64,000 nt of DNA, taken from assembly GCF_023015625.1 (NCBI RefSeq), contig NZ_JALKAH010000003.1, positions 434,001 to 498,000 on the forward strand, given 5' to 3'. The notes under the pieces were generated by a model, which did no database searches, was not told the DNA's origin, and was given only the letters and a program-made list of their open reading frames with translations. The first letter of the stretch is position 1. Every line of letters begins with the position of its first letter. Shown one piece after another: positions 1-64,000 of this stretch. The DNA comes from Yoonia sp. F2084L. GTDB lineage: Bacteria; Pseudomonadota; Alphaproteobacteria; Rhodobacterales; Rhodobacteraceae. The translations under genes and the position numbers were made by a program.

Positions 1-358
1 GCTGCACCAATTGATCATAGAACATATGCGGCAGGCGGACCCGATTGCGTACCAGAGCCAAATAACCCTCTTCGATAGACCCAGCGTCAAGTAGCGTATC
101 GCGCAAGGTCAACAGAAAGTCCCAGTTTTCACGCGCGTCGGCGTCTTGCATATTGGCCCGTTCCATCACGGTCACCGGCGCACGCGGCGTTTCCAGCAAG
201 CGCACATGCAGGGCACGTTCTGCGGCGCAGGCTTCTGGGGGTGGGACAATTTCAGGACGGGCCAGCCACGCGAGGATCAACTCATCCGTCACCTGCATAC
301 GGCCTTCTGCATCAAGCCGCGTCATATGGTGGCCGGAGGCAACCCAGAATTCTCTCAT
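1..358 (-). CDS. DUF6352 family protein (3' part cut by window edge)
   Basis: The reading frame is open from an ATG at 358 down to base 1, so 119 codons are visible and the C-terminus lies outside the window. It starts MREFWVASGHHMTRLD and continues as an acidic, mostly helical soluble protein with no signal peptide or membrane segment. The start overlaps the stop of the upstream gene by ATGA, so the two are probably translationally coupled. I recognise the order biotin/lipoate-ligase-like, DUF6505, DUF6352 from other Rhodobacterales, where it sits near formate dehydrogenase genes. The function is unknown, and the family name comes from context and remembered sequence rather than a search. 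Confidence 0.72.
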   Translation of the reverse strand, partial: MREFWVASGHHMTRLDAEGRMQVTDELILAWLARPEIVPPPEACAAERALHVRLLETPRAPVTVMERANMQDADARENWDFLLTLRDTLLDAGSIEEGYLALVRNRVRLPHMFYDQLVQ

Positions 359-912
359 GGCGCGTCCTTCTCTTCGACAAGTGCCGCAAGATCAAAACTC
401 TCGTCCTCGTCGGTTTCAACCATATGAAAGGCTTTGTCGTGACCACCCAGATAGTCCGCCGAGAAGGCCGTCGTGTCACGCGGCTTCAGGGTACGAAACT
501 GTTCTCTGATACCGCTTTGATCTTGCGTACGGTGCAGCGCGATCAATGTCCCCTCGCTATGACCACGGCACAAGTCCTCTGCCAGCGCCACCTCTTCGGC
601 AGCGGCAGGACGGGCGGTTGCTACATCAGGCGCACCCAATTTTTCGACAAACTGCCGGGCCAATGTTTCAATGACCTCTTCGCGGTCTTCGGCGCGGGCG
701 AAGGTCACAGTGACCAAGGTTGACCAGCCGAAACTGTCAGCACCCAGAAACCCCGACCGAAAGGCGATCTGTTCCTTCCGGCTCAGGCTTTCGGCATTCC
801 GGCCAGCGAATAGGAATGTTCCGGGCACGGCCCATTCGCCGGGGCGCGCGGCAGGTGCAAAAATCACGTCGTCCGACCGATCAAGCTGGATAGTCCTGGG
901 CAAGCGGATCAT
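355..912 (-). CDS. DUF6505 family protein
   Basis: This encodes a 185-aa soluble protein starting MIRLPRTIQLDRSDDVIF and ending in an acidic tail rich in Asp and Glu. No signal peptide, membrane segment or catalytic motif is visible. It is the middle gene of a three-gene minus-strand unit. Its ATG overlaps the stop of the biotin/lipoate-ligase-like gene upstream, and its stop overlaps the ATG of the DUF6352 gene downstream, both as ATGA. Such tight coupling suggests the three products work together in fixed proportion. The family assignment rests on remembered sequence and gene order, and no biochemical role is known to me. Confidence 0.72.
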   Translation of the reverse strand: MIRLPRTIQLDRSDDVIFAPAARPGEWAVPGTFLFAGRNAESLSRKEQIAFRSGFLGADSFGWSTLVTVTFARAEDREEVIETLARQFVEKLGAPDVATARPAAAEEVALAEDLCRGHSEGTLIALHRTQDQSGIREQFRTLKPRDTTAFSADYLGGHDKAFHMVETDEDESFDLAALVEEKDAP

Positions 913-1655
913 AGCTTTGGACCTGTTTCATTGCGCCACGGGGTCATGGTCACTGCATCTTTCAACGCGACAAGGCCATCCGCGGTCTGCAAATCACCGT
1001 CCATGGTGATGGTGCCTTCGTTTGCCAGCTTGCTGCTGTATTGCGCAGCTAATGGTTCAAACCCGCCATGCGCCATCCGGTCAAAATTCAGCATCAGATA
1101 GGAGGCAAAGCTTTCCAGGATCGCCGGTGGGTCTTCAAACTCTTCCTCCTTTAAAGACAGCGAATCTGGCTGATTGCCCGGCGCTGACAAATGGTCGCGG
1201 TCCGCAATCAATTCGACCCCCAGCACCATCCAGTCTGGAATATCATCCTCTGCGGTATCCGGGGCCACGCAAAGCCGCATACCACCAAGCCGCGCACCAT
1301 CAAGGCGCACTTCACCCGGCCAGCCAAACCCGACCGCGCGTTCAGGCGGGCAGTGCGCTGCAATCGCATCGCCCAAACCCAACATACCCAGAATGAACGC
1401 TTTGCGCGCTTGCGACAAAGGCGTTTCAGGCTCAAGCACAACCGCAAAATCAAAACGCCCCGGCCCCTTCTGACCGGCGCTTGCATGCCACACAAGCGTC
1501 CCCGCCCCATGTTCAGGTGCCAGGCTGATGGCATGGTCAAAAGCATCCCCCTGTGCAAGCCAATGCGCTGTATAAGGCGGAGGAAGCAAAAGCGCACGGG
1601 GCGCGGTAACATCATCGAGCACTGCGGCTTGTCCTTGCATCGTCGTTTGTTTCAT
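909..1655 (-). CDS. Biotin/lipoate--protein ligase family protein
   Basis: This encodes a 248-aa cytosolic protein related to the biotin/lipoate ligase fold. The N-terminal part carries a ligase-like core (ALLLPPPYTAHWLAQGDAFD, later GTLVWHASAGQKGPGRFDF and a GFGWPGEVRLDGARLGG stretch resembling the ligase strand-loop region). The C-terminal part resembles the small DUF4444 domain. The G-rich nucleotide loop of true BirA enzymes is not convincingly present, so it may transfer a different group. I chose the ATG at 1655, with a GGGGGGAAAGAG stretch upstream. The frame stays open to 1727, but that would run almost into the divergent ferredoxin gene. It heads an overlapping unit with DUF6505 and DUF6352. 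Confidence 0.72.
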   Translation of the reverse strand: MKQTTMQGQAAVLDDVTAPRALLLPPPYTAHWLAQGDAFDHAISLAPEHGAGTLVWHASAGQKGPGRFDFAVVLEPETPLSQARKAFILGMLGLGDAIAAHCPPERAVGFGWPGEVRLDGARLGGMRLCVAPDTAEDDIPDWMVLGVELIADRDHLSAPGNQPDSLSLKEEEFEDPPAILESFASYLMLNFDRMAHGGFEPLAAQYSSKLANEGTITMDGDLQTADGLVALKDAVTMTPWRNETGPKL

Positions 1656-1732
1656 TCGATTGTAATGCTCTTTCCCCCCACTACAAGTGCGGTCGGGGTC
1701 ATTCAAAACTGCTCGATTGGACCACAAAACCC

Positions 1733-3748
1733 ATGACCAAAGCGACTTCAGGCCGAACTGTCCTTACATGCACTTGTGAAAACACCATGTCACCCGATGA
1801 AAGTGCGCTGGCCAAAGCAGGGTGCGGCGGTGCCGCGTCGGTCAACCAGCTTTGTCGCGCAAATCTCGATCATTTTCGCGCAGCCTTGGCGGAAGGTTTT
1901 CCCGTGACGGTTGCCTGCACGCAAGAGGCGCCGCTCTTTTCTGAGATCGCCGCAGACGAAGCCCCCGATGTGTCTTTATCCTTTGCAAACATTCGTGAAA
2001 CGGCAGGTTGGACAGCGCAGGCTGACACCAGCGGGCCAAAGATGGCCGCCATGGTTGCCGCAGCCTCGGTGGACCCGGCCCCTTTTGGTGTGACCACTTT
2101 GGAAAGCAACGGTGTGACCTTGATCCTTGGTCGCGATGAAACCGCGCTTGAGGCCGCAGCGACCCTTGCTGATCATCTCGACATTACGGTGCTGATGCAG
2201 CCCGGCGTGGCCATTGTCCCACCGGCGCAAACACGATTTCCGGTCCTGCAAGGCCGCATCCGTTCGGCGACGGGCCACTTGGGCGCATTCGTCTTGACGG
2301 TCGATGATTATGCGGCACCCTCGCCGTCGTCTCGGGATGTGTTGAAATTTGAAACAGCGCGGGATGGTGCGGTTTCACGGGCTGATCTTGTAGTTGATCT
2401 GACCGGGGGGCGACCGCTTTTTACAGCCCATGATCTGCGGCCCGGCTATTTGCGCGCCGATCCTAAGGACACCCCGGCTGTTGCCGCCCTCATCGCTGAG
2501 GCGGGTCAGATGGTTGGGGCCTTTGATAAGCCCGTTTATATCGACTTTCTGGCTGATCTTTGTGCGCATTCCCGCAATGAGATCACCGGCTGCACCCGTT
2601 GCCTTTCGCTTTGCCCCACCGGGGCGATAACGCCTGATGGTGATAGCGTTCAGATTGATCCGGCTATTTGCGCCGGATGCGGTCAATGTGCCGCCGCTTG
2701 CCCCACAGGGGCTGCCAGCTATGCGCTGCCTGATGTGGCCACGGTCGCGACCCGTCTGCGCGCAGCGCTGAAGGCGTGGCATGCGGCTGGCGGCACTGTG
2801 GCGCCAGCGATCCTCCTGCATGATGCAGACCACGGAGAGCCTTTGATCAACGCATCAGGCCGTTTTGGCCGGGGCTTGCCCGCGCATGTCATCCCCATCG
2901 GCCTGAACGAAATCACCCAAGCCGGACCTGAAGTATTGGCTGCGGCCTTTGCATATGGTGCTGGTGCGGTTGCCCTTCTGGCGCGGGCCCGACCGCAGCA
3001 CGATATCGAAGGGTTACGCGCGGGCATAGATCTGGTGGCCAGCGTCGGATCGGCCATGGGCCATGGGCCGATCACGCTGGTCGAAACGGACGACCCGGAT
3101 GCTTTGGAAACAGCGTTGGAGGCCATGCCTCGCAGCCCCGTGTCGGCAACCCCGTCCAGCTTTTTGCCACCCACCGATAAGCGCGGGCTTTTGGTTATGG
3201 CATTTGCGGAAATGAACCGTGCCGCAGCACAGCCTGTACAAAACATGCCTTTGCCTCAAGGCGCGCCGTTTGGGCGCGTGCATGTGGACACAGATGCCTG
3301 CACGCTGTGTCAGGCATGCACCGGGGTTTGCCCGACAGGTGCACTTCTTGATAATCCCGAAACACCGATGCTGCGGTTTACAGAAAGCGCATGCGTGCAA
3401 TGTGGCCTTTGTGCCGCTACATGCCCCGAAACAGCGATCACTTTGACACCGCAGATTGATTTTCAGGCGTGGGAAACACCACGTCAGATCCTGCATGAGG
3501 AACCGCCCTTTTGCTGCACAAAATGCGGCACGGCTTTCGCCACGCGCTCAGGGATTGAGCGTGTTCAATCGCGTCTGGCGGATCACTGGATGTTTCAGGG
3601 CGATACGGGTGCCGAGCGCATGAAGGTGCTCGCAATGTGCGAAGATTGCCGGGTTGAGGAAGTTGTCAACCAAGGCTTTGATCCGCATGATGAGACGACG
3701 CGAAAAGTGAGAACGCGCGCTGACTACGCGGACGATGACAAAAGCTGA
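1733..3748 (+). CDS. 4Fe-4S binding protein, multi-cluster ferredoxin
   Basis: This 671-aa iron-sulfur protein carries two pairs of ferredoxin-like motifs. The first is CTRCLSLCP near residues 287-294 with CAGCGQCAAACP near 313-323. The second is CTLCQACTGVCP near 523-533 with CVQCGLCAATCP near 554-564. A C-terminal Cys set (CCTKC near 594, CEDC near 638) could hold a further metal or cluster, and the N-terminus has CTCE plus more Cys residues. There is no signal peptide, so it is probably cytoplasmic and electron-carrying. It is divergent from the ligase/DUF6505/DUF6352 unit. In related genomes this protein neighbours formate dehydrogenase and its maturation genes, which suggests an electron-transfer or assembly role there; that link is inference. 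Confidence 0.85.
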   Translation: MTKATSGRTVLTCTCENTMSPDESALAKAGCGGAASVNQLCRANLDHFRAALAEGFPVTVACTQEAPLFSEIAADEAPDVSLSFANIRETAGWTAQADTSGPKMAAMVAAASVDPAPFGVTTLESNGVTLILGRDETALEAAATLADHLDITVLMQPGVAIVPPAQTRFPVLQGRIRSATGHLGAFVLTVDDYAAPSPSSRDVLKFETARDGAVSRADLVVDLTGGRPLFTAHDLRPGYLRADPKDTPAVAALIAEAGQMVGAFDKPVYIDFLADLCAHSRNEITGCTRCLSLCPTGAITPDGDSVQIDPAICAGCGQCAAACPTGAASYALPDVATVATRLRAALKAWHAAGGTVAPAILLHDADHGEPLINASGRFGRGLPAHVIPIGLNEITQAGPEVLAAAFAYGAGAVALLARARPQHDIEGLRAGIDLVASVGSAMGHGPITLVETDDPDALETALEAMPRSPVSATPSSFLPPTDKRGLLVMAFAEMNRAAAQPVQNMPLPQGAPFGRVHVDTDACTLCQACTGVCPTGALLDNPETPMLRFTESACVQCGLCAATCPETAITLTPQIDFQAWETPRQILHEEPPFCCTKCGTAFATRSGIERVQSRLADHWMFQGDTGAERMKVLAMCEDCRVEEVVNQGFDPHDETTRKVRTRADYADDDKS

Positions 3749-3760
3749 TCAGATTATCGA

Positions 3761-4321
<561 letters not shown>

Positions 4322-4335
4322 AGGCGACTTCCTTT

Positions 4336-5724
4336 ATGACCAAATCCGCAAACACAATGTGGGGCGGGCGTTTTGCCGCCGGACCAGACGCGATTATGGA
4401 GGCGATCAATGCCTCAATCGGGTATGACCGTCGTCTTGCGCCGCAGGACATTGCAGGTTCACGCGCCCATGCCGCCATGTTGGCCGCCACAGGCATCATT
4501 AGCGATAACGATGCAAAGGCGATCCGGGAAGGCCTGCTCACCGTATTGTCAGAGATTGAAACCGGGGATTTTCCGTTCTCGACCGCATTGGAAGACATTC
4601 ATATGAATGTTGAGGCCCGGTTGCGTGATTTGATTGGTGAACCTGCGGGGCGGTTGCACACCGCCCGTTCGCGCAATGATCAGGTGGCCGTCGATTTCCG
4701 CCTTTGGGTCCGTGATCAGTGTGATCAGGCTGACGAGGCGCTCGCAGCACTCTGCCGAGCGCTTCTCGCGCAGGCCGAGGCTGGTGCGGATTGGGTGATG
4801 CCCGGCTTTACCCATTTGCAGACAGCGCAGCCTGTCACATGGGGCCATCATATGCTGGCTTATGTTGAGATGTTTGCGCGGGATCGGTCGCGGTTTGCCG
4901 ATGCGCGCGCGCGAATGAATACCTCGCCTTTGGGGGCTGCTGCCCTTGCGGGTACGTCTTTCCCGATTGATCGCCAGATGACCGCCACGGCGTTGGGCTT
5001 TGATCGCCCGATGTCGAATTCTTTGGATGCTGTGGCGGACCGCGATTTCGCATTGGAGTTTCTGGCCTCTGCCAGCATCTGCGCGATGCACCTGAGCCGT
5101 TTGGCCGAAGAACTGGTGATCTGGTCCTCGGCCCAGTTCCGCTTTGTGAAGATGTCGGACAAGTGGTCCACCGGGTCATCCATTATGCCGCAAAAGCGCA
5201 ACCCGGATGCAGCCGAGTTGATCCGCGCGAAGATCGGTCGGATTTTCGGGGCGAATGTCGCGCTGATGACGGTGATGAAGGGCCTGCCGCTGACCTACTC
5301 CAAAGACATGCAGGAAGATAAGGAACAGACCTTTGATGCCGCCGATAACCTGATGCTGGCACTGGCGGCGATGACGGGGATGGTCGCCGATATGACGGCA
5401 GAGCGGGACAACCTGAAAGCCGCAGCCGCTGGCGGATTTTCGACCGCAACCGACCTTGCCGATTGGCTGGTGCGCGAACTTGGGCTACCTTTCCGGGACG
5501 CGCATCATGTGACCGGGTCTTTGGTGGCGATGGCAGAGGGCAAAGATTGTGATCTGCCTGACCTGACGCTGGCTGACATGCAATCGGTTCACGATGGCAT
5601 CCGTGCGGATGTGTTTGATGTGCTGGGGGTTGAGAATTCGGTGGCATCCCGGACCAGTTTCGGAGGGACCGCACCGTCACAGGTCCGCGCCCAGGTGGCG
5701 CATTGGAAAGAGGTTTTGAAATGA
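4336..5724 (+). CDS. argH: Argininosuccinate lyase
   Basis: This encodes a 462-aa fumarase-superfamily enzyme that splits argininosuccinate into arginine and fumarate, the last step of arginine synthesis. The superfamily signature [12 protein letters not shown] is intact, as are the MWGGRF start region, the [13 protein letters not shown] segment and [13 protein letters not shown] chose the ATG at 4336 ([11 protein letters not shown]); the frame is open further upstream, but that part overlaps the divergent TlpA-like gene and matches no family sequence. The stop overlaps the ATG of the small lipoprotein gene, starting a tight run toward lysA. Confidence 0.96.
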
Positions 5725-5894
5725 AGCGTATTGCATTGATCTTGACGGTGGCTGCACTGGCCGCCTGTGGTGCGGATGGCGCGCCGTTCACTCCAAACGC
5801 CAATGTCGGACTGAGCGTTGGCAGCAATGGTGTCAGCACCGGCGCGAGCGTTGGGGCATCGAACGGGAATGTGTCTGTTGGTGTAGGTTTCTGA
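5721..5894 (+). CDS. Small predicted lipoprotein, 57 aa
   Basis: This 57-aa protein has a lipoprotein signal: [20 protein letters not shown] with lipobox LAAC, so processing would leave a mature peptide of about 40 residues. The mature part is low-complexity, built from Gly, Ser, Asn and Val with recurring VGxxNG and SVG units, and ends in an aromatic residue (GVGF). I chose the ATG at 5721, which overlaps the argH stop as ATGA. The gene ends sharing one base with the next start. A comparable small gene sits between argH and lysA in related genomes. No function can be assigned. Confidence 0.8.
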
Positions 5895-6229
5895 TGCGTA
5901 TCGTGTTCCTCTTGCTTGCTATTTGGGGCGCTATCCATCCGATGTATTACTTCATCACGTGGTTTCAGGCCGAAGGCTGGGACATCATGGCGATGGTGGA
6001 CGCATGGCACGTGAATGCGGCGACAAGTGGTTTGGTTTGGGATCTAACAATTGCGGCTGTTAGCCTCACGGTTTGGATACTGTATGAGGCTATTCGCAAC
6101 AAAAACTGGCTCAGCCTTGTGGCGATTCCCGCGACCTTTTGCATCGGCGTCAGCTGTGGCTTGCCGCTTTACCTCTATCTGCGCGACCGGATCGTCTATG
6201 CAAAGGACAAGCATAGGGTGCGCGTTTAA
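5894..6229 (+). CDS. DUF2834 domain-containing membrane protein
   Basis: This is a 111-aa inner-membrane protein with about three hydrophobic segments: residues 1-20 ([20 protein letters not shown]), about 45-65 and about 72-92. The spacing and the Trp/Tyr-rich first helix fit DUF2834. It starts on the last base of the upstream stop (TGATG), so it is coupled to the lipoprotein gene and through it to argH. The charged C-terminus (RDRIVYAKDKHRVRV) should face the cytoplasm. The function is unknown. Confidence 0.82.
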   Translation: MRIVFLLLAIWGAIHPMYYFITWFQAEGWDIMAMVDAWHVNAATSGLVWDLTIAAVSLTVWILYEAIRNKNWLSLVAIPATFCIGVSCGLPLYLYLRDRIVYAKDKHRVRV

Positions 6230-6303
6230 GCGCAGCAAATCAGGGTTGGTCTTTGCCCGCGATCTGATATGTCCAAGTCTGGTTTTGGACAAGGATCGCA
6301 GGC

Positions 6304-7572
6304 TTGGATCATTTTCTCTATCGCAATGGCGCGCTTTATGCCGAAGACGTCGCCATATCTGACATTGCGGCAGCTGTTGGCACGCCGTTTTATGTCTATT
6401 CCACTGCGACCCTGAAACGCCACTTCACGCTTTTTGATGAAGCGCTGGATTGGGCCGAACATCTTGTGTGTTTCGCGATGAAATCCCTGTCAAATCAGGC
6501 CGTCATCAAGGTTTTGGGTGATGCGGGCGCGGGCATGGATGTGGTGTCTGGCGGCGAGTATATGCGCGCCAAGGCCGCTGGCGTGCCTGGTGACAGGATC
6601 GTATTCTCTGGTGTTGGCAAAACCGCCGATGAAATGCGATTGGCCATTGAAGGCGGCATCCGCCAGTTCAATGTCGAAAGCGAGCCCGAGATGGTCGTGC
6701 TGGATCAAGTGGCGCAATCACTGGGTGCCGTTGTCCCGATCACGATCCGGGTGAACCCGGATGTTGATGCAAAGACTCATGCGAAAATCGCCACTGGCAA
6801 GTCTGAAAATAAGTTTGGCATCCCGATAAGCCGTGCGCATGACGTTTATGCGATGGCGGCATCCTTGCCGGGGCTGAAAGTCGTGGGCATCGACGTGCAT
6901 ATCGGATCGCAACTGACGGAATTGGCACCGTTTGAGGCCGCGTACAATAAGGTTGCCGAGCTGACCGAACAACTGCGCGCCGAAGGGCACGAGATCAAGC
7001 GCCTTGATCTGGGCGGCGGTTTGGGCATTCCCTACGCCCGCTCAAACGAGGCTCCACCGCTGCCGACCGATTATGGTGCGCTGATCCAGCGCACCGTTGG
7101 GCATCTGGGCTGCGAGATTGAGATTGAGCCGGGCCGCCTGATTTCGGGCAATGCGGGCCTTATGGTATCCAAGGTAATCTATGTGAAATCCGGTGAAGAC
7201 CGCGAGTTCCTGATCCTTGATGGTGCGATGAATGATTTGATTCGCCCTGCAATGTATGAGGCATGGCATGACATCGTGCCGGTGATCGAGCCTGCCCCAG
7301 GCGCAGCGCCAGCGCGCTACGATATCGTGGGCCCGGTTTGTGAAAGCGGTGACACCTTCGCAAAAGGCCGCGATATGCCTGCCGTGAAAGCCAATGATCT
7401 GGTCGCCTTCCGTTCTGCCGGGGCTTATGGCGCGGTGATGTCGTCAGAATACAACTCGCGCCCGCTCATCCCGGAGGTGCTTGTTGATGGCGATCAATTT
7501 GCAGTTATCCGCCCACGCCCTACCTATGAAGAGATGATTGCACGCGATACGCTGCCTGCGTGGTTAGAATAA
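6304..7572 (+). CDS. lysA: Diaminopimelate decarboxylase
   Basis: This 422-aa fold-III PLP enzyme decarboxylates meso-diaminopimelate to lysine. The PLP lysine lies in CFAMKSLSNQAV. The glycine-rich phosphate loop DLGGGLGIPY, the EPGRLISGNAG segment and the C-terminal CESGDTFAKGRDMP and GAYGAVMSSEYNSR motifs are intact. The start is TTG at 6304 (MDHFLYRNGALYAED, a typical family N-terminus), with AAGGA ending 8 bases upstream. It follows DUF2834 after 74 bases that contain a weak hairpin (GTCCAA/TTGGAC) and no clear terminator, so co-transcription with argH is plausible. Confidence 0.95.
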   Translation: MDHFLYRNGALYAEDVAISDIAAAVGTPFYVYSTATLKRHFTLFDEALDWAEHLVCFAMKSLSNQAVIKVLGDAGAGMDVVSGGEYMRAKAAGVPGDRIVFSGVGKTADEMRLAIEGGIRQFNVESEPEMVVLDQVAQSLGAVVPITIRVNPDVDAKTHAKIATGKSENKFGIPISRAHDVYAMAASLPGLKVVGIDVHIGSQLTELAPFEAAYNKVAELTEQLRAEGHEIKRLDLGGGLGIPYARSNEAPPLPTDYGALIQRTVGHLGCEIEIEPGRLISGNAGLMVSKVIYVKSGEDREFLILDGAMNDLIRPAMYEAWHDIVPVIEPAPGAAPARYDIVGPVCESGDTFAKGRDMPAVKANDLVAFRSAGAYGAVMSSEYNSRPLIPEVLVDGDQFAVIRPRPTYEEMIARDTLPAWLE

Positions 7573-7633
7573 CAGACAACCACCGCGCGCCGCAGAAAAT
7601 AGGAGAGGCCCGCTGAATAATCAGCACGACCCG

Positions 7634-10273
7634 ATGCGCCATTTGCGCTTTCCTGTTGCTGCCACCCGTGCGGGTATGGTGGCCGAGCAAGTCGTGCGCG
7701 CGTTCTGGCCTTTCTGGACCGCGGTTTTCCTGATCCTCGCCCCCTTGATGATGGGTTGGCAAGATGAGCTGCCATTAGAAGTCTTCTGGGGCGGTGCTGT
7801 TGTGTCTGTCATCGCGTTTTTCGCAACGCTGGTCTGGGGCATTCGCAAGTTCCGCATGCCCAGCCCGGCCGAGGCGCTGGAACGTGTCGATGCGGCCATG
7901 CCCGGCCGTCCAATCGCTGCCGTCGCCGATACGCAAGCGATTGGCAGCAAGGATGCTGCTTCGATCGCGGTCTGGAAAGCCCATATGGCGCGGATGGCCG
8001 AGCGAACAAAGGACGCCCGCCCGGTTGAACCGGACCTGCGTGTTTCCGACCGCGACCCTTACGGCCTTCGTTTTATTGCGCTGTTGTTCTTTGTTGCGGC
8101 TTTGATGTTCGGATCGTTGTTCCGTGTCAGTTCTATCGGTGAAATCGTCACTGGCAGCGAACAAACGCTTGCGACCGGACCTGTCTGGGAAGGCTGGGTT
8201 GAGCCACCTGCCTACACCGGCAAACCGTCGATCTACCTTAACGATGTGCCTGCCGGACCCTTGCGGGTGCCCGAAGGCAGTCAGGTTACTTTGCGACTTT
8301 ACGGCGAAGTCGGCGCTTTGACCGTCGCCGAAACCGTGTCGGGTCGTGTTGATGACCTTGGTGCGGCATCAGATGCGCAACAACAGTTCGCGGTGACCCA
8401 ATCGGGGACCTTGACCATTGGCGGTGACGACAAAACCACATGGGAGATCACCGCGATTGAGGATGCAGCCCCGACCGTTGATCTCACTGGTCCCATCGAA
8501 TCGGATGCGATGGGCGAGCTTTCGCAGCCCTTTTCGGCCTTTGATGATTACGGGGTCGAGTTTGGTACGGCGACGATCACCCTTGATCTGACGGCGGTTG
8601 AGCGTACTCACGGCCTGACCATTGACCCGGACCCGATTGAACCGCTGGTTCTGGACCTGCCCATGCCTTTCACCGGGGACCGCGCCGATTTTGAAGAGTT
8701 CCTGATTGATAACCTCAGCGAGCATCCGTTGGCGAATATGCCTGTGACGTTGCAACTTGAGGTGATTGATGCAGCGGAACAAACCGGAACAACACCTGCC
8801 GAACCCATGATCCTGCCCGGACGCCGCTTCTTTCAGCCGTTCGCTAAGGCCGTGATTGAACAACGCCGCGATCTGATGTGGTCCAAGGCCAACGCGCGCC
8901 GCGTGAACCAGATTTTGCGTGCCGTGTCGCACCGTCCCGAGGGGCTGTTTTCGAATGAGACGACGTATCTGCGCCTGCGCACGATCATCCGCCGCCTTGA
9001 TAACTTTTCCGATGTTGGTCTGACCGATGAGGTACAGGCCGAGATTGTCGAGGCGCTTTGGGACCTTGCTATCCAGCTTGAGGATGGCCGTTTGGCCGAC
9101 GCTCGCGAGCGTTTGCGTCGTGCGCAGGAACGTTTGGCCGAGGCGATGCGCGATGGGGCCTCGGACGAGGAAATCGCGGAGTTGATGCAGGAATTGCGCG
9201 AGGCGACGGACGACTATTTGCGGATGCTCGCACAAGAGGCCGAGCCTAATGACGGGACGGATCAGGCGGACAGTGGCCAGCAAGGGCAAGAGATGGGAAT
9301 GGATGAGCTGCAAGCGCTCATGGATCGTATCGAAGAGCTGATGCAAGAAGGCCGCATGGCCGAAGCGCAAGAGCTGATGGAACAGCTGAACCAGATGATG
9401 GAAAACCTGCGCGTCACCCAAGGCGAAGGCGGCGATGGCCCGCAAACACCCGGTGAACAATCCATGCAGGACCTAGCCGATACGCTGCGGGATCAGGAAG
9501 AACTGTCAGATGACAGCTTCAGCGATTTGCAGGACCAGTTTAACCCCGGTCAGCAAGGCGAGCCGCAACAGCAGCCGGGCCAGCAGGGTCAGCAAGGGCA
9601 ACCGGGTCAGCAGGGCCAGTCAGGCCAGCAACCCGGCCAGCAGCAGGGACAACAAGGCCAGAACGGTCAGGACCCCAGCCAAGGTGGCCAGCAGGGCGAA
9701 GGCCAGGGCGTTGGTGAAAACAGCCGCAGCGGCGAACAGCGTGGCGATGGTGCCGGCGGTGAGGGTGACCAGCGCAGCCTCGCTGAACGCCAACAAGCGC
9801 TGCGCGAAGAATTGCAGCGGCAGCGCCAAGGTCTGCCCAACCTCGAAGGCGAGCAAGGTGAGATCGCGCGCCGGTCGCTGGAACGCGCCGAGGGTGCGAT
9901 GGAAGGTGCCGAAGATGCGCTGCGCGACGGTGATCTGGCCGAAGCGATTGATCAGCAAGCCGAGGCCATGGACGCATTGCGCAATGGTATGCGCGAGTTA
10001 GGTCAGGCCCTTGCCCAGAACCAGAATGCTGAACCCGGCCAAGGGTCAGAGCAAGGCGAGGCGTCGGGCCGTCCGGTTCCCGGTCAGCGCGATCCTTTGG
10101 GCCGCGAGATGGGTAACACAGGGCAGTTGGGCACGGATCAGAACCTGCTGGGCAGCGAAGACGTCAACCGCCGCGCCGAAGAGTTGCTGGATGAAATCCG
10201 CCGCCGCTCAGCCGAGCAAAGCCGCCCCGAGCTTGAGCGCGACTACCTGCGTCGATTGCTGGATCAGTTCTAG
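7634..10273 (+). CDS. TIGR02302 family (DUF4175) membrane protein
   Basis: This large protein of about 879 aa has two N-terminal membrane segments (FWPFWTAVFLILAPLMMGW and the next hydrophobic stretch), a third near residue 140, a periplasmic beta-rich region, and a long acidic coiled-coil section. Then comes a Gln/Gly-rich tract (about residues 636-700) and a charged helical C-terminus. This architecture is typical of the alphaproteobacterial TIGR02302 family, whose function is unknown. The ATG at 7634 has no ribosome-binding site. An in-frame CTG at 7613 lies 7 bases after AGGAG (7601-7605) and would add MNNQHDP, so the true start may be CTG. It follows lysA by 61 bases. Confidence 0.88.
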   Translation: MRHLRFPVAATRAGMVAEQVVRAFWPFWTAVFLILAPLMMGWQDELPLEVFWGGAVVSVIAFFATLVWGIRKFRMPSPAEALERVDAAMPGRPIAAVADTQAIGSKDAASIAVWKAHMARMAERTKDARPVEPDLRVSDRDPYGLRFIALLFFVAALMFGSLFRVSSIGEIVTGSEQTLATGPVWEGWVEPPAYTGKPSIYLNDVPAGPLRVPEGSQVTLRLYGEVGALTVAETVSGRVDDLGAASDAQQQFAVTQSGTLTIGGDDKTTWEITAIEDAAPTVDLTGPIESDAMGELSQPFSAFDDYGVEFGTATITLDLTAVERTHGLTIDPDPIEPLVLDLPMPFTGDRADFEEFLIDNLSEHPLANMPVTLQLEVIDAAEQTGTTPAEPMILPGRRFFQPFAKAVIEQRRDLMWSKANARRVNQILRAVSHRPEGLFSNETTYLRLRTIIRRLDNFSDVGLTDEVQAEIVEALWDLAIQLEDGRLADARERLRRAQERLAEAMRDGASDEEIAELMQELREATDDYLRMLAQEAEPNDGTDQADSGQQGQEMGMDELQALMDRIEELMQEGRMAEAQELMEQLNQMMENLRVTQGEGGDGPQTPGEQSMQDLADTLRDQEELSDDSFSDLQDQFNPGQQGEPQQQPGQQGQQGQPGQQGQSGQQPGQQQGQQGQNGQDPSQGGQQGEGQGVGENSRSGEQRGDGAGGEGDQRSLAERQQALREELQRQRQGLPNLEGEQGEIARRSLERAEGAMEGAEDALRDGDLAEAIDQQAEAMDALRNGMRELGQALAQNQNAEPGQGSEQGEASGRPVPGQRDPLGREMGNTGQLGTDQNLLGSEDVNRRAEELLDEIRRRSAEQSRPELERDYLRRLLDQF
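9538..9720 (+). repeat. Gln/Gly codon repeat tract inside the TIGR02302 gene
   Basis: Within the TIGR02302 coding sequence, units such as CAGCAGGGTCAG and GGCCAGCAG recur imperfectly, giving GQQGQ, PGQQGQ and GQQPG peptide units. The repeat is a coding low-complexity region, not an array with unique spacers. It probably forms a flexible linker between the acidic coiled coil and the C-terminal helical part, and its length could vary between strains by slippage or recombination. Confidence 0.8.
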
Positions 10274-10392
10274 CAGACGTCCCCACTGAAATTGCGCTGC
10301 GATTGCCGCACAAACCTCATGCGATGCACCTAATCGTCGCAGCAGCCGTTTCCTTATGGCTGCGGCGTGTTACCTCTCAGCAAGGATAAAAA

Positions 10393-11055
10393 GTGACCAT
10401 GCTGCTAGACGTTCAAAACATACATAAAACATATCAAACCGCTGACGGCCCTTTTGAGGTCTTGCGCGGTATTGATCTGACGCTGGATGCGGGTGAAACG
10501 CTTGCGCTGACGGGCGAATCCGGCAGTGGCAAAAGCACATTGCTGCATTTGATCGGTGGTTTAGACACTCCGAACACAGGGCGCATTATGGTGGATGACC
10601 ACGATATCGCCGCTCTTGATGATGCCGGACGCGCGGCCTTGCGGCGCGGCACCCTGGGGGTCGTGTTCCAGCAGTTTAACCTGATCCCCAGTCTGAAGGT
10701 CGCCGATAACATTGCTTTTCAGGCGCGTTTGGCCGGTCAGCATGATCCGGCATGGGATGCGACGCTGGCAGACCGCATGGGCCTGACCGAGCAGCTCAAC
10801 AAATACCCCGAACAGTTGTCCGGCGGTCAACAGCAGAGGGTTGCGATTGCCCGGACGCTGGCGCCTAAGCCACGCGTTGTGTTGGCCGACGAACCAACCG
10901 GCAATCTGGATGAGGGCACTGCGGCAGCGGTCATGGACCTGATGCTGGAATTGGTGGCCGAGACAGGTGCCGGTCTGCTGTTGGTGACCCATTCGGACAG
11001 TCTGGCCGGGCGCATGTCGCGGCGTTTGCATCTGCGCGCAGGTCAGATCGCATGA
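10393..11055 (+). CDS. ABC transporter ATP-binding protein (LolD/AttE-like)
   Basis: This 220-aa ATPase has a full set of ABC motifs: Walker A GESGSGKST, signature LSGGQQQRVAIAR and Walker B VVLADEPTGNLD, plus the switch His in LLVTHSD. The DEPTGNLD form and short length place it in the MacB/LolD/FtsE group, which works with FtsX-type permeases and often moves lipoproteins or hydrophobic molecules rather than small solutes. I used GTG at 10393, 6 bases after AAGGA; ATG at 10399 is the alternative. Its stop overlaps the permease start by ATGA, and an AttH-like lipocalin gene follows, matching an AttEFGH-type operon. Confidence 0.9.
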   Translation: MTMLLDVQNIHKTYQTADGPFEVLRGIDLTLDAGETLALTGESGSGKSTLLHLIGGLDTPNTGRIMVDDHDIAALDDAGRAALRRGTLGVVFQQFNLIPSLKVADNIAFQARLAGQHDPAWDATLADRMGLTEQLNKYPEQLSGGQQQRVAIARTLAPKPRVVLADEPTGNLDEGTAAAVMDLMLELVAETGAGLLLVTHSDSLAGRMSRRLHLRAGQIA

Positions 11056-13436
11056 CATGGGCCACCTTACAGGCGCTCTTGTCGCATTGGTGGCGTAATC
11101 CTTTGCAGCTTTTTACGCTGCTGGCTGGTTTGGCGCTGGCGACAGCACTGTGGTCGGGGGTGCAGGCGGTGAACGCTGAGGCCCGTGCAAGCTATGATGC
11201 GGCGGCGGCTACCTTGGGCGAGGGGCAGTATGATCGGTTGGTGCGCCGCGATGGGCAACCGATGGCGCAGGCCATATACGTTGATCTGCGGCGCGCGGGC
11301 TGGTTGGTCAGCCCGATCGTGCAAGGACGACTGGATGGTGTGCGGATCATTGGGGTTGATCCGCTGACAGCCCCCAGCGGGATAGGGCCCGTGGCACCCG
11401 CTGAAGGCACCGATATTGCGGCGTTTCTGACGGGTGATGGGCAGTTTTTTGGCACCGCCGAAACGGCTGCGGCGTTACCCGACCTCAACGTGATCATCAC
11501 GCCCGAGACTGCACCGAATACAGCACTGACCGATATTGGCGTTGCGCAACGTGTGTTTGCGAAGTCAGGCCAGATTGACAGCTTGATCGTGCTGCCGGGC
11601 CAACCCAAAGGCCGCGCGGACCTTGCAACCCTTGCGCCGGATCTGATTCTTCAGCCCGCACAGGGCGGCAGCGACATTGGGCGTCTGACGGATAGTTTTC
11701 ACCTGAACCTGACCGCATTTGGTCTGCTGTCCTTTGCCGTTGGCATTTTCATCGTGAATGGCGCGATTGGGTTGGCGTTTGAACAGCGCCGCCCCGTCGT
11801 GCGGACGTTGCGCGCCTTGGGGTTGCCTCTGCGCCAACTGGTGATCCTGATGGGGGCAGAGTTGATGCTGTTCGCGTTGATTGCAGGGCTGATTGGTGTC
11901 GCGCTGGGCTATGTGATTGCCGCAGTGCTGTTACCGGACGTCGCCGCCACCCTGCGCGGGCTTTACGGGGCCGATGTGTCCGGCACATTGCAATTGCGTC
12001 CGGTCTGGTGGCTTTCAGGGCTGGCGATTGCGCTGGGCGGCACGGCGATTGCGGCCGGTGGCGCGCTTTATCAGATGGCGAAAATGCCCTTGCTGGCGGC
12101 GGCCCAACCGCGCGCGCTTGCGATGGCTGCTGGACGACGGGCCAGGGTCCAAGGGATCGCGGCCGCTGTCCTGCTTGGGTTGTCCGCGATCATGATGGTC
12201 ACCGCAAATGGCTTGATTGGCGGGTTTACCTTGCTTGCCTCGCTTTTGATCGGGGCGGCTTTGGCGCTGCCGTTGATCCTTGATCGAATTTTGGCAGGAT
12301 CCAGCAAAGCGGCAAAGTCAGTCACCGCGCAGTGGTTTTGGGCCGACACACGGCAACAACTGCCGGGGCTCTCGCTGGCGTTAATGGCGCTGTTGCTGGC
12401 AATGTCGGCGAATGTCGGTGTGTCCACGATGGTGTCGAGCTTTCGGCTGACGTTCACTGATTTTCTTGATCAGCGGCTTGCATCCGAGCTTTACATTCGC
12501 ACCGAGAACGAAGCGCAGTCAGCGGCCCTGATCGCTTTTGCCAAAGACCGTACCGACATTGTCTTGCCTATCCAGAATGTCGATACGCAGGTCGCCGGGC
12601 AACCAACCGAGGTTTTCGGTGCACGCGATCATGCGACCTATCGCGACAATTGGGTGTTCCTGGAGCAAAGCGTGGACCCGTGGGATACGACATTTGGCGG
12701 GGAAACGGTGCTGATCAACGAACAACTCTCACGGCGTGCAGGGTTGAACGTGGGCGATGAAGTGACTTTGCAAGGCACACCCTTTGCCATTGCTGGTGTT
12801 TACGGTGATTACGGCAATCCCATCGGGCAGGCGGTCATCGGCGAAGGCGTCTTCGCCACGCTCTACCCCGACATCACCCCGCGCAACTTTGGCCTGCGCA
12901 TGGACCCTGCAAGTGTGCCGGATTTCGTCGCTGACCTAGAAGCTGCGACCGGCATCCCGGCCACGCAATCGGTCAATCAGGCCAGCATCAAGGCGATCTC
13001 GCTGGGTATCTTTGAACGGACCTTCACGGTGACGACCGCGCTGAATGTGCTGACACTTGCGGTGGCGGGCTTTGCCATTCTGATGAGCTTGCTGACACTG
13101 GCCACGATGCGTGTACCCCAGCTGGCCCCGGCATGGGCAATGGGGATGACAAGGGCCCAAATTGGCCGTTTGGAATTGTTGCGTGCCGTCATGCTGGCGC
13201 TGCTGACAGCCGTAGTGGCTTTGCCGCTTGGCCTTGCACTGGCGTGGGCGCTTTTGGCGGTCGTCAATGTGGCTGCCTTCGGGTGGGAACTGCCGATGTA
13301 TTTCTTCCCGATGGATTACGCCCGTTTGGGGCTGTTCGCCTTGCTGGCCGCAGCCCTTGCGGCGCTGTGGCCGGCGCGCCGATTGGCCCGCACGCCGCCT
13401 GCGGATTTGCTGAAGGTGTTTTCCAATGAACGTTAA
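11052..13436 (+). CDS. FtsX-like ABC transporter permease
   Basis: This 794-aa permease has an N-terminal membrane helix, a large periplasmic domain, and a block of helices near residues 220-320. A second membrane anchor and periplasmic domain follow (about 400-640), then three C-terminal helices, i.e. two FtsX-type units in one chain. In AttEFGH-type systems two permeases are separate; here a single long gene appears to supply both halves. It overlaps the ATPase gene by ATGA upstream and the lipocalin gene by 11 bases downstream. Substrates are unknown; by family it would extract or export a lipid-like or lipoprotein cargo. Confidence 0.87.
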   Translation: MTWATLQALLSHWWRNPLQLFTLLAGLALATALWSGVQAVNAEARASYDAAAATLGEGQYDRLVRRDGQPMAQAIYVDLRRAGWLVSPIVQGRLDGVRIIGVDPLTAPSGIGPVAPAEGTDIAAFLTGDGQFFGTAETAAALPDLNVIITPETAPNTALTDIGVAQRVFAKSGQIDSLIVLPGQPKGRADLATLAPDLILQPAQGGSDIGRLTDSFHLNLTAFGLLSFAVGIFIVNGAIGLAFEQRRPVVRTLRALGLPLRQLVILMGAELMLFALIAGLIGVALGYVIAAVLLPDVAATLRGLYGADVSGTLQLRPVWWLSGLAIALGGTAIAAGGALYQMAKMPLLAAAQPRALAMAAGRRARVQGIAAAVLLGLSAIMMVTANGLIGGFTLLASLLIGAALALPLILDRILAGSSKAAKSVTAQWFWADTRQQLPGLSLALMALLLAMSANVGVSTMVSSFRLTFTDFLDQRLASELYIRTENEAQSAALIAFAKDRTDIVLPIQNVDTQVAGQPTEVFGARDHATYRDNWVFLEQSVDPWDTTFGGETVLINEQLSRRAGLNVGDEVTLQGTPFAIAGVYGDYGNPIGQAVIGEGVFATLYPDITPRNFGLRMDPASVPDFVADLEAATGIPATQSVNQASIKAISLGIFERTFTVTTALNVLTLAVAGFAILMSLLTLATMRVPQLAPAWAMGMTRAQIGRLELLRAVMLALLTAVVALPLGLALAWALLAVVNVAAFGWELPMYFFPMDYARLGLFALLAAALAALWPARRLARTPPADLLKVFSNER

Positions 13437-14454
13437 GGCGTTTTTGTTGGCCCTGTTCTTGCCTTGCACAGCGATGGCACAAGGGTTCGCGGGCCTTGGC
13501 ACGGATGCTGATGGGTTCACTGTACCCGAACCTAATCCGCAATTTGACTTTCCCGCAGATCACGGGGCGCACCCCGATTATCGTATCGAATGGTGGTATC
13601 TCACGGCAAACCTGACCGCCGAAGACGGCACGCCCTACGGGCTGCAATGGACACTGTTCCGGTCGGCCTTGGCACCAGAAGCAGGCGACGGCTGGACCGC
13701 ACCGCAGCTTTGGATGGGTCATGCTGCGGTCACAACGCCGGACAATCATTATGTGACCGAGCGATTGGCACGCGGCGGGATTGGACAAGCAGGTGTGACT
13801 GCGGACCCCTTTGAGGCCTGGATCGACGATTGGGTCTTGCAGGGCGATTGGGACACGTTGCGCATGACCGCCAGCGCGCCTGACTTTGCCTATGACATGG
13901 CGCTGACCGCGCAAGGACCGCTGATCTTTCATGGAGACGCCGGATATTCGGTGAAATCAGCGGCAGGGCAGGCGTCTTACTACTATTCGCAGCCGTTCTT
14001 TGCGATTGAGGGGACGCTTCAGCTGCCAGAGGGCGATATTGCCGTGACTGGCAACGCGTGGCTTGACCGCGAATGGTCCTCGCAGCCCTTGGCGGATAAC
14101 CAAACCGGCTGGGATTGGTTCTCTTTGTCGTTTGATGACGGACACAAGATGATGGGATTTCGGTTGCAGCAGACCGATGGGAACAACTTTACCTCCGCCA
14201 CTTGGATCAGCCCTGATGGCGACACCACGCCATACACTGACGGCGCTTTGGTTGCGACCCCGTTGGCGATGAGCGACGACGACGTCCCGGTTCGCTGGCG
14301 TGTAGAACTGCCCGCACAGGGTGTGGACGTCACCGTCGCAGCGATCAACGAAAACGCATGGATGACAACAAGCGTGCCTTACTGGGAAGGACCTGTGACG
14401 GTCACGGGCAGCCACGCAGGTATCGGCTATCTGGAGATGACAGGCTATGAGTGA
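13426..14454 (+). CDS. Lipocalin-like (CrtC/AttH family) protein
   Basis: This 342-aa protein has a signal peptide (MNVKAFLLALFLPCTAMAQG) and the AttH/CrtC double-lipocalin pattern: RIEWWYLTANL near the start, MGHAAVT, the YYYSQPFF segment, and the WLDREWSSQPL motif typical of this family, followed by DWFSLSFDDGHKMMGF. Carotenoid 1,2-hydratases share this fold, but association with an ABC ATPase and FtsX permease fits the AttH type instead, a periplasmic partner of the transporter. It begins 11 bases before the permease stop. I would not call it a carotenoid enzyme, since no crt genes are nearby. Confidence 0.86.
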   Translation: MNVKAFLLALFLPCTAMAQGFAGLGTDADGFTVPEPNPQFDFPADHGAHPDYRIEWWYLTANLTAEDGTPYGLQWTLFRSALAPEAGDGWTAPQLWMGHAAVTTPDNHYVTERLARGGIGQAGVTADPFEAWIDDWVLQGDWDTLRMTASAPDFAYDMALTAQGPLIFHGDAGYSVKSAAGQASYYYSQPFFAIEGTLQLPEGDIAVTGNAWLDREWSSQPLADNQTGWDWFSLSFDDGHKMMGFRLQQTDGNNFTSATWISPDGDTTPYTDGALVATPLAMSDDDVPVRWRVELPAQGVDVTVAAINENAWMTTSVPYWEGPVTVTGSHAGIGYLEMTGYE

Positions 14455-15004
14455 ATGGTTTGAAACTGCCGACGGCATCCTGTCAAAAGTCTGGGGCACA
14501 TTGGGCCGGGGTGTTGCCGACGCCAAGCACCCGGCGCGCCGCCCGACTTTCGCGACTGTATCCACGGACGGCTGGCCCGAAGCACGGACGGTCGTATTGC
14601 GGACAGCAGACCGCGCGTCAGGCATGTTGACGGTGCATACCGATCTCTACTCGGATAAGATCAAGAGCTTGCAGGCATCCCCTCGCGCAGCGCTGCATAT
14701 CTGGGATGCCAAACAAGACCTGCAAATCCGATTGCAGGCCGAGGTCGTGATTGACACAGGGGCCGCCACCCGCGCTCTTTGGGACAAGATCCCGGATCAC
14801 GCCCAACAGTCCTATGGTGTGACCCCGTCACCGGGCACGCCGATTGAGACTGCTTTGGACTATGTAAAGGAACCTGATCCTGACACTTTTGCCGTCCTGC
14901 ACTGCACGATTACCACAATTGACGCCGTGCACCTTGGCACCGACCACCGTCGTGTCAGTTTCTCACGTGTCGGTCATTGGCAAGGACAGTGGCTTTCCCC
15001 CTGA
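14447..15004 (+). CDS. Pyridoxamine 5'-phosphate oxidase family protein
   Basis: This 185-aa protein has the split-barrel flavin-binding fold. RRPTFATVSTDGWPEARTVVLR resembles the first strands, followed by LTVHTDLYSDKIKSLQ and RAALHIWD. It is shorter than authentic PdxH and is better called a PNPOx-family flavoprotein; its substrate is unknown. It overlaps the AttH-like gene by 8 bases, so it probably belongs to the same transcript, which raises the possibility of a redox step on the transported compound. That link is only positional. Confidence 0.85.
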   Translation: MSEWFETADGILSKVWGTLGRGVADAKHPARRPTFATVSTDGWPEARTVVLRTADRASGMLTVHTDLYSDKIKSLQASPRAALHIWDAKQDLQIRLQAEVVIDTGAATRALWDKIPDHAQQSYGVTPSPGTPIETALDYVKEPDPDTFAVLHCTITTIDAVHLGTDHRRVSFSRVGHWQGQWLSP

Positions 15005-15028
15005 TCGCGCGCCCGCTACAACGGCGCT

Positions 15029-17125
15029 ATGAACAGTCTACCCCTTACCCGCGACCTTGTCCTGATTGGCGGCGGTCACACCCATGCGCTGGTACTGCGC
15101 AGTTGGGGGATGAACCCTTTGCCGGGCGTTCGGGTGACGGTGATCAATCCGGGGCCGACAGCGCCCTATTCAGGGATGCTTCCGGGCTTTGTGGCAGGGC
15201 ACTATACGCGTGAAGAGTTGGACATTGATCTGGTGAAACTCGCGCGGTTTGCGGGTGCGCGGATCATCAATGGCTATGCGACCGGCATTGATAAAGACGC
15301 GCGCATGATCACGGTCGATGGCCGTCCACCGATTGCCTATGATGTGGCGGCGGTTGATGTTGGGATCACCTCCGCGATGCCGGATTTGCCGGGGTTCACC
15401 ACACATGCCATTCCTGCCAAGCCACTCGGCGCTTTCGCCAGCCGCTGGGACGCGTTTCGCGCGCTGGCTGATGCTCCGCAGATTGCGATTATCGGGGGTG
15501 GTGTCGCCGGGGCCGAACTTGCGATGGCGATGGCCTATGCCTTGCGGGACAAACAACCGACCGTACGCCTGATCGACCGCAGTCGCGTGCTGACGGCGCT
15601 GGGCTATAAGGCACGGCAAAAGATGCTGGCGGCCCTGACCGCCAGCAATGTCGAGATTATTGAAGACGCCGAAGTGACAGAAATCTTCGCCGAAGGCATC
15701 GTTCTGCGTGACGGGCGCACGATCCGCAGTGATTTCACAACCGGGGCCGCTGGAGCGAAGCCGCATGATTGGGTGGCCGACACAGGCCTTGATCTGCATG
15801 ACGGCTTCATCACGGTGGATGCCAACCTGCAATCTAGCGCGCCCGAGATTTTCGCGGTTGGTGATTGCGCGCATCTCAACCACGACCCGCGCCCCAAAGC
15901 CGGTGTTTATGCGGTCCGCGAAGCGCCAGTCCTTTTCGACAATTTGCGTGCCGCTTTGTCTGGCGGTAGCTTGCGTGCCTACAAGCCGCAGCGCGACTAT
16001 CTTAAGCTGGTGTCGCTTGGTGAAAAATCCGCTTTGGCCGAGAAATTCGGGACAGCCCGCGAGGGACCGCTGTTGTGGAAGCTCAAGGACTACATCGACC
16101 GCAAGTTCATGGATCAGTTTGACAGCCTCCAACCGATGGCAGCACCCAAGCTGCCGCGCACAATTGCGCTGGGTGTGAAAGAGGCGTTGGGCGATAAACC
16201 GATGTGCGGTGGCTGCGGGGCCAAGGTAGGGCGTGCGGCCTTGCAAAATGTCCTGACCGATCATTTTGGTGATGATGCAGCAGAGGTGCAGCCGGGGCAG
16301 GTCATGAGCACAGATCACCTGCGCGCCCTGACCAATGATCCGGTTTTGATGACCCGGATCGCAGCGGTGCATGCGTTGGGGGACATCTGGGCCATGGGGG
16401 CCAAACCGCAGGCGGCGACCGCAAGCCTGATCCTGCCGCGCATGTCGGCGGAACTGCAGGAACGGACGATGGCTGAGATGATGACAGCGGCGTCAGAAGT
16501 CTTCGCCAAAGCAGGGGTCAGGATTATTGGCGGGCATTCATCGCTTGGCGATGAATTGACGGTTGGATTTACCGTAACGGGGCTGACGAAGTCACCGATC
16601 ACGCTGGCCGGTGCGCAAACGGGCGACAAGCTGATCCTCACAAAACCTATTGGCAGCGGCACGATCATGGCCGCAGAGATGACAGGCAAAGCAAAAGGGG
16701 CTGACGTGATCAAATGCCTTGATTGGATGGTGCAGGATCAGGCGCAGGCATCGGCGATCCTCGGCAAAGCACACGCGATGACCGATATCACCGGGTTTGG
16801 TCTGGCGGGCCATTTGCGTGGCATCTGCGACGCGTCGGGCGTTGGTGCGGTGCTGGATTTGGATGCGATCCCTTTGATGGATGGCGCGCTGGACCTGTCG
16901 GCTGCTGGCATCCGCTCATCGCTGTTTGAAGACAATCGCACCGGGGCGGGAACTCTCACAGGGCCGCGTTTTGATCTGCTCTTTGATCCGCAAACGGCTG
17001 GCGGTTTGCTGGCAGCGGTTGCAGCGAAGTCAGCGGATGGTGCCATCCAAAAGCTACTTAAAGCAGGTTACAATGCTGCCGTGATTGGTGAGATCATCGA
17101 AGGGTCAGGGATCAAAACCCAGTAA
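15029..17125 (+). CDS. selD: SelD selenide water dikinase fused to an FAD/NAD(P)-type oxidoreductase
   Basis: This 698-aa fusion has an N-terminal half (about residues 1-360) that is a pyridine-nucleotide-disulfide oxidoreductase fold with two dinucleotide loops: LVLIGGGHTHALVL near residue 10 and IAIIGGGVAGAELAMAMA near 152. It also has the FAD motif EIFAVGDCAHL. The C-terminal half (from about 390) is SelD, which makes selenophosphate from selenide and ATP. Its motif MCGGCGAK places the catalytic Cys at about 396 with a conserved Lys; the second Cys of the E. coli motif is Ala here. The fusion suggests the flavoprotein part feeds reduced selenium to SelD. The gene is convergent with mnmH and overlaps it by 14 bases. 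Confidence 0.93.
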   Translation: MNSLPLTRDLVLIGGGHTHALVLRSWGMNPLPGVRVTVINPGPTAPYSGMLPGFVAGHYTREELDIDLVKLARFAGARIINGYATGIDKDARMITVDGRPPIAYDVAAVDVGITSAMPDLPGFTTHAIPAKPLGAFASRWDAFRALADAPQIAIIGGGVAGAELAMAMAYALRDKQPTVRLIDRSRVLTALGYKARQKMLAALTASNVEIIEDAEVTEIFAEGIVLRDGRTIRSDFTTGAAGAKPHDWVADTGLDLHDGFITVDANLQSSAPEIFAVGDCAHLNHDPRPKAGVYAVREAPVLFDNLRAALSGGSLRAYKPQRDYLKLVSLGEKSALAEKFGTAREGPLLWKLKDYIDRKFMDQFDSLQPMAAPKLPRTIALGVKEALGDKPMCGGCGAKVGRAALQNVLTDHFGDDAAEVQPGQVMSTDHLRALTNDPVLMTRIAAVHALGDIWAMGAKPQAATASLILPRMSAELQERTMAEMMTAASEVFAKAGVRIIGGHSSLGDELTVGFTVTGLTKSPITLAGAQTGDKLILTKPIGSGTIMAAEMTGKAKGADVIKCLDWMVQDQAQASAILGKAHAMTDITGFGLAGHLRGICDASGVGAVLDLDAIPLMDGALDLSAAGIRSSLFEDNRTGAGTLTGPRFDLLFDPQTAGGLLAAVAAKSADGAIQKLLKAGYNAAVIGEIIEGSGIKTQ

Positions 17126-18164
17126 CCGCAGCGGTAATGCCATCTGCCGCATGTTCTTGACCGTCATCATCCAGCGTTTCAACTGCGACTTCAGCCAGAA
17201 CGTCACGTTCATCAATCCTGCGCGATTTCGCATAAGACGGATCGTAGTGATCGACCATCAGCGCGTGTGACAGATCAACCAATGCGCCGCCATTTGAGAG
17301 TGAAATCCAGTGATCCACGGTTGCATGCCCACGTAGACGGCGCAGCGGAGCGAGCTTTTTGGCGACCATGGCAGGGTCTTCAATCACCTCGCGATAGGCC
17401 TTTGCCAGATAAGTTGCGCGCGCGGCCTCCGGCACTTGCAGGACTATGCGGGGCGCGGCCAGCATTGCCGCCCAGACAGACGCGGGAAGCACAATGCGCC
17501 CGATCTTGCTGCTTTCGGCTTCGACAACCACCGGGCGGGCCGGGTCCAGCTTGCTGAGTGCCACGGCAAGCCCCGTTTCAAAGGCCTTCTGCGAAGGTTG
17601 CCCACCAGGCATTTCACCCAAAAGCGAGCCGCGATGACCGGCCAAGGCTTCCAGGTCAATGACCTGCACACCCCGTGCGGCAAGGCGCGGCAGTATTTCG
17701 GTCTTGGCCGTGCCGGTGTAGCCGTCCAGCAGGATGAAGCGATGCGGCAATGGAACATCATAGAGGCTGGCATTCACTAACCGCCGGAACGCCGTATATC
17801 CGCCCTTGATCGTATCTGTACGCCAGCCAATCTCAGACAGCAGTGTCGAAAACACACCAGAGCGCTGCCCACCGCGCCAGCAATAGACCAGCGGTCGCCA
17901 TGCGCCGTCCTTTTCCATCAGCGGCCCGTCAATATGGTCGGCGACGTTGCGGATCACCATGCCTGCGCCAATCTTGCGCCCGTCAAAGGGGCTGATCTGC
18001 TTGTAGATCGTGCCAACCTCGGCCCGCTGTGCGTTCGACAAGGCAGGCAGGTTGATCGCACCGGGGATGTGATCTTCGGCAAATTCGGCAGGCGAGCGCA
18101 CATCGATCACGGTATCAAACCCGTGGTTCAGGATCGCATCGACGCTGGCAAATTCAATCGGCAT
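17112..18164 (-). CDS. mnmH: tRNA 2-selenouridine(34) synthase
   Basis: This 350-aa enzyme replaces sulfur by selenium in the wobble 2-thiouridine of certain tRNAs, using selenophosphate. The N-terminal rhodanese domain has the catalytic loop VYCWRGGQRSGVF, and the C-terminal half carries a P-loop, LLDGYTGTAKTEIL. Domain order and length match SelU/MnmH. Its only neighbour in the same pathway is selD, to which it is convergent, with the last 14 bases overlapping. The pair is enough for selenouridine synthesis; no selA, selB or selC is seen in the window. The start at 18164 lacks a strong ribosome-binding site. Confidence 0.95.
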   Translation of the reverse strand: MPIEFASVDAILNHGFDTVIDVRSPAEFAEDHIPGAINLPALSNAQRAEVGTIYKQISPFDGRKIGAGMVIRNVADHIDGPLMEKDGAWRPLVYCWRGGQRSGVFSTLLSEIGWRTDTIKGGYTAFRRLVNASLYDVPLPHRFILLDGYTGTAKTEILPRLAARGVQVIDLEALAGHRGSLLGEMPGGQPSQKAFETGLAVALSKLDPARPVVVEAESSKIGRIVLPASVWAAMLAAPRIVLQVPEAARATYLAKAYREVIEDPAMVAKKLAPLRRLRGHATVDHWISLSNGGALVDLSHALMVDHYDPSYAKSRRIDERDVLAEVAVETLDDDGQEHAADGITAAVTGF

Positions 18165-18246
18165 TGCAACGGTCTACGGCACTTGGGTGATAGGCAAAAG
18201 GGCGAAAACCATTGCGAGCGATACCACAGCACCCTAGCGTGAGCCC

Positions 18247-20172
18247 ATGAGTTATGAAGACCTGCATTTGATCACGCGCTGGGCGCAGGTTGTCCAACTG
18301 CGCGACAACGACCTGCTGACCGCTGCCGAGCTGCTGTTGCTGGAAAACGCGCAAACGGGAACGACCGCGCAAATCGGGTTGACCGTGCCGAACCTCAAGG
18401 CACCGGGTGTTCTGATCCGGGCGGCACTTTTGCGGTATCTGATCCTTGGCGGCTGCAAGGATTTCATGACGCAACCTTCGGGTATTACAGTCAATGGGGC
18501 ATGGATTGCGGGTAAGCTGGACCTCAGTTTCACGCAGGCGCGGGGTCCGGTGGATTTTTTCAACTGCCACTTTGCAGAACGTGCTCAGATGGTTCAGTTG
18601 CAGGCCGATGGTCTGGCGATTGTGGGCTGTACAATGGTCGATGGGATCAACGCGGCCCGCATTCAGATCAGCGGGAACCTGACGCTGAATGGCAGTCGGA
18701 TTGACGGCAAGGTGTCGTTGTCGGGCAGCGATATCAAAGGGCATTTGTCCTGCACGCAAGCGACGCTGCGAAACCCCCAAGCCTCTGCGTTCAAGGCGCA
18801 AGGCATGAAAGTCGCCAGTAGCGTGCTGCTGGAGGGGACAACCGCCACCGGACAGGTCAGCCTGCTGGGTGCGCAAATCGGCGGCCAACTGGTTGCCATC
18901 GGTGTCGCATTCCACAACCCTGACGGCCATGCGCTGAACGCGCAAAGCACGCAAGTGCGCGGCGATGCGTTCCTGCGCTATGCGACCACCGATGGCGAGG
19001 TTAGCTTCATGGGTGCTGAGATCAGTGGCGTCCTTGATTGTACCCATGCCACCATGCGCAACGCGGAAGGCCATGCGCTGAACGTGCAGCGTCTTGTCGT
19101 GCGCGAAGGGTTTATCTGGCGGCGCATAAAGGACGTTGCCGGTGCGGTCGATCTGACCTCGGCGCATGTGGGCGATCTTTGGGACGATCCCGAAAGCTGG
19201 GCTTTGTGTGACACACTGTATCTGAGCGGGTTTATCTACGATGTGCTGCATGGCGGGATCAACGTGGCGGATCGCTTGGCATGGCTGAAAATGGGTGCTG
19301 TGTCGCGGCGCGAGTTCTACCCGCAACCTTACGAGCAATTGGCGAAACTCTTGCGGGACACTGGCCACAGGTCAGACGCGCGCGCGATTATGGTCGCCAA
19401 AGAAAAAGAGCAACGCAAAGCGTCCCGCGCGCGTTGGCGGCGCGAGCGGGATTGGCGCAATGATCTGTTGAAGACGAGCCTTTTGCCCGATGATGAGCGT
19501 TGGGAAGCGATTGAAAAACTGCGCAAACGTCGCCCGAATGATCCGCATGTGGCCCGTTTGGCTTTGCTGCATCCCAAGGATGAAGCTGTATTAGACGTGG
19601 GCGAGATGACGCTGGATCTTGCGCAAAAGCAGTTTCGGGATGAGCAGCGTTGGCATGGTATTCGCGTCGGTTGGCGTAATACTGGTAGCGTGATCGCGGA
19701 TCGGGTGTTTGGCCTTGTCGTCGGCTATGGGCACAAGCCGGAGCGTAGCTTTTACATGTTGCTGACACTGGTCTTTATTGGCTGGTTTTTGGCCGATAAG
19801 GCTTGGGAAGCAGGTGATTTCGCGCCGACAATGGGCCCAGTGCTGATGTCGGAGGGTTGGCAGACGCTTGCCACGGATGAAAATATCGCCAATCCCGCAC
19901 AGGTCTGGTCAGACAAATACATGCTGGCCCCCGATGGCACCACCGTTCTGACGCCCGGCCGAGACTACGAGACCTTCAACGCGGTATCCTATGCCGTCGA
20001 TCTGGTGGTCCCCATCATCTCACTGGGGCAAGAGGCGTCATGGGCGCCATCCACCACGCGCAGCCCGTGGGGATGGTGGCTTTGGATTGCGCGCTGGTGG
20101 CTGACAGCGCTGGGCTGGATTGTTACCGCTATTGGTGCGGCTGCGGTAACGGGCGTTATTCGGCGGGATTAG
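18247..20172 (+). CDS. Uncharacterised membrane-anchored protein with 48-residue beta-type repeats
   Basis: This 641-aa protein has no recognised enzyme motif. Residues 1-150 are soluble; residues 154-298 hold three tandem repeats of 48-49 residues, each starting G-x-V-S/D and containing ATxRN..G.AL at the same position, the pattern of a solenoid or beta-helix. Residues 370-440 are Lys/Arg-rich and helical (KEKEQRKASRARWRRERDW). Two hydrophobic segments follow, about 502-520 and 608-637, enclosing a loop of about 90 residues. Similar proteins in the clade are called hypothetical or membrane-associated oxidoreductase without support I can see. Stop codons of this gene and the phosphatase gene on the other strand overlap. 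Confidence 0.85.
   Translation: MSYEDLHLITRWAQVVQLRDNDLLTAAELLLLENAQTGTTAQIGLTVPNLKAPGVLIRAALLRYLILGGCKDFMTQPSGITVNGAWIAGKLDLSFTQARGPVDFFNCHFAERAQMVQLQADGLAIVGCTMVDGINAARIQISGNLTLNGSRIDGKVSLSGSDIKGHLSCTQATLRNPQASAFKAQGMKVASSVLLEGTTATGQVSLLGAQIGGQLVAIGVAFHNPDGHALNAQSTQVRGDAFLRYATTDGEVSFMGAEISGVLDCTHATMRNAEGHALNVQRLVVREGFIWRRIKDVAGAVDLTSAHVGDLWDDPESWALCDTLYLSGFIYDVLHGGINVADRLAWLKMGAVSRREFYPQPYEQLAKLLRDTGHRSDARAIMVAKEKEQRKASRARWRRERDWRNDLLKTSLLPDDERWEAIEKLRKRRPNDPHVARLALLHPKDEAVLDVGEMTLDLAQKQFRDEQRWHGIRVGWRNTGSVIADRVFGLVVGYGHKPERSFYMLLTLVFIGWFLADKAWEAGDFAPTMGPVLMSEGWQTLATDENIANPAQVWSDKYMLAPDGTTVLTPGRDYETFNAVSYAVDLVVPIISLGQEASWAPSTTRSPWGWWLWIARWWLTALGWIVTAIGAAAVTGVIRRD
18706..19140 (+). repeat. 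Three tandem 144-147-nt coding repeats
   Basis: The repeats start at 18706, 18850 and 18994 and encode 48, 48 and 49 residues. Shared positions include a starting Gly, V-S/D-L/F, G-A/S-x-I, a hydrophobic-Leu pair, the N-x-x-x-x-A-L/F track at about repeat positions 23-29, and V at 36. The third repeat keeps the pattern GHALNVQ seen as GHALNAQ in the second. The DNA has diverged, so this is an old protein repeat rather than a recent duplication. Confidence 0.75.
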
Positions 20173-20957
20173 GGCGTGAGCGACACGCGCCCCTGATCCG
20201 TCAGCAGCCAACAGTCACGGCCTTCAAAGACGGCAGGGATGAGAGGGCGGTGATACCCGGCACCACCATCGAGATCGACGCGATTGCCAAAATGCTGCGG
20301 GTAATCAAGTGCCGTATGCCCGTGGACAACCAGTTTGCCGAAGTCCTCATCACTTGTCAGAAACGGATCCCTGATCCAAAGCAGGTCCTCTGGGTCTTGC
20401 TGATCAATCGGCAAACCCGGACGCAGACCCGCATGAACGAACAACAGATCGTCTGTTTCAAACCAAAGCGGCAGGGTGTCCAGAAAATCCAAATGCGCCG
20501 TTGGTACGGCAGTAAGAGCCATTTGTTGCAGTGCCTCGGCATCAAAGGTTCCGTCAGGGGCTTCGAATGCCTCCAGCATCTCACGTCCATCTATGCGATC
20601 CTGCGCGAAACGCATGACACCCTTGATGCCGTAGGATGCCAGCGTCTCTGTGCCGCCCAAACGTGGGTTGAACCAGTTAATGCCGGATGCGACGCGCGCA
20701 TCGTGCTGCCTGCCGTAACGTACAAAGTGGGTAAAAAAGCGATCGTGGTTGCCTTTGATGAAAACCCAATCGCGCCCCGCGTCCCGACCCGCAATCAATG
20801 TGTCGATCACGGCCCGGCTGTCTGGGCCGCGATCAGTATAGTCCCCCACAAATACGATCTTTGCGTCCACGCCGCCATCGGCCGTAATCAATGCAAGCGC
20901 ATGATCGAGCATGTCTTTCTGGCCGTGAACGTCACCAATCGCGTAGATGGGTTTCAT
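20169..20957 (-). CDS. Metallophosphoesterase (Ser/Thr phosphatase-like)
   Basis: This 262-aa cytosolic phosphoesterase shows the classic dimetal motifs in order: GDVHG at residues 8-12, GDYTDRGPDS, and FIKGNHDRF, followed by a late GHTALDYP motif. This arrangement fits the PPP-like bacterial phosphatases, including those cleaving phosphoserine/threonine or diadenosine polyphosphates; the substrate cannot be decided from sequence. It starts 11 bases after the serA stop on the same strand, so it is probably the last gene of the serC-serA transcript. Confidence 0.9.
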   Translation of the reverse strand: MKPIYAIGDVHGQKDMLDHALALITADGGVDAKIVFVGDYTDRGPDSRAVIDTLIAGRDAGRDWVFIKGNHDRFFTHFVRYGRQHDARVASGINWFNPRLGGTETLASYGIKGVMRFAQDRIDGREMLEAFEAPDGTFDAEALQQMALTAVPTAHLDFLDTLPLWFETDDLLFVHAGLRPGLPIDQQDPEDLLWIRDPFLTSDEDFGKLVVHGHTALDYPQHFGNRVDLDGGAGYHRPLIPAVFEGRDCWLLTDQGRVSLTP

Positions 20958-20968
20958 GTGTGTGCCGA

Positions 20969-22561
20969 TCAGACTGTAAAGGTCAGCGGTTTGACCTGCT
21001 GGAACAATCCTGTTGCTTCCAAGGCCTTGATCGCAGCTGCAGGGACCGGTTCATCCAAATAGAGCAGCGCAATCGCCTCACCCTTCGCCTCGGACCGGCC
21101 AAGCGTAAAGTTCGCGATGTTGACGTTGTTCACGCCCATCGTCGTGCCCAAGGTGCCGATGATCCCGGGCCGATCCTCGTTCGTGGTATAGACCATGTGT
21201 TCACCGATCTCGGCGTCGATATTAATACCCTTGATCTGGATAAAGCGTGGCTTGCCATCGCTAAAGACCGTCCCCGCAACCGAGCGCTCGCGCTTTGCAG
21301 TTACGACGGTCACTTTGACATAGCCTTCAAACGCACCTGATTGATCCTGCTTCGTTGTCGAAACCTTGATCCCGCGTTCTTTGGCGATCACAGGCGCGCT
21401 GACCATGTTGGTATCCGGGTTTGCTTTCGTCATGATCCCCGCAATCGTCGCCGCTGTCAGCGCCTTGAGGTTCATCTCGCTTGCTTCACCGTCAAACAGG
21501 ATGTTGATCGCCTTGATCGGCTCATCCGTCATCTGGCCAATGAAGTTACCCAAGTGGCCTGTCAGCTTGATCCATGGCCCCATGACCTTGGCCTCTTCGG
21601 CGGTCACGGACGGCATGTTCAGTGCGTTCTGCACCGCGCCGGTCAGCAGGTAGTCCGACATCTGTTCGGCCACTTGCAACGCCACGTTTTCCTGCGCTTC
21701 TGTTGTGGCAGCACCCAAGTGGGGGGTCACGACGACGTTGGGCAAGTTGAAAAGCGGGCTTTCGGTAGCAGGTTCTACCGCGAAGACATCAAAGGCCGCA
21801 CCAGCGACGTGACCCGCGTTGAGCGCTTCAGCCAAAGCGGCCTCATCGACCAGACCACCACGCGCACAGTTTACGATCCGCACGCCCTTTTTCAGCTTGG
21901 CAATGTTCTCTGCCGACAGGATGTTTTTCGTCTGATCGGTCAGGGGGACGTGCATCGTGATGAAATCGGCGCGAGCGAGCAATTCGTCCAACTCAACCTT
22001 CTCAACGCCAATGTCGACAGCGCGCTCCTCCGACAGAAACGGATCGTAGGCGACGACCTTCATCTTCAGACCCTGCGCGCGGTCAATCACGATGGACCCG
22101 ATGTTACCGGCACCGATCACGCCCAGCGTTTTGCCCGTCAGCTCAACCCCCATGAAACGGGACTTTTCCCATTTACCGGCATGGGTCGAAGCGTTTGCCT
22201 CGGGAATTTGCCGCGCCACGGCCATCATCATCGAAATCGCATGTTCGGCTGTCGTGATCGAGTTCCCGAAAGGCGTGTTCATCACGATGATCCCCTTCTT
22301 CGATGCCGCTGGAATGTCGACGTTATCGACACCGATCCCGGCACGACCGATTACCTTGAGATTCGTAGCAGCTGCGATGATCTTCTCGGTCGCTTTGGTG
22401 GCCGACCGGATCGCTAGGCCATCATATTGCCCGATCACTTCCAGCAGTTTTTCTTTGTCCTTGCCAAGGTCAGGCTGGAAATCCACATCAATGCCGCGAT
22501 CCTTGAAGATCTGCACGGCGGCGGGTGAGAGTTTGTCAGAGATAAGTACTTTGGGGGCCAT
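20969..22561 (-). CDS. serA: D-3-phosphoglycerate dehydrogenase
   Basis: This 530-aa long-form enzyme oxidises 3-phosphoglycerate to phosphohydroxypyruvate, the first step of serine synthesis. The substrate domain (MAPKVLISDKLSP) is followed by an NAD loop GVIGAGNIGSIV, the catalytic NCARGGLVDEAAL region and the His in VTPHLGAATTEAQ. An intervening domain and a C-terminal ACT domain (about 455-530, VYTTNEDRPGIIGTLG) follow. The ACT domain suggests feedback control, commonly by serine. A good AAAGGAGC precedes the ATG. It is 44 bases downstream of serC, with a short palindrome between them. Confidence 0.96.
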   Translation of the reverse strand: MAPKVLISDKLSPAAVQIFKDRGIDVDFQPDLGKDKEKLLEVIGQYDGLAIRSATKATEKIIAAATNLKVIGRAGIGVDNVDIPAASKKGIIVMNTPFGNSITTAEHAISMMMAVARQIPEANASTHAGKWEKSRFMGVELTGKTLGVIGAGNIGSIVIDRAQGLKMKVVAYDPFLSEERAVDIGVEKVELDELLARADFITMHVPLTDQTKNILSAENIAKLKKGVRIVNCARGGLVDEAALAEALNAGHVAGAAFDVFAVEPATESPLFNLPNVVVTPHLGAATTEAQENVALQVAEQMSDYLLTGAVQNALNMPSVTAEEAKVMGPWIKLTGHLGNFIGQMTDEPIKAINILFDGEASEMNLKALTAATIAGIMTKANPDTNMVSAPVIAKERGIKVSTTKQDQSGAFEGYVKVTVVTAKRERSVAGTVFSDGKPRFIQIKGINIDAEIGEHMVYTTNEDRPGIIGTLGTTMGVNNVNIANFTLGRSEAKGEAIALLYLDEPVPAAAIKALEATGLFQQVKPLTFTV

Positions 22562-22584
22562 TTTGCCGCTCCTTTTGGAAAATC

Positions 22585-22605
22585 GTAGGGTGGGTGAAAC
22601 CCACG
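22585..22605. repeat. Short palindromic element between serC and serA
   Basis: The core GTGGGTGAAACCCAC (22590-22604) is a perfect 6-bp inverted repeat around GAA, immediately after the serC stop and flanked by GTAG and G. Sequences of this GTAGGGTGGGT...ACCCAC type recur between genes in many bacteria. There is no T-tract after it, so it is more likely an mRNA-stabilising or REP-like hairpin than a terminator. Confidence 0.55.
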
Positions 22606-23745
22606 TTATGCGTTGATTTGAGCCTCAAACGCCCATTCCAGCCATGGCAACATGGCCTCGATGTCGGATGTCTCGACCGTGGCACCACACCAGATGCGCA
22701 AGCCTGCGGGGGCATCGCGGTATGCGCCGATATCCAGCGCGATCCCTTCGGCCTCCAACCGTTTGGCAACGGCTTTGGCAAAGGCGGCACCGTCGGTGAT
22801 GCGATCATCGGTGAATTTCAGACAGACAGAGGTGTTGGAACGGGTTGCGGGATCAACCGCGAGGTTCGCCATCCAAGACTTGTCTGCGCAGAAATTCCAG
22901 ATGGCGCGCGCATTGGCATTGGCCCGGTGCATCAGCGCATCCAGACCGCCGATAGACCGGCCCCATTTCAGGGCAACCAGATAATCCTCAACCGCCAGCA
23001 TGGAGGGCGTGTTGATCGTCTCACCCCGGAAGATGCCTTCGATCAGCTTACCGCCCTTGGTCAGGCGGAAGATCTTGGGCAGGGGCCATGCCGGGGTGTA
23101 GCTTTCGAGGCGCTCAACCGCGCGGGGGGACAGGATCAGCATGCCGTGGGCCGCTTCACCGCCCATCACCTTCTGCCAGGAGAAAGTCGTCACATCCAGC
23201 TTGTCCCAAGGCAGATCCTGCGCAAAGGCCGCAGAGGTTGCATCGCAGAGTGTCAGCCCTGCACGATCGCCAGGGATCACATCGCCTGAGACCACACGCA
23301 CGCCAGAGGTCGTGCCGTTCCATGTAAAGCAAACGTCGTTATCATAGTTCAGTGCGGCCATATCGACGATTTCGCCATACTCTGCCGTATGCACCGTCGC
23401 GTCGATTTTCAGCTGCTTGACCACATCCGTGACCCAGCCAGCACCAAAGCTTTCCCAGGCGACCATCTCGGCCGGGCGTTCACCCAGCAAAGACCACATC
23501 GCCATCTCATAGGCGCCTGTGTCAGAGGCAGGTACGATGCCGATGCGGTAATCCGCAGGCACGCCCAAAATCTCTCGTGTCAGGTCAATCGCCTCGGCCA
23601 GTTTGGCCTTGCCGACAGCAGCACGGTGTGAGCGACCCAAAGGGGCGTCACGCAATGCATCAAGTTTCCAAACGGGGGGTTTGGCGCAAGGGCCAGAAGA
23701 AAAACGCGGATTAGCCGGCCGCGTCGCCGGTTTAGTCGTAACCAT
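22606..23745 (-). CDS. serC: Phosphoserine aminotransferase
   Basis: This 379-aa class-V PLP aminotransferase converts phosphohydroxypyruvate and glutamate to phosphoserine. The N-terminal [13 protein letters not shown] matches the long alphaproteobacterial SerC type, and the PLP lysine lies in [19 protein letters not shown] chose the ATG at 23745 ([10 protein letters not shown]), which has AGGA eight bases upstream; an ATG 15 bases earlier lacks this. It leads a serC-serA-phosphatase transcript, preceded by two compact hairpins that look like the serC leader described in alphaproteobacteria. Confidence 0.94.
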
Positions 23746-23769
23746 CAGTGGTATCCTCACAGATATGCG

Positions 23770-23803
23770 CCCTTCGTTGGGGAAGGGTGTCCCACCTGCG
23801 GGA
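23770..23803 (-). ncRNA. Candidate serC leader RNA (two hairpins)
   Basis: Read on the minus strand, the first hairpin pairs TCCC (23800-23803) with GGGA (23790-23793) around GCAGGT. The second pairs CCCTT (23783-23787) with AAGGG (23770-23774) around CCCCAACG. The second hairpin ends about 24 bases before the serC ATG, so either could affect ribosome access. A short two-hairpin serC motif has been predicted upstream of serC in alphaproteobacteria; position and layout agree, but I could not align it to the family model. Confidence 0.55.
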
Positions 23804-23976
23804 ATAGAGCGGTGCTGCGGTATCTACAACAGTGAAAGCGGCCCGAATTCGGCAAACGGTGCGTTTTTTGCGACATCAAGGTCGCCAATCGGAAACCTGC
23901 GCGGCCTTCCGCCGCACGCGTTGTATCCCGCGTTGCTACGCTTAATTAAGGACAACAACGCAGAAAGGATTACGCA

Positions 23977-24216
23977 ATGAAATGTCCCATTGACGGCGCT
24001 ACCCTCGTGATTTCTGACCGCAGCGGGGTTGAGATTGATTATTGCCCTGAATGCCGCGGCGTTTGGCTCGACCGGGGTGAATTGGATAAGATCATTGAAC
24101 GCTCACCCGCGTCTGGTGGCGGTGGTGACAGTGGCCGCGACCGGCGCGATGACCGTTATCAGGAGCGCCCCCGCAAAAAGCGCGACAGTTTCCTGAGCGA
24201 GATTTTCGACTTTTAG
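23977..24216 (+). CDS. Zn-ribbon (zf-TFIIB type) small protein
   Basis: This 79-aa protein has one zinc ribbon: MKCP (C3) and YCPECRGVWLDRGELDKI supply the Cys pairs, and GVWLDRGEL is the hallmark of the bacterial zf-TFIIB family. The C-terminal half is Gly-rich then strongly basic/acidic (RDRRDDRYQERPRKKR) and ends FLSEIFDF, as in many homologues. AAAGG lies upstream of the ATG. It is divergent from serC and 58 bases ahead of serB. No function is known. Confidence 0.88.
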   Translation: MKCPIDGATLVISDRSGVEIDYCPECRGVWLDRGELDKIIERSPASGGGGDSGRDRRDDRYQERPRKKRDSFLSEIFDF

Positions 24217-24274
24217 GGGTGCGCCCTTGGCCCTACGGCGCTAGACCTTGCCCATCAATCCAAAGAGGTCCGCC

Positions 24275-25150
24275 ATGCAGGTCGTCACACTGATCACAAC
24301 ACCGACCGAGCGCAATCTGGATGCCGCACTGGTTGATAGCCTGCGCAATGCATGGGGCGGCGGTGACGCCAACTGGCTTGCGGTGGATGAGGCGGCGGAA
24401 TTTGCGATCCCTGCGGCTCCTGACAACCAATGGGATGTCTGGGCTGACCTGCAAAAGGGATGTGTTGATCTGGTGATCAGCCCGTTGGACGGGCGGCGTA
24501 AAAAGATGCTGCTTGCCGATATGGACAGCACCATGATCCGGCAGGAATGCATTGACGAATTGGCTGCCGAGGCGGGCGTGGGGGAACGGGTCGCCGATAT
24601 CACCGCGCGGGCGATGAACGGCGAATTGGATTTTGAAGCGGCGTTGATTGAACGCGTCGGCTTGCTGAAAGGCCTGCCTGAGACGATCATCGAACAGGTC
24701 TTGGACGAACGCATAACCCATATGCCGGGTGGTTATGAGTTGGTGAATACGATGAAGGCACATGGCGCTTATGCGGCACTCGTGTCTGGCGGGTTCACTG
24801 CGTTCACTGCCCGTGTCGCCGCAGCGCTGGGGTTTGACGAAAACCGCGCGAATACTCTGCTGGCCGCTGATGGCAAGCTGACCGGCAATGTCGGGCGGCC
24901 CATTCTGGGCAAAGCCGCCAAGGTCGAGGCGTTGAACGACATTGCCGCGCGTTTAGGGATATCTGCCCAGGATGTGCTGGCGGTCGGCGACGGGGCCAAT
25001 GATCTGGGGATGCTGACACTGGCAGGCATGGGTGTTGCCCTGCACGCCAAACCTACCGTGCAGGACCAATGCGATGTGCGGATCAACCACGGTGATCTGA
25101 CTGCGCTGTTGTATGTGCAAGGCTATGGCCGGGATGAATTTGTAACCTAG
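24275..25150 (+). CDS. serB: Phosphoserine phosphatase
   Basis: This 291-aa HAD-superfamily enzyme completes serine synthesis. The nucleophile motif is DMDSTMI with Asp82 and Asp84; VSGGFTAFT supplies motif II, and VGDGANDLGML supplies motif IV. An N-terminal segment of about 75 residues precedes the catalytic domain, as in other SerB proteins. I chose the ATG at 24275 with AAAGAGG upstream; the frame is open 27 bases further but without a site. It is on the opposite strand from serC-serA, so the pathway is split into two transcripts here. Confidence 0.95.
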   Translation: MQVVTLITTPTERNLDAALVDSLRNAWGGGDANWLAVDEAAEFAIPAAPDNQWDVWADLQKGCVDLVISPLDGRRKKMLLADMDSTMIRQECIDELAAEAGVGERVADITARAMNGELDFEAALIERVGLLKGLPETIIEQVLDERITHMPGGYELVNTMKAHGAYAALVSGGFTAFTARVAAALGFDENRANTLLAADGKLTGNVGRPILGKAAKVEALNDIAARLGISAQDVLAVGDGANDLGMLTLAGMGVALHAKPTVQDQCDVRINHGDLTALLYVQGYGRDEFVT

Positions 25151-25192
25151 TCACCACTTGCATCTCGCCCATGTCGCGCTGCACAAAGCACT

Positions 25193-26314
25193 ATGGAAAA
25201 TGATTTAAAGCCCGCCACCATTGCAGCCCATGCCGCCGGCGCCGTTGATCCGCAAACAGGCGGCGTCGTACCGGCGCTACAGCCATCCACGACTTATCTG
25301 CGTGACGAAGACTATGCACTGATCCGGCCGGATAACATCTATTCACGCGCAGATTCGGACAATCTGCGCCAAGCCGAGGAGGTGTTGCGCGCGCTCGAAG
25401 GGGCCGAAGACACGCTGCTTTTCCCTTCAGGCATGGCGGCAATTGCGGCCGTGTTCAGGACGCTGCCCAATGGCGGCACGGCGATCGTGCAGTCAGGTAT
25501 TTATTGGGGAACGACGGCTTGGGTACGCGACTTTTGTGCGCGACGCGATGTGACATTGGTTGAGGTTGATGCAGATGATCTGCTCGCCACATGCCTGTCG
25601 CAAGAATCTGACATCGTCTTTGTTGAAACGCCTTCGAACCCGTGGCTGAAAACGGTCAATATCCGGGCGGTTGCTGACGCGAGCAATGCGACATTGGTGG
25701 TCGACGCCACTGCCGCGACGCCTATCCTGACCCGCGCGCTGGATCATGGGGCCGATATCGTGATGCATTCGGCGACCAAAGGGATCAACGGACATTCTGA
25801 CGTGCTGGCTGGTGTCCTTTCAACACGGGCAACAGATGCCGCCATTTGGGATATGATCCGCGCTGATCGCAAAATGGCCGGTGCAATCCTTGGCCCGTTC
25901 GAGGCATGGATGCTGACCCGTGCAATGCGCACGCTGCCCTTGCGGGTTGAACGGATGTCGCAAAATGCGCAAACGCTCGCGGAACACCTGATGGCGCATG
26001 CCGGGGTGTCGGATGTGTTTTACCCCGGTCTGCCGTCACACCCCGGTTTCGACATCGCGCAAAGGCAGATGCAGGGCGGTTTTGGCAGCTTGCTGTCCGT
26101 TTTGGTCAAAGGAGGTCGGGACGACGCGCTGCGGGTTGTGGGCAAGCTGAAACTTTTCCTGCGCGCCACGTCACTGGGCGGCGTCGAAAGTCTGGTAGAA
26201 CACCGGCACACGATTGAGCCGCACACCGGTATTCCTGAAAATCTGATCCGCGTCTCTGTCGGGATTGAGGATATCAGCGACCTGATCGCAGATTGGGATC
26301 AGGCGTTGGGTTAA
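25193..26314 (+). CDS. Cys/Met metabolism PLP enzyme (cystathionine lyase/synthase-like)
   Basis: This 373-aa transsulfuration-family enzyme has the PLP lysine in MHSATKGINGHSD, matching the SxTKxxxGHSD signature, and PSTTYLRD and FPSGMAA motifs upstream. The C-terminal part has FLRATSLGGVESLVEHR. Family members include cystathionine beta-lyase, gamma-lyase and gamma-synthase, and sequence alone does not settle which reaction this copy performs. It follows serB, consistent with a serine/cysteine/methionine theme, and its stop overlaps the rhodanese stop on the other strand by 4 bases. Confidence 0.9.
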   Translation: MENDLKPATIAAHAAGAVDPQTGGVVPALQPSTTYLRDEDYALIRPDNIYSRADSDNLRQAEEVLRALEGAEDTLLFPSGMAAIAAVFRTLPNGGTAIVQSGIYWGTTAWVRDFCARRDVTLVEVDADDLLATCLSQESDIVFVETPSNPWLKTVNIRAVADASNATLVVDATAATPILTRALDHGADIVMHSATKGINGHSDVLAGVLSTRATDAAIWDMIRADRKMAGAILGPFEAWMLTRAMRTLPLRVERMSQNAQTLAEHLMAHAGVSDVFYPGLPSHPGFDIAQRQMQGGFGSLLSVLVKGGRDDALRVVGKLKLFLRATSLGGVESLVEHRHTIEPHTGIPENLIRVSVGIEDISDLIADWDQALG

Positions 26315-26685
26315 TCCTCGGTCGGTCCGCCTGCTTCTTTCCAATCGCCGATGCCGCCAACATTGATGACGTTCTTGTAACCCATGTCTTTCAGCGTCTT
26401 TCCGGCGAGTGCGGCCTGACCGCCTGCACCACAAACCAAACAAAGCTCTGCATCTTTTTGGAAGATCGGATTGTGGAACTGCATGTCCGGGTCCGCCGCA
26501 AATTCAAGAAATCCGCGCGGGACGCGGTGTGCGCCAGCTATTGTGCCGGATTTTGCGATATCGCTGCTGTCGCGAACGTCAATAAACGTGGCATTTCCCT
26601 CGGTATGTTTTGCAATCGCCTGCTCGGCGGTGATGCGGACGACATTGGCGTTGGCTTCTTCAAGAAAGTGTTTGGCGGATTTCAT
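26311..26685 (-). CDS. Rhodanese-like domain protein
   Basis: This 124-aa single-domain rhodanese has TFIDVRDSSDIAKSGTIAGA at the front of the domain and the active loop LCLVCGAGGQAAL with the catalytic Cys at about 85. A single small domain of this type usually transfers sulfane sulfur or serves as a sulfur carrier. I chose the ATG at 26685, with GGGAGAGA upstream. It is convergent with the transsulfuration enzyme, giving a local sulfur-metabolism neighbourhood. Confidence 0.88.
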   Translation of the reverse strand: MKSAKHFLEEANANVVRITAEQAIAKHTEGNATFIDVRDSSDIAKSGTIAGAHRVPRGFLEFAADPDMQFHNPIFQKDAELCLVCGAGGQAALAGKTLKDMGYKNVINVGGIGDWKEAGGPTED

Positions 26686-26745
26686 CGTGTCTCTCCCTAT
26701 TCTATACATTGAATAGGTAAGATGCCGTGTTCAAATAGCCAGAGC

Positions 26746-26774
26746 AAAAAAAAGCCCGGACACAAGGTCCGGGC
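26746..26774 (-). terminator. Rho-independent terminator downstream of the response regulator
   Basis: On the minus strand GCCCGGAC, loop CTTGT and GTCCGGGC form an 8-bp GC-rich stem, followed directly by eight T residues. It ends the response-regulator transcript about 100 bases after the stop codon. Confidence 0.9.
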
Positions 26775-26874
26775 AAGTCCAACAGGGAGGTGGAGATATA
26801 ACCCGATCTCCGGCGGTATTCTTGGGAACCCGGTGACCCGACAGGGAGGGGCCTGATCACCGGGAGGAGTACTT
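26746..26874 (-). ncRNA. Structured 3' region with CUCCUCCC motifs (candidate 3'-UTR sRNA)
   Basis: Right after the response-regulator stop, the minus strand reads CTCCTCCC (26862-26869). Hairpin 1 pairs CCCGGTGA with TCACCGGG and its 20-nt loop contains CCCCTCCCTG. Hairpin 2 pairs GGAGAT with ATCTCC. A single-stranded ACCTCCCTG block follows, then the terminator hairpin and eight U residues. Three pyrimidine blocks able to pair with Shine-Dalgarno sequences, in exposed positions, resemble the CUCCUCCC sRNA family of Rhodobacterales. No reading frame is apparent. It may be a processed sRNA or a regulatory 3' UTR of the upstream gene. Confidence 0.55.
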
Positions 26875-27561
26875 CTACGCCACTAATCTATAGCCACCGG
26901 ATTCGGTCACAAGAAGGCGCGCATTTGACGGATCTGGTTCTATTTTTTGACGAAGACGGTAAATATGTGTCTCTAATGTGTGCGTCGTCACGCCCGCATT
27001 ATAGCCCCAAACCTCGTGCAAAAGCACATCACGGGCGACAACACCTTCGGTCGCGCGGTACAGGAATTTGAGGATATTCGTCTCTTTTTCCGTCAGGCGC
27101 ACCTTCTTTTCGTCCTCGGTAATCAGCAGCTTTTGGGCAGGTTTGAACGTATATGGTCCAAGCTGGAAAACAGCATCTTCGGACTGTTCATGGGTGCGCA
27201 ATTGGCTGCGCACACGGGCCAAAAGTACGGGGAATTTGAAGGGCTTACTGATATAATCATTGGCACCTGCATCAAGGCCATAGATCGTGTCAGCGTCGCT
27301 GTCCTGTGCGGTTAGCATGACGATGGGGCACTTCACGCCCTGCTTACGCATCACACGGCAAAGTTCGCGGCCATCGGTATCGGGCAGACCCACGTCAAGG
27401 ATCATCAGATCGTACAGACTTTCCTTGGCTTTGATCAGCGCGTTGGCACCATCGTCTGCCTCAAAGACGTCAAAGTCCTCGGTCATCAGCAATTGTTCAC
27501 CAAGTGCTTCGCGCAGGTCGTCGTCATCATCGACGAGTAGAATCTTCTTGAGTTGTCCCAT
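26875..27561 (-). CDS. OmpR-type response regulator (CenR-like)
   Basis: This 228-aa regulator has an N-terminal receiver domain (acidic pocket DDDDD at 11-15, phospho-acceptor Asp56 in LMILDVGLPD, Lys in YISKPFKFP). Its C-terminal winged helix has RLTEKETNILKFLYRA and ETHIYRLRQKIEP. Length, N-terminus and lack of an adjacent histidine kinase fit CenR, an essential envelope regulator in alphaproteobacteria; that identification is from family resemblance. GAAGGAGGATGTC gives a strong start. The transcript ends at a clear terminator after an unusual structured 3' region. Confidence 0.9.
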   Translation of the reverse strand: MGQLKKILLVDDDDDLREALGEQLLMTEDFDVFEADDGANALIKAKESLYDLMILDVGLPDTDGRELCRVMRKQGVKCPIVMLTAQDSDADTIYGLDAGANDYISKPFKFPVLLARVRSQLRTHEQSEDAVFQLGPYTFKPAQKLLITEDEKKVRLTEKETNILKFLYRATEGVVARDVLLHEVWGYNAGVTTHTLETHIYRLRQKIEPDPSNARLLVTESGGYRLVA

Positions 27562-27717
27562 GACATCCTCCTTCGTTGTGAAATTAGATTTGTGCTTTGT
27601 TTACGTTTCAAACAACCAATCCCTTCGCGGTTTCACACGGACGTGTGATTTAAAGTGCAAATGTTTCACTTTGCGGCACAAACCGCTATGAGATGAAACA
27701 AATGAGAGGTGTCGTGC

Positions 27718-28794
27718 ATGGGATTTGCCCCCGATATTACAGAACGACTGGCCCGCGCCCGCGCTGATCTGCGTATGGGCGTGCCTGTTGTGCTGGACGG
27801 TGGTGCGTTGGTGCTGGCGGCCGAGACGCTGGATGCAGCACGGTTGGCTGATTTACGCACGCTGGGCGGCGATGCGGTTTTGGCCGTGACGGGGCGGCGT
27901 GCAGAAACGCTTAAGGCGCGGGCCTATGATGGCGACATCGCGCGGATCGTCCTGCCGCCTGATGCCACCTTGAACTGGGTGCGGGCGGTTGCGGACCCCG
28001 CAGATGATCTGCGCGCGCCGATGAAGGGGCCGTTGCAAACAGCACGCGAGGGGTCTGCGGACCTGCATCGTGCGGCAATCGCGATGGTCAAGGCCGCGCG
28101 TTTGCTGCCCGCTGCGATGGTTTTGCATGTGGATGATGCGGCAAAGTTTGCCATCGCGCATAATCTGACGCTTGTTCCCGCAGATGCGGCCCTCGATACC
28201 GGGCTTAGCCCGCTAAGCCCGATTATTTCCGCGCGCCTTCCATTGGATGTGTCTGAGGCCGGGCGTCTACATATCTTCCGCCCCGATGATGGCGCGGAAG
28301 AGCATTATGCCGTTGAAATCGGCCAGCCAGACCGCAGTGTGCCTGTACTATCACGTCTGCATTCGGCCTGTTTCACCGGGGACCTGCTTGGGTCACTCAA
28401 ATGCGATTGCGGCCCGCAACTACGCGGCGCATTGGCGCAAATGGGAAGCGAAGGGGCAGGGGTGCTGCTTTACCTCAACCAAGAAGGGCGTGGTATCGGG
28501 CTTGCCAACAAAATGCGCGCCTATTCCTTGCAGGATCAGGGGTTTGACACGGTGGAGGCCAATCACCGGCTTGGGTTCGAGGATGACGAGCGGGACTTTC
28601 GGATTGGTGCAGAAATCCTCAAGCGGATGGGTTTCTCATCCGTCAGGTTGCTGACCAACAACCCCGCTAAGATCGCCCGAATGCAGGCCTGCGGAATCAA
28701 CGTCACTGAACGCGTGCCGCTGAAAGTGGGCGAGAACGCGCATAACCACGCGTATTTGGCAACGAAGGCCGCAAAATCAGGGCATTTGCTTTAG
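27718..28794 (+). CDS. ribA: GTP cyclohydrolase II
   Basis: This 358-aa enzyme opens riboflavin synthesis by converting GTP to the diaminopyrimidine product. The Zn-binding pattern C-x10-C-x-C is visible as CFTGDLLGSLKCDC, followed by LNQEGRGIGLANK and LGFEDDERDF. The first 150 residues resemble a degenerate partner domain without clear catalytic motifs, so I would not claim DHBP synthase activity. I chose the ATG at 27718, 8 bases after GAGAGG; an in-frame GTG at 27709 is less likely. I find no FMN riboswitch-like conserved blocks in the 156 bases between it and the divergent regulator. Confidence 0.92.
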   Translation: MGFAPDITERLARARADLRMGVPVVLDGGALVLAAETLDAARLADLRTLGGDAVLAVTGRRAETLKARAYDGDIARIVLPPDATLNWVRAVADPADDLRAPMKGPLQTAREGSADLHRAAIAMVKAARLLPAAMVLHVDDAAKFAIAHNLTLVPADAALDTGLSPLSPIISARLPLDVSEAGRLHIFRPDDGAEEHYAVEIGQPDRSVPVLSRLHSACFTGDLLGSLKCDCGPQLRGALAQMGSEGAGVLLYLNQEGRGIGLANKMRAYSLQDQGFDTVEANHRLGFEDDERDFRIGAEILKRMGFSSVRLLTNNPAKIARMQACGINVTERVPLKVGENAHNHAYLATKAAKSGHLL

Positions 28795-28940
28795 GGTCAG
28801 ATTTGCGTCAGGTGACCAAGAAAAGGATGTTTGGCCTGCACCAGATCACCGCTGTTTCATCCGGCTTGCAGAGTTCATAACCCCTTGTAATTTCACAAGT
28901 GATTCGCCATTTCGGCATAAACTATGGTTTATCTGGGCCT

Positions 28941-29435
28941 ATGAAACACACTGATCTTGTCGTCACCCCAACCCACTTACGGTTCATGGGAAGACGTTTT
29001 CCATGCACCATTGGCAGGGGCGGTTTGACCTCCCGCAAGGCCGAAGGGGACGGGGCAACACCACGCGGAATACACCGCCTTGTGGGGATGCTTTACCGCC
29101 CCGATCGCATGGCAAAACCTGCCGATTGGGCCCTTCCAATAGGTCCGTTTGACTTGTGGTCTGATGACATCAAGGACCCCGATTACAACATGATGGTAAG
29201 TGCCCCACACCCTTATAAACATGAGCGTTTGCGCCGGTCGGATCCGATGTATGATCTGGTCATTCTGACCGACTGGAACTGGCCCTACGCGGTCAAGGGG
29301 CGGGGGTCGGCAATTTTCATTCATGCATGGCGTGGGCCGGGCCGTCCGACCGCTGGATGCGTGGCGTTTCGGGCGGATCATTTGCGCTGGATCGCGGCAC
29401 GCATCCGGCACGAAACACGACTTGTTATCGCATAA
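28941..29435 (+). CDS. L,D-transpeptidase (YkuD) family protein
   Basis: This 164-aa protein has the YkuD active site FIHAWRGPGRPTAGCVAF, with the catalytic Cys and conserved His. It has the short form without an obvious cleavable signal peptide from the ATG at 28941 (MKHTDLVVTPTHLR). An upstream in-frame ATG at 28899 lacks a ribosome-binding site and adds no signal sequence. L,D-transpeptidases cross-link peptidoglycan or attach proteins to it, but where this compact type acts is unclear. RppH follows 48 bases later. Confidence 0.87.
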   Translation: MKHTDLVVTPTHLRFMGRRFPCTIGRGGLTSRKAEGDGATPRGIHRLVGMLYRPDRMAKPADWALPIGPFDLWSDDIKDPDYNMMVSAPHPYKHERLRRSDPMYDLVILTDWNWPYAVKGRGSAIFIHAWRGPGRPTAGCVAFRADHLRWIAARIRHETRLVIA

Positions 29436-29483
29436 CCTCTGGCCTCGCGCGTAGTCTTAGTCCACATCCAAAAAAGAGACCCA

Positions 29484-29990
29484 ATGATGAAGCACCAAGG
29501 CCCTTTTATGACCCCCGAAGAGATTGCCGAACTGCCGTACCGTCCTTGTGTCGGCGTGATGATGGTGAACCCACGGGGCCACGTCTTTGTAGCGCAGCGC
29601 AAGGACCGCGATACCGATGCATGGCAAATGCCGCAGGGTGGCGTCGATCGAGGCGAAAGTACCCGCGACGCTGCACTGCGCGAACTGGAAGAAGAAACCA
29701 GCGTCACCCCCAACCTTGTGACCATCGAAGCAGAGAGCGCGGGATTGATCCGGTATGATCTTCCGCATGAACTTGTACCCAATATCTGGAAAGGCCGTTA
29801 TCGCGGACAAGAGCAAAAATGGTATCTGATGCGTTATCATGGGCTGGACAGCGAGATTAATCTTGAGACGCAAACGCCCGAATTCACCGCCTGGCAATGG
29901 ATGGCCCCAGCGCAAATGGTTGAAAGTATCGTGCCTTTCAAACGCGCGGTCTACGAGCAGGTTTTGGCTGAATTCGCGACTGAACTCTGA
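29484..29990 (+). CDS. rppH: RNA pyrophosphohydrolase
   Basis: This 168-aa Nudix hydrolase removes pyrophosphate from 5' ends of RNA and starts decay. The Nudix box [20 protein letters not shown] is complete, [20 protein letters not shown] is the usual front, and WQMPQGG precedes the box. Two ATGs (29484, 29487) follow an AAAAAAGAGA stretch; either gives the same protein to one residue. The gene stands alone between the transpeptidase and a small exported protein. Confidence 0.94.
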
Positions 29991-30064
29991 TTTACTGCGT
30001 GTAAGGTCCAAGGATCGCACACTGTGATACGTCATATCCTGGAACCGATAACAGGAGTAGCCCG

Positions 30065-30547
30065 ATGAAATCTCTGTTGCTTGCCGCAGCCCTCGCTACC
30101 GTCAGCGCACAGGCCCAAGCGCTTAGCTGCATGCGGCCTGACCCGATCAGAACGTTTCAGCAGGTCGCCGCGGCGCCCGAAAGCTACTATGTTCTTTACG
30201 GGCAATTGCGTTTTGATGAAGCCGACCTGCCCGTGCGCGATCTATCCCAGCAATTACGCAACCCAGAGCCGATCACGGCACGGTTTGAGGGCAAGGGCCT
30301 GACCCGCCAGGGGTTCACCAGCGACTACCAAAGTGATGTCATGCTTCAGATCGACTGCGCCAGCATCTGGTGTGGTGGCGCGCGTAGCGGCGTCGATGCT
30401 GTTTATTTTGTCCGCGTGACCGAACCGCTGGTGACGATGTATGCCACCCCCTGCGGCGACATGATCTTTGAAGAGCCAAGCCAAGCTACCCTCGACATGC
30501 TGACAACCTGCATGCAAGGCGGCGATTGTTCACCGCAGCCGTTCTAA
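30065..30547 (+). CDS. Exported hypothetical protein with six cysteines
   Basis: This 160-aa protein has a clean signal peptide (MKSLLLAAALATVSAQAQA). The mature part has Cys residues near positions 22, 118, 123, 149, 169-equivalent and in the C-terminal CMQGGDCSPQPF, suggesting periplasmic disulfides. AGGAG precedes the ATG by 8 bases. No domain is recognised. Its last 18 bases overlap the end of the transglycosylase gene on the other strand. Confidence 0.78.
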   Translation: MKSLLLAAALATVSAQAQALSCMRPDPIRTFQQVAAAPESYYVLYGQLRFDEADLPVRDLSQQLRNPEPITARFEGKGLTRQGFTSDYQSDVMLQIDCASIWCGGARSGVDAVYFVRVTEPLVTMYATPCGDMIFEEPSQATLDMLTTCMQGGDCSPQPF

Positions 30548-31717
30548 AAGTGCCATTGACGGGTGCCCATCGGGGGGCAAGCCAACGCTGCGCTGATACG
30601 CTTGGATCGCTGCCCGTGAGTTCGGGCCGATCCGCCCATCGACACCTTGCGTTGAATACCCTGCATTGGTCAGCCGCTGCTGCAACTCGCGCCGTTCCGC
30701 GCGCCGCAATCTGCGTTCATCCGCCGGGAAAGCTGTCTGCAAGGGACCTGCGCCACGAATACGGTCTGAAAGGTGCCCAACGCCGATAATATAGGCCTCT
30801 GCGTTGTTGTAGCGGCTGATCACATCGTAATTGCGGAATAGCAAAAACGCGGGCCCGCCCGCACCTGTGGGCGTGCTGAGTGTCGCATCACCATAGTCCG
30901 GCACCGGTTGCCCATCGACACCAACAACGCCAAAGCGCGCCCAATCGCTGGGGCGGCGCGTCACGGTGCGCCCGGTTTGATTGTAATCAAAGTTTGCGGC
31001 CAATCGGACCTCGACCCCCCAAGGTTGCCCTTTGGTCCAACGGAAACGACGCAGGTAGGCCGCGGTTGAGGCCAGCGCATCACTGGGATCGTCGGCCCAG
31101 ATATCGCGCCGCCCGTCACCTGTGAAATCGACGGCATAGGCCTCATACGATGTGGGCATGAACTGCGTATGGCCCATCGCCCCAGCCCATGATCCGGTCA
31201 TATTGCGCGGGGCCACATCGCCGTTTTGCAAAATCTTGAGGGCGGCAATCAGTTGGCTTTCAAAAAAAGCACCACGCCGCCCGTTGTAGGCCAATGTGGC
31301 AAGCGTAGAGATCAACGGCGTATCACCGCGCCGCTGCCCATAGTTGCTTTCCATCCCCCACACAGCCACGACGACATGGGGTTCCACATCAAACCGCGCC
31401 TCAATCTGCGATAGCAGGGTCGCATAGCGGCGCACCTGCTCGCGGCCATTGGCAACCCGCGTGTCAGACACAGCCGAGGCCATGTAATCGGCCAGCGGGC
31501 GTACAAATTCAGCCTGATTGTTGTCACGCTCAATACTGTCGGGCAGATAGCGGATATCAGCGAAAGCGGCGTCAAATGTGCGGTCTGAAATCCCCGCAGC
31601 GCGGGCGCGCCCGCGAAACTGTGCGATCCAGTTTTGAAATCCGGCACCCTGGGCCCAAGGTACTGTCGGTATGGCCAGCGCTGAAACGGTCGTTGCGATA
31701 AACTGCCTGCGGTGCAT
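30530..31717 (-). CDS. Lytic murein transglycosylase (MltB type)
   Basis: This 395-aa enzyme cleaves peptidoglycan glycan strands to 1,6-anhydro ends. A signal peptide (MHRRQFIATTVSALAIPTVP, with an RRQF Tat-like feature) is followed by the MltB/SLT catalytic domain with VAVWGMESNYGQ (catalytic Glu123) and GHTQFMPTSY. A peptidoglycan-binding domain ends the protein (about 325-395, LQQRLTNAGYSTQGVDGRIG). AAGGAGG precedes the ATG. It is convergent with the exported hypothetical protein. Confidence 0.92.
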   Translation of the reverse strand: MHRRQFIATTVSALAIPTVPWAQGAGFQNWIAQFRGRARAAGISDRTFDAAFADIRYLPDSIERDNNQAEFVRPLADYMASAVSDTRVANGREQVRRYATLLSQIEARFDVEPHVVVAVWGMESNYGQRRGDTPLISTLATLAYNGRRGAFFESQLIAALKILQNGDVAPRNMTGSWAGAMGHTQFMPTSYEAYAVDFTGDGRRDIWADDPSDALASTAAYLRRFRWTKGQPWGVEVRLAANFDYNQTGRTVTRRPSDWARFGVVGVDGQPVPDYGDATLSTPTGAGGPAFLLFRNYDVISRYNNAEAYIIGVGHLSDRIRGAGPLQTAFPADERRLRRAERRELQQRLTNAGYSTQGVDGRIGPNSRAAIQAYQRSVGLPPDGHPSMALLERLR

Positions 31718-31836
31718 GTCTGCCTCCTTATTTTGATCTTAACCTAGAGCAATCTCACAGAAGCCAAAATCAACTCTTGTTCACGGCGCGGCTTTTTGCC
31801 GGTAGTGTGGGGATGAAGAACAAAGGTGACAGCGCG

Positions 31837-32244
31837 ATGACCTACCCTTTTGCCAGCGACAAGGTGGCGGATGTCTTTGCGGGCTTTCCAACCGCCGAGC
31901 GGGACATGGCCCTTGCTTTGCGCGATCTGATCTATGAAGTCGCCGCAGCCACGCCAGAAGTAGGGCAGATCGAGGAAACCCTGAAGTGGGGCCAGCCCGC
32001 TTATCTGACGCCCCAGACCAAATCAGGCTCAACCCTGCGGATCGGACTGGCAAAGGGGGGTGGCACGGCGATTTTTGCCCATTGCAGTACCGATATCGTC
32101 AGCACCTATGCGGCGACTTTTCCGGGCATGGACCGGGTTGAGGGCAACCGCGCGGTGATCTTTGCCAAGGCAGAAGACATCACACCAGAGCGGCTGCGGC
32201 TGCTGATCCGGCATGGGCTGACGTATCATTTATCTGAAGGCTAA
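31837..32244 (+). CDS. DUF1801 domain-containing protein
   Basis: This 135-aa protein has the DUF1801 fold: FPTAERDMALALRDLIYE, then EETLKWGQPAYLTPQT, GTAIFAHCSTD and a C-terminal helix with LRLLIRHGLTYHL. I chose the ATG at 31837, with AAAGGTGA upstream; the frame is open 60 bases further without a site. Members are small cytosolic proteins of unknown activity. It lies between the transglycosylase and the AT-richer DUF6000 gene. Confidence 0.86.
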   Translation: MTYPFASDKVADVFAGFPTAERDMALALRDLIYEVAAATPEVGQIEETLKWGQPAYLTPQTKSGSTLRIGLAKGGGTAIFAHCSTDIVSTYAATFPGMDRVEGNRAVIFAKAEDITPERLRLLIRHGLTYHLSEG

Positions 32245-32325
32245 GCGGGACGAAGGGTGAATTCGCTGCAGTTGCGCCAATGGCTGCTTCCCGAAGAGCG
32301 TCAGAAACTCTCATTTTGGGGAAGG

Positions 32326-32991
32326 CTACAAACCGACTGCCTCTCGAATGGTGGCGATACTTCCCATCTGCTGCCTGAAATAGATGATTACGTCTTCTGC
32401 CGCACTCCTGTGCGGTCGGTGTTGCCTCCAAACGTCATACGCAGGTCTTACTTCAGAGAGGACGTCACTTCCAAATATAGGATCCAAGTAGGCCACTGCT
32501 CCAAGTGCGGACCCTTGGTCGAAATCCAGATCGGTGCGCTGCAAGTAATAGTCCAGGTACTGAATTAAATATCTTTGTGCTGATACGCTTTCAAATGATG
32601 CCAGAGCCAAGCAGTATCCTTGTCCAGCGTAACAAACTTCGCTTTTCAGCAAGTGCGTTCCGATAATGGTTTCAACATCTTGATTTTTCGAGATGGCGGA
32701 AAAAATGGCACCAACCTTCCTTGGGCGCCAGTTAAACTCCCCCAGCATTTTCAGCAGAATATCATGCGATAATTGTGGATATAGGTTCTTGTATGTTGCG
32801 AGTGTCTCGTCATTGATGCGCAAACCAGCCATATAGAGTGGAACTACCCATTTCTCGATTAGCGCTAAGTCGCACTCGGTATCATTTCTATAGGTAGTCA
32901 TGCTTTCGAAGGGGCTCTGATGCCTGACTGTCGCACCTGCTAAGTGTAACTCTACTTGCTTTTTCAATGCATCGTCCAAGCTAGCCTCCAA
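32326..32991 (-). CDS. DUF6000 family protein in an AT-richer patch
   Basis: This 221-aa helical protein has features of DUF6000: IEKWVVPLYMAGL near the start, FNWRPRKVGAIFSAI, HLLKSEVCYAGQGYCLALA and YLIQYLDYYLQRTDLDFDQG. The gene is visibly less GC-rich than both neighbours and uses many A/T-ending codons, suggesting transfer. It lies between DUF1801 and rnr, and a structured noncoding stretch separates it from rnr. Function is unknown. Confidence 0.8.
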   Translation of the reverse strand: MEASLDDALKKQVELHLAGATVRHQSPFESMTTYRNDTECDLALIEKWVVPLYMAGLRINDETLATYKNLYPQLSHDILLKMLGEFNWRPRKVGAIFSAISKNQDVETIIGTHLLKSEVCYAGQGYCLALASFESVSAQRYLIQYLDYYLQRTDLDFDQGSALGAVAYLDPIFGSDVLSEVRPAYDVWRQHRPHRSAAEDVIIYFRQQMGSIATIREAVGL

Positions 32992-33008
32992 TTTTGCAAA
33001 CTAAGCGA

Positions 33009-33052
33009 AGGCTTTCCAAAGTTGCCCCTTTGGGTCAACCTTCTTGAAAGCC
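33009..33052. repeat. Nested inverted repeats in the DUF6000-rnr gap
   Basis: The inner repeat CCAAAG/CTTTGG (33016-33021 and 33028-33033) surrounds TTGCCC, and the outer GGCTTTC/GAAAGCC surrounds it, giving a nested structure. It resembles intergenic remnants I have seen in other Roseobacter genomes, but without a search this is recollection. The remaining 119-base gap (32992-33110) contains no other recognisable feature. Confidence 0.45.
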
Positions 33053-33110
33053 GACGTTAGTGCACAGCGCAGCATTTGTCTAAATGGGCTCAAACCGGTC
33101 ATTTGGCGCC

Positions 33111-35366
33111 CTACTTCCGTGTCCGCTTCACCTTCCGCGCCGTCTTCGCCGCCTTCTTGCGCGCTGATCCCACCTTGCGCCGTGGCGGTTTGCCCCGCCC
33201 ACGCGACGGACCACGCGGTACAGCGCGGTCTTCCAGCGTCAGCAGTTCAACAATCAGGCCACCGGTTACAGGCGCGGCCTCTGCCAGTTTCACCGTTACG
33301 CGCTGACCCAGCCCGATAATCATGCCGGTATCAGACCCCATGAGTGTCTGGCTTTCGGCATCATAGTGAAAATACTCGCGCCCCAGCGTACGGATCGGGA
33401 TCATGCCGTCAGCGCCGGTTTCGTCCAGTTTCACAAAGACCCCGAACTTGGCAATCCCGCTGATCCGGCCCGTCAGCTCCGCGCCAATGCGATCAGACAG
33501 GAAGGCGGCCAGATACCGGTCTGTTGTGTCGCGTTCTGCTGTCATCGACCGGCGTTCGGTGTCGCTGATCAGTTTGGCCGTTTCGGTCAGGTGTTCGACG
33601 TCCCAAGCGCTGAGCCCATCATCACCCCAGCCATGTGCTTTGATCAACGCCCGGTGCACGATCAGGTCGGAATAGCGTCTGATGGGCGAGGTGAAATGCG
33701 CATAGGCGCGCAGGGCCAGCCCGAAATGGCCGAAGTTTTCGGGGAAATAATAGGCCTGCGTCATCGACCGCAGGGTGGCCATATTGATCAGCTCATCGTT
33801 CTCGGTGCCCGCAGCCCCTTTCAGCAGTTTGTTCAGGTGAGCGGTTTTCAGAACCTGCCCCTTCGCCAGAACAAGGCCGGAGGCCGTGGCCACCTCGCGC
33901 AATGCGTCGAGCTTTTCAGGGCTTGGTTCTTCGTGCACGCGGAACAGCAGGGGTGACTTCTTGGCAATCAGCGTCTCAGCGGCGGCGACATTCGCAAGTA
34001 CCATGAATTCTTCGATCAGGCGGTGTGCATTCAGTCGTTCTTTGTATTGCACAGACGTGACCTTGCCATTGTCATCCAGCACAATCTGACGTTCCGGCAG
34101 GTCCAACTCCAACGGCTGGCGCTGCGCGCGCGCTTTCATCAGTGCAGCGAAAGCCTGATAAAGCGGCGTGATGATCTCATCCATCATCGGGGCGACTTTG
34201 TCGTTGGGTTGGCCATCAACGGCGGCCTGCACCTCTTCGTAGTTCAGAGAGGCGACCGATTTCATCAGCCCGCGATGAAAGGCGTGATCAATCTTGTTGC
34301 CTGCCATATCAATACGCATCGCAACGGCCAGACAGGCACGTTCAACTCCCTCATGCAGCGAACACAGATCGCCGGAGAGACGATCAGGCAGCATGGGCAC
34401 AACACGGTCCGGGAAGTAGGTGGAGTTGCCGCGCTTGCGCGCTTCGCGGTCCAGTTCAGATCCGGGCGTGACGTAATGGGCCACATCGGCAATCGCGACC
34501 CAGATGATAAAGCCGCCAGCGTTTTTCGGATCAGGATCGGGTTCAACAAAACAGGCATCGTCGTGGTCACGCGCATCCCACGGATCAATGGTGATCAACG
34601 GCATATCGCGGAGGTCCGTGCGGCCTTTGAGCCCAGCCGGCCTGGCATTGTCAGCTTCGGCGATAACCTCGTCCGGGAAGTGATCGGGAATGCCATGCTG
34701 ATGGATCGCAATCAGTGATACGGCGCGCGGTTCGGTTGGGTCGCCCAAGCGGGCGATGATACGGGCCTTGGGCAAGCCCATACGGCCCTTTGGCCCGGCC
34801 TGCTCGGCTTCCACCAACTCCCCGTCCTTGGCGCCGCCCGTAGCACCCGCCGCAACGGTCCACTGCTTGTCCGCACCCTTTTCGATGGGCAGCACCCGTC
34901 CTCCCTCGGATCCGGCACGAAACACGCCAAGAATACGCAACGGATTGGTCCCGATCCTGCGGATCATGCGGGCGGTGTGGCTGTGATCTTCGGTTTGATC
35001 GACAGCCAGGCGGCCCAAAATACGATCCCCCGCTCCCAGAGCCGGATCGCTGGCGCGCAACATCATCAGAATACGCGGCTCCGCGCCTTCGCCTTTCCAT
35101 TCCAAGGGGCGGGCAAAAAGATCGCCATCTGCATCGGTCCCGACAATCTCCAGCACGGCAACAGGCGGCAGTTCTTCGGCATCGCGGTAGGAACTTCTGC
35201 GCTTGGTCAGCTTGCCTTCTTCTTCAAGCTCTTTCAGCAGGCGCTTGAGGTCAATCCGTGCAGCCCCCTTGATGCCAAATGCCTTCGCGATATCGCGCTT
35301 GGCAGCTTTGGTGGGATGCTCGGATATCCAGGCAAGGATTTCGGACTTGGAGGGGATACGTGTCAT
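33111..35366 (-). CDS. rnr: Ribonuclease R
   Basis: This 751-aa 3'-to-5' exoribonuclease degrades structured RNA. An N-terminal winged-helix region is followed by cold-shock-like domains and the RNB catalytic centre TIDPWDARDHDDACFVEPD with the conserved Asp cluster. An S1 domain (ELTGRISGIAKFGVFVKLDE) and a Lys/Arg-rich tail (RGRGKPPRRKVGSARKKAAK) follow. Length and order are typical. The gene is alone, with an AT-richer gene behind it and a lipoprotein gene ahead of it on the same strand. Confidence 0.95.
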   Translation of the reverse strand: MTRIPSKSEILAWISEHPTKAAKRDIAKAFGIKGAARIDLKRLLKELEEEGKLTKRRSSYRDAEELPPVAVLEIVGTDADGDLFARPLEWKGEGAEPRILMMLRASDPALGAGDRILGRLAVDQTEDHSHTARMIRRIGTNPLRILGVFRAGSEGGRVLPIEKGADKQWTVAAGATGGAKDGELVEAEQAGPKGRMGLPKARIIARLGDPTEPRAVSLIAIHQHGIPDHFPDEVIAEADNARPAGLKGRTDLRDMPLITIDPWDARDHDDACFVEPDPDPKNAGGFIIWVAIADVAHYVTPGSELDREARKRGNSTYFPDRVVPMLPDRLSGDLCSLHEGVERACLAVAMRIDMAGNKIDHAFHRGLMKSVASLNYEEVQAAVDGQPNDKVAPMMDEIITPLYQAFAALMKARAQRQPLELDLPERQIVLDDNGKVTSVQYKERLNAHRLIEEFMVLANVAAAETLIAKKSPLLFRVHEEPSPEKLDALREVATASGLVLAKGQVLKTAHLNKLLKGAAGTENDELINMATLRSMTQAYYFPENFGHFGLALRAYAHFTSPIRRYSDLIVHRALIKAHGWGDDGLSAWDVEHLTETAKLISDTERRSMTAERDTTDRYLAAFLSDRIGAELTGRISGIAKFGVFVKLDETGADGMIPIRTLGREYFHYDAESQTLMGSDTGMIIGLGQRVTVKLAEAAPVTGGLIVELLTLEDRAVPRGPSRGRGKPPRRKVGSARKKAAKTARKVKRTRK

Positions 35367-35423
35367 GACGCAGCCCTAGCACGGCCTGCGTCAAGCGTCA
35401 TCCAAATTGAGGGGCGACGAACC

Positions 35424-35888
35424 CTAGCCGAAATCAGTGCGCGGGCAGGGGGCCGTGTCGCCGGCCGCCCATGCCTGAATTGCATCAACGATCCAGCCAT
35501 TTCCCGGTCCGGCATAGGTCGTGGCACGCGCGCCAGATGCGGTCGAGGTCACATCGGCGACCAGATAGGGATACCAGCCGGGATTGCCCAGGTTGTTGGG
35601 GTTGTTGTGCTCAATCACAAGGCTGTTGCCCTGACGGCTCGTCCGATAGCTATCGGACAAAATTGCGCTCATCTGTCCGGGTTTTGTGATTGATGTCTGA
35701 ACCGTGAAGTTCATACAGGCGCGGGCGCGATTGGTGATCGTACCTATCGCTGCCGATGCTGACCGGTTCACGTCGATCGCTTGTTCATTTGTCCAAGGGT
35801 GCACGCGGACCTCGTCCGGAGTCTGAGGCGCCTGAATACAGCCGGCCACAACCAGAAACGCGGCACAAAATGATAGTGCTTTCTTCAT
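35424..35888 (-). CDS. Predicted lipoprotein, 154 aa
   Basis: The protein starts MKKALSFCAAFLVVAGCIQA with lipobox VAGC, so it should be a membrane-anchored lipoprotein. The rest is a small mixed fold with Cys residues in ARACMNF and APCPRTDF and a Gly/Tyr-rich middle (NNLGNPGWYPYLVAD). I chose the ATG at 35888; a further upstream ATG would lack a proper signal. It lies 90 bases downstream of dapE, so it may sit on the same transcript. No family was recognised. Confidence 0.75.
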   Translation of the reverse strand: MKKALSFCAAFLVVAGCIQAPQTPDEVRVHPWTNEQAIDVNRSASAAIGTITNRARACMNFTVQTSITKPGQMSAILSDSYRTSRQGNSLVIEHNNPNNLGNPGWYPYLVADVTSTASGARATTYAGPGNGWIVDAIQAWAAGDTAPCPRTDFG

Positions 35889-35978
35889 CACAGACTCCAA
35901 TCCGTTACTCTCGTGAACAGCCTGAAACAAAAGAAAGGCACAACTTTGGCGCGCTTTTGATCTAATTTTGTTTTGCGA

Positions 35979-37121
35979 CTAGGCGAAGTAGTCTGTCAGA
36001 ATCCGTGTATAAATCGCCTTGAGTTGCTCAATTTGCGCAACCGCGACCCGCTCATCCACCTGATGCATGGTCTTGCCCACCAGCCCGAACTCCACCACCG
36101 GGCAGTGATCCTTGACGAAACGGGCATCTGACGTCCCGCCCGACGTGGACAGCTCTGGTTTGCGCCCGGTCTCGGCCTCGACGGCTTTTCCGATTAGATC
36201 CGATAATGGGCCGGGCGGGGTGACAAAGCTCTCACCGGACACCCGCACCCGCATCTCAACTCTGACATCAAATTCTGCAGCGACCATGTCGGCTTGGTTC
36301 TGCATCCACGCGGTCAGGTCGGCGCTGGTGAGGGTGTCGTTGAAGCGGATATTCACGGTGGCCTTGGTCTGCGACGGGATCACGTTGGTCGCCGGGTTGC
36401 CGGTGTCGATGGTGAGCACCTGTAAAGATGACGGATCAAAATGCGCCGTCCCCTCGTCCAGAACGCGGCTGGACAATACATCCATCAGCCGCGCCATCGC
36501 GGGCATCGGGTTCTTTGCGCTATGCGGGTAGGCAGCATGGCCCTGTACGCCCGTCACGGTAAAGAACGCAGTCATGGACCCGCGCCGCCCGATTTTCATG
36601 GCCTCGCCCATCTCATTGGGGCAGGTGGGTTCCCCCACCAGACACACGGACATGGCTTCGTTATTCGCAGCCATCCAGTCCAGCAGCGCGGTGGTGCCAT
36701 CCACGGCATCGGCTTCTTCATCGCCTGTGATGGCCAGCACGACAGCGCCATCGGGCGGTGTATCATTGACGAAATCAATCGCCGCTGCGGCAAACGCCGC
36801 AACGCCGGATTTCATGTCAGTGGCCCCGCGCCCATAAAGAAACCCGTCCTTTATCTCGGCCCCGAAAGGCGGCATCGTCCAAGCCGCCTCGTCCCCCAAT
36901 GGCACGACATCGGTATGCCCATTAAACCCAAAGGTTCGGTTCGCCCCTTGCCGCCCCCAGCGGGCATAGAGGTTTGATACCTCGCCACGATCCACGCGCG
37001 TACAGGTGAACCCGCCTTTGGTCAGGACTTCCTCAAGCAACACCAGCGCGCCACCTTCGGCAGGTGTCACAGACGGGCAACGGACCAGATCGGCGGTCAA
37101 GGCAACGGGATCAATCGGCAT
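35979..37121 (-). CDS. dapE: Succinyl-diaminopimelate desuccinylase
   Basis: This 380-aa M20-family hydrolase removes succinate from N-succinyl-diaminopimelate. Metal-ligand motifs are present: [24 protein letters not shown] with the catalytic Asp and ligand Asp, and [12 protein letters not shown]. The start is ATG at 37121 ([12 protein letters not shown]), with AAAGGAG 7 bases ahead; earlier in-frame ATGs have no site. It acts with dapD five genes away on the same strand, giving both steps of the succinylase branch in one cluster. Confidence 0.95.
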
Positions 37122-37170
37122 TGGCAGGCTCCTTTCCGCTATGGCTAGCGGGAAGGACGCGGGGATGCAA

Positions 37171-37293
37171 TCAGGCGGCCAAATAGGCCCAAAAGACAAA
37201 CATCACGATGAGAACCAAGACAACCTGAACAACCATCGCCTTAATCAGGAATTTCGAGCGTTTGGTATCTGCATCGACGTCGATCTTTTTCAT
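37171..37293 (-). CDS. Small membrane protein, 40 aa
   Basis: The start is ATG at 37293: [20 protein letters not shown], followed by [20 protein letters not shown]. It has a charged N-terminus of about 17 residues then a single hydrophobic helix, so it is a probable single-span protein. It lies 49 bases ahead of dapE on the same strand. Short size makes the call less certain, but charge and helix placement are coherent and the position is central in the dapD-dapE block. Confidence 0.65.
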
Positions 37294-37404
37294 GGCCTGT
37301 CTTTCTTTGAAAGGGTGCTCACCAAGTATGGTGGGGCGGCTTAGGCGGCTGTTACGACATAATAGCTTACCCAGCAGCATAGGTCCATCAAGGCTACGGC
37401 ACGA

Positions 37405-38103
37405 TCACGTGCGCACCACAAAGGTATGGATCGTGAACACGACCGCATCTGTGCGTAGCAGCCGTAGAATGCATTGCCGCTCTGAGCGGATGAAGGGCGT
37501 TTGCTGACCGTCGGTCTTCTTGTAGGGCTGATGCAAGTCAGCGTCGCTATAGCGCAGCTTGTTGAACCGCCAAAGCGGCTTGCCGACACGAACCCCGTCA
37601 AACAACCGCTGTACGCGGCGCGCGATGTTGTCGTCATATTCATCGACCGGCGCATGGATGCCTGTCAGCGGTCGGTTGATTTTATCGGCCAAACGCCAGT
37701 TCGCCGGAAAGCACAGGACGGCCCCGGTCAACACGTGCTCATCGCCGCGCTTTTCCATGATGCAGATGTCTTCCTGCGCCAGATGGCCCAGCGTCCGCAA
37801 CGGCGCGACCCGGTCTATCTGAACAGCGCGCAGATCGGGGCAGATGACGTGATCTGCGGCCACCTCAAACCCTAATCCGGGCAGCAGTTTGAGCGCCTCT
37901 TCCAGAACTTCGCGCCCTGCGGTTACGTTCTCCGAGAGCACGGACTCCGACCGCTCTTCCAGCAACTGCGCGCGATAGGCCATCTGTGCGGCATAAGCCT
38001 CATCCACGCGCAGCCAATCATCTGCGTCACAGGGCAACGTGCCCGGCAGGCTGGGCGTGCTGTCGTGGGCATCGGGGAGGGCGTTTTGCAAGATCACCGT
38101 CAT
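37405..38103 (-). CDS. DUF3445 (haem-dependent N-demethylase-like) protein
   Basis: This 232-aa protein is of the DUF3445 type, related to the alpha subunit of haem-dependent oxidative N-demethylase. Typical pieces are LLEERSESVLSENV, ICIMEKRGDEHVLTGAVLCF, FPANWRLADKINRPLTGIHA and ERQCILRLLRTDAVVFTIHT. The FPANW and HxPV (IHAPVDEY) parts are the family core. Its substrate is unknown. It sits 12 bases before the next gene on the same strand and within the lysine-biosynthesis block. Confidence 0.88.
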   Translation of the reverse strand: MTVILQNALPDAHDSTPSLPGTLPCDADDWLRVDEAYAAQMAYRAQLLEERSESVLSENVTAGREVLEEALKLLPGLGFEVAADHVICPDLRAVQIDRVAPLRTLGHLAQEDICIMEKRGDEHVLTGAVLCFPANWRLADKINRPLTGIHAPVDEYDDNIARRVQRLFDGVRVGKPLWRFNKLRYSDADLHQPYKKTDGQQTPFIRSERQCILRLLRTDAVVFTIHTFVVRT

Positions 38104-38115
38104 GATCTGCGCCGC

Positions 38116-38445
38116 CTAAGCCTTGTCAAAAAACGGCGTCATCTGCGCCACGATCACGCTGTTTTCTTCCAGCGCACGCGCCATCAGCGCCTTTTCATCG
38201 TCCGATATATCATGCCCCTCGGCCAAGCGTTCGTCTAACGTGCCGTACCCCGACACATCCAGCGGGGCAAGGTCGGCTTGCTTCAGGATCGCCACCGTTT
38301 CACGCACCGCTTCGGCTTCATCGACGCCGCTGGCATAGCACATCAGTGCCGCCCCCGTGGCCTCTTCGGGCAGGCCATCACCGGCGTTGCGCCCGACCTC
38401 AACAAGCAGAGTATAGACCTTCTGGCGGCTTTCCTTCTTGGTCAT
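38116..38445 (-). CDS. Conserved hypothetical protein, 109 aa
   Basis: This 109-aa acidic helical protein starts MTKKESRQKVYTLLVEVGRN and ends AQMTPFFDKA, with no membrane segment or recognised motif. Its ATG overlaps the stop of the 93-aa membrane-protein gene upstream by ATGA, so the two are coupled. It lies between dapD and dapE, an order I recall from other Rhodobacterales; no function known. Confidence 0.78.
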   Translation of the reverse strand: MTKKESRQKVYTLLVEVGRNAGDGLPEEATGAALMCYASGVDEAEAVRETVAILKQADLAPLDVSGYGTLDERLAEGHDISDDEKALMARALEENSVIVAQMTPFFDKA

Positions 38446-38723
38446 GTGGTGCCTTTCTCTTCCCAGCGCGAGCGGACCGCCCAGATGGTCGAAACGACAA
38501 TGACGATCTGCAATGGCGCGTAGATCACCAGCATCAGCGCCAGTATCCGCCAGAATAGCGTCAGGTTCATCACGATGGTTAATGATACTGCGGGCAAGAA
38601 CAGCGATGCCAGCAGGACCGAGATGATCACAATGTCAGCCGCCACAGGCAGCCATGCCGCCTTGAACGACGGGCGCACGCCCGCCGCGATGCGCCTGCGC
38701 GCCACTATGCGGCTGATGATCAT
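38442..38723 (-). CDS. Small membrane protein, 93 aa, two helices
   Basis: This 93-aa protein has hydrophobic stretches at about 25-50 (LPVAADIVIISVLLASLF) and 55-80 (WRILALMLVIYAPLQIVIVV), and basic ends (SRIVARRRIAAG at the front, RSRWEEKG at the rear). It starts immediately after the dapD stop with no gap and ends overlapping the 109-aa gene. Function unknown. Confidence 0.78.
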   Translation of the reverse strand: MIISRIVARRRIAAGVRPSFKAAWLPVAADIVIISVLLASLFLPAVSLTIVMNLTLFWRILALMLVIYAPLQIVIVVSTIWAVRSRWEEKGTT

Positions 38724-39551
38724 TCAGTCACGCAAGAGTTCGTTGATGCCGGTTTTGGAGCGCGTGCGCTCATCGACGCGTTTCACGATCACGGCGCAGT
38801 AGAGGCTGATATTGTTTTTGGACGGCATCGAACCTGCAACAACCACCGAATAAGGCGGCACTTCGCCGTACATGACTTCACCGGTTTCACGATCCACGAT
38901 CTTGGTGGATTGGCCGATAAAGACGCCCATGCCAAGCACAGAGCCTTCGCGGACGATGCAGCCTTCGACCACCTCAGAACGCGCGCCGATAAAGCAGTTG
39001 TCTTCGATGATCGTGGGGCCTGCCTGCATCGGCTCCAGCACGCCACCGATGCCGACACCGCCAGACAGGTGCACATTCTTACCAATCTGGGCGCATGATC
39101 CAACCGTGGCCCAGCCGTCGACCATGGAGCCTTCATCAACGTAAGCGCCAAGGTTCACGAAGGATGGCATCAGCACAACGTCCTTGGCGATATAGGCCGA
39201 ACGGCGCACGATTGAGCCGGGCACCGCGCGAAAGCCGGCATCACGCCATTGGTTTTCGCCCCAACCGTCAAACTTTGATGGGACCTTGTCCCACCACGTC
39301 GTCCCGCCATTGCCGCCTGAAATCGGCTCCATATCGTTCAGGCGAAAGGACAGCAGCACCGCTTTCTTGGCCCATTGGTTCACATGCCAGCTGCCGTCTT
39401 CCATCTTCTCGGCGACACGCAGTTTACCGCTATCGAGCGCATTCAATGTGTCCTCAATCGCTTCGCGGGTTTCTCCGGTCGTGGATGTGTTGATCGTGTC
39501 GCGGGCATCCCACGCGGCTTCGATTGCAGTCTCAAGGGCGGCATTGGACAT
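38724..39551 (-). CDS. dapD: Tetrahydrodipicolinate N-succinyltransferase
   Basis: This 275-aa enzyme of the left-handed beta-helix type (hexapeptide repeats) transfers succinyl from succinyl-CoA to tetrahydrodipicolinate. Helical N-terminal residues 1-95 precede hexapeptide-rich stretches such as [20 protein letters not shown] and [20 protein letters not shown]. It heads the block dapD, two small genes, DUF3445, a 40-aa membrane protein and dapE on one strand, and is divergent from the LOG gene. Confidence 0.95.
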
Positions 39552-39684
39552 GTGGGATTCTCCGGTCAGATAATTTCAAAGGCTTCTAGCGGGGCTGGGC
39601 GCATCAATCAATCTATGTGTATCGCGTTGCATCTTTGGGCAGGTCGGGCAACTCTGCATCCAAACAAGGCAGGACATACACCCG

Positions 39685-40530
39685 ATGAAAGACAACCGTT
39701 ACCACCCGTTCCGTGACAGCCACCAAGACCGCGAAGAGGTCAAGAGCGTCCCGGACACACCGCAAACGCGGGCACCGTCCTATGCGCTGGCCTTCGCAGA
39801 TGAGGACTTTATGTGCCGCGAAGAGCTGCGGCCTGTGCGGCTACAGCTTGAACTGCTCAAACCGGAAATGCTGATGGACGAGGCAGATATCGCATCAACC
39901 ATCGTGCTTTTTGGTGGCGCGCGGATCCCGGAACCTGCCAAGAAAGATACCGCACGCACGCAAACGCTGGCCGATCTGTCAGCCTATTACGAAGAGGCGC
40001 GCAAGTTCGCCCAGATGATGACCGAACGGTCGCTGCAAACCGGCGGGCGCGAAGACGTCATTGTCACAGGCGGTGGCCCAGGCGTGATGGAGGCAGGCAA
40101 CCGCGGCGCGCAAGACGCAGGCGGGCGGTCGATTGGCCTGAATATCGTGCTGCCACATGAACAGGCCCCAAACCCCTATGTGACGCCGGAATTGTGCTTT
40201 AACTTTCACTACTTCGCGATCCGCAAGATGCATTTCCTGATGCGGGCTTCAGCAGTCTGCGTATTTCCCGGTGGCTTTGGCACACTGGATGAAATGTTCG
40301 AGGCGCTAACGCTGATCCAGACCGGACGTATGGCGCAGGTGCCGTTCTTGCTGTTTGGACGGGCGTTTTGGGAAAAGATCATCAATTGGGACGCATTGGC
40401 AGATGCAGGTACGATTTCGGCGGATGATCTGAAACTGTTCCGCTTTGTCGACACCGCCGAAGAGGCGATTGCCGCCCTCGATAGCTGGGAAGGCAAAGGC
40501 GAAAAGCGCGGCGAGATCCCGGGCCGGTAA
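39685..40530 (+). CDS. LOG family Rossmann-fold protein (TIGR00730)
   Basis: This 281-aa protein has the LOG motifs VTGGGPGVMEAGNRGAQDAG and PGGFGTLDEMFE (form PGGxGTxxE). Members are phosphoribohydrolases that release free bases from nucleoside monophosphates, first known from cytokinin activation. An N-terminal extension of about 65 residues is present, as in long bacterial types. It is divergent from dapD and 3 bases ahead of gluconokinase, so the two are likely co-transcribed. Confidence 0.92.
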   Translation: MKDNRYHPFRDSHQDREEVKSVPDTPQTRAPSYALAFADEDFMCREELRPVRLQLELLKPEMLMDEADIASTIVLFGGARIPEPAKKDTARTQTLADLSAYYEEARKFAQMMTERSLQTGGREDVIVTGGGPGVMEAGNRGAQDAGGRSIGLNIVLPHEQAPNPYVTPELCFNFHYFAIRKMHFLMRASAVCVFPGGFGTLDEMFEALTLIQTGRMAQVPFLLFGRAFWEKIINWDALADAGTISADDLKLFRFVDTAEEAIAALDSWEGKGEKRGEIPGR

Positions 40531-40533
40531 GAC

Positions 40534-41019
40534 ATGCACGGGGCCATCATGGTGATGGGCGTGTCCGGCTGCGGGAAATCCACAGTCGGGGCGGCACTGG
40601 CGGCGGCGCTTGGCGGTGTGTTTGTGGACGGGGACGACTATCACCCGCAGACAAACGTAGATCACATGGCGGCGGGGTATCCGTTGACGGATGACATGCG
40701 CTGGCCGTGGTTGGATGAACTGGCCGTCGCGGTCAACGTTCAGCGGCAGCGGTCCGTCACGGTCTTTGCATGTTCGGCGCTCAAGAAAAGCTACCGCGAT
40801 CATTTGCGCACCGCGATTCCAGATTTGAAGGTGGCCTATCTTGATGCGCCCTACGCAGTGGTCGCCGCTCGGCTGTCGCAAAGACAGGGGCACTACATGC
40901 CTGCTAGTTTGCTTGATAACCAGTTCGCGACGCTTGAAGTGCCCCAAAACGCAACGACGACAGCGTCAATTGATCAGCCCGTCGCACAGATCGTGGCGGC
41001 ACTAAGGGTTGTCGTCTGA
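40534..41019 (+). CDS. gntK: Gluconokinase
   Basis: This 161-aa P-loop kinase has Walker A GVSGCGKST near residues 9-17, DGDDYHPQTN and LTDDMRWPW, and the SALKKSYRDHLR motif characteristic of GntK-type gluconokinases, which phosphorylate gluconate to 6-phosphogluconate. It starts 3 bases after LOG and its end overlaps the LacI gene by 18 bases on the opposite strand. Whether it belongs with the mannosidase operon is not clear from position alone. Confidence 0.92.
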   Translation: MHGAIMVMGVSGCGKSTVGAALAAALGGVFVDGDDYHPQTNVDHMAAGYPLTDDMRWPWLDELAVAVNVQRQRSVTVFACSALKKSYRDHLRTAIPDLKVAYLDAPYAVVAARLSQRQGHYMPASLLDNQFATLEVPQNATTTASIDQPVAQIVAALRVVV

Positions 41020-42054
41020 TGGCACTTCAAGCGCTTGCATCGGGGTCTCGTCTGGTTTGCGAATGGCTTGAATAGCCGCTTTGGCAAGAAAATCCCCCGC
41101 CGCGTTCACCTGTTCCGAGATCGTAAGAATATCGGCGCGAAACAGCTTCAGAAACGGCATCGCCTCTTTTGAAAACACATCAATCTGCTTGCCGACCTGT
41201 GCGCCGTGGTGTTCAACCGCAGCCACAGCCGCCATCGCAGAAGAGGTTGATGCGGTAATCACCGCGTCAATTTCGGGGTGGTCTTGCAGGGTCTTGCGCA
41301 GGGCCGCAACGACCTCGGCACTGGCTGTATCGCTGGTAACGCCGTCGGCAATCGTGACGGCCACGCCCTCTGCGGCACCGGTATCCAGCACGCCTGCGAT
41401 CATATGTTGAGCATAGCTATGCCCGGTGGGGGGTGCGACGACGTAGATATTCTTGCGCCCGCGCGCAGCAAGCTGTTTGACCGCGATGCTGCCAAAGGCG
41501 TTGTTATCGAAGTCATAATAGGCGTGCTGATCTGACCAATTGGTGCGCCCATGTGTGGCAAAAGGAAACTTGCGTTCCATCAGGTAGGCCACACGCGGAT
41601 CATTGGGTTGGATCTGGTTCATGATCACCGCATCGGCAGACCCGGTTTCAACGATATAGCGCACTGGCTCCATCGGGTCTTGGTCTGGAAAAAACGGGGT
41701 GACGACAAGGTGAAACGGCGTGTCGCGCAGCCCGCTGGCGACAGAGGCAATCAGCCGGGCGGTATGGCTCATCAGATCATGTTCGGTCGACATCACAAGA
41801 CTGATGACATTCGTGCGGCCCGTGCGCAGGCGCACGCCCGCGCGATTCGGGACGTAGCCAATTTCATTGGCGATTTTGCGGATCAGTTTTTTGGTCTCAT
41901 TGCCAATATCGGGGGCGTCATTGAGCGCGCGCGATACTGTCGGCACGGCAAGGCCGCTCAATCGCGCGATGGTTTTGAGTGTGGGTTTGCCCTCGGTCCG
42001 CAATGGTGTTGCCGCCGGATCTGGTTTTGCTTTGCTTTGCGGCATTTTTGGCAT
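41002..42054 (-). CDS. LacI family transcriptional regulator
   Basis: This 350-aa repressor has an N-terminal helix-turn-helix (TLKTIARLSGLAVPTVSRALND, about 25-46) preceded by an unusual 20-residue tail, the hinge (GYVPNRAGVRLRTGRTNVI), and a periplasmic-binding-like sugar-sensing domain. AAGGGGAG precedes the ATG at 42054. It is divergent from the substrate-binding gene of the mannosidase operon. A large inverted repeat in the shared region is the best candidate operator, so it probably controls that operon, with a sugar as inducer. Confidence 0.92.
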   Translation of the reverse strand: MPKMPQSKAKPDPAATPLRTEGKPTLKTIARLSGLAVPTVSRALNDAPDIGNETKKLIRKIANEIGYVPNRAGVRLRTGRTNVISLVMSTEHDLMSHTARLIASVASGLRDTPFHLVVTPFFPDQDPMEPVRYIVETGSADAVIMNQIQPNDPRVAYLMERKFPFATHGRTNWSDQHAYYDFDNNAFGSIAVKQLAARGRKNIYVVAPPTGHSYAQHMIAGVLDTGAAEGVAVTIADGVTSDTASAEVVAALRKTLQDHPEIDAVITASTSSAMAAVAAVEHHGAQVGKQIDVFSKEAMPFLKLFRADILTISEQVNAAGDFLAKAAIQAIRKPDETPMQALEVPSDDNP

Positions 42055-42186
42055 GTCTCCCCTTCTATCGCGGTCGCTAACACAGAACTAAAGCCACTTG
42101 AAGCGGATCGCGATGGCGAAAGCAGCATAACAACAAAGCCTTATTCTGGTTGCGTCTTGCTGTGGTTGAGTGTCGCCTAATTTGTC

Positions 42187-42214
42187 TTGCGAGGTCAATC
42201 TAAATCGTTATAGG
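42187..42214 (+). promoter_or_regulatory. Likely promoter of the mannosidase operon
   Basis: TTGCGA (42187-42192) and TATAGG (42209-42214) are 16 bases apart. The -10-like box lies inside the left arm of the inverted repeat, so repressor binding would block polymerase. The boxes are close to sigma-70 consensus but were read by eye. Confidence 0.4.
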
Positions 42215-42234
42215 CTCACCTACAACGATTTAGA
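42199..42234. promoter_or_regulatory. Candidate LacI operator, 16-bp inverted repeat
   Basis: Left arm TCTAAATCGTTATAGG (42199-42214) and right arm CCTACAACGATTTAGA (42219-42234) pair over 15 of 16 positions around a 4-base centre (CTCA). Each arm contains AAATCGTT, resembling a half of LacI-type sites. It lies 18 bases ahead of the GTG start of the substrate-binding gene and overlaps its ribosome-binding and promoter area. Confidence 0.7.
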
Positions 42235-42252
42235 ACCAGGGAGGAGAGAATC

Positions 42253-43479
42253 GTGAAACTCACAACAAAACTACTCGCGGCGACTGCTATCGTCAGCGCA
42301 TCAGCTGCATCAGCGGTCGAGTTAGAGGTCACACATTGGTGGACATCTGGCGGTGAAGCCGCCGCTGTCGCAAAATTTGCCGAGGCGTGGAACGCCGCAG
42401 GCAATACATGGGTTGATGGTGCAATCGCCGGGTCTGGCGGGACAGCGCGCCCCATTATTATCAGCCGCATTCTGGGTGGTGACCCAATGGGTGCAACTCA
42501 GCTGAACCACGGCCGTCAGGCAGAAGAATTGATCGAGGCGGGCATGATGCTTGACCTCACCGACGTCGCCGAAGCGGGTGGTTGGGCGGATATCGTCAAC
42601 CCATCCTCGCTGCTTGATAGCTGCACGCTAGACGGTCGCATCTACTGCGTGCCTGTCAACATTCACTCTGCACAATGGCTCTGGCTCAGCCACGAAGCCT
42701 ATGAAAAAGCTGGTCAGCCCGTTCCCTCAGACTGGAACGAATTTGTAGCATCCGCCCCTGCGCTGACCGAGGCGGGCATAGTCCCGCTCGCGATGGGTCA
42801 ACAAGGGTGGCAGCAAAACCTGGCCTTCGGTGCGATCACAATTGCCGTTGCGGGTACGGACGCATGGCGCGAAGTGACACTGAACAAGAACGCGGACGTT
42901 GCACGTGGCCCCGAATACACAGCCGTGTTCGAAGCTGTTGCCGACGCACGGGAATTGGCGCGCGAAAGCAATGTTCAGGACTGGAACCAGGCGACCAACA
43001 TGGTCATCACCGGCATGGCTGGCGCACAGCTGATGGGTGACTGGGCGCAGGGCGAGTTTTCGGTCGCAGGGCAAGTTGAAGGCGAGGATTATTCTTGCCT
43101 GCCCGGTCTGGGCCTGAACGAGATTCTCGATACCGGCGGTGATGCTTTCTACTTTCCCGCCAATGATGATCCAGAGATCACCGCCGCACAGAAGGAACTG
43201 GCCGCACTCCTGATATCCCCCGAAGTGCAGGTTTCTTTTAACCTAGCGAAAGGTTCACTTCCTGTGCGCGGTGATATCGACATGGCAGCCGCCAACGGTT
43301 GCATGCAAAAAGGTCTCGGTATCCTTGCTGACGGTGGCGTCCTGCCATCTGGCGATCAGGCGCTTTCTGCCGACACGCAGACACAGATCGAAGATCTGAT
43401 GGCCGAATTCTGGTCCGGCGATATGCCAGCGGCAGACGCACAGGCGCGCTACGCTGACCTGATCGCGGCCGCAGACTAA
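42253..43479 (+). CDS. Sugar ABC transporter substrate-binding protein
   Basis: This 408-aa exported protein starts MKLTTKLLAATAIVSASAAS with a signal peptide, and the mature part opens VELEVTHWWTSGGEAAAVAKF, the usual front of family-1 solute-binding proteins that capture oligosaccharides. The start is GTG at 42253 after GGGAGGAGAG. It is the first gene of an operon with two permeases, an ATPase and a beta-mannosidase, so manno-oligosaccharides are the likely cargo; this is an inference from the neighbourhood. A strong hairpin follows the stop. Confidence 0.92.
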   Translation: MKLTTKLLAATAIVSASAASAVELEVTHWWTSGGEAAAVAKFAEAWNAAGNTWVDGAIAGSGGTARPIIISRILGGDPMGATQLNHGRQAEELIEAGMMLDLTDVAEAGGWADIVNPSSLLDSCTLDGRIYCVPVNIHSAQWLWLSHEAYEKAGQPVPSDWNEFVASAPALTEAGIVPLAMGQQGWQQNLAFGAITIAVAGTDAWREVTLNKNADVARGPEYTAVFEAVADARELARESNVQDWNQATNMVITGMAGAQLMGDWAQGEFSVAGQVEGEDYSCLPGLGLNEILDTGGDAFYFPANDDPEITAAQKELAALLISPEVQVSFNLAKGSLPVRGDIDMAAANGCMQKGLGILADGGVLPSGDQALSADTQTQIEDLMAEFWSGDMPAADAQARYADLIAAAD

Positions 43480-43497
43480 TACCACTCACCTCCCGAG

Positions 43498-43525
43498 CGG
43501 CCTGCCTGATCCGTCAGGTGGGCCG
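43498..43525 (+). promoter_or_regulatory. Intercistronic hairpin after the substrate-binding gene
   Basis: CGGCC/GGCCG (43498-43502, 43521-43525) closes over CCTGA/TCAGG (43505-43509, 43514-43518) with loop TCCG and a TG/TG internal bulge. There is no U-tract, so it is likely a 3' stabiliser that leaves more mRNA of the binding protein than of the downstream permeases. Confidence 0.55.
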
Positions 43526-43585
43526 TTTGGATACCGCACCAAGGCCTGCAAAAGCCAGGCCAAGCAGCCAACAGGGGGAACCACA

Positions 43586-44512
43586 ATGGCAGTGGTTGAA
43601 GACGGGACGCTCAACAGCGCCAAGGGTGCCAAACGCCCAATAAGGCTTTTCCGCAATCCAATGGCCAAAATTGCCTCGATCCCGATGATCCTGACGGCGA
43701 TGGTGGTCTTTGTGGGCGGAACGGTTTGGACGATTGTCCATTCCTTCACGGGGTCACGCTTGCTGCCCAAATTGAACTGGGTCGGTTTCGATCAATACGA
43801 ACGGCTGTGGGACACGCCACGCTGGCTCATTTCGATCTCAAATCTGGCGCTCTATGGCATCTGTTCCTTGATCCTGACGCTGACCATTGGCTTTATCCTC
43901 GCGGCTCTGCTTGACCGCAAAATCAGGTTTGAAAGCGCGTTCCGCACGATCTTTCTCTACCCCTTCGCTCTCTCTTTTGTTGTTACCGGGCTGGCATGGC
44001 AATGGATCCTGAACCCTGACTTTGGTCTGCAATCGCTGGTGCAGGGCTGGGGCTGGGAAAGCTTTCAGTTCGATCCGCTGAACAACCCCGATATCGTGAT
44101 GTTTGGCCTGCTGATCGCGGGAATTTGGCAGGGGTCGGGTTTGATCATGTGCATCATGCTGGCCGGGCTGCGCGGCATTGACGAAGACATCTGGAAAGCA
44201 GCGCGCGTCGACGGGATCGGCACCGTAAAAACATACGTGCGGATCATCATCCCGATGATGCGACCGGTGTTCATCACCTCGCTCGTCCTGATCGCATCAG
44301 GCATCATCAAGCTTTATGATCTGGTCGTGGCGCAAACCAATGGCGGGCCGGGGATCAGTTCCGAAGTCCCCGCCAAATACGTCATCAACTACATGTTTCA
44401 GGCGCAAAACCTCGGTCAGGGGTTCGCGGCATCCACGATGATGCTGTGCTCCGTCATCATCATCCTGATCCCATGGGCCTACCTTGAATTTGGAGGGCGC
44501 AAAAATGCCTGA
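43586..44512 (+). CDS. Sugar ABC transporter permease (MalF-like)
   Basis: This 308-aa inner-membrane protein has about six helices, the first at about residues 31-52 (IASIPMILTAMVVFVGGTVW). The cytoplasmic EAA loop is visible as EDIWKAARVDGIGTVKTYVRIIIP. It is the second of the operon genes and pairs with the next permease, whose start overlaps its stop by 8 bases. It begins after the intercistronic hairpin with GGGGGAA ahead of the ATG. Confidence 0.93.
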   Translation: MAVVEDGTLNSAKGAKRPIRLFRNPMAKIASIPMILTAMVVFVGGTVWTIVHSFTGSRLLPKLNWVGFDQYERLWDTPRWLISISNLALYGICSLILTLTIGFILAALLDRKIRFESAFRTIFLYPFALSFVVTGLAWQWILNPDFGLQSLVQGWGWESFQFDPLNNPDIVMFGLLIAGIWQGSGLIMCIMLAGLRGIDEDIWKAARVDGIGTVKTYVRIIIPMMRPVFITSLVLIASGIIKLYDLVVAQTNGGPGISSEVPAKYVINYMFQAQNLGQGFAASTMMLCSVIIILIPWAYLEFGGRKNA

Positions 44513-45401
44513 TATCGCCCTCACCGGTCCACGTGGACCAAAACCGAAAAAGCGGTTCAGCCGCGCCAATATCTTCCTCTATGGCACGCTCATCATGGTC
44601 AGCATGTATTACCTGCTGCCGCTCTACGTCATGATCGTGACATCGCTTAAGGGCATGCCGGAAATCCGGTTGGGCAATGTCTTCGGCCCCCCGCTTGAGG
44701 TCACGTTCGAGCCTTGGGTCAAAGCATGGTCAGAGGCCTGCACAGGGCTTGATTGCACGGGGCTATCCAAAGGGTTCTGGAACTCAGTTCAAATTCTGAT
44801 CCCGTCGGTCACACTGTCCATCGCGATTGCATCGTTGAATGGTTACGCCCTGTCGCATTGGAAATTCAAAGGGTCAGAGGTGTTCTTTACCATCCTGATC
44901 CTCGGGGCCTTCATCCCCTATCAGACGATGCTCTATCCCATCGTGATCATGCTGCGCGAAATCGGGCTAATGGGTGATCTATGGGGGCTGGTGCTGGTAC
45001 ACACAGTCTTTGGGATGCCGATCCTGACACTGCTTTTCCGCAACTACTTTGCATCCATTCCCGAAGAGTTGTTCAAGGCGGCCCGCGTCGATGGCGCGGG
45101 GTTCTGGCGCATCTATTTTCAGATCATGCTGCCCATGGCACTGCCGATCTTTGTGGTGGCGATCATCCTGCAAGTGACGGGTATCTGGAACGACTTCCTG
45201 TTTGGCGTGATCTATACCAAACCGGCAACCTACCCCATGACGGTCCAGCTCAATAACATTGTGAACTCGGTGCAGGGCATCAAGGAATACAACGTCAATA
45301 TGGCGGCCACTCTTCTCACCGGCCTTGTGCCACTCGTTATCTATTTCGCTTCCGGGAAACTCTTCGTCCGTGGCATCGCAGCAGGAGCCGTAAAAGGATG
45401 A
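44505..45401 (+). CDS. Sugar ABC transporter permease (MalG-like)
   Basis: This 298-aa permease starts at ATG 44505 (MPDIALTGPRGPKPKKRF), after GGAGGG. It has a basic N-terminal tail, then helices beginning FLYGTLIMVSMYYLLPLYVM, and the EAA loop EELFKAARVDGAGFWRIYFQ. It overlaps the first permease by 8 bases and the ATPase gene by ATGA. The last segment (YFASGKLFVRGIAAGAVKG) is the usual MalG-type end. Confidence 0.93.
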   Translation: MPDIALTGPRGPKPKKRFSRANIFLYGTLIMVSMYYLLPLYVMIVTSLKGMPEIRLGNVFGPPLEVTFEPWVKAWSEACTGLDCTGLSKGFWNSVQILIPSVTLSIAIASLNGYALSHWKFKGSEVFFTILILGAFIPYQTMLYPIVIMLREIGLMGDLWGLVLVHTVFGMPILTLLFRNYFASIPEELFKAARVDGAGFWRIYFQIMLPMALPIFVVAIILQVTGIWNDFLFGVIYTKPATYPMTVQLNNIVNSVQGIKEYNVNMAATLLTGLVPLVIYFASGKLFVRGIAAGAVKG

Positions 45402-46477
45402 GCTACTCCGTAGAAATCAAAGAACTCGATCTGGCGTTCGGGGCGGTCAAGGTCCTGCAAGACCTCGATCTGAACATCAATGAGGGTGAATTCCTTGTGC
45501 TGCTCGGCTCATCGGGCTGTGGCAAGTCCACCCTGCTGAATTGCATCGCAGGGTTGCTGGAAGTCACTGACGGTCAGATATTCATCAAAGGCCAGAACGT
45601 GACATGGGCAGAACCGTCCGAGCGGGGCATCGGGATGGTGTTTCAGTCCTACGCGCTCTACCCGCAGATGACAGTGCGGGGGAACCTGTCGTTCGGCCTC
45701 AAGAACGCCAAGCTGCCCAAGGATGAAATTGAACAGCGCGTCGCCCGCGCCGCAGAAATCCTGCAAATCGGCCCGCTTTTAGATCGCAAGCCCGGCGCGC
45801 TTTCGGGTGGTCAACGGCAGCGTGTCGCCATCGGGCGTGCGCTGGTGCGCGACGTCGATGTGTTCCTTTTCGATGAGCCGCTGTCAAACCTCGACGCCAA
45901 ACTGCGCGTTGATTTGCGGATTGAACTCAAGCGCCTACACAACCGCCTGCAAAACACGATCATCTACGTGACCCACGACCAGATCGAGGCGATGACACTT
46001 GCCGACCGGATCGCCGTGATGAAGGGGGGAGCGATCATGCAATTGGGCAGCCCGGATGAAATCTATAACAAACCTCGCAACCTCTATGTCGCTGACTTCA
46101 TCGGCAGCCCGTCGATGAACTTTCTGGAAGGACATCTCGAAGGCGGCGACTTCAAGGTTGATGACATGGTCATGCCGATGACGGGCTATGACTTTGCCGC
46201 CCCGCAAACCGCTGATCGTCCTGCTGTTATCGGCATCCGGCCTGAACATGTGGTAACAGGCGAGCTGGTCAAAAATGCACCGCTGCAATTCAGTGTCGAC
46301 ATTGATTTGGTCGAACCGATGGGGTCGGACACACTCGTTTACGCGCAACTGGGTCAGCACAATTTCCGCATCCGCATGGACGGGCAAGCGACCGTCAAGG
46401 CGGGCGAGACCATGGCCGTCGGCGTCGACCCATCGCGCGCATCGCTCTTTGACAAAGCCACCGAGGACCGCTTGTGA
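45398..46477 (+). CDS. Sugar ABC transporter ATP-binding protein (UgpC/MalK type)
   Basis: This 359-aa ATPase has Walker A LGSSGCGKST, signature LSGGQRQRVAIGRAL, Walker B VFLFDEPLSNLDAKLR and the switch His in YVTHDQIEAM. A C-terminal TOBE-type regulatory region (about 240-355) with IGIRPEHV is typical of MalK/UgpC. The ATG overlaps the permease stop by ATGA and its stop overlaps the mannosidase GTG by GTGA, keeping the whole uptake/hydrolysis set in one transcript. Confidence 0.94.
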   Translation: MSYSVEIKELDLAFGAVKVLQDLDLNINEGEFLVLLGSSGCGKSTLLNCIAGLLEVTDGQIFIKGQNVTWAEPSERGIGMVFQSYALYPQMTVRGNLSFGLKNAKLPKDEIEQRVARAAEILQIGPLLDRKPGALSGGQRQRVAIGRALVRDVDVFLFDEPLSNLDAKLRVDLRIELKRLHNRLQNTIIYVTHDQIEAMTLADRIAVMKGGAIMQLGSPDEIYNKPRNLYVADFIGSPSMNFLEGHLEGGDFKVDDMVMPMTGYDFAAPQTADRPAVIGIRPEHVVTGELVKNAPLQFSVDIDLVEPMGSDTLVYAQLGQHNFRIRMDGQATVKAGETMAVGVDPSRASLFDKATEDRL

Positions 46478-48849
46478 ACCCACTCAGTTTGGCGGGTGAA
46501 TGGTCCCTGTCAGACGACAGTGGGGACTACATCTGCGCGATCAATTTGCCCACCGATGGGATCAGCGCACTGCACGACGCAGGACTGATCCCCGACCCCT
46601 ATTGGGGACGCAATGAGTATGACTTGCGCTGGATTGCCGAGCGGGACTGGACAGCAACGCGCGCGTTCGAACTGACGGAAATTGACGTCGATCTGGTACT
46701 GTCCGGGGTTGATACAATTGTCGAAGTTACGGTCAACGGCATCACTCTTCTGAACTGCTGCAATGCCTTTCGCACCTTCCGCGCCAGTCTTGCAGAAGTG
46801 GCGAAATCGGGTGCGAATACGATCAGCGTGACGTTCAAGAACTCCATCGCCCATGCAGCTAGGCTGCAGGACGAACAGCCATTCTATCTGCCCTATCAAG
46901 AAAGCAACAATCCGATCCCAAATGTGAACCTGTTGCGCAAGCCGCAGTGTGACTACGGCTGGGACTGGAACATCGCACTGGCCCCTTTTGGCATTTACGG
47001 GGATATGCGGATTGAGCTGAGTGCTGCACCCCGGCTCGACGTGCTGACCGTGGATCAGGACCACCACGACGGCGTCGTTGATCTGACCGTCAAAATGCAC
47101 ATCAGCAACTATGACGGCGAGGTCGCAGTCACGCTTGATTGCAATACGGTGTACGTACAGGTTCTGTACGGCATATGTACGGCATCTTTTACGCTGACGG
47201 ACCCCAAAATCTGGTGGCCTGCGGGGCAGGGGGATCAGCCGCTCTATGACCTTGAGGTGGCCTTCGCCAAGGCAAAGGCCACGCGGCGCATCGGTCTGCG
47301 CAAGATCGCATTGATCACGGAAACAGACGCCGCTGGGCTTGGTTTCAAGTTCTGCGTGAATGACCGTGATATCTTTGCCAAAGGGGCCAACTGGATCCCC
47401 GCTGATGCGCTGGCAGGGCAGATCACACCGGCGAAAACCCGCGACCTTTTGCAGTCCGCTGTCGATGCCAACATGAACATGATCCGCGTCTGGGGCGGTG
47501 GCCGATACGAGGATGATTGGTTCTACGACATCTGCGATGAGTTGGGTTTGATGGTCTGGCAGGACTTTATGTTCGCCTGCAATATCTACCCATCCGATGC
47601 TGCCTTCCTCGAAAACGTGCAGCAAGAAGTCACTGAAAACATTCAAAGATTACAGCATCACGCCTGTCTTGCACTGTGGTGCGGGGACAACGAATTGATC
47701 GGTGCGCTGACATGGTTTGAGGAAACCCGCGCCGACCGTGACCGCTATCTTGTGAACTATGATCGGTTGAACCGAACGCTTGAGACAGCGCTGCAAGACA
47801 CGGACCCGCAAGCGAATTGGTGGCCATCATCGCCATCCGCCGGACCGCTGAACTTTGGTGATACGTTCCACGACGACAGCTCTGGCGACATGCATTTCTG
47901 GTCAGTCTGGCACGAAGGGCGCAACTTTGAGCACTACCGCGACGTGGCCCCGCGGTTCTGTTCGGAGTTTGGCTTTCAAAGCTATCCTTCCATGAACGCG
48001 ATCCGCCGGTTCGCGGCACCCGAGGACCAAAACATCGCCGCCCCTGTGCTGGAGGCGCACCAAAAAAACGCCGGCGGCAACGCCCGTATCGCTGAAACCA
48101 TGTTCCGCTATTTCCGCTGGCCCAAGCACTTCGATGATTTCGTCTACCTGTCTCAAGTGCAGCAGGGTCTGGCGATCAAAACGGCCGTTACCCATTGGCG
48201 CAGCCTTAAGCCGCACTGTATGGGCACGCTGATCTGGCAGCTCAATGATACCTGGCCGGTCTGTTCCTGGGCCTCGCTCGACCATGGTGGCGACTGGAAG
48301 CTGCTGCATCATATGGCTAAGGCATTCTATGCATCCGTGCTGGTGACCGCGATCCCCATTGAAGACCGGATCGTGCTGCGTGCGATCAATGACGCGCCGA
48401 CAGCGCAGGACATCAGCGTCCAGCCTTTCGCGGTTAACACAGCAGGCAAACTGCGTGATCTGGGGGCGGCAACGGTGACAGTCGATCAGGCTGCGGTTGA
48501 TGTCTTCAGCATGGCTGCCACCGACCTGCATGCGGATGAGATGTTGTATTTCAGCTGGAGCACACCAGACGGTGTCAGCGGGTCAGATATCTTCGCCCTG
48601 CGACCTTTTAAGAGCTATGATTTGGAACCGCCCCGCGTCACTCATACGGTCACTGGCAACCAGATCACAATCACCGCAAAGGGTCTTGCCCTGTTCGTCG
48701 CGGTCGAGGCTGATACCGCAGGTCGCTTCGACCAGAACGCATTTACTCTTTTGCCGGGAGAAGTGCGTGATGTGACGTTCACACCCGCCAATCCCAACGA
48801 CACACCCACCTTCACGCTGCGCGATCTGCACAGCGCCACTTACGCATAG
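46474..48849 (+). CDS. Beta-mannosidase (GH2)
   Basis: This 791-aa family-2 glycoside hydrolase has no signal peptide, so it acts in the cytoplasm on imported oligosaccharides. LAGEWSLSDDSG and RKPQCDYGWDWN are typical beta-mannosidase fronts. The acid/base Glu407 is in LWCGDNELIGAL and the nucleophile Glu498 in RFCSEFGFQSYPS. The catalytic barrel is followed by C-terminal beta domains. The start is GTG at 46474, overlapping the ATPase stop. It would release mannose from beta-mannosides, setting the likely purpose of the operon. Confidence 0.93.
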   Translation: MNPLSLAGEWSLSDDSGDYICAINLPTDGISALHDAGLIPDPYWGRNEYDLRWIAERDWTATRAFELTEIDVDLVLSGVDTIVEVTVNGITLLNCCNAFRTFRASLAEVAKSGANTISVTFKNSIAHAARLQDEQPFYLPYQESNNPIPNVNLLRKPQCDYGWDWNIALAPFGIYGDMRIELSAAPRLDVLTVDQDHHDGVVDLTVKMHISNYDGEVAVTLDCNTVYVQVLYGICTASFTLTDPKIWWPAGQGDQPLYDLEVAFAKAKATRRIGLRKIALITETDAAGLGFKFCVNDRDIFAKGANWIPADALAGQITPAKTRDLLQSAVDANMNMIRVWGGGRYEDDWFYDICDELGLMVWQDFMFACNIYPSDAAFLENVQQEVTENIQRLQHHACLALWCGDNELIGALTWFEETRADRDRYLVNYDRLNRTLETALQDTDPQANWWPSSPSAGPLNFGDTFHDDSSGDMHFWSVWHEGRNFEHYRDVAPRFCSEFGFQSYPSMNAIRRFAAPEDQNIAAPVLEAHQKNAGGNARIAETMFRYFRWPKHFDDFVYLSQVQQGLAIKTAVTHWRSLKPHCMGTLIWQLNDTWPVCSWASLDHGGDWKLLHHMAKAFYASVLVTAIPIEDRIVLRAINDAPTAQDISVQPFAVNTAGKLRDLGAATVTVDQAAVDVFSMAATDLHADEMLYFSWSTPDGVSGSDIFALRPFKSYDLEPPRVTHTVTGNQITITAKGLALFVAVEADTAGRFDQNAFTLLPGEVRDVTFTPANPNDTPTFTLRDLHSATYA

Positions 48850-48858
48850 AAAGGCCGC

Positions 48859-49608
48859 ATGATGCCCCGGATTTCCTATCAGCTTTATTGTTCGCGCAAC
48901 CACCCACCACTGTCCGAAACCCTGCAAATGCTGGCCAAGGCTGGCTATCGCGAGGTTGAAGGTTATGGCGGATTACTTGACGATGTGGAGGCGCTGAGGG
49001 TGGGGCTTGACGCCAACGGGCTGCGTATGACCAGCTGCCATATCGGACTTGATATGATTGAGACTGATCCGGCGGGCACCTTGGCGATCATCAGAAAGTT
49101 GGGGATTGAGAAGGTCTTTGCCCCGTATATTGCCGCAGATGTTCGCCCCACGGATACGGCGGGTTGGGTCGCCTTTGGACAACGCCTTGCGACGGCAGGA
49201 AAGCCGCTCGAAGATGCGGGCCTCCAATTTGGCTGGCATAACCACGACTTTGAACTTGCGGCAACGCCGGAGGGTGACTTCCCGCTTGATCTGATAGTGG
49301 CGGCATCCGACACGATGATGCTAGAGCTTGATCTGGGATGGGTCCGGGTCGCAGGGCATGATCCGGTGGCATGGATCAGCAAATACGCAAAGCGGCTTGC
49401 AGCGGTGCACATCAAGGACATCGCACCCGACGGTGAGTGCGCCAATGAGGACGGCTGGGCCGATGTCGGCCACGGGATCATGGATTGGGCGGCGATCCAT
49501 AGCGCGTTGCAGGCAGCGGGCGTTGATCACTATGTGGCCGAACACGACAACCCGTCAGATGACGCGCGTTTTGCAACCCGCAGCATTGCATCCATTCAGA
49601 AATTCTAG
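48859..49608 (+). CDS. Sugar phosphate isomerase/epimerase family protein
   Basis: This 249-aa TIM-barrel (AP-endonuclease-2 type) protein has metal-binding motifs including FGWHNHDFE, LELDLGWVR, AVHIKDIAP and a C-terminal AEHDNPSDD. Members isomerise or epimerise free sugars or inositols. It is nine bases after the mannosidase stop and six before the Gfo/Idh gene, so the pair likely handles the sugar released by the mannosidase. Confidence 0.9.
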   Translation: MMPRISYQLYCSRNHPPLSETLQMLAKAGYREVEGYGGLLDDVEALRVGLDANGLRMTSCHIGLDMIETDPAGTLAIIRKLGIEKVFAPYIAADVRPTDTAGWVAFGQRLATAGKPLEDAGLQFGWHNHDFELAATPEGDFPLDLIVAASDTMMLELDLGWVRVAGHDPVAWISKYAKRLAAVHIKDIAPDGECANEDGWADVGHGIMDWAAIHSALQAAGVDHYVAEHDNPSDDARFATRSIASIQKF

Positions 49609-49619
49609 AGGAAATGACC

Positions 49620-50738
49620 ATGACACAGCTTGGCGTTGGCATCATCGGATGCGGCTATATTTCGACCTCTTACCTGGGCCTTGCCCCGCTTTTCAAAGCG
49701 CTTAAGCCCGTTGCGGTTGCTGATATCAACATGGATGCAGCGCAGGCACGGGCGGCTGAATACGACGTGCGGGCCGAGACGGTTGAGGACTTGCTGAAAG
49801 CACCCGATGTGGATGTCATCGTGAACCTGACCATCCCCGCTGTCCATTTCGAGGTGACAAAACGCATTCTGGAGGCAGGTAAACACGCCTATTCTGAAAA
49901 GCCATTGGTTTTGACGTTGGAGGAAGGTGAAGAGTTGCGCGCATTGGCAGCAGCGAAAGGGTTGGCGATCGGGTCGGCGCCGGACACGTTTTTGGGCGGC
50001 GCTCACCAACAGGCGCGTGCGGCCATTGACGCAGGCGATGTTGGGGCGATTATTGGTGGTACATGTCATGTCATGGGTCATGGTATGGAAGGCTGGCACC
50101 CAAACCCCGACTTCTTTTTCCAACCTGGCGCGGGACCAATTCTGGACATCGGGCCTTACTACGTCACCAATCTGATCCAACTGCTGGGGCCTGTGAAATC
50201 AGTGACGGCCGTTGCGAATGCAACCTTTGCCGAACGCACTATCGGGATCGGCGACCGTAAAGGCGAAACGGTCCCAGTGAACACGCCGACCAACATTCAT
50301 GCACTGCTTGATTTCGAAAATGGCGCCACGGTGACTTTGGGCGCGAGCTGGGACGTCTGGGCGCACCGTCATGCAAATATGGAGCTTTACGGTGAAACCG
50401 GCTCGCTCTTTGTGCCGGACCCCAATTTCTTTGGTGGCACGGTTGAGATTGGTGGGCAGGACAAAGGGATCACGGCCTTGCCCGCATGGGATCATCCGTT
50501 CGGTGTGCCCAATCAGGATGATCTGGCGAACTATCGCTGCGCGGGTTTGGCGGATATGGCGACAGGGATTGCGCAAGGACGTCCGCACAGGTGCAGCATC
50601 GATTTGGCCGTGCATGCGGTTGATGTGATGACGAGCATTCTGAAAGCGGGCGAGGAGCGGAGGTTTGTTGATCTGACAACGACCTGTGAACGTCCAGCAG
50701 CGCTGTCACCGGACGAGGCGCGCGCGCTGCTCGTCTAG
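49620..50738 (+). CDS. Gfo/Idh/MocA family NAD(P)-dependent oxidoreductase
   Basis: This 372-aa protein has an N-terminal Rossmann loop GVGIIGCGYISTSYLG and EKPLVLTLEEGEEL (form EKP). The C-terminal alpha/beta domain has DIGPYYVTNLIQLLGP, the usual site of the family's catalytic and substrate residues. I took ATG 49620, six bases after AGAGGAAA; the ATG at 49614 gives two more residues. It ends the mannosidase operon. With the isomerase it suggests oxidation of a hexose, but the substrate is unknown. Confidence 0.9.
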   Translation: MTQLGVGIIGCGYISTSYLGLAPLFKALKPVAVADINMDAAQARAAEYDVRAETVEDLLKAPDVDVIVNLTIPAVHFEVTKRILEAGKHAYSEKPLVLTLEEGEELRALAAAKGLAIGSAPDTFLGGAHQQARAAIDAGDVGAIIGGTCHVMGHGMEGWHPNPDFFFQPGAGPILDIGPYYVTNLIQLLGPVKSVTAVANATFAERTIGIGDRKGETVPVNTPTNIHALLDFENGATVTLGASWDVWAHRHANMELYGETGSLFVPDPNFFGGTVEIGGQDKGITALPAWDHPFGVPNQDDLANYRCAGLADMATGIAQGRPHRCSIDLAVHAVDVMTSILKAGEERRFVDLTTTCERPAALSPDEARALLV

Positions 50739-51149
50739 TTGTTTGGTGTAGAGGTAACGGTGACTGTGCCCCGGAAACGGGGCACCAAACCGGCGCATCA
50801 GGCGCGTGTAGCTGTATCCAAGGTCAGAGCCTTTGCACAGGCGCGCGCCGGCGGTGTCGTGCAGTGCCAGCCCGCCACCAGCCTCGCGCAATTCATAGCC
50901 TTTGCGTGATAGCCGCGCCTGCAAATCATCCCACCCGTTTGCATAGGCCAAGTCATCAGCAAGAAGCGCCCGTAAGGGCGCGACGAGCTGCTCATCGGCT
51001 CTGCGAGCACTCTTCGCTCTGGTTCTTCGATACAAATCGCGTTTGATGGCACCACGGATCACCACGTCCACGGATGTATCTTCATCCCCGGCAATTTGAC
51101 GTAACGCGGCAACCATCTCGGGTGGCATTTGAATGATTGCTCTGTCCAT
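50706..51149 (-). CDS. Hypothetical protein with RHH-like N-terminus
   Basis: This 147-aa protein has an N-terminal segment MDRAIIQMPPEMVAALRQIA followed by SVDVVIRGAIKRDLYRR that looks like a ribbon-helix-helix DNA-binding unit. The C-terminal half (YELREAGGGLALHD, GSDLGYSYTRLMRRFGAPFP) is a compact basic domain I do not recognise with certainty. The last 33 bases overlap the Gfo/Idh gene on the other strand. It lies 34 bases ahead of rlmN, whose start is further upstream, so the two are separately transcribed. Confidence 0.72.
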   Translation of the reverse strand: MDRAIIQMPPEMVAALRQIAGDEDTSVDVVIRGAIKRDLYRRTRAKSARRADEQLVAPLRALLADDLAYANGWDDLQARLSRKGYELREAGGGLALHDTAGARLCKGSDLGYSYTRLMRRFGAPFPGHSHRYLYTKQLDEQRARLVR

Positions 51150-51183
51150 ACCGCAACCATGCGCCAGCATGGTAAACGCGTGG

Positions 51184-52362
51184 TTAAAGCCCGGCCTCTT
51201 GAGCGATTTGCGCCTTTGACTTGCGTGCCCGCTCCGTCGCTGATTTTAACTGCCCGCAGGCTGCCATGATATCCTCACCGCGGGGTTTGCGCACAGGCGA
51301 GGCATAACCAGCCTGATAGATGATCTCAGCGAACGCGCGAATGCGGTTGTTCGACGACCGCTTGTAAGGCGCGCCGGGCCATTCATTGAAGGGGATCAGG
51401 TTGATCTTGGCCGGAATGCCATCAATCAGTTTGATCAATCGCCGCGCGTCTTCGTCACTATCGTTGACCCCATCCAGCATCACATATTCAAAGGTGATCC
51501 GTTCAGAGTTCGATACTTTTGGGTACGCACGCAACGCATCCAACAGATCAGCAATCGGCCAACGCTTGTTGATCGGCACAAGACGGTCACGCACTTCATC
51601 CGTGGTGCCGTGGAAGGACACGGCCAGCTGACAGCCGATTTCTTGCGCGGTGCGCGCAATCTCCGGCACCACGCCGGACGTTGATAGTGTAATCCGGCGA
51701 CGCGACAGCGAAATCCCTTCCGGGTCCATCGCGATCTTCATCGCATCGCGCACGTTCTCAAAGTTATAAAGCGGCTCGCCCATTCCCATCAGCACGATAT
51801 TGGACAACAGCCGCGCCTCTTGTGTATTGCGTGTGCCGGGTTCGGGCCATTCGTCCAAATCATCGCGGGCAACCATCACCTGACCGACAATCTCGGCCGC
51901 GGTCAGATTGCGGACCAGTTTTTGTGTGCCGGTGTGGCAGAATGAACAGGTCAAAGTGCAGCCAACCTGGCTAGAGATACACAGCGTGCCACGATCCGTT
52001 TCGGGGATATAGACAACCTCTACCTCGTGGCCGCCCGCGATGCGGACCAGATATTTGCGGGTGCCGTCGTCAGACACCTGGCGGGTCACGACCTCTGGCA
52101 GTGCAATCACGAAAGTGTCGGCCAGCATCGTGCGATAGTCCTTTGACAGGTTCGTCATCTCGGCAAAGTCGCGCACGCCCCAATGATAGATCCATTGCCA
52201 GATCTGCCCGACGCGCATCTTGGCCTGTTTCTCGGCCGTACCAGCCGCAATCAGCGCCTCGCGCATTTGATCACGGGACAGACCGATCAGGTTCTGCGGT
52301 CCTTCGGGCAGCTTGCGCGGGATGGTCAGCACGTCCTGCGTGATGGGGGCCTTGGCGTCCAT
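51184..52362 (-). CDS. rlmN: 23S rRNA (adenine(2503)-C(2))-methyltransferase
   Basis: This 392-aa radical-SAM enzyme methylates A2503 of 23S rRNA and A37 of some tRNAs. The cluster motif CTLTCSFC, the conserved VFG-like [10 protein letters not shown] and the [12 protein letters not shown] and MAACGQL segments are present, including the catalytic Cys in the last. I chose ATG 52362 ([17 protein letters not shown]); the ATG at 52395 adds residues not matching the family. A terminator of the gene ahead lies between the two. Confidence 0.95.
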
Positions 52363-52401
52363 GCGGTGTCTCTCAATCCGGGTTAAGCTGGCCATATAAG
52401 A

Positions 52402-52437
52402 GAAAGAGGCGGCTTCGACAAGGAAACCGCCTCTTTC
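52402..52437 (-). terminator. Rho-independent terminator of the IalB gene
   Basis: GAAAGAGGCGG (52402-52412) and CCGCCTCTTTC (52427-52437) form an 11-bp stem with a 14-base loop. On the minus strand the second arm ends in TTTCTCTT, a modest U-rich end, 20 bases after the IalB stop. The same structure could also end transcription from the plus strand. Confidence 0.8.
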
Positions 52438-52457
52438 TTTTGACTATTCGGGGTAGC

Positions 52458-52988
52458 CTAGCCTGCGCAGCGGTTCGCCGCTTCGTCCACGGCCGCAGTA
52501 AAGCCCAGCAGGCTAAACGTATCTTGTGTCTGCGTGCCACGGCCGGACCTGCCGGTCAAAACGGCATTCGCACCACGCTTCATGGCAGCCACGAATTTCG
52601 CATCATCTTCGGCTGTTGCAGGCCATGCGGTTTCACCATCGGTAAACATCTGGAAGGTGGTGTCGCCCACCTGCAGGGACACGGTCGATTCGTTGGCAAA
52701 AGGATAGCCACCGGTGAACATCACCTGCCCGGTGACATCTTCGGAAGGACGATAGAACACGATCAGGCGGATATCGCCGCGTCGCACATCAACAGCGTTG
52801 CCGTCGCGAGTGTTGATTGTTTCTTTGGGTGCAGACACCGCCCAGCATTCCGTCGGATCGCTTTCAACAAAAACGCTCCAATCGGTATTAGCCGACACGC
52901 GGTTGTCGCTCTCTTCCTGCGCGACAGCTGTTTGCGCCGTCAACAGTGCCAATGACACACCAATCATTCGTGAAATTCTTAAAACCAT
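52458..52988 (-). CDS. Invasion-associated locus B (IalB) family protein
   Basis: This 176-aa exported protein starts MVLRISRMIGVSLALLTAQT and has the IalB-type core: DWSVFVESDPTECWAVSAPK, GGYPFANESTVSLQVGD, and AMKRGANAVLTGRSGRGTQT. GGAGGCTG precedes the ATG. Despite the family name, these proteins are common in free-living alphaproteobacteria and their role is unclear. It is divergent from the asparaginase gene and ends at a clear terminator. Confidence 0.9.
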   Translation of the reverse strand: MVLRISRMIGVSLALLTAQTAVAQEESDNRVSANTDWSVFVESDPTECWAVSAPKETINTRDGNAVDVRRGDIRLIVFYRPSEDVTGQVMFTGGYPFANESTVSLQVGDTTFQMFTDGETAWPATAEDDAKFVAAMKRGANAVLTGRSGRGTQTQDTFSLLGFTAAVDEAANRCAG

Positions 52989-53179
52989 TTTACAGCCTCC
53001 AAGCTGTCCTTGCCTCTGGATGTCTCATCCGGTCTGTGGCGCATCTGGCGGCACCTTTTCGACTGGCGAGACTTTGTTCAACTCGATAGCGTAGAGCATA
53101 GCAAAATTCCGCCCGCAGGGGAAAGCCCCCAAAGCTTCGGGTTCTCAGACCGACATATACAATCCAAAAAGGCAAAAGA

Positions 53180-54169
53180 ATGGCAAATCCTGTTGATCTG
53201 GTTGAAGTCTGGCGTGGCGACTTGTTGGAGTGCGTCCATCAAGGTCACGCAGTTGTGTGCGATGACACGGGGCATATTGTGGAAAGCTGGGGCGATCCCG
53301 CGGCAATCATCTATCCGCGGTCGTCCTCAAAGATGATCCAGGCACTGCCGCTTTTGGAAAGCGGGGCAGGGGCCAATCTGACCGGCGAACAATTGGCGCT
53401 GGCCTGTGCATCGCACCAAGGGGCAGCCATCCATACAGAACGGGTGCTGGCATGGTTGAAAGACCTTGACCTGACCGACGATGCGTTCCGCTGTGGCCCG
53501 CAGATGCCAAACGACAAGGACGCACGCTATGGTCTGATCCGTGCCCATGAACAGCCTTGCCAGGTGCACAACAACTGTTCCGGCAAGCACGCGGGCTTTC
53601 TGATGTTGACCAAGCACCTCAAGGCCGGACCCGATTATGAGCTGATCGACCACCCCGTTCAACGCGCGTGCAAGGCGGCTTTCGAAGAGGTCACACAGGA
53701 AACAAGCCCGATGTACGGGATCGACGGCTGTTCAGCCCCCAACCACGCGTGCACGGTGCACGGGCTGGCGCGGGCGATGTCGTTCTTTGCCACTGCCGGG
53801 GATCGATCCGACACACGCAGCAAGGCGGCTGCGAAACTGGTTGCTGCAATGGCGCGTTATCCCGAATTGGTCGCGGGTGAAACACGCGCCTGCACCGACC
53901 TGATGCGGGCGATGGATCATAAGGTGGCGATCAAGACGGGTGCCGAGGGGGTGTTTGTCGCCATTGTCCCGGAAAAGCGGCTCGGTATTGCGTTGAAGAT
54001 CACCGACGGGGCCACAAGGGCAAGCGAAGCGGCGATAGCAGCGATCCTTGTCAAATACGGCGTTATTGATGCAGGTCACCCGGCCGCAATCGCGCGGATG
54101 ACGCCGAAAGTGCAAAACTGGCGCAAGCTTGAAACAGGCTTTATCCGGCCGGCCCCTGCGCTGCGCTAG
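53180..54169 (+). CDS. Asparaginase (type II, Rhizobium-like)
   Basis: This 329-aa protein belongs to the thermolabile asparaginase family (Rhizobium etli ReAV type), unlike the E. coli enzymes. Family features include IIYPRSSSKMIQALPLLESG, NNCSGKHAGFL and YGIDGCSAPNHACTVHGLAR. It should hydrolyse asparagine to aspartate and ammonia in the cytoplasm. AAAGGCAAAAG precedes the ATG. The 3' end overlaps the Hint gene on the other strand by 29 bases. Confidence 0.9.
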   Translation: MANPVDLVEVWRGDLLECVHQGHAVVCDDTGHIVESWGDPAAIIYPRSSSKMIQALPLLESGAGANLTGEQLALACASHQGAAIHTERVLAWLKDLDLTDDAFRCGPQMPNDKDARYGLIRAHEQPCQVHNNCSGKHAGFLMLTKHLKAGPDYELIDHPVQRACKAAFEEVTQETSPMYGIDGCSAPNHACTVHGLARAMSFFATAGDRSDTRSKAAAKLVAAMARYPELVAGETRACTDLMRAMDHKVAIKTGAEGVFVAIVPEKRLGIALKITDGATRASEAAIAAILVKYGVIDAGHPAAIARMTPKVQNWRKLETGFIRPAPALR

Positions 54170-55226
54170 CCTTTGGTTGCTGCGCTGCGATTAGATCCGC
54201 GCGAAACAAACCGGCTTCAAACGCTTTGAGCGTGGTTGCCGCCGTGCTTCCAAACGCGTCGATCCCCGCCTGAAGCGAGGGAAACAGCGCGAGCAATTCG
54301 CGTCTTTGATCTGCCTCGACGCCAGCAACAGAGAGGTCTGACAAGAAAAAGCTTTCGCATAGAACGTCATTGGCGCTGACAATCTGGTGAGTGTCGAACA
54401 TGAAATGCACATATGTGACCATGCCACCCTCACGTTGGGTGATACCGGGAAGACCGCACAGATGCTTGGCTGCGATCAACACTTCGCTTGCACCAAAGAG
54501 CAACTCTGCACGTGGACTACGAAGCAAGATCCGATGTTGCGGAGAGACAACCAACGGCGTGTCGTTCCCAATGGCACCTGCCGTGATTTCTATCGGGGCG
54601 AAGGCGCCTTTTGCCGCAACGCTGGACCGGCCCGCCCAGCGGACAGGTTGATAGCCACCGTCACGCGTCCAAACCATATCGCCGACAACGATATCTTCGG
54701 CGGCCTTCTGGCCTGACTGGGTTTTGATCTGTGTAGCGGCTTCAAAACAGGTGATGAAGTCAGCATAGGGTGTCGAACCCGCATTGCTACCGCCTACCTT
54801 GATGTAGGTGACCCCGTCTTCCAATGCTGTATCGGACCCAAAAGCCCAGACATTTCTGAAGTTGCCCCCTTGGGAAAAGACCGTGATAGTGATCAGAGGC
54901 CCGGTCGGGTCACCATTGCTGTCAAGCGCGCGCAATTCGATCCGCGACTCCGCCTCGACGGTGGTGCCGTTGGCGACGACGCCACCACCATCGGTAACGA
55001 CATGGTCAAGGCGATCATCATCGTTAAAAATATCGGCGTTGCCGCCGCCATCAGTGTCATCAATCGTTACGGATGTGCCGCCGCCAGAAGAATAGGTGAA
55101 CGTCGTGCCATTGGGCATGTCAGAGTTGTTGCGGATAGGCAGGCCTTCTATTCCGGGCCTCGGGCTTGTCTCGATAACGAGGTTTTCACTGTCGATCACG
55201 AATATCGTTTGCAGGACCATGCCCAT
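54141..55226 (-). CDS. Hint-domain protein
   Basis: This 361-aa protein has an N-terminal part (1-155) rich in Gly, Asp, Asn and Thr with calcium-binding-like DDTDGGGNADIFNDDDRLD. A Hint domain follows, starting at Cys160 (FITCFEAATQIKT, VGDMVWTRDGGYQPV, VSPQHRILL). Hint domains of hedgehog/intein type can rearrange and self-cleave at the first Cys, and PQHR matches a Hint-type His block. No intein-like downstream splice partner or C-terminal Asn is evident. It has no signal peptide, so secretion would be non-classical. Its role is unknown. It overlaps asparaginase by 29 bases at the 3' ends. Confidence 0.87.
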   Translation of the reverse strand: MGMVLQTIFVIDSENLVIETSPRPGIEGLPIRNNSDMPNGTTFTYSSGGGTSVTIDDTDGGGNADIFNDDDRLDHVVTDGGGVVANGTTVEAESRIELRALDSNGDPTGPLITITVFSQGGNFRNVWAFGSDTALEDGVTYIKVGGSNAGSTPYADFITCFEAATQIKTQSGQKAAEDIVVGDMVWTRDGGYQPVRWAGRSSVAAKGAFAPIEITAGAIGNDTPLVVSPQHRILLRSPRAELLFGASEVLIAAKHLCGLPGITQREGGMVTYVHFMFDTHQIVSANDVLCESFFLSDLSVAGVEADQRRELLALFPSLQAGIDAFGSTAATTLKAFEAGLFRADLIAAQQPKASAAQGPAG

Positions 55227-55418
55227 TCCTCGTCTTGACTGTTTGCGGCATCCAAATTGCGCTTACACATTTGGTATAGCTGACTTATCAGACGTTTCCA
55301 GCATTTCAGCCAAGCTTCGGTGATCCGGCATATCGCCGCTTGCACTGTTGATCCTTGGTGAAACTCAGGGCAGACAGGATGTCGCTGCCGTGCCACCTTC
55401 TGACAGAAAGTCCTGAAC

Positions 55419-56207
55419 ATGCCCTTCACTCTTGCCACCTGGAACATCAACTCAGTCCGCTTGCGCGAAGACATCGTCGCAAGGCTGATGAAGGACGAAG
55501 CACCTGACGTGCTTTGCCTGCAAGAATGCAAAAGCCCCGTGGACAAGATCCCTCTGGAGCAGTTTCAGGCGCTGGGCTACACGCACATGGTTGCGCGCGG
55601 CCAAAAAGGTTACAACGGTGTGGCGATCTTTTCCAAGATCCCGATGGTTGAGGCGGGGGCAGAGGATTACGCAGGGCTCGGACATGCGCGCCACATTGCA
55701 GGCAAGCTGGAAAACGGTGTGACGATCCATAACCACTATGTGCCCGCAGGCGGTGATGTCGCAGACCGCGAAGTGAATGAGAAATTCGGTAACAAGCTGG
55801 ACTACCTCACTGATATGCGCGATGCCTATCGCGCGCAGAAGCCCCAGAAAGCCATTCTGGTGGGGGACCTTAACATCGCCCCACGCGAAGATGATGTGTG
55901 GGACCACAAGAAGCTGCTCAAGGTCGTCAGCCACACGCCGATTGAGGTCGAACACTTTGCCGATGTGATGGAGGCAGGCGACTGGTCCGACGTGACCCGC
56001 AACGACATCGCCGAAGGCAAGCTCTATAGCTGGTGGTCCTACCGGGCCAAGGATTGGGACGCTGCGGACAAAGGACGCAGGCTTGATCACATCTGGGCAA
56101 CACCAGATATCAAGAACGCCGCACATAGCAGCCGGGTCCTGCGCGACGCACGCGGTTGGGAAAAACCCAGCGATCATGCACCGGTCTTTGCGACCTTTGA
56201 TCTATAG
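55419..56207 (+). CDS. xth: Exodeoxyribonuclease III
   Basis: This 262-aa EEP-superfamily nuclease acts at abasic sites and 3' ends. Motifs are ATWNINSVRLR, LCLQECKS (with the metal-ligand Glu), HYVPAGGDVADREVNEKFG, GDLNIAPREDDVWD, and LDHIWATP and SDHAPVFATFDL at the end. Length is typical of the family. It is nine bases ahead of the MDR reductase gene and divergent from the Hint gene. Confidence 0.94.
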   Translation: MPFTLATWNINSVRLREDIVARLMKDEAPDVLCLQECKSPVDKIPLEQFQALGYTHMVARGQKGYNGVAIFSKIPMVEAGAEDYAGLGHARHIAGKLENGVTIHNHYVPAGGDVADREVNEKFGNKLDYLTDMRDAYRAQKPQKAILVGDLNIAPREDDVWDHKKLLKVVSHTPIEVEHFADVMEAGDWSDVTRNDIAEGKLYSWWSYRAKDWDAADKGRRLDHIWATPDIKNAAHSSRVLRDARGWEKPSDHAPVFATFDL

Positions 56208-56216
56208 GAACATCCC

Positions 56217-57242
56217 ATGACCCTACCCAGTGAAATGAATGCGCTTGTCCAACTTCATGATGGCTATGCAGGCACGCAGACGGGGCCAGATGTTACGGAT
56301 TTAGCGCCGTTTCTGGCCCATGAAACCATCGCTGTTCCCCAGCCGGGCGAGGGGCAAGCGCTGATCAAGGTCCACCTTGCTGCCGTAAACCCGTCGGATA
56401 TCCATTTCATCAAAGGCGAATATGGCCAGCCACGCGTGAAAGGCATGCCTGCCGGGTTTGAAGCGGTGGGCGAGGTCGTGGCAGGCGACACGCCGCTATT
56501 GGGGCAGCGGGTCAGTTTCTTTGCCTCTGCGTCAGGGGCTTGGGCGGAATATGCGCTGACCGATGTGGCCCGCTTGGTGCCCTGCCGCCCCGATTTGTCC
56601 GAGGTCGATGCGGCGGGTCAATTGGTCAACCCGCTTACCGCGATTGCGATGTTTGATATCGTGAAGGAAAGCGGTGCTGACAGTTTTGTCCTGAACGCCG
56701 CCGGTTCCCAACTGGGCAAACTGCTGATCGCGCTTGGCCGCGATCATGGGATCAAGCCGATTGCCGTGGTGCGGCGCTCTGCGCAAGCCGACAGCCTTAA
56801 GGCGCTGGGCGCGGCTGAGGTGATCGTGACCGGGGAATTGGACCCGCTTGGTGCGGCCAAGGCGATTTTTGAAACGCTCAAACCCCGCATCTTGCTGGAC
56901 GCTGTGGGGGATCAATTCACCTCTGATCTGTTCTTTGCGATGCCAAGTCACGCGCGCTGGGTGAACTACGGTAAACTGTCGACCGAAGCGCCCGCGTTGA
57001 CCGAACTGGGGCAGATGATCTTTCGTGGCAAACAGATCGAAGGGTTCTGGCTGACGCGTTGGATGGGACAGGTTGATTCTGCGCGCATTCCAGCGGCGTT
57101 TATGGAGATTCAGGAGCGTTTCGTTTCCGGCAAATGGAAAACCGATGTCGCCGGAATCGTGCCGCTGTCTCAGGCAATGGATAAACTGCCAGAGGTTCTG
57201 GCTTTGCCCGACGGCAAAGCCTTCATTGACCCGCGCGCATAA
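56217..57242 (+). CDS. Medium-chain reductase (zinc-binding-dehydrogenase superfamily, no zinc site)
   Basis: This 341-aa protein has a GroES-like front (AVNPSDIHFIKGEYGQPRVK, GFEAVGEV) and a Rossmann half with a AAGSQLGKLLIALGR coenzyme loop. The cysteine cluster of zinc alcohol dehydrogenases is absent, so it more likely acts as an NADPH-dependent quinone or enoyl reductase. AGGAA precedes the ATG. It overlaps the XRE regulator by 20 bases at the 3' ends. Confidence 0.85.
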   Translation: MTLPSEMNALVQLHDGYAGTQTGPDVTDLAPFLAHETIAVPQPGEGQALIKVHLAAVNPSDIHFIKGEYGQPRVKGMPAGFEAVGEVVAGDTPLLGQRVSFFASASGAWAEYALTDVARLVPCRPDLSEVDAAGQLVNPLTAIAMFDIVKESGADSFVLNAAGSQLGKLLIALGRDHGIKPIAVVRRSAQADSLKALGAAEVIVTGELDPLGAAKAIFETLKPRILLDAVGDQFTSDLFFAMPSHARWVNYGKLSTEAPALTELGQMIFRGKQIEGFWLTRWMGQVDSARIPAAFMEIQERFVSGKWKTDVAGIVPLSQAMDKLPEVLALPDGKAFIDPRA

Positions 57243-57471
57243 AGTCAGCGTCATCCGCAGGGGTCTGCGCCTCTAACAAATCGCCCGGCTGACAATCCAG
57301 AGCAGCGCAAATCCTGGCGAGCGTATCAAACCTGATACCCTTTACCTTGCCGGACTTTAGCAGGCTGATGTTCTGTTCAGTGATGCCGACAGCCTGTGCC
57401 AGATCGCGTGATTTCATCTTGCGGCGTGCCAGCATGACATCAAGGCGGACGATAATTTCCATACCGCTCAT
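57223..57471 (-). CDS. XRE-type HTH regulator
   Basis: This 82-aa protein is a single helix-turn-helix: RKMKSRDLAQAVGITEQNIS is the HTH with Ala-Gly spacing, followed by LARICAALDCQPGDLL. It starts at ATG 57471 overlapping the DUF2975 stop as ATGA; ATG 57462 is the alternative start. Small XRE regulators paired with DUF2975 membrane proteins are common, so it probably regulates its own pair. Confidence 0.9.
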   Translation of the reverse strand: MSGMEIIVRLDVMLARRKMKSRDLAQAVGITEQNISLLKSGKVKGIRFDTLARICAALDCQPGDLLEAQTPADDADFMRAGQ

Positions 57472-57995
57472 ACGAAGGCCTTGTTTTCTGCGGCCGCGTC
57501 AGACGCTTCGCGCATGGCCCAGCCGATCACGACAATCAGCCCGCCCGAAAGTGCAAAGAAGATCATGTCGCTATTCAGCCCAATGGCGATGCTGCGTTGT
57601 CCGGGCGGATTTGCCATGGTCAGCAATAGCGTTTGAAGCGGATACAAGAGAAAATTCGCGGCGGCCAACGCCACAAAACCTTTGCCAATACGCTGGATCA
57701 AGACTGCGCAATAATCGGTCAAGACGTCGCCCTTGCTGTAGGCATCGAACAATTTGCGCATCCCATTCAAAATGAAAAGAACGATCAGCACATTGATCAA
57801 CCCAAGGGTAATTGCGGCCCAAAGCTGGGTTTGCGTGATCTGTGGGGAAAGATCAAAATCGAATTGGCTCGTCGCAAATGTTGCCGGGGACGTTGCCAGG
57901 CCGACAATGATCGCGAGAGGCAATAGAATCATACCGCCAATCGTGAGAACCCGCAAAAGCCGGGCAAGCTTCGATAATTTCTGGAGTTTTGACAT
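57468..57995 (-). CDS. DUF2975 membrane protein
   Basis: This 175-aa protein has four hydrophobic segments: about 15-35 (LRVLTIGGMILLPLAIIVGL), 57-78, 103-128 and 143-163. The order and the YSKGDVLTDYCAVLIQRIG loop fit DUF2975. It precedes the XRE gene on the same strand with overlapping codons and probably forms a self-regulated pair. Its physiological input is unknown. Confidence 0.88.
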   Translation of the reverse strand: MSKLQKLSKLARLLRVLTIGGMILLPLAIIVGLATSPATFATSQFDFDLSPQITQTQLWAAITLGLINVLIVLFILNGMRKLFDAYSKGDVLTDYCAVLIQRIGKGFVALAAANFLLYPLQTLLLTMANPPGQRSIAIGLNSDMIFFALSGGLIVVIGWAMREASDAAAENKAFV

Positions 57996-58061
57996 TTGTT
58001 ACCTTTCCAAGTTCATAATTTAATGTAAAACAATAAAAAATTTATGTCAAAGGAGATCCCC

Positions 58062-58577
58062 ATGCGCTTTTCTATTCTATCCGTTTTGGTCCTGTCGGCC
58101 TGCACAAGCATTGTGCCGCTGACTGCGATGCGACTGAGTACCTTGTCACCGATCACCGCCGATCCTGCGGATTTCGCTGTTGATCTGACGCTGCCAGCAG
58201 GGATTGACGTCAGTCCTGAAGGGGCAAAATTGTTATTTACTGTCACGCGCGCGGATCGTGACGAGACTCAGGAAGGGGCATTTGCCTTGCGACGTGAGGG
58301 GTCAGTTTTCACAGTAGACCCTGATGATCACGCGGCGCTACGCGTTCTGCAGGCGACAGCGCGGGAATGGAGAGCGGAAAACGGAAGTGAGACGAGCGGT
58401 TCGATAATGATAAATGTGTCGCCTTGCCGGCTGGACGCAGGCCCCAGCGCTGACGCACGGGTCAGTGTTGCGATAAGGATGGAACAAGGCGGCGTTTTCA
58501 TGCCATTGGTGCGTAATGGCCCACTTTCTGCCGTGACGTCACAAGACCAGTTGCGCGATATGCCAGGCTGCCCGTGA
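58062..58577 (+). CDS. Predicted lipoprotein, 171 aa
   Basis: The protein starts MRFSILSVLVLSACTSIVPL with lipobox LSAC. The mature part has two beta-rich stretches, one conserved-looking ending NVSPCRLDAGPSADARVSVA, and a C-terminal Cys (DMPGCP). AGGAG (58051-58055) precedes the ATG. The frame also opens with an upstream ATG (58044), which I reject because it would hide the signal. Function unknown; it is divergent from DUF2975. Confidence 0.75.
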   Translation: MRFSILSVLVLSACTSIVPLTAMRLSTLSPITADPADFAVDLTLPAGIDVSPEGAKLLFTVTRADRDETQEGAFALRREGSVFTVDPDDHAALRVLQATAREWRAENGSETSGSIMINVSPCRLDAGPSADARVSVAIRMEQGGVFMPLVRNGPLSAVTSQDQLRDMPGCP

Positions 58578-58664
58578 TCGACATGTTGAAAAATGTCGAT
58601 GGCATTGCTAATTTCAGGTCATGCCCTCGCGTCGGGGCCATGACGACGTGCTTTAAGGAGGACA

Positions 58665-58724
58665 ATGAACTGTCTCTTTCTACATCGGCTGGGACACCAG
58701 CCAACATCGGAGCCTCAGCAATGA
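58665..58724 (+). CDS. Leader ORF of 19 codons, coupled to rsfS
   Basis: A perfect ribosome-binding site (AAGGAGG, 58655-58661) precedes ATG 58665. The product is MNCLFLHRLGHQPTSEPQQ. Its TGA (58722-58724) overlaps the ATG of rsfS as ATGA. Inside the ORF, GGCTGG (58687-58692) pairs with CCAGCC (58697-58702) around GACA, just ahead of the rsfS ribosome-binding site. The order strong site, short ORF, internal hairpin, overlapping start looks like a translational control leader, although a chance ORF cannot be excluded. Confidence 0.55.
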   Translation: MNCLFLHRLGHQPTSEPQQ

Positions 58725-59077
58725 CCGCTTCGAAAACTGCGACCAGCGATAGCCTTTTGGCGGCTGTTCTCAAATCTCTTGAAGACGACAAAGGCGAAGA
58801 CATCGTGCAGATCAATCTGCGCGGCAAGTCCGAGATCGGCGACTACATGGTCATCGCATCAGGTCGTTCGAGCCGTCAGGTCACTGCGATGGCTGAGAAA
58901 CTGGCCGATCGCGTCAAGCAGGATTTCGGGATCATCTCCAAGACCGAAGGCAAGGACACGGGCGATTGGGTTCTGATCGACACAGGCGATATCATCGTGC
59001 ACATCTTCCGACCCGAAGTGCGCGAGTTTTATCAGCTTGAAAAGATGTGGCAGCCCGGGGCGGCCACCGCCGTCTGA
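58721..59077 (+). CDS. rsfS: Ribosome silencing factor
   Basis: This 118-aa protein binds the large subunit protein L14 and blocks subunit joining under starvation. Conserved stretches are EDIVQINLRGKSEIGDYMVI, SRQVTAMAEKLADRV, GDWVLIDTGDIIVHIFRPEV and REFYQLEKMW. I chose ATG 58721 with GGAG eight bases ahead; longer in-frame starts (58574, 58640) are not matched by the family. It begins inside the stop codon of a 19-codon leader ORF and ends overlapping rlmH. Confidence 0.93.
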   Translation: MTASKTATSDSLLAAVLKSLEDDKGEDIVQINLRGKSEIGDYMVIASGRSSRQVTAMAEKLADRVKQDFGIISKTEGKDTGDWVLIDTGDIIVHIFRPEVREFYQLEKMWQPGAATAV

Positions 59078-59547
59078 TGCGCGTCCAGATTTGCGCTGTG
59101 GGCCGTTTGCGCAAAGGGCCCGAGCGCGACCTCTACGACGACTATCTCACCCGGTTTGACCGGACTGGGCGGGCACTGGCCCTTGGCCCTGCGCAACTGA
59201 TCGAAGTCGAAGACAAAAAGGGCGGCGGCATGGCGGCTGAAGCCGCTTTGTTGGCGCGTACTGTACCCGATGGCGCCTTGATCTGCACGATGGATGAACG
59301 CGGCAAGGTCATGAGCTCGCCGGACTTTGCAGTCCTTCTCGCCACTTGGCGCGATCAGGGGCGGCAAGACGTCAGTTTCGTGATCGGTGGCGCGGATGGG
59401 ATTGATCCCGCATTGCGCGTGAGGGCTGACGCATCTTTGAGTTTTGGCAAGATGGTTTGGCCGCATATGCTGGTGAGGGTGATGTTGGCGGAACAGCTGT
59501 ACCGTGCCGCTTCGATTTTGTCTGGTGGTCCTTATCATCGCGCTTAG
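59077..59547 (+). CDS. rlmH: 23S rRNA (pseudouridine(1915)-N(3))-methyltransferase
   Basis: This 156-aa SPOUT methyltransferase starts MRVQICAVGRLRKGPERDLY, with conserved GALICTMDERGKVMSS, FVIGGADGI and SLSFGKMVWPHMLVRVMLAE. It methylates the pseudouridine at helix 69. It shares one base with the rsfS stop (TGATG), so the pair is coupled, as is usual in bacteria. A short GC-rich element follows the stop. Confidence 0.94.
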   Translation: MRVQICAVGRLRKGPERDLYDDYLTRFDRTGRALALGPAQLIEVEDKKGGGMAAEAALLARTVPDGALICTMDERGKVMSSPDFAVLLATWRDQGRQDVSFVIGGADGIDPALRVRADASLSFGKMVWPHMLVRVMLAEQLYRAASILSGGPYHRA

Positions 59548-59581
59548 ATGCCTCCGGCGCGAGTTTTTCGGGCAAGATGAT
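59548..59581. repeat. Short GC-rich intergenic element after rlmH
   Basis: The stretch ATGCCTCCGGCGCGAG followed by TTTTTCGGGCAAGATG begins one base after the rlmH stop. Very similar GCCTCCGGCG-GAGT-ATTT elements recur after genes in Rhodobacterales, in my recollection, as downstream elements with a small hairpin and U-rich end. It may end the rsfS-rlmH transcript. Not verified by search. Confidence 0.45.
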
Positions 59582-59649
59582 AGGGTGCGGTGGTTTCCCT
59601 GATTGCTCTGCTGCGTTAGACAGCGTCCAATAGAAGTAGGAGCGTTGCG

Positions 59650-61164
59650 ATGCCTGTGCCAAAACCTGTTGTTCTTTGTATTCTTGATGGCTGGGGCCTG
59701 CGTGACACGGTTGAAGGCAACGCGCCCAAGCAGGCGCATACCCCGCATTTTGATGCCATCATGCAAGGGCCACATGCGCAGCTTTTGACCCATGGCAATG
59801 ATGCTGGATTGCCCAGTGGTCAGATGGGCAACTCTGAGGTTGGTCATACCAATATCGGCGCAGGCCGTGTTGTGGCGATGGACCTGGGACAGATTGAACT
59901 GTCGATTGAAGACGGATCGTTTTTTGAGGCTAAGGCGCTGGTGGCGTTTATTGCCAAGATGAAAGCCAGCGGTGGCACCGCGCATTTGATGGGTGTTGTG
60001 TCCGATGGTGGGGTGCATGGGCATGTCGGTCATATTGTTGCAGCTGCGAAAGCGCTGACGGATGCGGGTGTGCCTGTTGCCATTCATGCCATCACAGATG
60101 GGCGCGATGTGGCACCTGCGTCGGCGAAGGAATTTATGGTGCAATTGCAAACCAACCTGCCAGCCGCCGCCCAGATCGTGACCGTCATTGGGCGGTATTT
60201 TGCAATGGACCGCGACAATCGTTGGGAGCGGGTCGAGACGGCTTACGATGCTATGATCAACGGCAAAGGCCATGCCGCTGACACACCGCAAGACGCCATC
60301 ACAGCGGCTTATGACGATGGCAAGACAGATGAGTTTATTCCGGCTACCGTCATTGGCGATTACGCTGGGTTGTCAGAAGGGGACGGATTTTTCTGCCTGA
60401 ACTTCCGCTCTGACCGCGCGCGCGAGATTTTGGCCGCGATTGCTGACCCGGATTTCGACGGGTTCGAACGCGACCAGCCAAAGCCGGCAGCATTGCTTGG
60501 CATGGTCAGCTATTCGGACCGGCACGACGGGTGGTTCAACACAGTCTTCCCTAAGCGCGACATCCAGAACACCCTTGGGGCATGGGTCGCAAAACACGGT
60601 CTGCGCCAATTCCGCTTGGCTGAAACCGAAAAGTACCCGCATGTGACTTTCTTTCTCAACGGCGGGATTGAAACGCCCGAGAAAGGCGAAGACCGCCATA
60701 TGCCCAAATCACCCAATGTGGCGACCTATGACATGCAGCCCGAAATGTCGGCAGGCGAAGTGACTGCGCATTTCGTTAAAGCCATCGAAGAAGGCTACGA
60801 TCTGATCGTTACCAACTACGCCAACCCCGACATGGTCGGACACACCGGCGATCTGGGTGCTGCGATCAAAGCCTGCGAGGCCGTTGATGATGGTTTGGGG
60901 CAGGTGTTGGCGGCGTTGAAGGCCGCAGGTGGTGCGATGATTGTGACGGCTGATCACGGCAATTGCGAGACGATGATTGATCCTGAAACGGGTGGGCCGC
61001 ACACCGCGCATACGTTGAACCCTGTTCCGGTGGCGCTGGTCGGCGGCCCTGATGGGGCATCCTTGCGCGAAGGGCGCTTGGCCGATCTCGCACCTACGGT
61101 GCTCGACCTCATGGGGCTGGACTTGCCGCCTGAAATGACCGGGCGGAGCCTGATCGAGACATGA
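59650..61164 (+). CDS. gpmI: 2,3-bisphosphoglycerate-independent phosphoglycerate mutase
   Basis: This 504-aa alkaline-phosphatase-superfamily enzyme interconverts 3- and 2-phosphoglycerate in glycolysis. Features are VLCILDGWGLRD, GQMGNSEVGHTNIGAGR with the catalytic Ser region, NYANPDMVGHTGDLGA and TADHGNCE near the C-terminus, holding metal ligands. AGGAG precedes the ATG by 8 bases. Its TGA overlaps the envC ATG, so the following envelope genes are co-expressed with this glycolytic gene. Confidence 0.96.
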   Translation: MPVPKPVVLCILDGWGLRDTVEGNAPKQAHTPHFDAIMQGPHAQLLTHGNDAGLPSGQMGNSEVGHTNIGAGRVVAMDLGQIELSIEDGSFFEAKALVAFIAKMKASGGTAHLMGVVSDGGVHGHVGHIVAAAKALTDAGVPVAIHAITDGRDVAPASAKEFMVQLQTNLPAAAQIVTVIGRYFAMDRDNRWERVETAYDAMINGKGHAADTPQDAITAAYDDGKTDEFIPATVIGDYAGLSEGDGFFCLNFRSDRAREILAAIADPDFDGFERDQPKPAALLGMVSYSDRHDGWFNTVFPKRDIQNTLGAWVAKHGLRQFRLAETEKYPHVTFFLNGGIETPEKGEDRHMPKSPNVATYDMQPEMSAGEVTAHFVKAIEEGYDLIVTNYANPDMVGHTGDLGAAIKACEAVDDGLGQVLAALKAAGGAMIVTADHGNCETMIDPETGGPHTAHTLNPVPVALVGGPDGASLREGRLADLAPTVLDLMGLDLPPEMTGRSLIET

Positions 61165-62234
61165 TGCGCCTTGCTGCTTTTCTGATCTGTTTTGGGTCCG
61201 TGGCCATCAGCCAGCAAACCGCGCAAGACGCGGCGGCCCAATTGCAGGCCGCACAAGAACAATTGCAAGCTGCGACAAGCGCGCGCGACCGGATTTCGGC
61301 ACTGACTGAAACCGTGCAGGCCTATGAGGCCGGATTGGCCGCCATGCGCGAGGAGCAGCGCGACATCGCCCTGCGCGAAGCGATTCTGGCTGATGAACTG
61401 ATCTTGCGGCGCGAAGAATTCGCGCAATTGCTGGGGGTCCTGTCGGCGATGAGCAAAACGCCGCTGCCTGTTTTGCGCGCCCATCCGCAAGGGCCGGTAA
61501 ACACAGCGCGTGCGGGGATGTTGGTTGCTGATGTTACGCCGGGTCTGGAGGCAGAAGTTTCGCGGCTCAACACGCTTTTGGAGCAAACGCAGACATTGCG
61601 CGCCTCTCAGGAAACTGCGGCGCAGACGTTAACTGACGGTCTGCAAGGGGCGCAAACTGCGCGCGCGGCACTGGGACAGGCGGTGTCTCAGCGAACAGAT
61701 TTGCCTGCGCGGTTTGAGGATGATCCGGTGCAAACGGCCCTGTTGGTGGCCAGCGCCCAGACGCTTGGCGATTTCGCAGCAGAGATGGCGGATGCCCGAC
61801 CCGATGAAACCGCAACGCTGACGGCTGATGGTAGCCTGCCCTTACCGGTGGTCGGTGTCGTCCTGCCCGATGATGCCAGCGGTCGTCCCGGTGTGCGTAT
61901 CGGCGCACCGCCCCGCGCGTTGGTTACAGCCCCCGCGCCCGCGACGATCCTGTTTCAAGGCCCGCTTTTGGACTACGGTACGGTTGTTATTCTTGAACCG
62001 GCAGCAGACGTGCTATTTATCCTTGCAGGCTTTGCCGAAGTCTTTGGTCAGGCGGGACAAGTGCTGCCAGAAGGTGCGCCAATCGGGCTTTTGGGCGATG
62101 GTACGGGATTTAATGACGGGATTTTGACCGAAAATTTAGGCAATGCGGCTGGGCAGCAGGCCCAAGCCCTTTATCTTGAGGTCAGACAAGGGCAAGGTCC
62201 CGTGAACCCCGACGCTTGGTTTGCGTTGGAGTAG
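61161..62234 (+). CDS. Murein hydrolase activator EnvC-like protein (degenerate LytM)
   Basis: This 357-aa protein has an N-terminal signal (MMRLAAFLICFGSVAISQQ), a long Ala/Gln/Leu coiled coil (20-180) and a C-terminal LytM-like domain (about 215-350). The zinc-binding His residues of active M23 endopeptidases are not visible; the region LDYGTVVILEPAADVLFILA lacks the usual GNxxxxxYAHL run. This fits EnvC-type activators, which switch on amidases rather than cutting murein. It overlaps gpmI by ATGA and is 13 bases before ctpA. Confidence 0.88.
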   Translation: MMRLAAFLICFGSVAISQQTAQDAAAQLQAAQEQLQAATSARDRISALTETVQAYEAGLAAMREEQRDIALREAILADELILRREEFAQLLGVLSAMSKTPLPVLRAHPQGPVNTARAGMLVADVTPGLEAEVSRLNTLLEQTQTLRASQETAAQTLTDGLQGAQTARAALGQAVSQRTDLPARFEDDPVQTALLVASAQTLGDFAAEMADARPDETATLTADGSLPLPVVGVVLPDDASGRPGVRIGAPPRALVTAPAPATILFQGPLLDYGTVVILEPAADVLFILAGFAEVFGQAGQVLPEGAPIGLLGDGTGFNDGILTENLGNAAGQQAQALYLEVRQGQGPVNPDAWFALE

Positions 62235-62247
62235 GTAAGGAAACGCG

Positions 62248-63591
62248 ATGAAAAAGTTGATACTGGCGGCCGTTGGCGGCGCTGCATTTGGATTGGTTGC
62301 GACGACGCAGGTGGCAGGCCCGCTTTTGGCGCAAGAGGCGCAGTCAAACACCAGCGTCTACGAACAGCTAGATCTTTTTGGTGATATCTTCGAGCGGATC
62401 CGATCGAACTATGTCGAAGAGGTTGATGACCGCGAACTGATCGAGGCCGCCATCAACGGCATGCTGACATCGCTTGATCCACACTCTAGCTATCTGTCTC
62501 CAGAAGCGGCACAGCGGATGCGGGTCAGCACATCCGGCGAATTTGGTGGGCTGGGTATTGAGGTCACGCAGGAAGAGGGCTGGGTCAAAGTCGTCTCACC
62601 TATGGACGGCACACCAGCGGAAGCTGCGGGCGTTCTGGCTGGCGATTTCATCACAGCCGTCGATGGCGAAAGCGTCTTGGGCCTGACGTTGGACGAAGCC
62701 GTACGCATGATGCGCGGCCCTGTCGGTGCTGAAATCATCGTGACAATCGTGCGCGAGGGTGAGGTGGAACCATTTGACGTCTCGATCATCCGGGACACGA
62801 TCAAACTGACCGCAGTCCGCAGCCGGACAGAAGGCAATGCCGTTGTTCTGCGGGTGACGACCTTTAACGAACAGACCTTTCCCAACCTGCGTGAGGGGAT
62901 TGAAGAACAGATCGAAGATGCAGGCGGTGTCGACAACATCGACGGTTTCGTCCTTGACCTGCGCAACAACCCCGGTGGTCTGCTAAGCCAGGCTGTCTAT
63001 GTGTCTGATGCGTTTCTTGACGCGGGTGAAATCGTATCGACACGTGGGCGCGTCGCGTCGGATGGGGATCGCTTCAATGCCAGCCCCGGTGATCTGGCGA
63101 TGGGTAAACCGATCGTTGTGCTGATCAACGGCGGCTCTGCCTCTGCGTCCGAGATTGTGGCGGGGGCCTTGCAAGACCATCGCCGTGCGATTGTGGTGGG
63201 CACAAACTCGTTCGGTAAAGGGTCGGTCCAGACCGTCGTGCCGCTTAGCCAAGATGGTGCGATGCGCCTTACAACGGCACGGTACTACACGCCATCGGGC
63301 CGGTCGATCCAGTCGCTAGGGATTTCGCCTGATATAATCGTGGAACAACCGCGGCCACGTCTGGATGAAGAGGAAGAAGACGAAAACGCGACACAGCGCT
63401 CCGAAGCCGGCCTGCGCGGGTCACTTGAAAACGACAGCCTGACCGAAGATGAAATCCGCCAGATCGAAGAAGACCGGGCACGGGCCGAGGCAGCGGCAGC
63501 GTTGCGCGAGGATGATTATCAACTGGCCTATGCGATTGATATCCTCAAAGGGCTGAACGCGCTGGGGCCAACGGCACTGGTTGATCCGTAG
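62248..63591 (+). CDS. S41 family C-terminal processing peptidase (CtpA type)
   Basis: This 447-aa protease has a signal or anchor (MKKLILAAVGGAAFGLVATT), a PDZ domain (about 90-165, FGGLGIEVTQEEGWVKVVSP) and the S41 catalytic domain, with GGSASASEI (296-303) and the Lys in NSFGKGSVQ (Lys324). Such proteases trim periplasmic proteins and often interact with murein factors. The C-terminus is long and charged (ERRRDE-like EEEEDENATQRSEAG). AAGGA precedes the ATG. It follows the EnvC-like gene directly. Confidence 0.94.
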   Translation: MKKLILAAVGGAAFGLVATTQVAGPLLAQEAQSNTSVYEQLDLFGDIFERIRSNYVEEVDDRELIEAAINGMLTSLDPHSSYLSPEAAQRMRVSTSGEFGGLGIEVTQEEGWVKVVSPMDGTPAEAAGVLAGDFITAVDGESVLGLTLDEAVRMMRGPVGAEIIVTIVREGEVEPFDVSIIRDTIKLTAVRSRTEGNAVVLRVTTFNEQTFPNLREGIEEQIEDAGGVDNIDGFVLDLRNNPGGLLSQAVYVSDAFLDAGEIVSTRGRVASDGDRFNASPGDLAMGKPIVVLINGGSASASEIVAGALQDHRRAIVVGTNSFGKGSVQTVVPLSQDGAMRLTTARYYTPSGRSIQSLGISPDIIVEQPRPRLDEEEEDENATQRSEAGLRGSLENDSLTEDEIRQIEEDRARAEAAAALREDDYQLAYAIDILKGLNALGPTALVDP

Positions 63592-63594
63592 GGT

Positions 63595-64000
63595 CTAGTC
63601 GCGCGTGATGCGGACCTGCCAGCAGTTGTTTCTGGCAGACCGCAGATCGACAAACGCCACGTCGTCGCGGGCCAACAATGTAGCAGCATAGCTTTCGACC
63701 GCGTCGCGCGGGGTGATCTGGCCTGTCCCGTAGATGACGCGTTCGTCAGCAGAGTGCGCCTTCAGCAGGTAGTCGGGCGAGACGATGACTTTGGGCAGGG
63801 CGGTCCCGTCCGGCGCGCAGTGGTCAGCGCATATAAAGACTGGTCCGGTTTCGGCATAGGCATGGATCGCGTCAAACGGCCGGTAGGCCAAGATCAACAT
63901 CGGTGCGCCTTCAGGGATCATTTTCAAACAGCAGCGGCAAGGCGCCGACCCATCGCTGATTTGACGCTCTGGCGGATTGCCATAGGCATCCAAACCACCT
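63595..64000 (-). CDS. DUF1203 domain-containing protein (5' part cut by window edge)
   Basis: The frame is open from base 64000 to a TAG at 63595, so the N-terminus is outside the window; a TTG at 63993 is in frame but need not be the start. The visible part has APCRCCLKMIPEGAPMLILA, then ETGPVFICADHC and AVESYAATLLARDDVAFVDL, and an ending NNCWQVRITRD, consistent with DUF1203. No function known. Its stop is 4 bases after the ctpA stop on the other strand. Confidence 0.8.
   Translation of the reverse strand, partial: GGLDAYGNPPERQISDGSAPCRCCLKMIPEGAPMLILAYRPFDAIHAYAETGPVFICADHCAPDGTALPKVIVSPDYLLKAHSADERVIYGTGQITPRDAVESYAATLLARDDVAFVDLRSARNNCWQVRITRD

Follow-up and report, generated by a model that had tools for sequence, protein, structure and literature searches.

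Two groups of described RNAs bear on the locus analysed here. In Rhodobacter sphaeroides, the mRNA of RSP_0847 (also named ompR-1 and cenR) is the source of the small RNA (sRNA) SorX, which is freed from it by RNase E (PMC6238624, PMC8625941, PMC9275681), the cleavage falling at the SorX 5' end (PMC6238624). The parent gene encodes CenR, an essential regulator (PMC9275681). SorX is an RNase E-released, Hfq-dependent RNA of approximately 75 nt (PMC6238624, PMC9438474) that represses potA and aids the cell under stress by singlet oxygen or by organic peroxides (PMC6238624, PMC8625941, PMC9438474). Under iron limitation the ratio of mature SorX to its precursor drops (PMC8625941), and the two forms can therefore vary independently. 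The CenKR and SorX literatures make little reference to each other, and SorX goes unmentioned in a paper on CenKR (PMC9275681). The second group comprises the cuckoo, alpha-r14 and CcsR RNAs, whose hallmark is a hairpin with a variable stem and a constant anti-Shine-Dalgarno (anti-SD) loop and which are described as trans-acting (PMC10746234, PMC3927594).

Here we describe the region behind the cenR orthologue of Yoonia sp. F2084L, within a stretch of 64,000 nucleotides (the window). We propose, with a probability of roughly 0.6, that the cenR 3' untranslated region (3'UTR) is a SorX precursor in which the loop of a leader hairpin forms a second anti-SD site, making pre-SorX a two-site RNA whose processing would switch its targets.

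Results

SorX behind cenR

A first-pass annotation of the window had called the host gene a CenR-like regulator, and this call was borne out: the product is an orthologue of the RSP_0847 product. It is 83.8% identical to the regulator encoded at the SorX locus of R. sphaeroides, the gene order is the same, and Asp residues at 51 and 56 match the description of R. sphaeroides CenR (PMC9275681). Behind this gene the SorX covariance model (Rfam RF02784) matches at full length (1-73) with 72 bits, compared to a gathering cut-off of 46.6 (E 1.1e-15). In R. sphaeroides 2.4.1 the match begins at 2598225, and the published 5' end of SorX behind RSP_0847 is 2,598,224 (PMC6238624). In the predicted ensemble, the seed ACCUCCCUG has an unpaired probability of 0.68-0.92. 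Homology shows that the window encodes SorX and that seed, terminator and parent gene agree with those of R. sphaeroides, and the core of the predicted element is a known sRNA. The first-pass annotation had suggested that an RNA may be released from the cenR mRNA. It was right in that a C/U-rich anti-SD-type RNA is present that is probably freed from the 3'UTR, and it missed that this RNA is already described as SorX. A search of the leader between cenR and SorX within the window found no sigma-70-like promoter, which fits SorX production by 3'UTR processing. The features of the locus are collected in Table 1.

Table 1. Features at the cenR-SorX locus, in order of transcription (window coordinates).
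Feature	Position	Strand	Basis or remark
cenR orthologue coding for an OmpR-family response regulator; its mRNA hosts the sRNA	26875..27561	minus	Pfam Response_reg and Trans_reg_C
CTCCTCCC block 3' of the cenR stop codon	26862..26869	minus	last CCC in hairpin stem; CUCCU alone free
Leader (pre-SorX) hairpin with anti-SD loop motif CCCCUCCCUG (DNA CCCCTCCCTG) at 26851-26842	26829..26864	minus	fold, covariation
Short unpaired linker; putative RNase E cleavage site that would form the SorX 5' end	26819..26828	minus	position by analogy with R. sphaeroides
Mature SorX sRNA, made up of a 5' hairpin, the seed ACCUCCCUGUUGGACUU and the terminator	26748..26818	minus	RF02784
Second hairpin (3' of the leader hairpin)	about 26812-26793	minus	
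Seed ACCUCCCUG (block ACCTCCCTG), common to SorX and SorY	26783..26791	minus	alignment; mostly unpaired
Intrinsic terminator stem-loop, then T8	26754..26774	minus	

Of the 395 genomes that represent the order in our sample, 394 have a SorX-family match, as do 140 of 140 genera; these counts pool paralogous copies, as genomes usually carry two or three related copies each. The genome analysed here has three, each combining CTCCCTGTTRGACT with a terminator: the one behind cenR, C4:837842 (52.6 bits) and C4:459530 (29.7 bits). The two away from cenR (L043:843-923; L044 around 231-293, minus strand) are SorX/SorY-type RNAs and likely paralogues with differing 5' parts. At the cenR locus itself, the ACCTCCCTGTTGG block and the terminator are kept in most Rhodobacterales genera examined, and no SorX was seen behind cenR at several cenR loci (for example L061, L068, L072 and L110). 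A separate RNA element of the window, a serC leader (RF00517, 66.4 bits; 23746-23797, minus strand), stands directly before a phosphoserine aminotransferase-like ORF.

A leader hairpin between cenR and SorX

The elements listed by the first-pass annotation are all present on the minus strand; the first of them, CTCCTCCC, is not a free motif, for its last CCC (unpaired probability 0.05, 0.0 and 0.0) pairs in the stem of the first hairpin. The loop of this leader hairpin has a predicted unpaired probability of about 0.9-1.0. The 8-mer CTCCTCCC has 31 matches in the genome (7 of them in one array) versus 21 for the reversed pattern; taken alone it was rejected as a signal, being near chance in frequency and partly paired. 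The hexamer CCTCCC is rarer than expected in the whole window (8 copies on both strands versus 29 expected from shuffles), and three of the eight fall within 83 nt at this locus. Such a cluster is not due to chance (Poisson P about 8e-8 and 4e-6, taking the observed and the shuffled rate, respectively). The element as a whole folds only modestly better than shuffled sequences (z -1.7), and the real support is therefore comparative, namely the Rfam match, loop conservation and covariation.

Scoring CCUCC or YUCCC inside a hairpin loop, we find the motif in 28 of 33 distinct leaders from the genus of the window and a small number of closely related MAGs (shuffles: mean 1.6, maximum 5), with Yoonia maritima and a Yoonia MAG among the named members of the group. 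The loop reads CCUCCC in 19 of the 28, CUCCUCCC in six and UUCCC in three. Among the 62 other Rhodobacterales leaders, none has a hairpin with an anti-SD loop. The stem covaries strongly: in the RNAalifold pair register both partners vary in 9 of 10 pairs, and 85.7% of cells are paired. There are 47 double-change cells versus 16.4 in shuffled alignments (0/500), a test weakened by the relatedness of the sequences; the signal is also lost when partners are slid, a control that preserves relatedness. In two genomes of the genus (L009 and L010) the leader hairpin is wholly absent, and SorX therefore has no need of it. The first-pass annotation had named loop motifs lost where the terminator is kept as grounds for refutation, and the outcome is split: most of the Rhodobacterales examined retain the ACCUCCCUG block of SorX, and the upstream loop is confined to the genus of the window and its close relatives. 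The leader hairpin is the new part of the element, and the alignments give good evolutionary evidence for a lineage-specific variant. As a separate observation, UACUCC right behind the cenR stop codon (26866-26871) is kept in 15 of the 28 hairpin-bearing species and in none of 80 others.

The same data bear on whether the hairpin is purely structural, a shield of the precursor against exonucleases or a buffer for the terminator, with a pyrimidine-rich loop that is incidental. Strong covarying stems would suit such a role, as would the GC-rich stem that the R. sphaeroides leader also has. However, the CCUCC or YUCCC core of the loop is kept in 28 of the 33 leaders with the stem changing freely, and we consider a purely structural role quite improbable because a pure roadblock would not keep its loop sequence.

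Another possibility is a role in cis, in which the hairpin would be a processing or stability signal (bound by RNase E, by Hfq or by a protein of the DUF1127/CcaF1 type) that sets both SorX release and the lifetime of cenR mRNA, and the CCUCCC loop would be a protein recognition sequence and not an antisense seed. By analogy with R. sphaeroides (PMC6238624), the hairpin lies exactly in the part lost on maturation. CcaF1, a DUF1127 protein, acts with RNase E in the maturation of CcsR RNAs that bear such hairpins, and DUF1127 genes are present in this genome, one of them with a CcsR-type array. Against this, a reading of the loop by CcaF1, or CcaF1 action on SorX, would be speculative, and SorX maturation in R. 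sphaeroides (L142) proceeds without the leader hairpin. We regard a cis role as unlikely, if less easily set aside, and favour a loop that would act as an anti-SD site in pre-SorX.

Candidate targets

Given that the loop is complementary to SD sequences, cenR itself might be a target: the loop and the free CUCCU could pair with the strong SD AAGGAGGAU just upstream of cenR and repress cenR translation through the tail of its own mRNA. The strength of this SD and a contiguous complement of 6 nt (UCCUCC/GGAGGA) are in keeping with such autoregulation. Yet any SD pairs with any anti-SD, and cenR has AGGAG-type SDs in species both with and without the hairpin, so that no sign of co-evolution is clear. 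We judge autoregulation very improbable.

For a loop that acts on other mRNAs, no convincing target was found in potA-like 5' regions, where contiguous matches to the leader loop are 4-6 nt long. SorX has contiguous pairings of 6-10 nt near potA-like starts, whose start codons are uncertain, and here the seed does not do clearly better than the leader loop. Separately, the gene that follows directly after SorX encodes a rhodanese domain, and its SD region AAUAGGGAG (26660-26709) forms 9 contiguous pairs with the seed CUCCCUGUU; conservation of this pairing in relatives is not obvious.

An FNR-type box in the spacer of other genera

The cenR-SorX spacer of other genera contains a different element. 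A perfect TTGAN6TCAA, absent from the window, occurs in 28 of 108 distinct spacers (expectation 0.14; no more than 2 in any of 200 random sets), among them L074, L075, L077, L082, L085, L087, L088, L090, L091, L102, L105, L116 and L148. This FNR box and the anti-SD hairpin are mutually exclusive, none of the 28 box-bearing spacers having the hairpin. In 18 of the 28, the box centre lies 72-74 nt before the CTCCC core of SorX, and in 12 of these 18 the best -10-like hexamer (TAGATT, TAGGTT, TACGGT and others) starts 29 nt past the box centre. A box centred at -41.5 is the geometry of class II FNR promoters, and with the centre at this position the start site would fall at about the SorX 5' end. 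This arrangement suggests that in Ruegeria, Roseovarius, Marimonas and others SorX is made from its own predicted promoter, responsive to oxygen or nitric oxide and dependent on FNR or Dnr. In a literature search of incomplete coverage, we found no paper that proposes an FNR-type SorX promoter.

Discussion

If the cenR 3'UTR is a SorX precursor with a second anti-SD site, the terminator (26774-26747) would end transcripts initiated at the cenR promoter. A nuclease, RNase E or another, would then cut the 3'UTR near 26818 and release an Hfq-binding RNA, stable and about 71 nt long, both steps being modelled on R. sphaeroides. The single-stranded ACCUCCCUGUUGG of this product would pair with the ribosome-binding regions of its targets, the R. 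sphaeroides target being potA, a polyamine uptake gene. As long as the leader is retained, the precursor would carry an extra hairpin whose loop displays CCUCCC, as in the hairpins of cuckoo/CcsR RNAs. With less certainty, this loop may be a second anti-SD site that is active while the precursor persists. Unprocessed pre-SorX would in that case be a two-site RNA with a target set wider than, or different from, that of mature SorX, and processing would switch between them.

A more far-reaching proposal, which we put forward tentatively and hold to be rather doubtful, is that pre-SorX of Yoonia and its relatives is a two-module anti-SD sRNA in which a grafted cuckoo-type hairpin has targets of its own and RNase E switches between the sets, and that in other genera the cenR-SorX spacer houses an FNR-type promoter that frees SorX from dependence on cenR transcription. 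The spacer between cenR and SorX appears to be an evolutionary socket, occupied by an anti-SD hairpin in one lineage and by an apparent FNR-type promoter in others. The locus is thus tractable for studying how sRNAs derived from a 3'UTR may gain modules or independence from the parent gene, and it extends the tie between CenR, an essential regulator of the envelope, and SorX, a stress sRNA, far outside Rhodobacter.

We rejected the classification of the whole element as a CcsR/cuckoo RNA: SorX makes up its mature part, and the array linked to DUF1127 in this genome is on contig C4 (1498-1776, minus strand), where seven CTCCTCCC hairpins spaced 41-51 bases apart follow directly behind a DUF1127 ORF. 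R. sphaeroides, by comparison, has four CcsR RNAs. The comparison with DUF1127-linked sRNAs drawn by the first-pass annotation therefore holds for one part of the locus: the constant anti-SD loop and variable stem of the leader hairpin fit it, whereas the mature RNA is closest to SorX and the CcsR array lies elsewhere. The leader hairpin shares with the cuckoo, alpha-r14 and CcsR RNAs an anti-SD loop on a variable stem. It departs from them in that it is a single hairpin with a looser loop, where they have several with an ultraconserved CCUCCUCCC loop, and in that its host gene is cenR, where theirs is linked to DUF1127 (ccaF1). From its sequence we read it as a putative cuckoo/CcsR-like anti-SD module fused to pre-SorX, which at most resembles a cuckoo hairpin in action and is not classed as one.

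Set beside CcsR1-4, cuckoo and alpha-r14 (the CIN1 locus behind DUF1127 genes), the leader is alike in its variable-stem hairpin, its C/U anti-SD loop, its 3'UTR location and its presumed release by processing. It differs in consisting of one hairpin, mostly with the shorter CCUCCC, in the lack of a DUF1127 gene and in its fusion upstream of SorX. SorY (RF02651) has CCUCCCUGUUGGACUU and a terminator in common with the SorX described here; nevertheless, this SorX scores 34 bits against a SorY cut-off of 111, and SorY has its own promoter (PMC6238624) and another 5' part. The closest relative is SorX of R. sphaeroides, where the parent gene is orthologous and position, seed and terminator are the same. 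The difference lies in the precursor: the 42-nt leader of R. sphaeroides pre-SorX (L142) is a GC-rich stem without an anti-SD loop, whereas the leader described here presents the loop CCCCUCCCUG.
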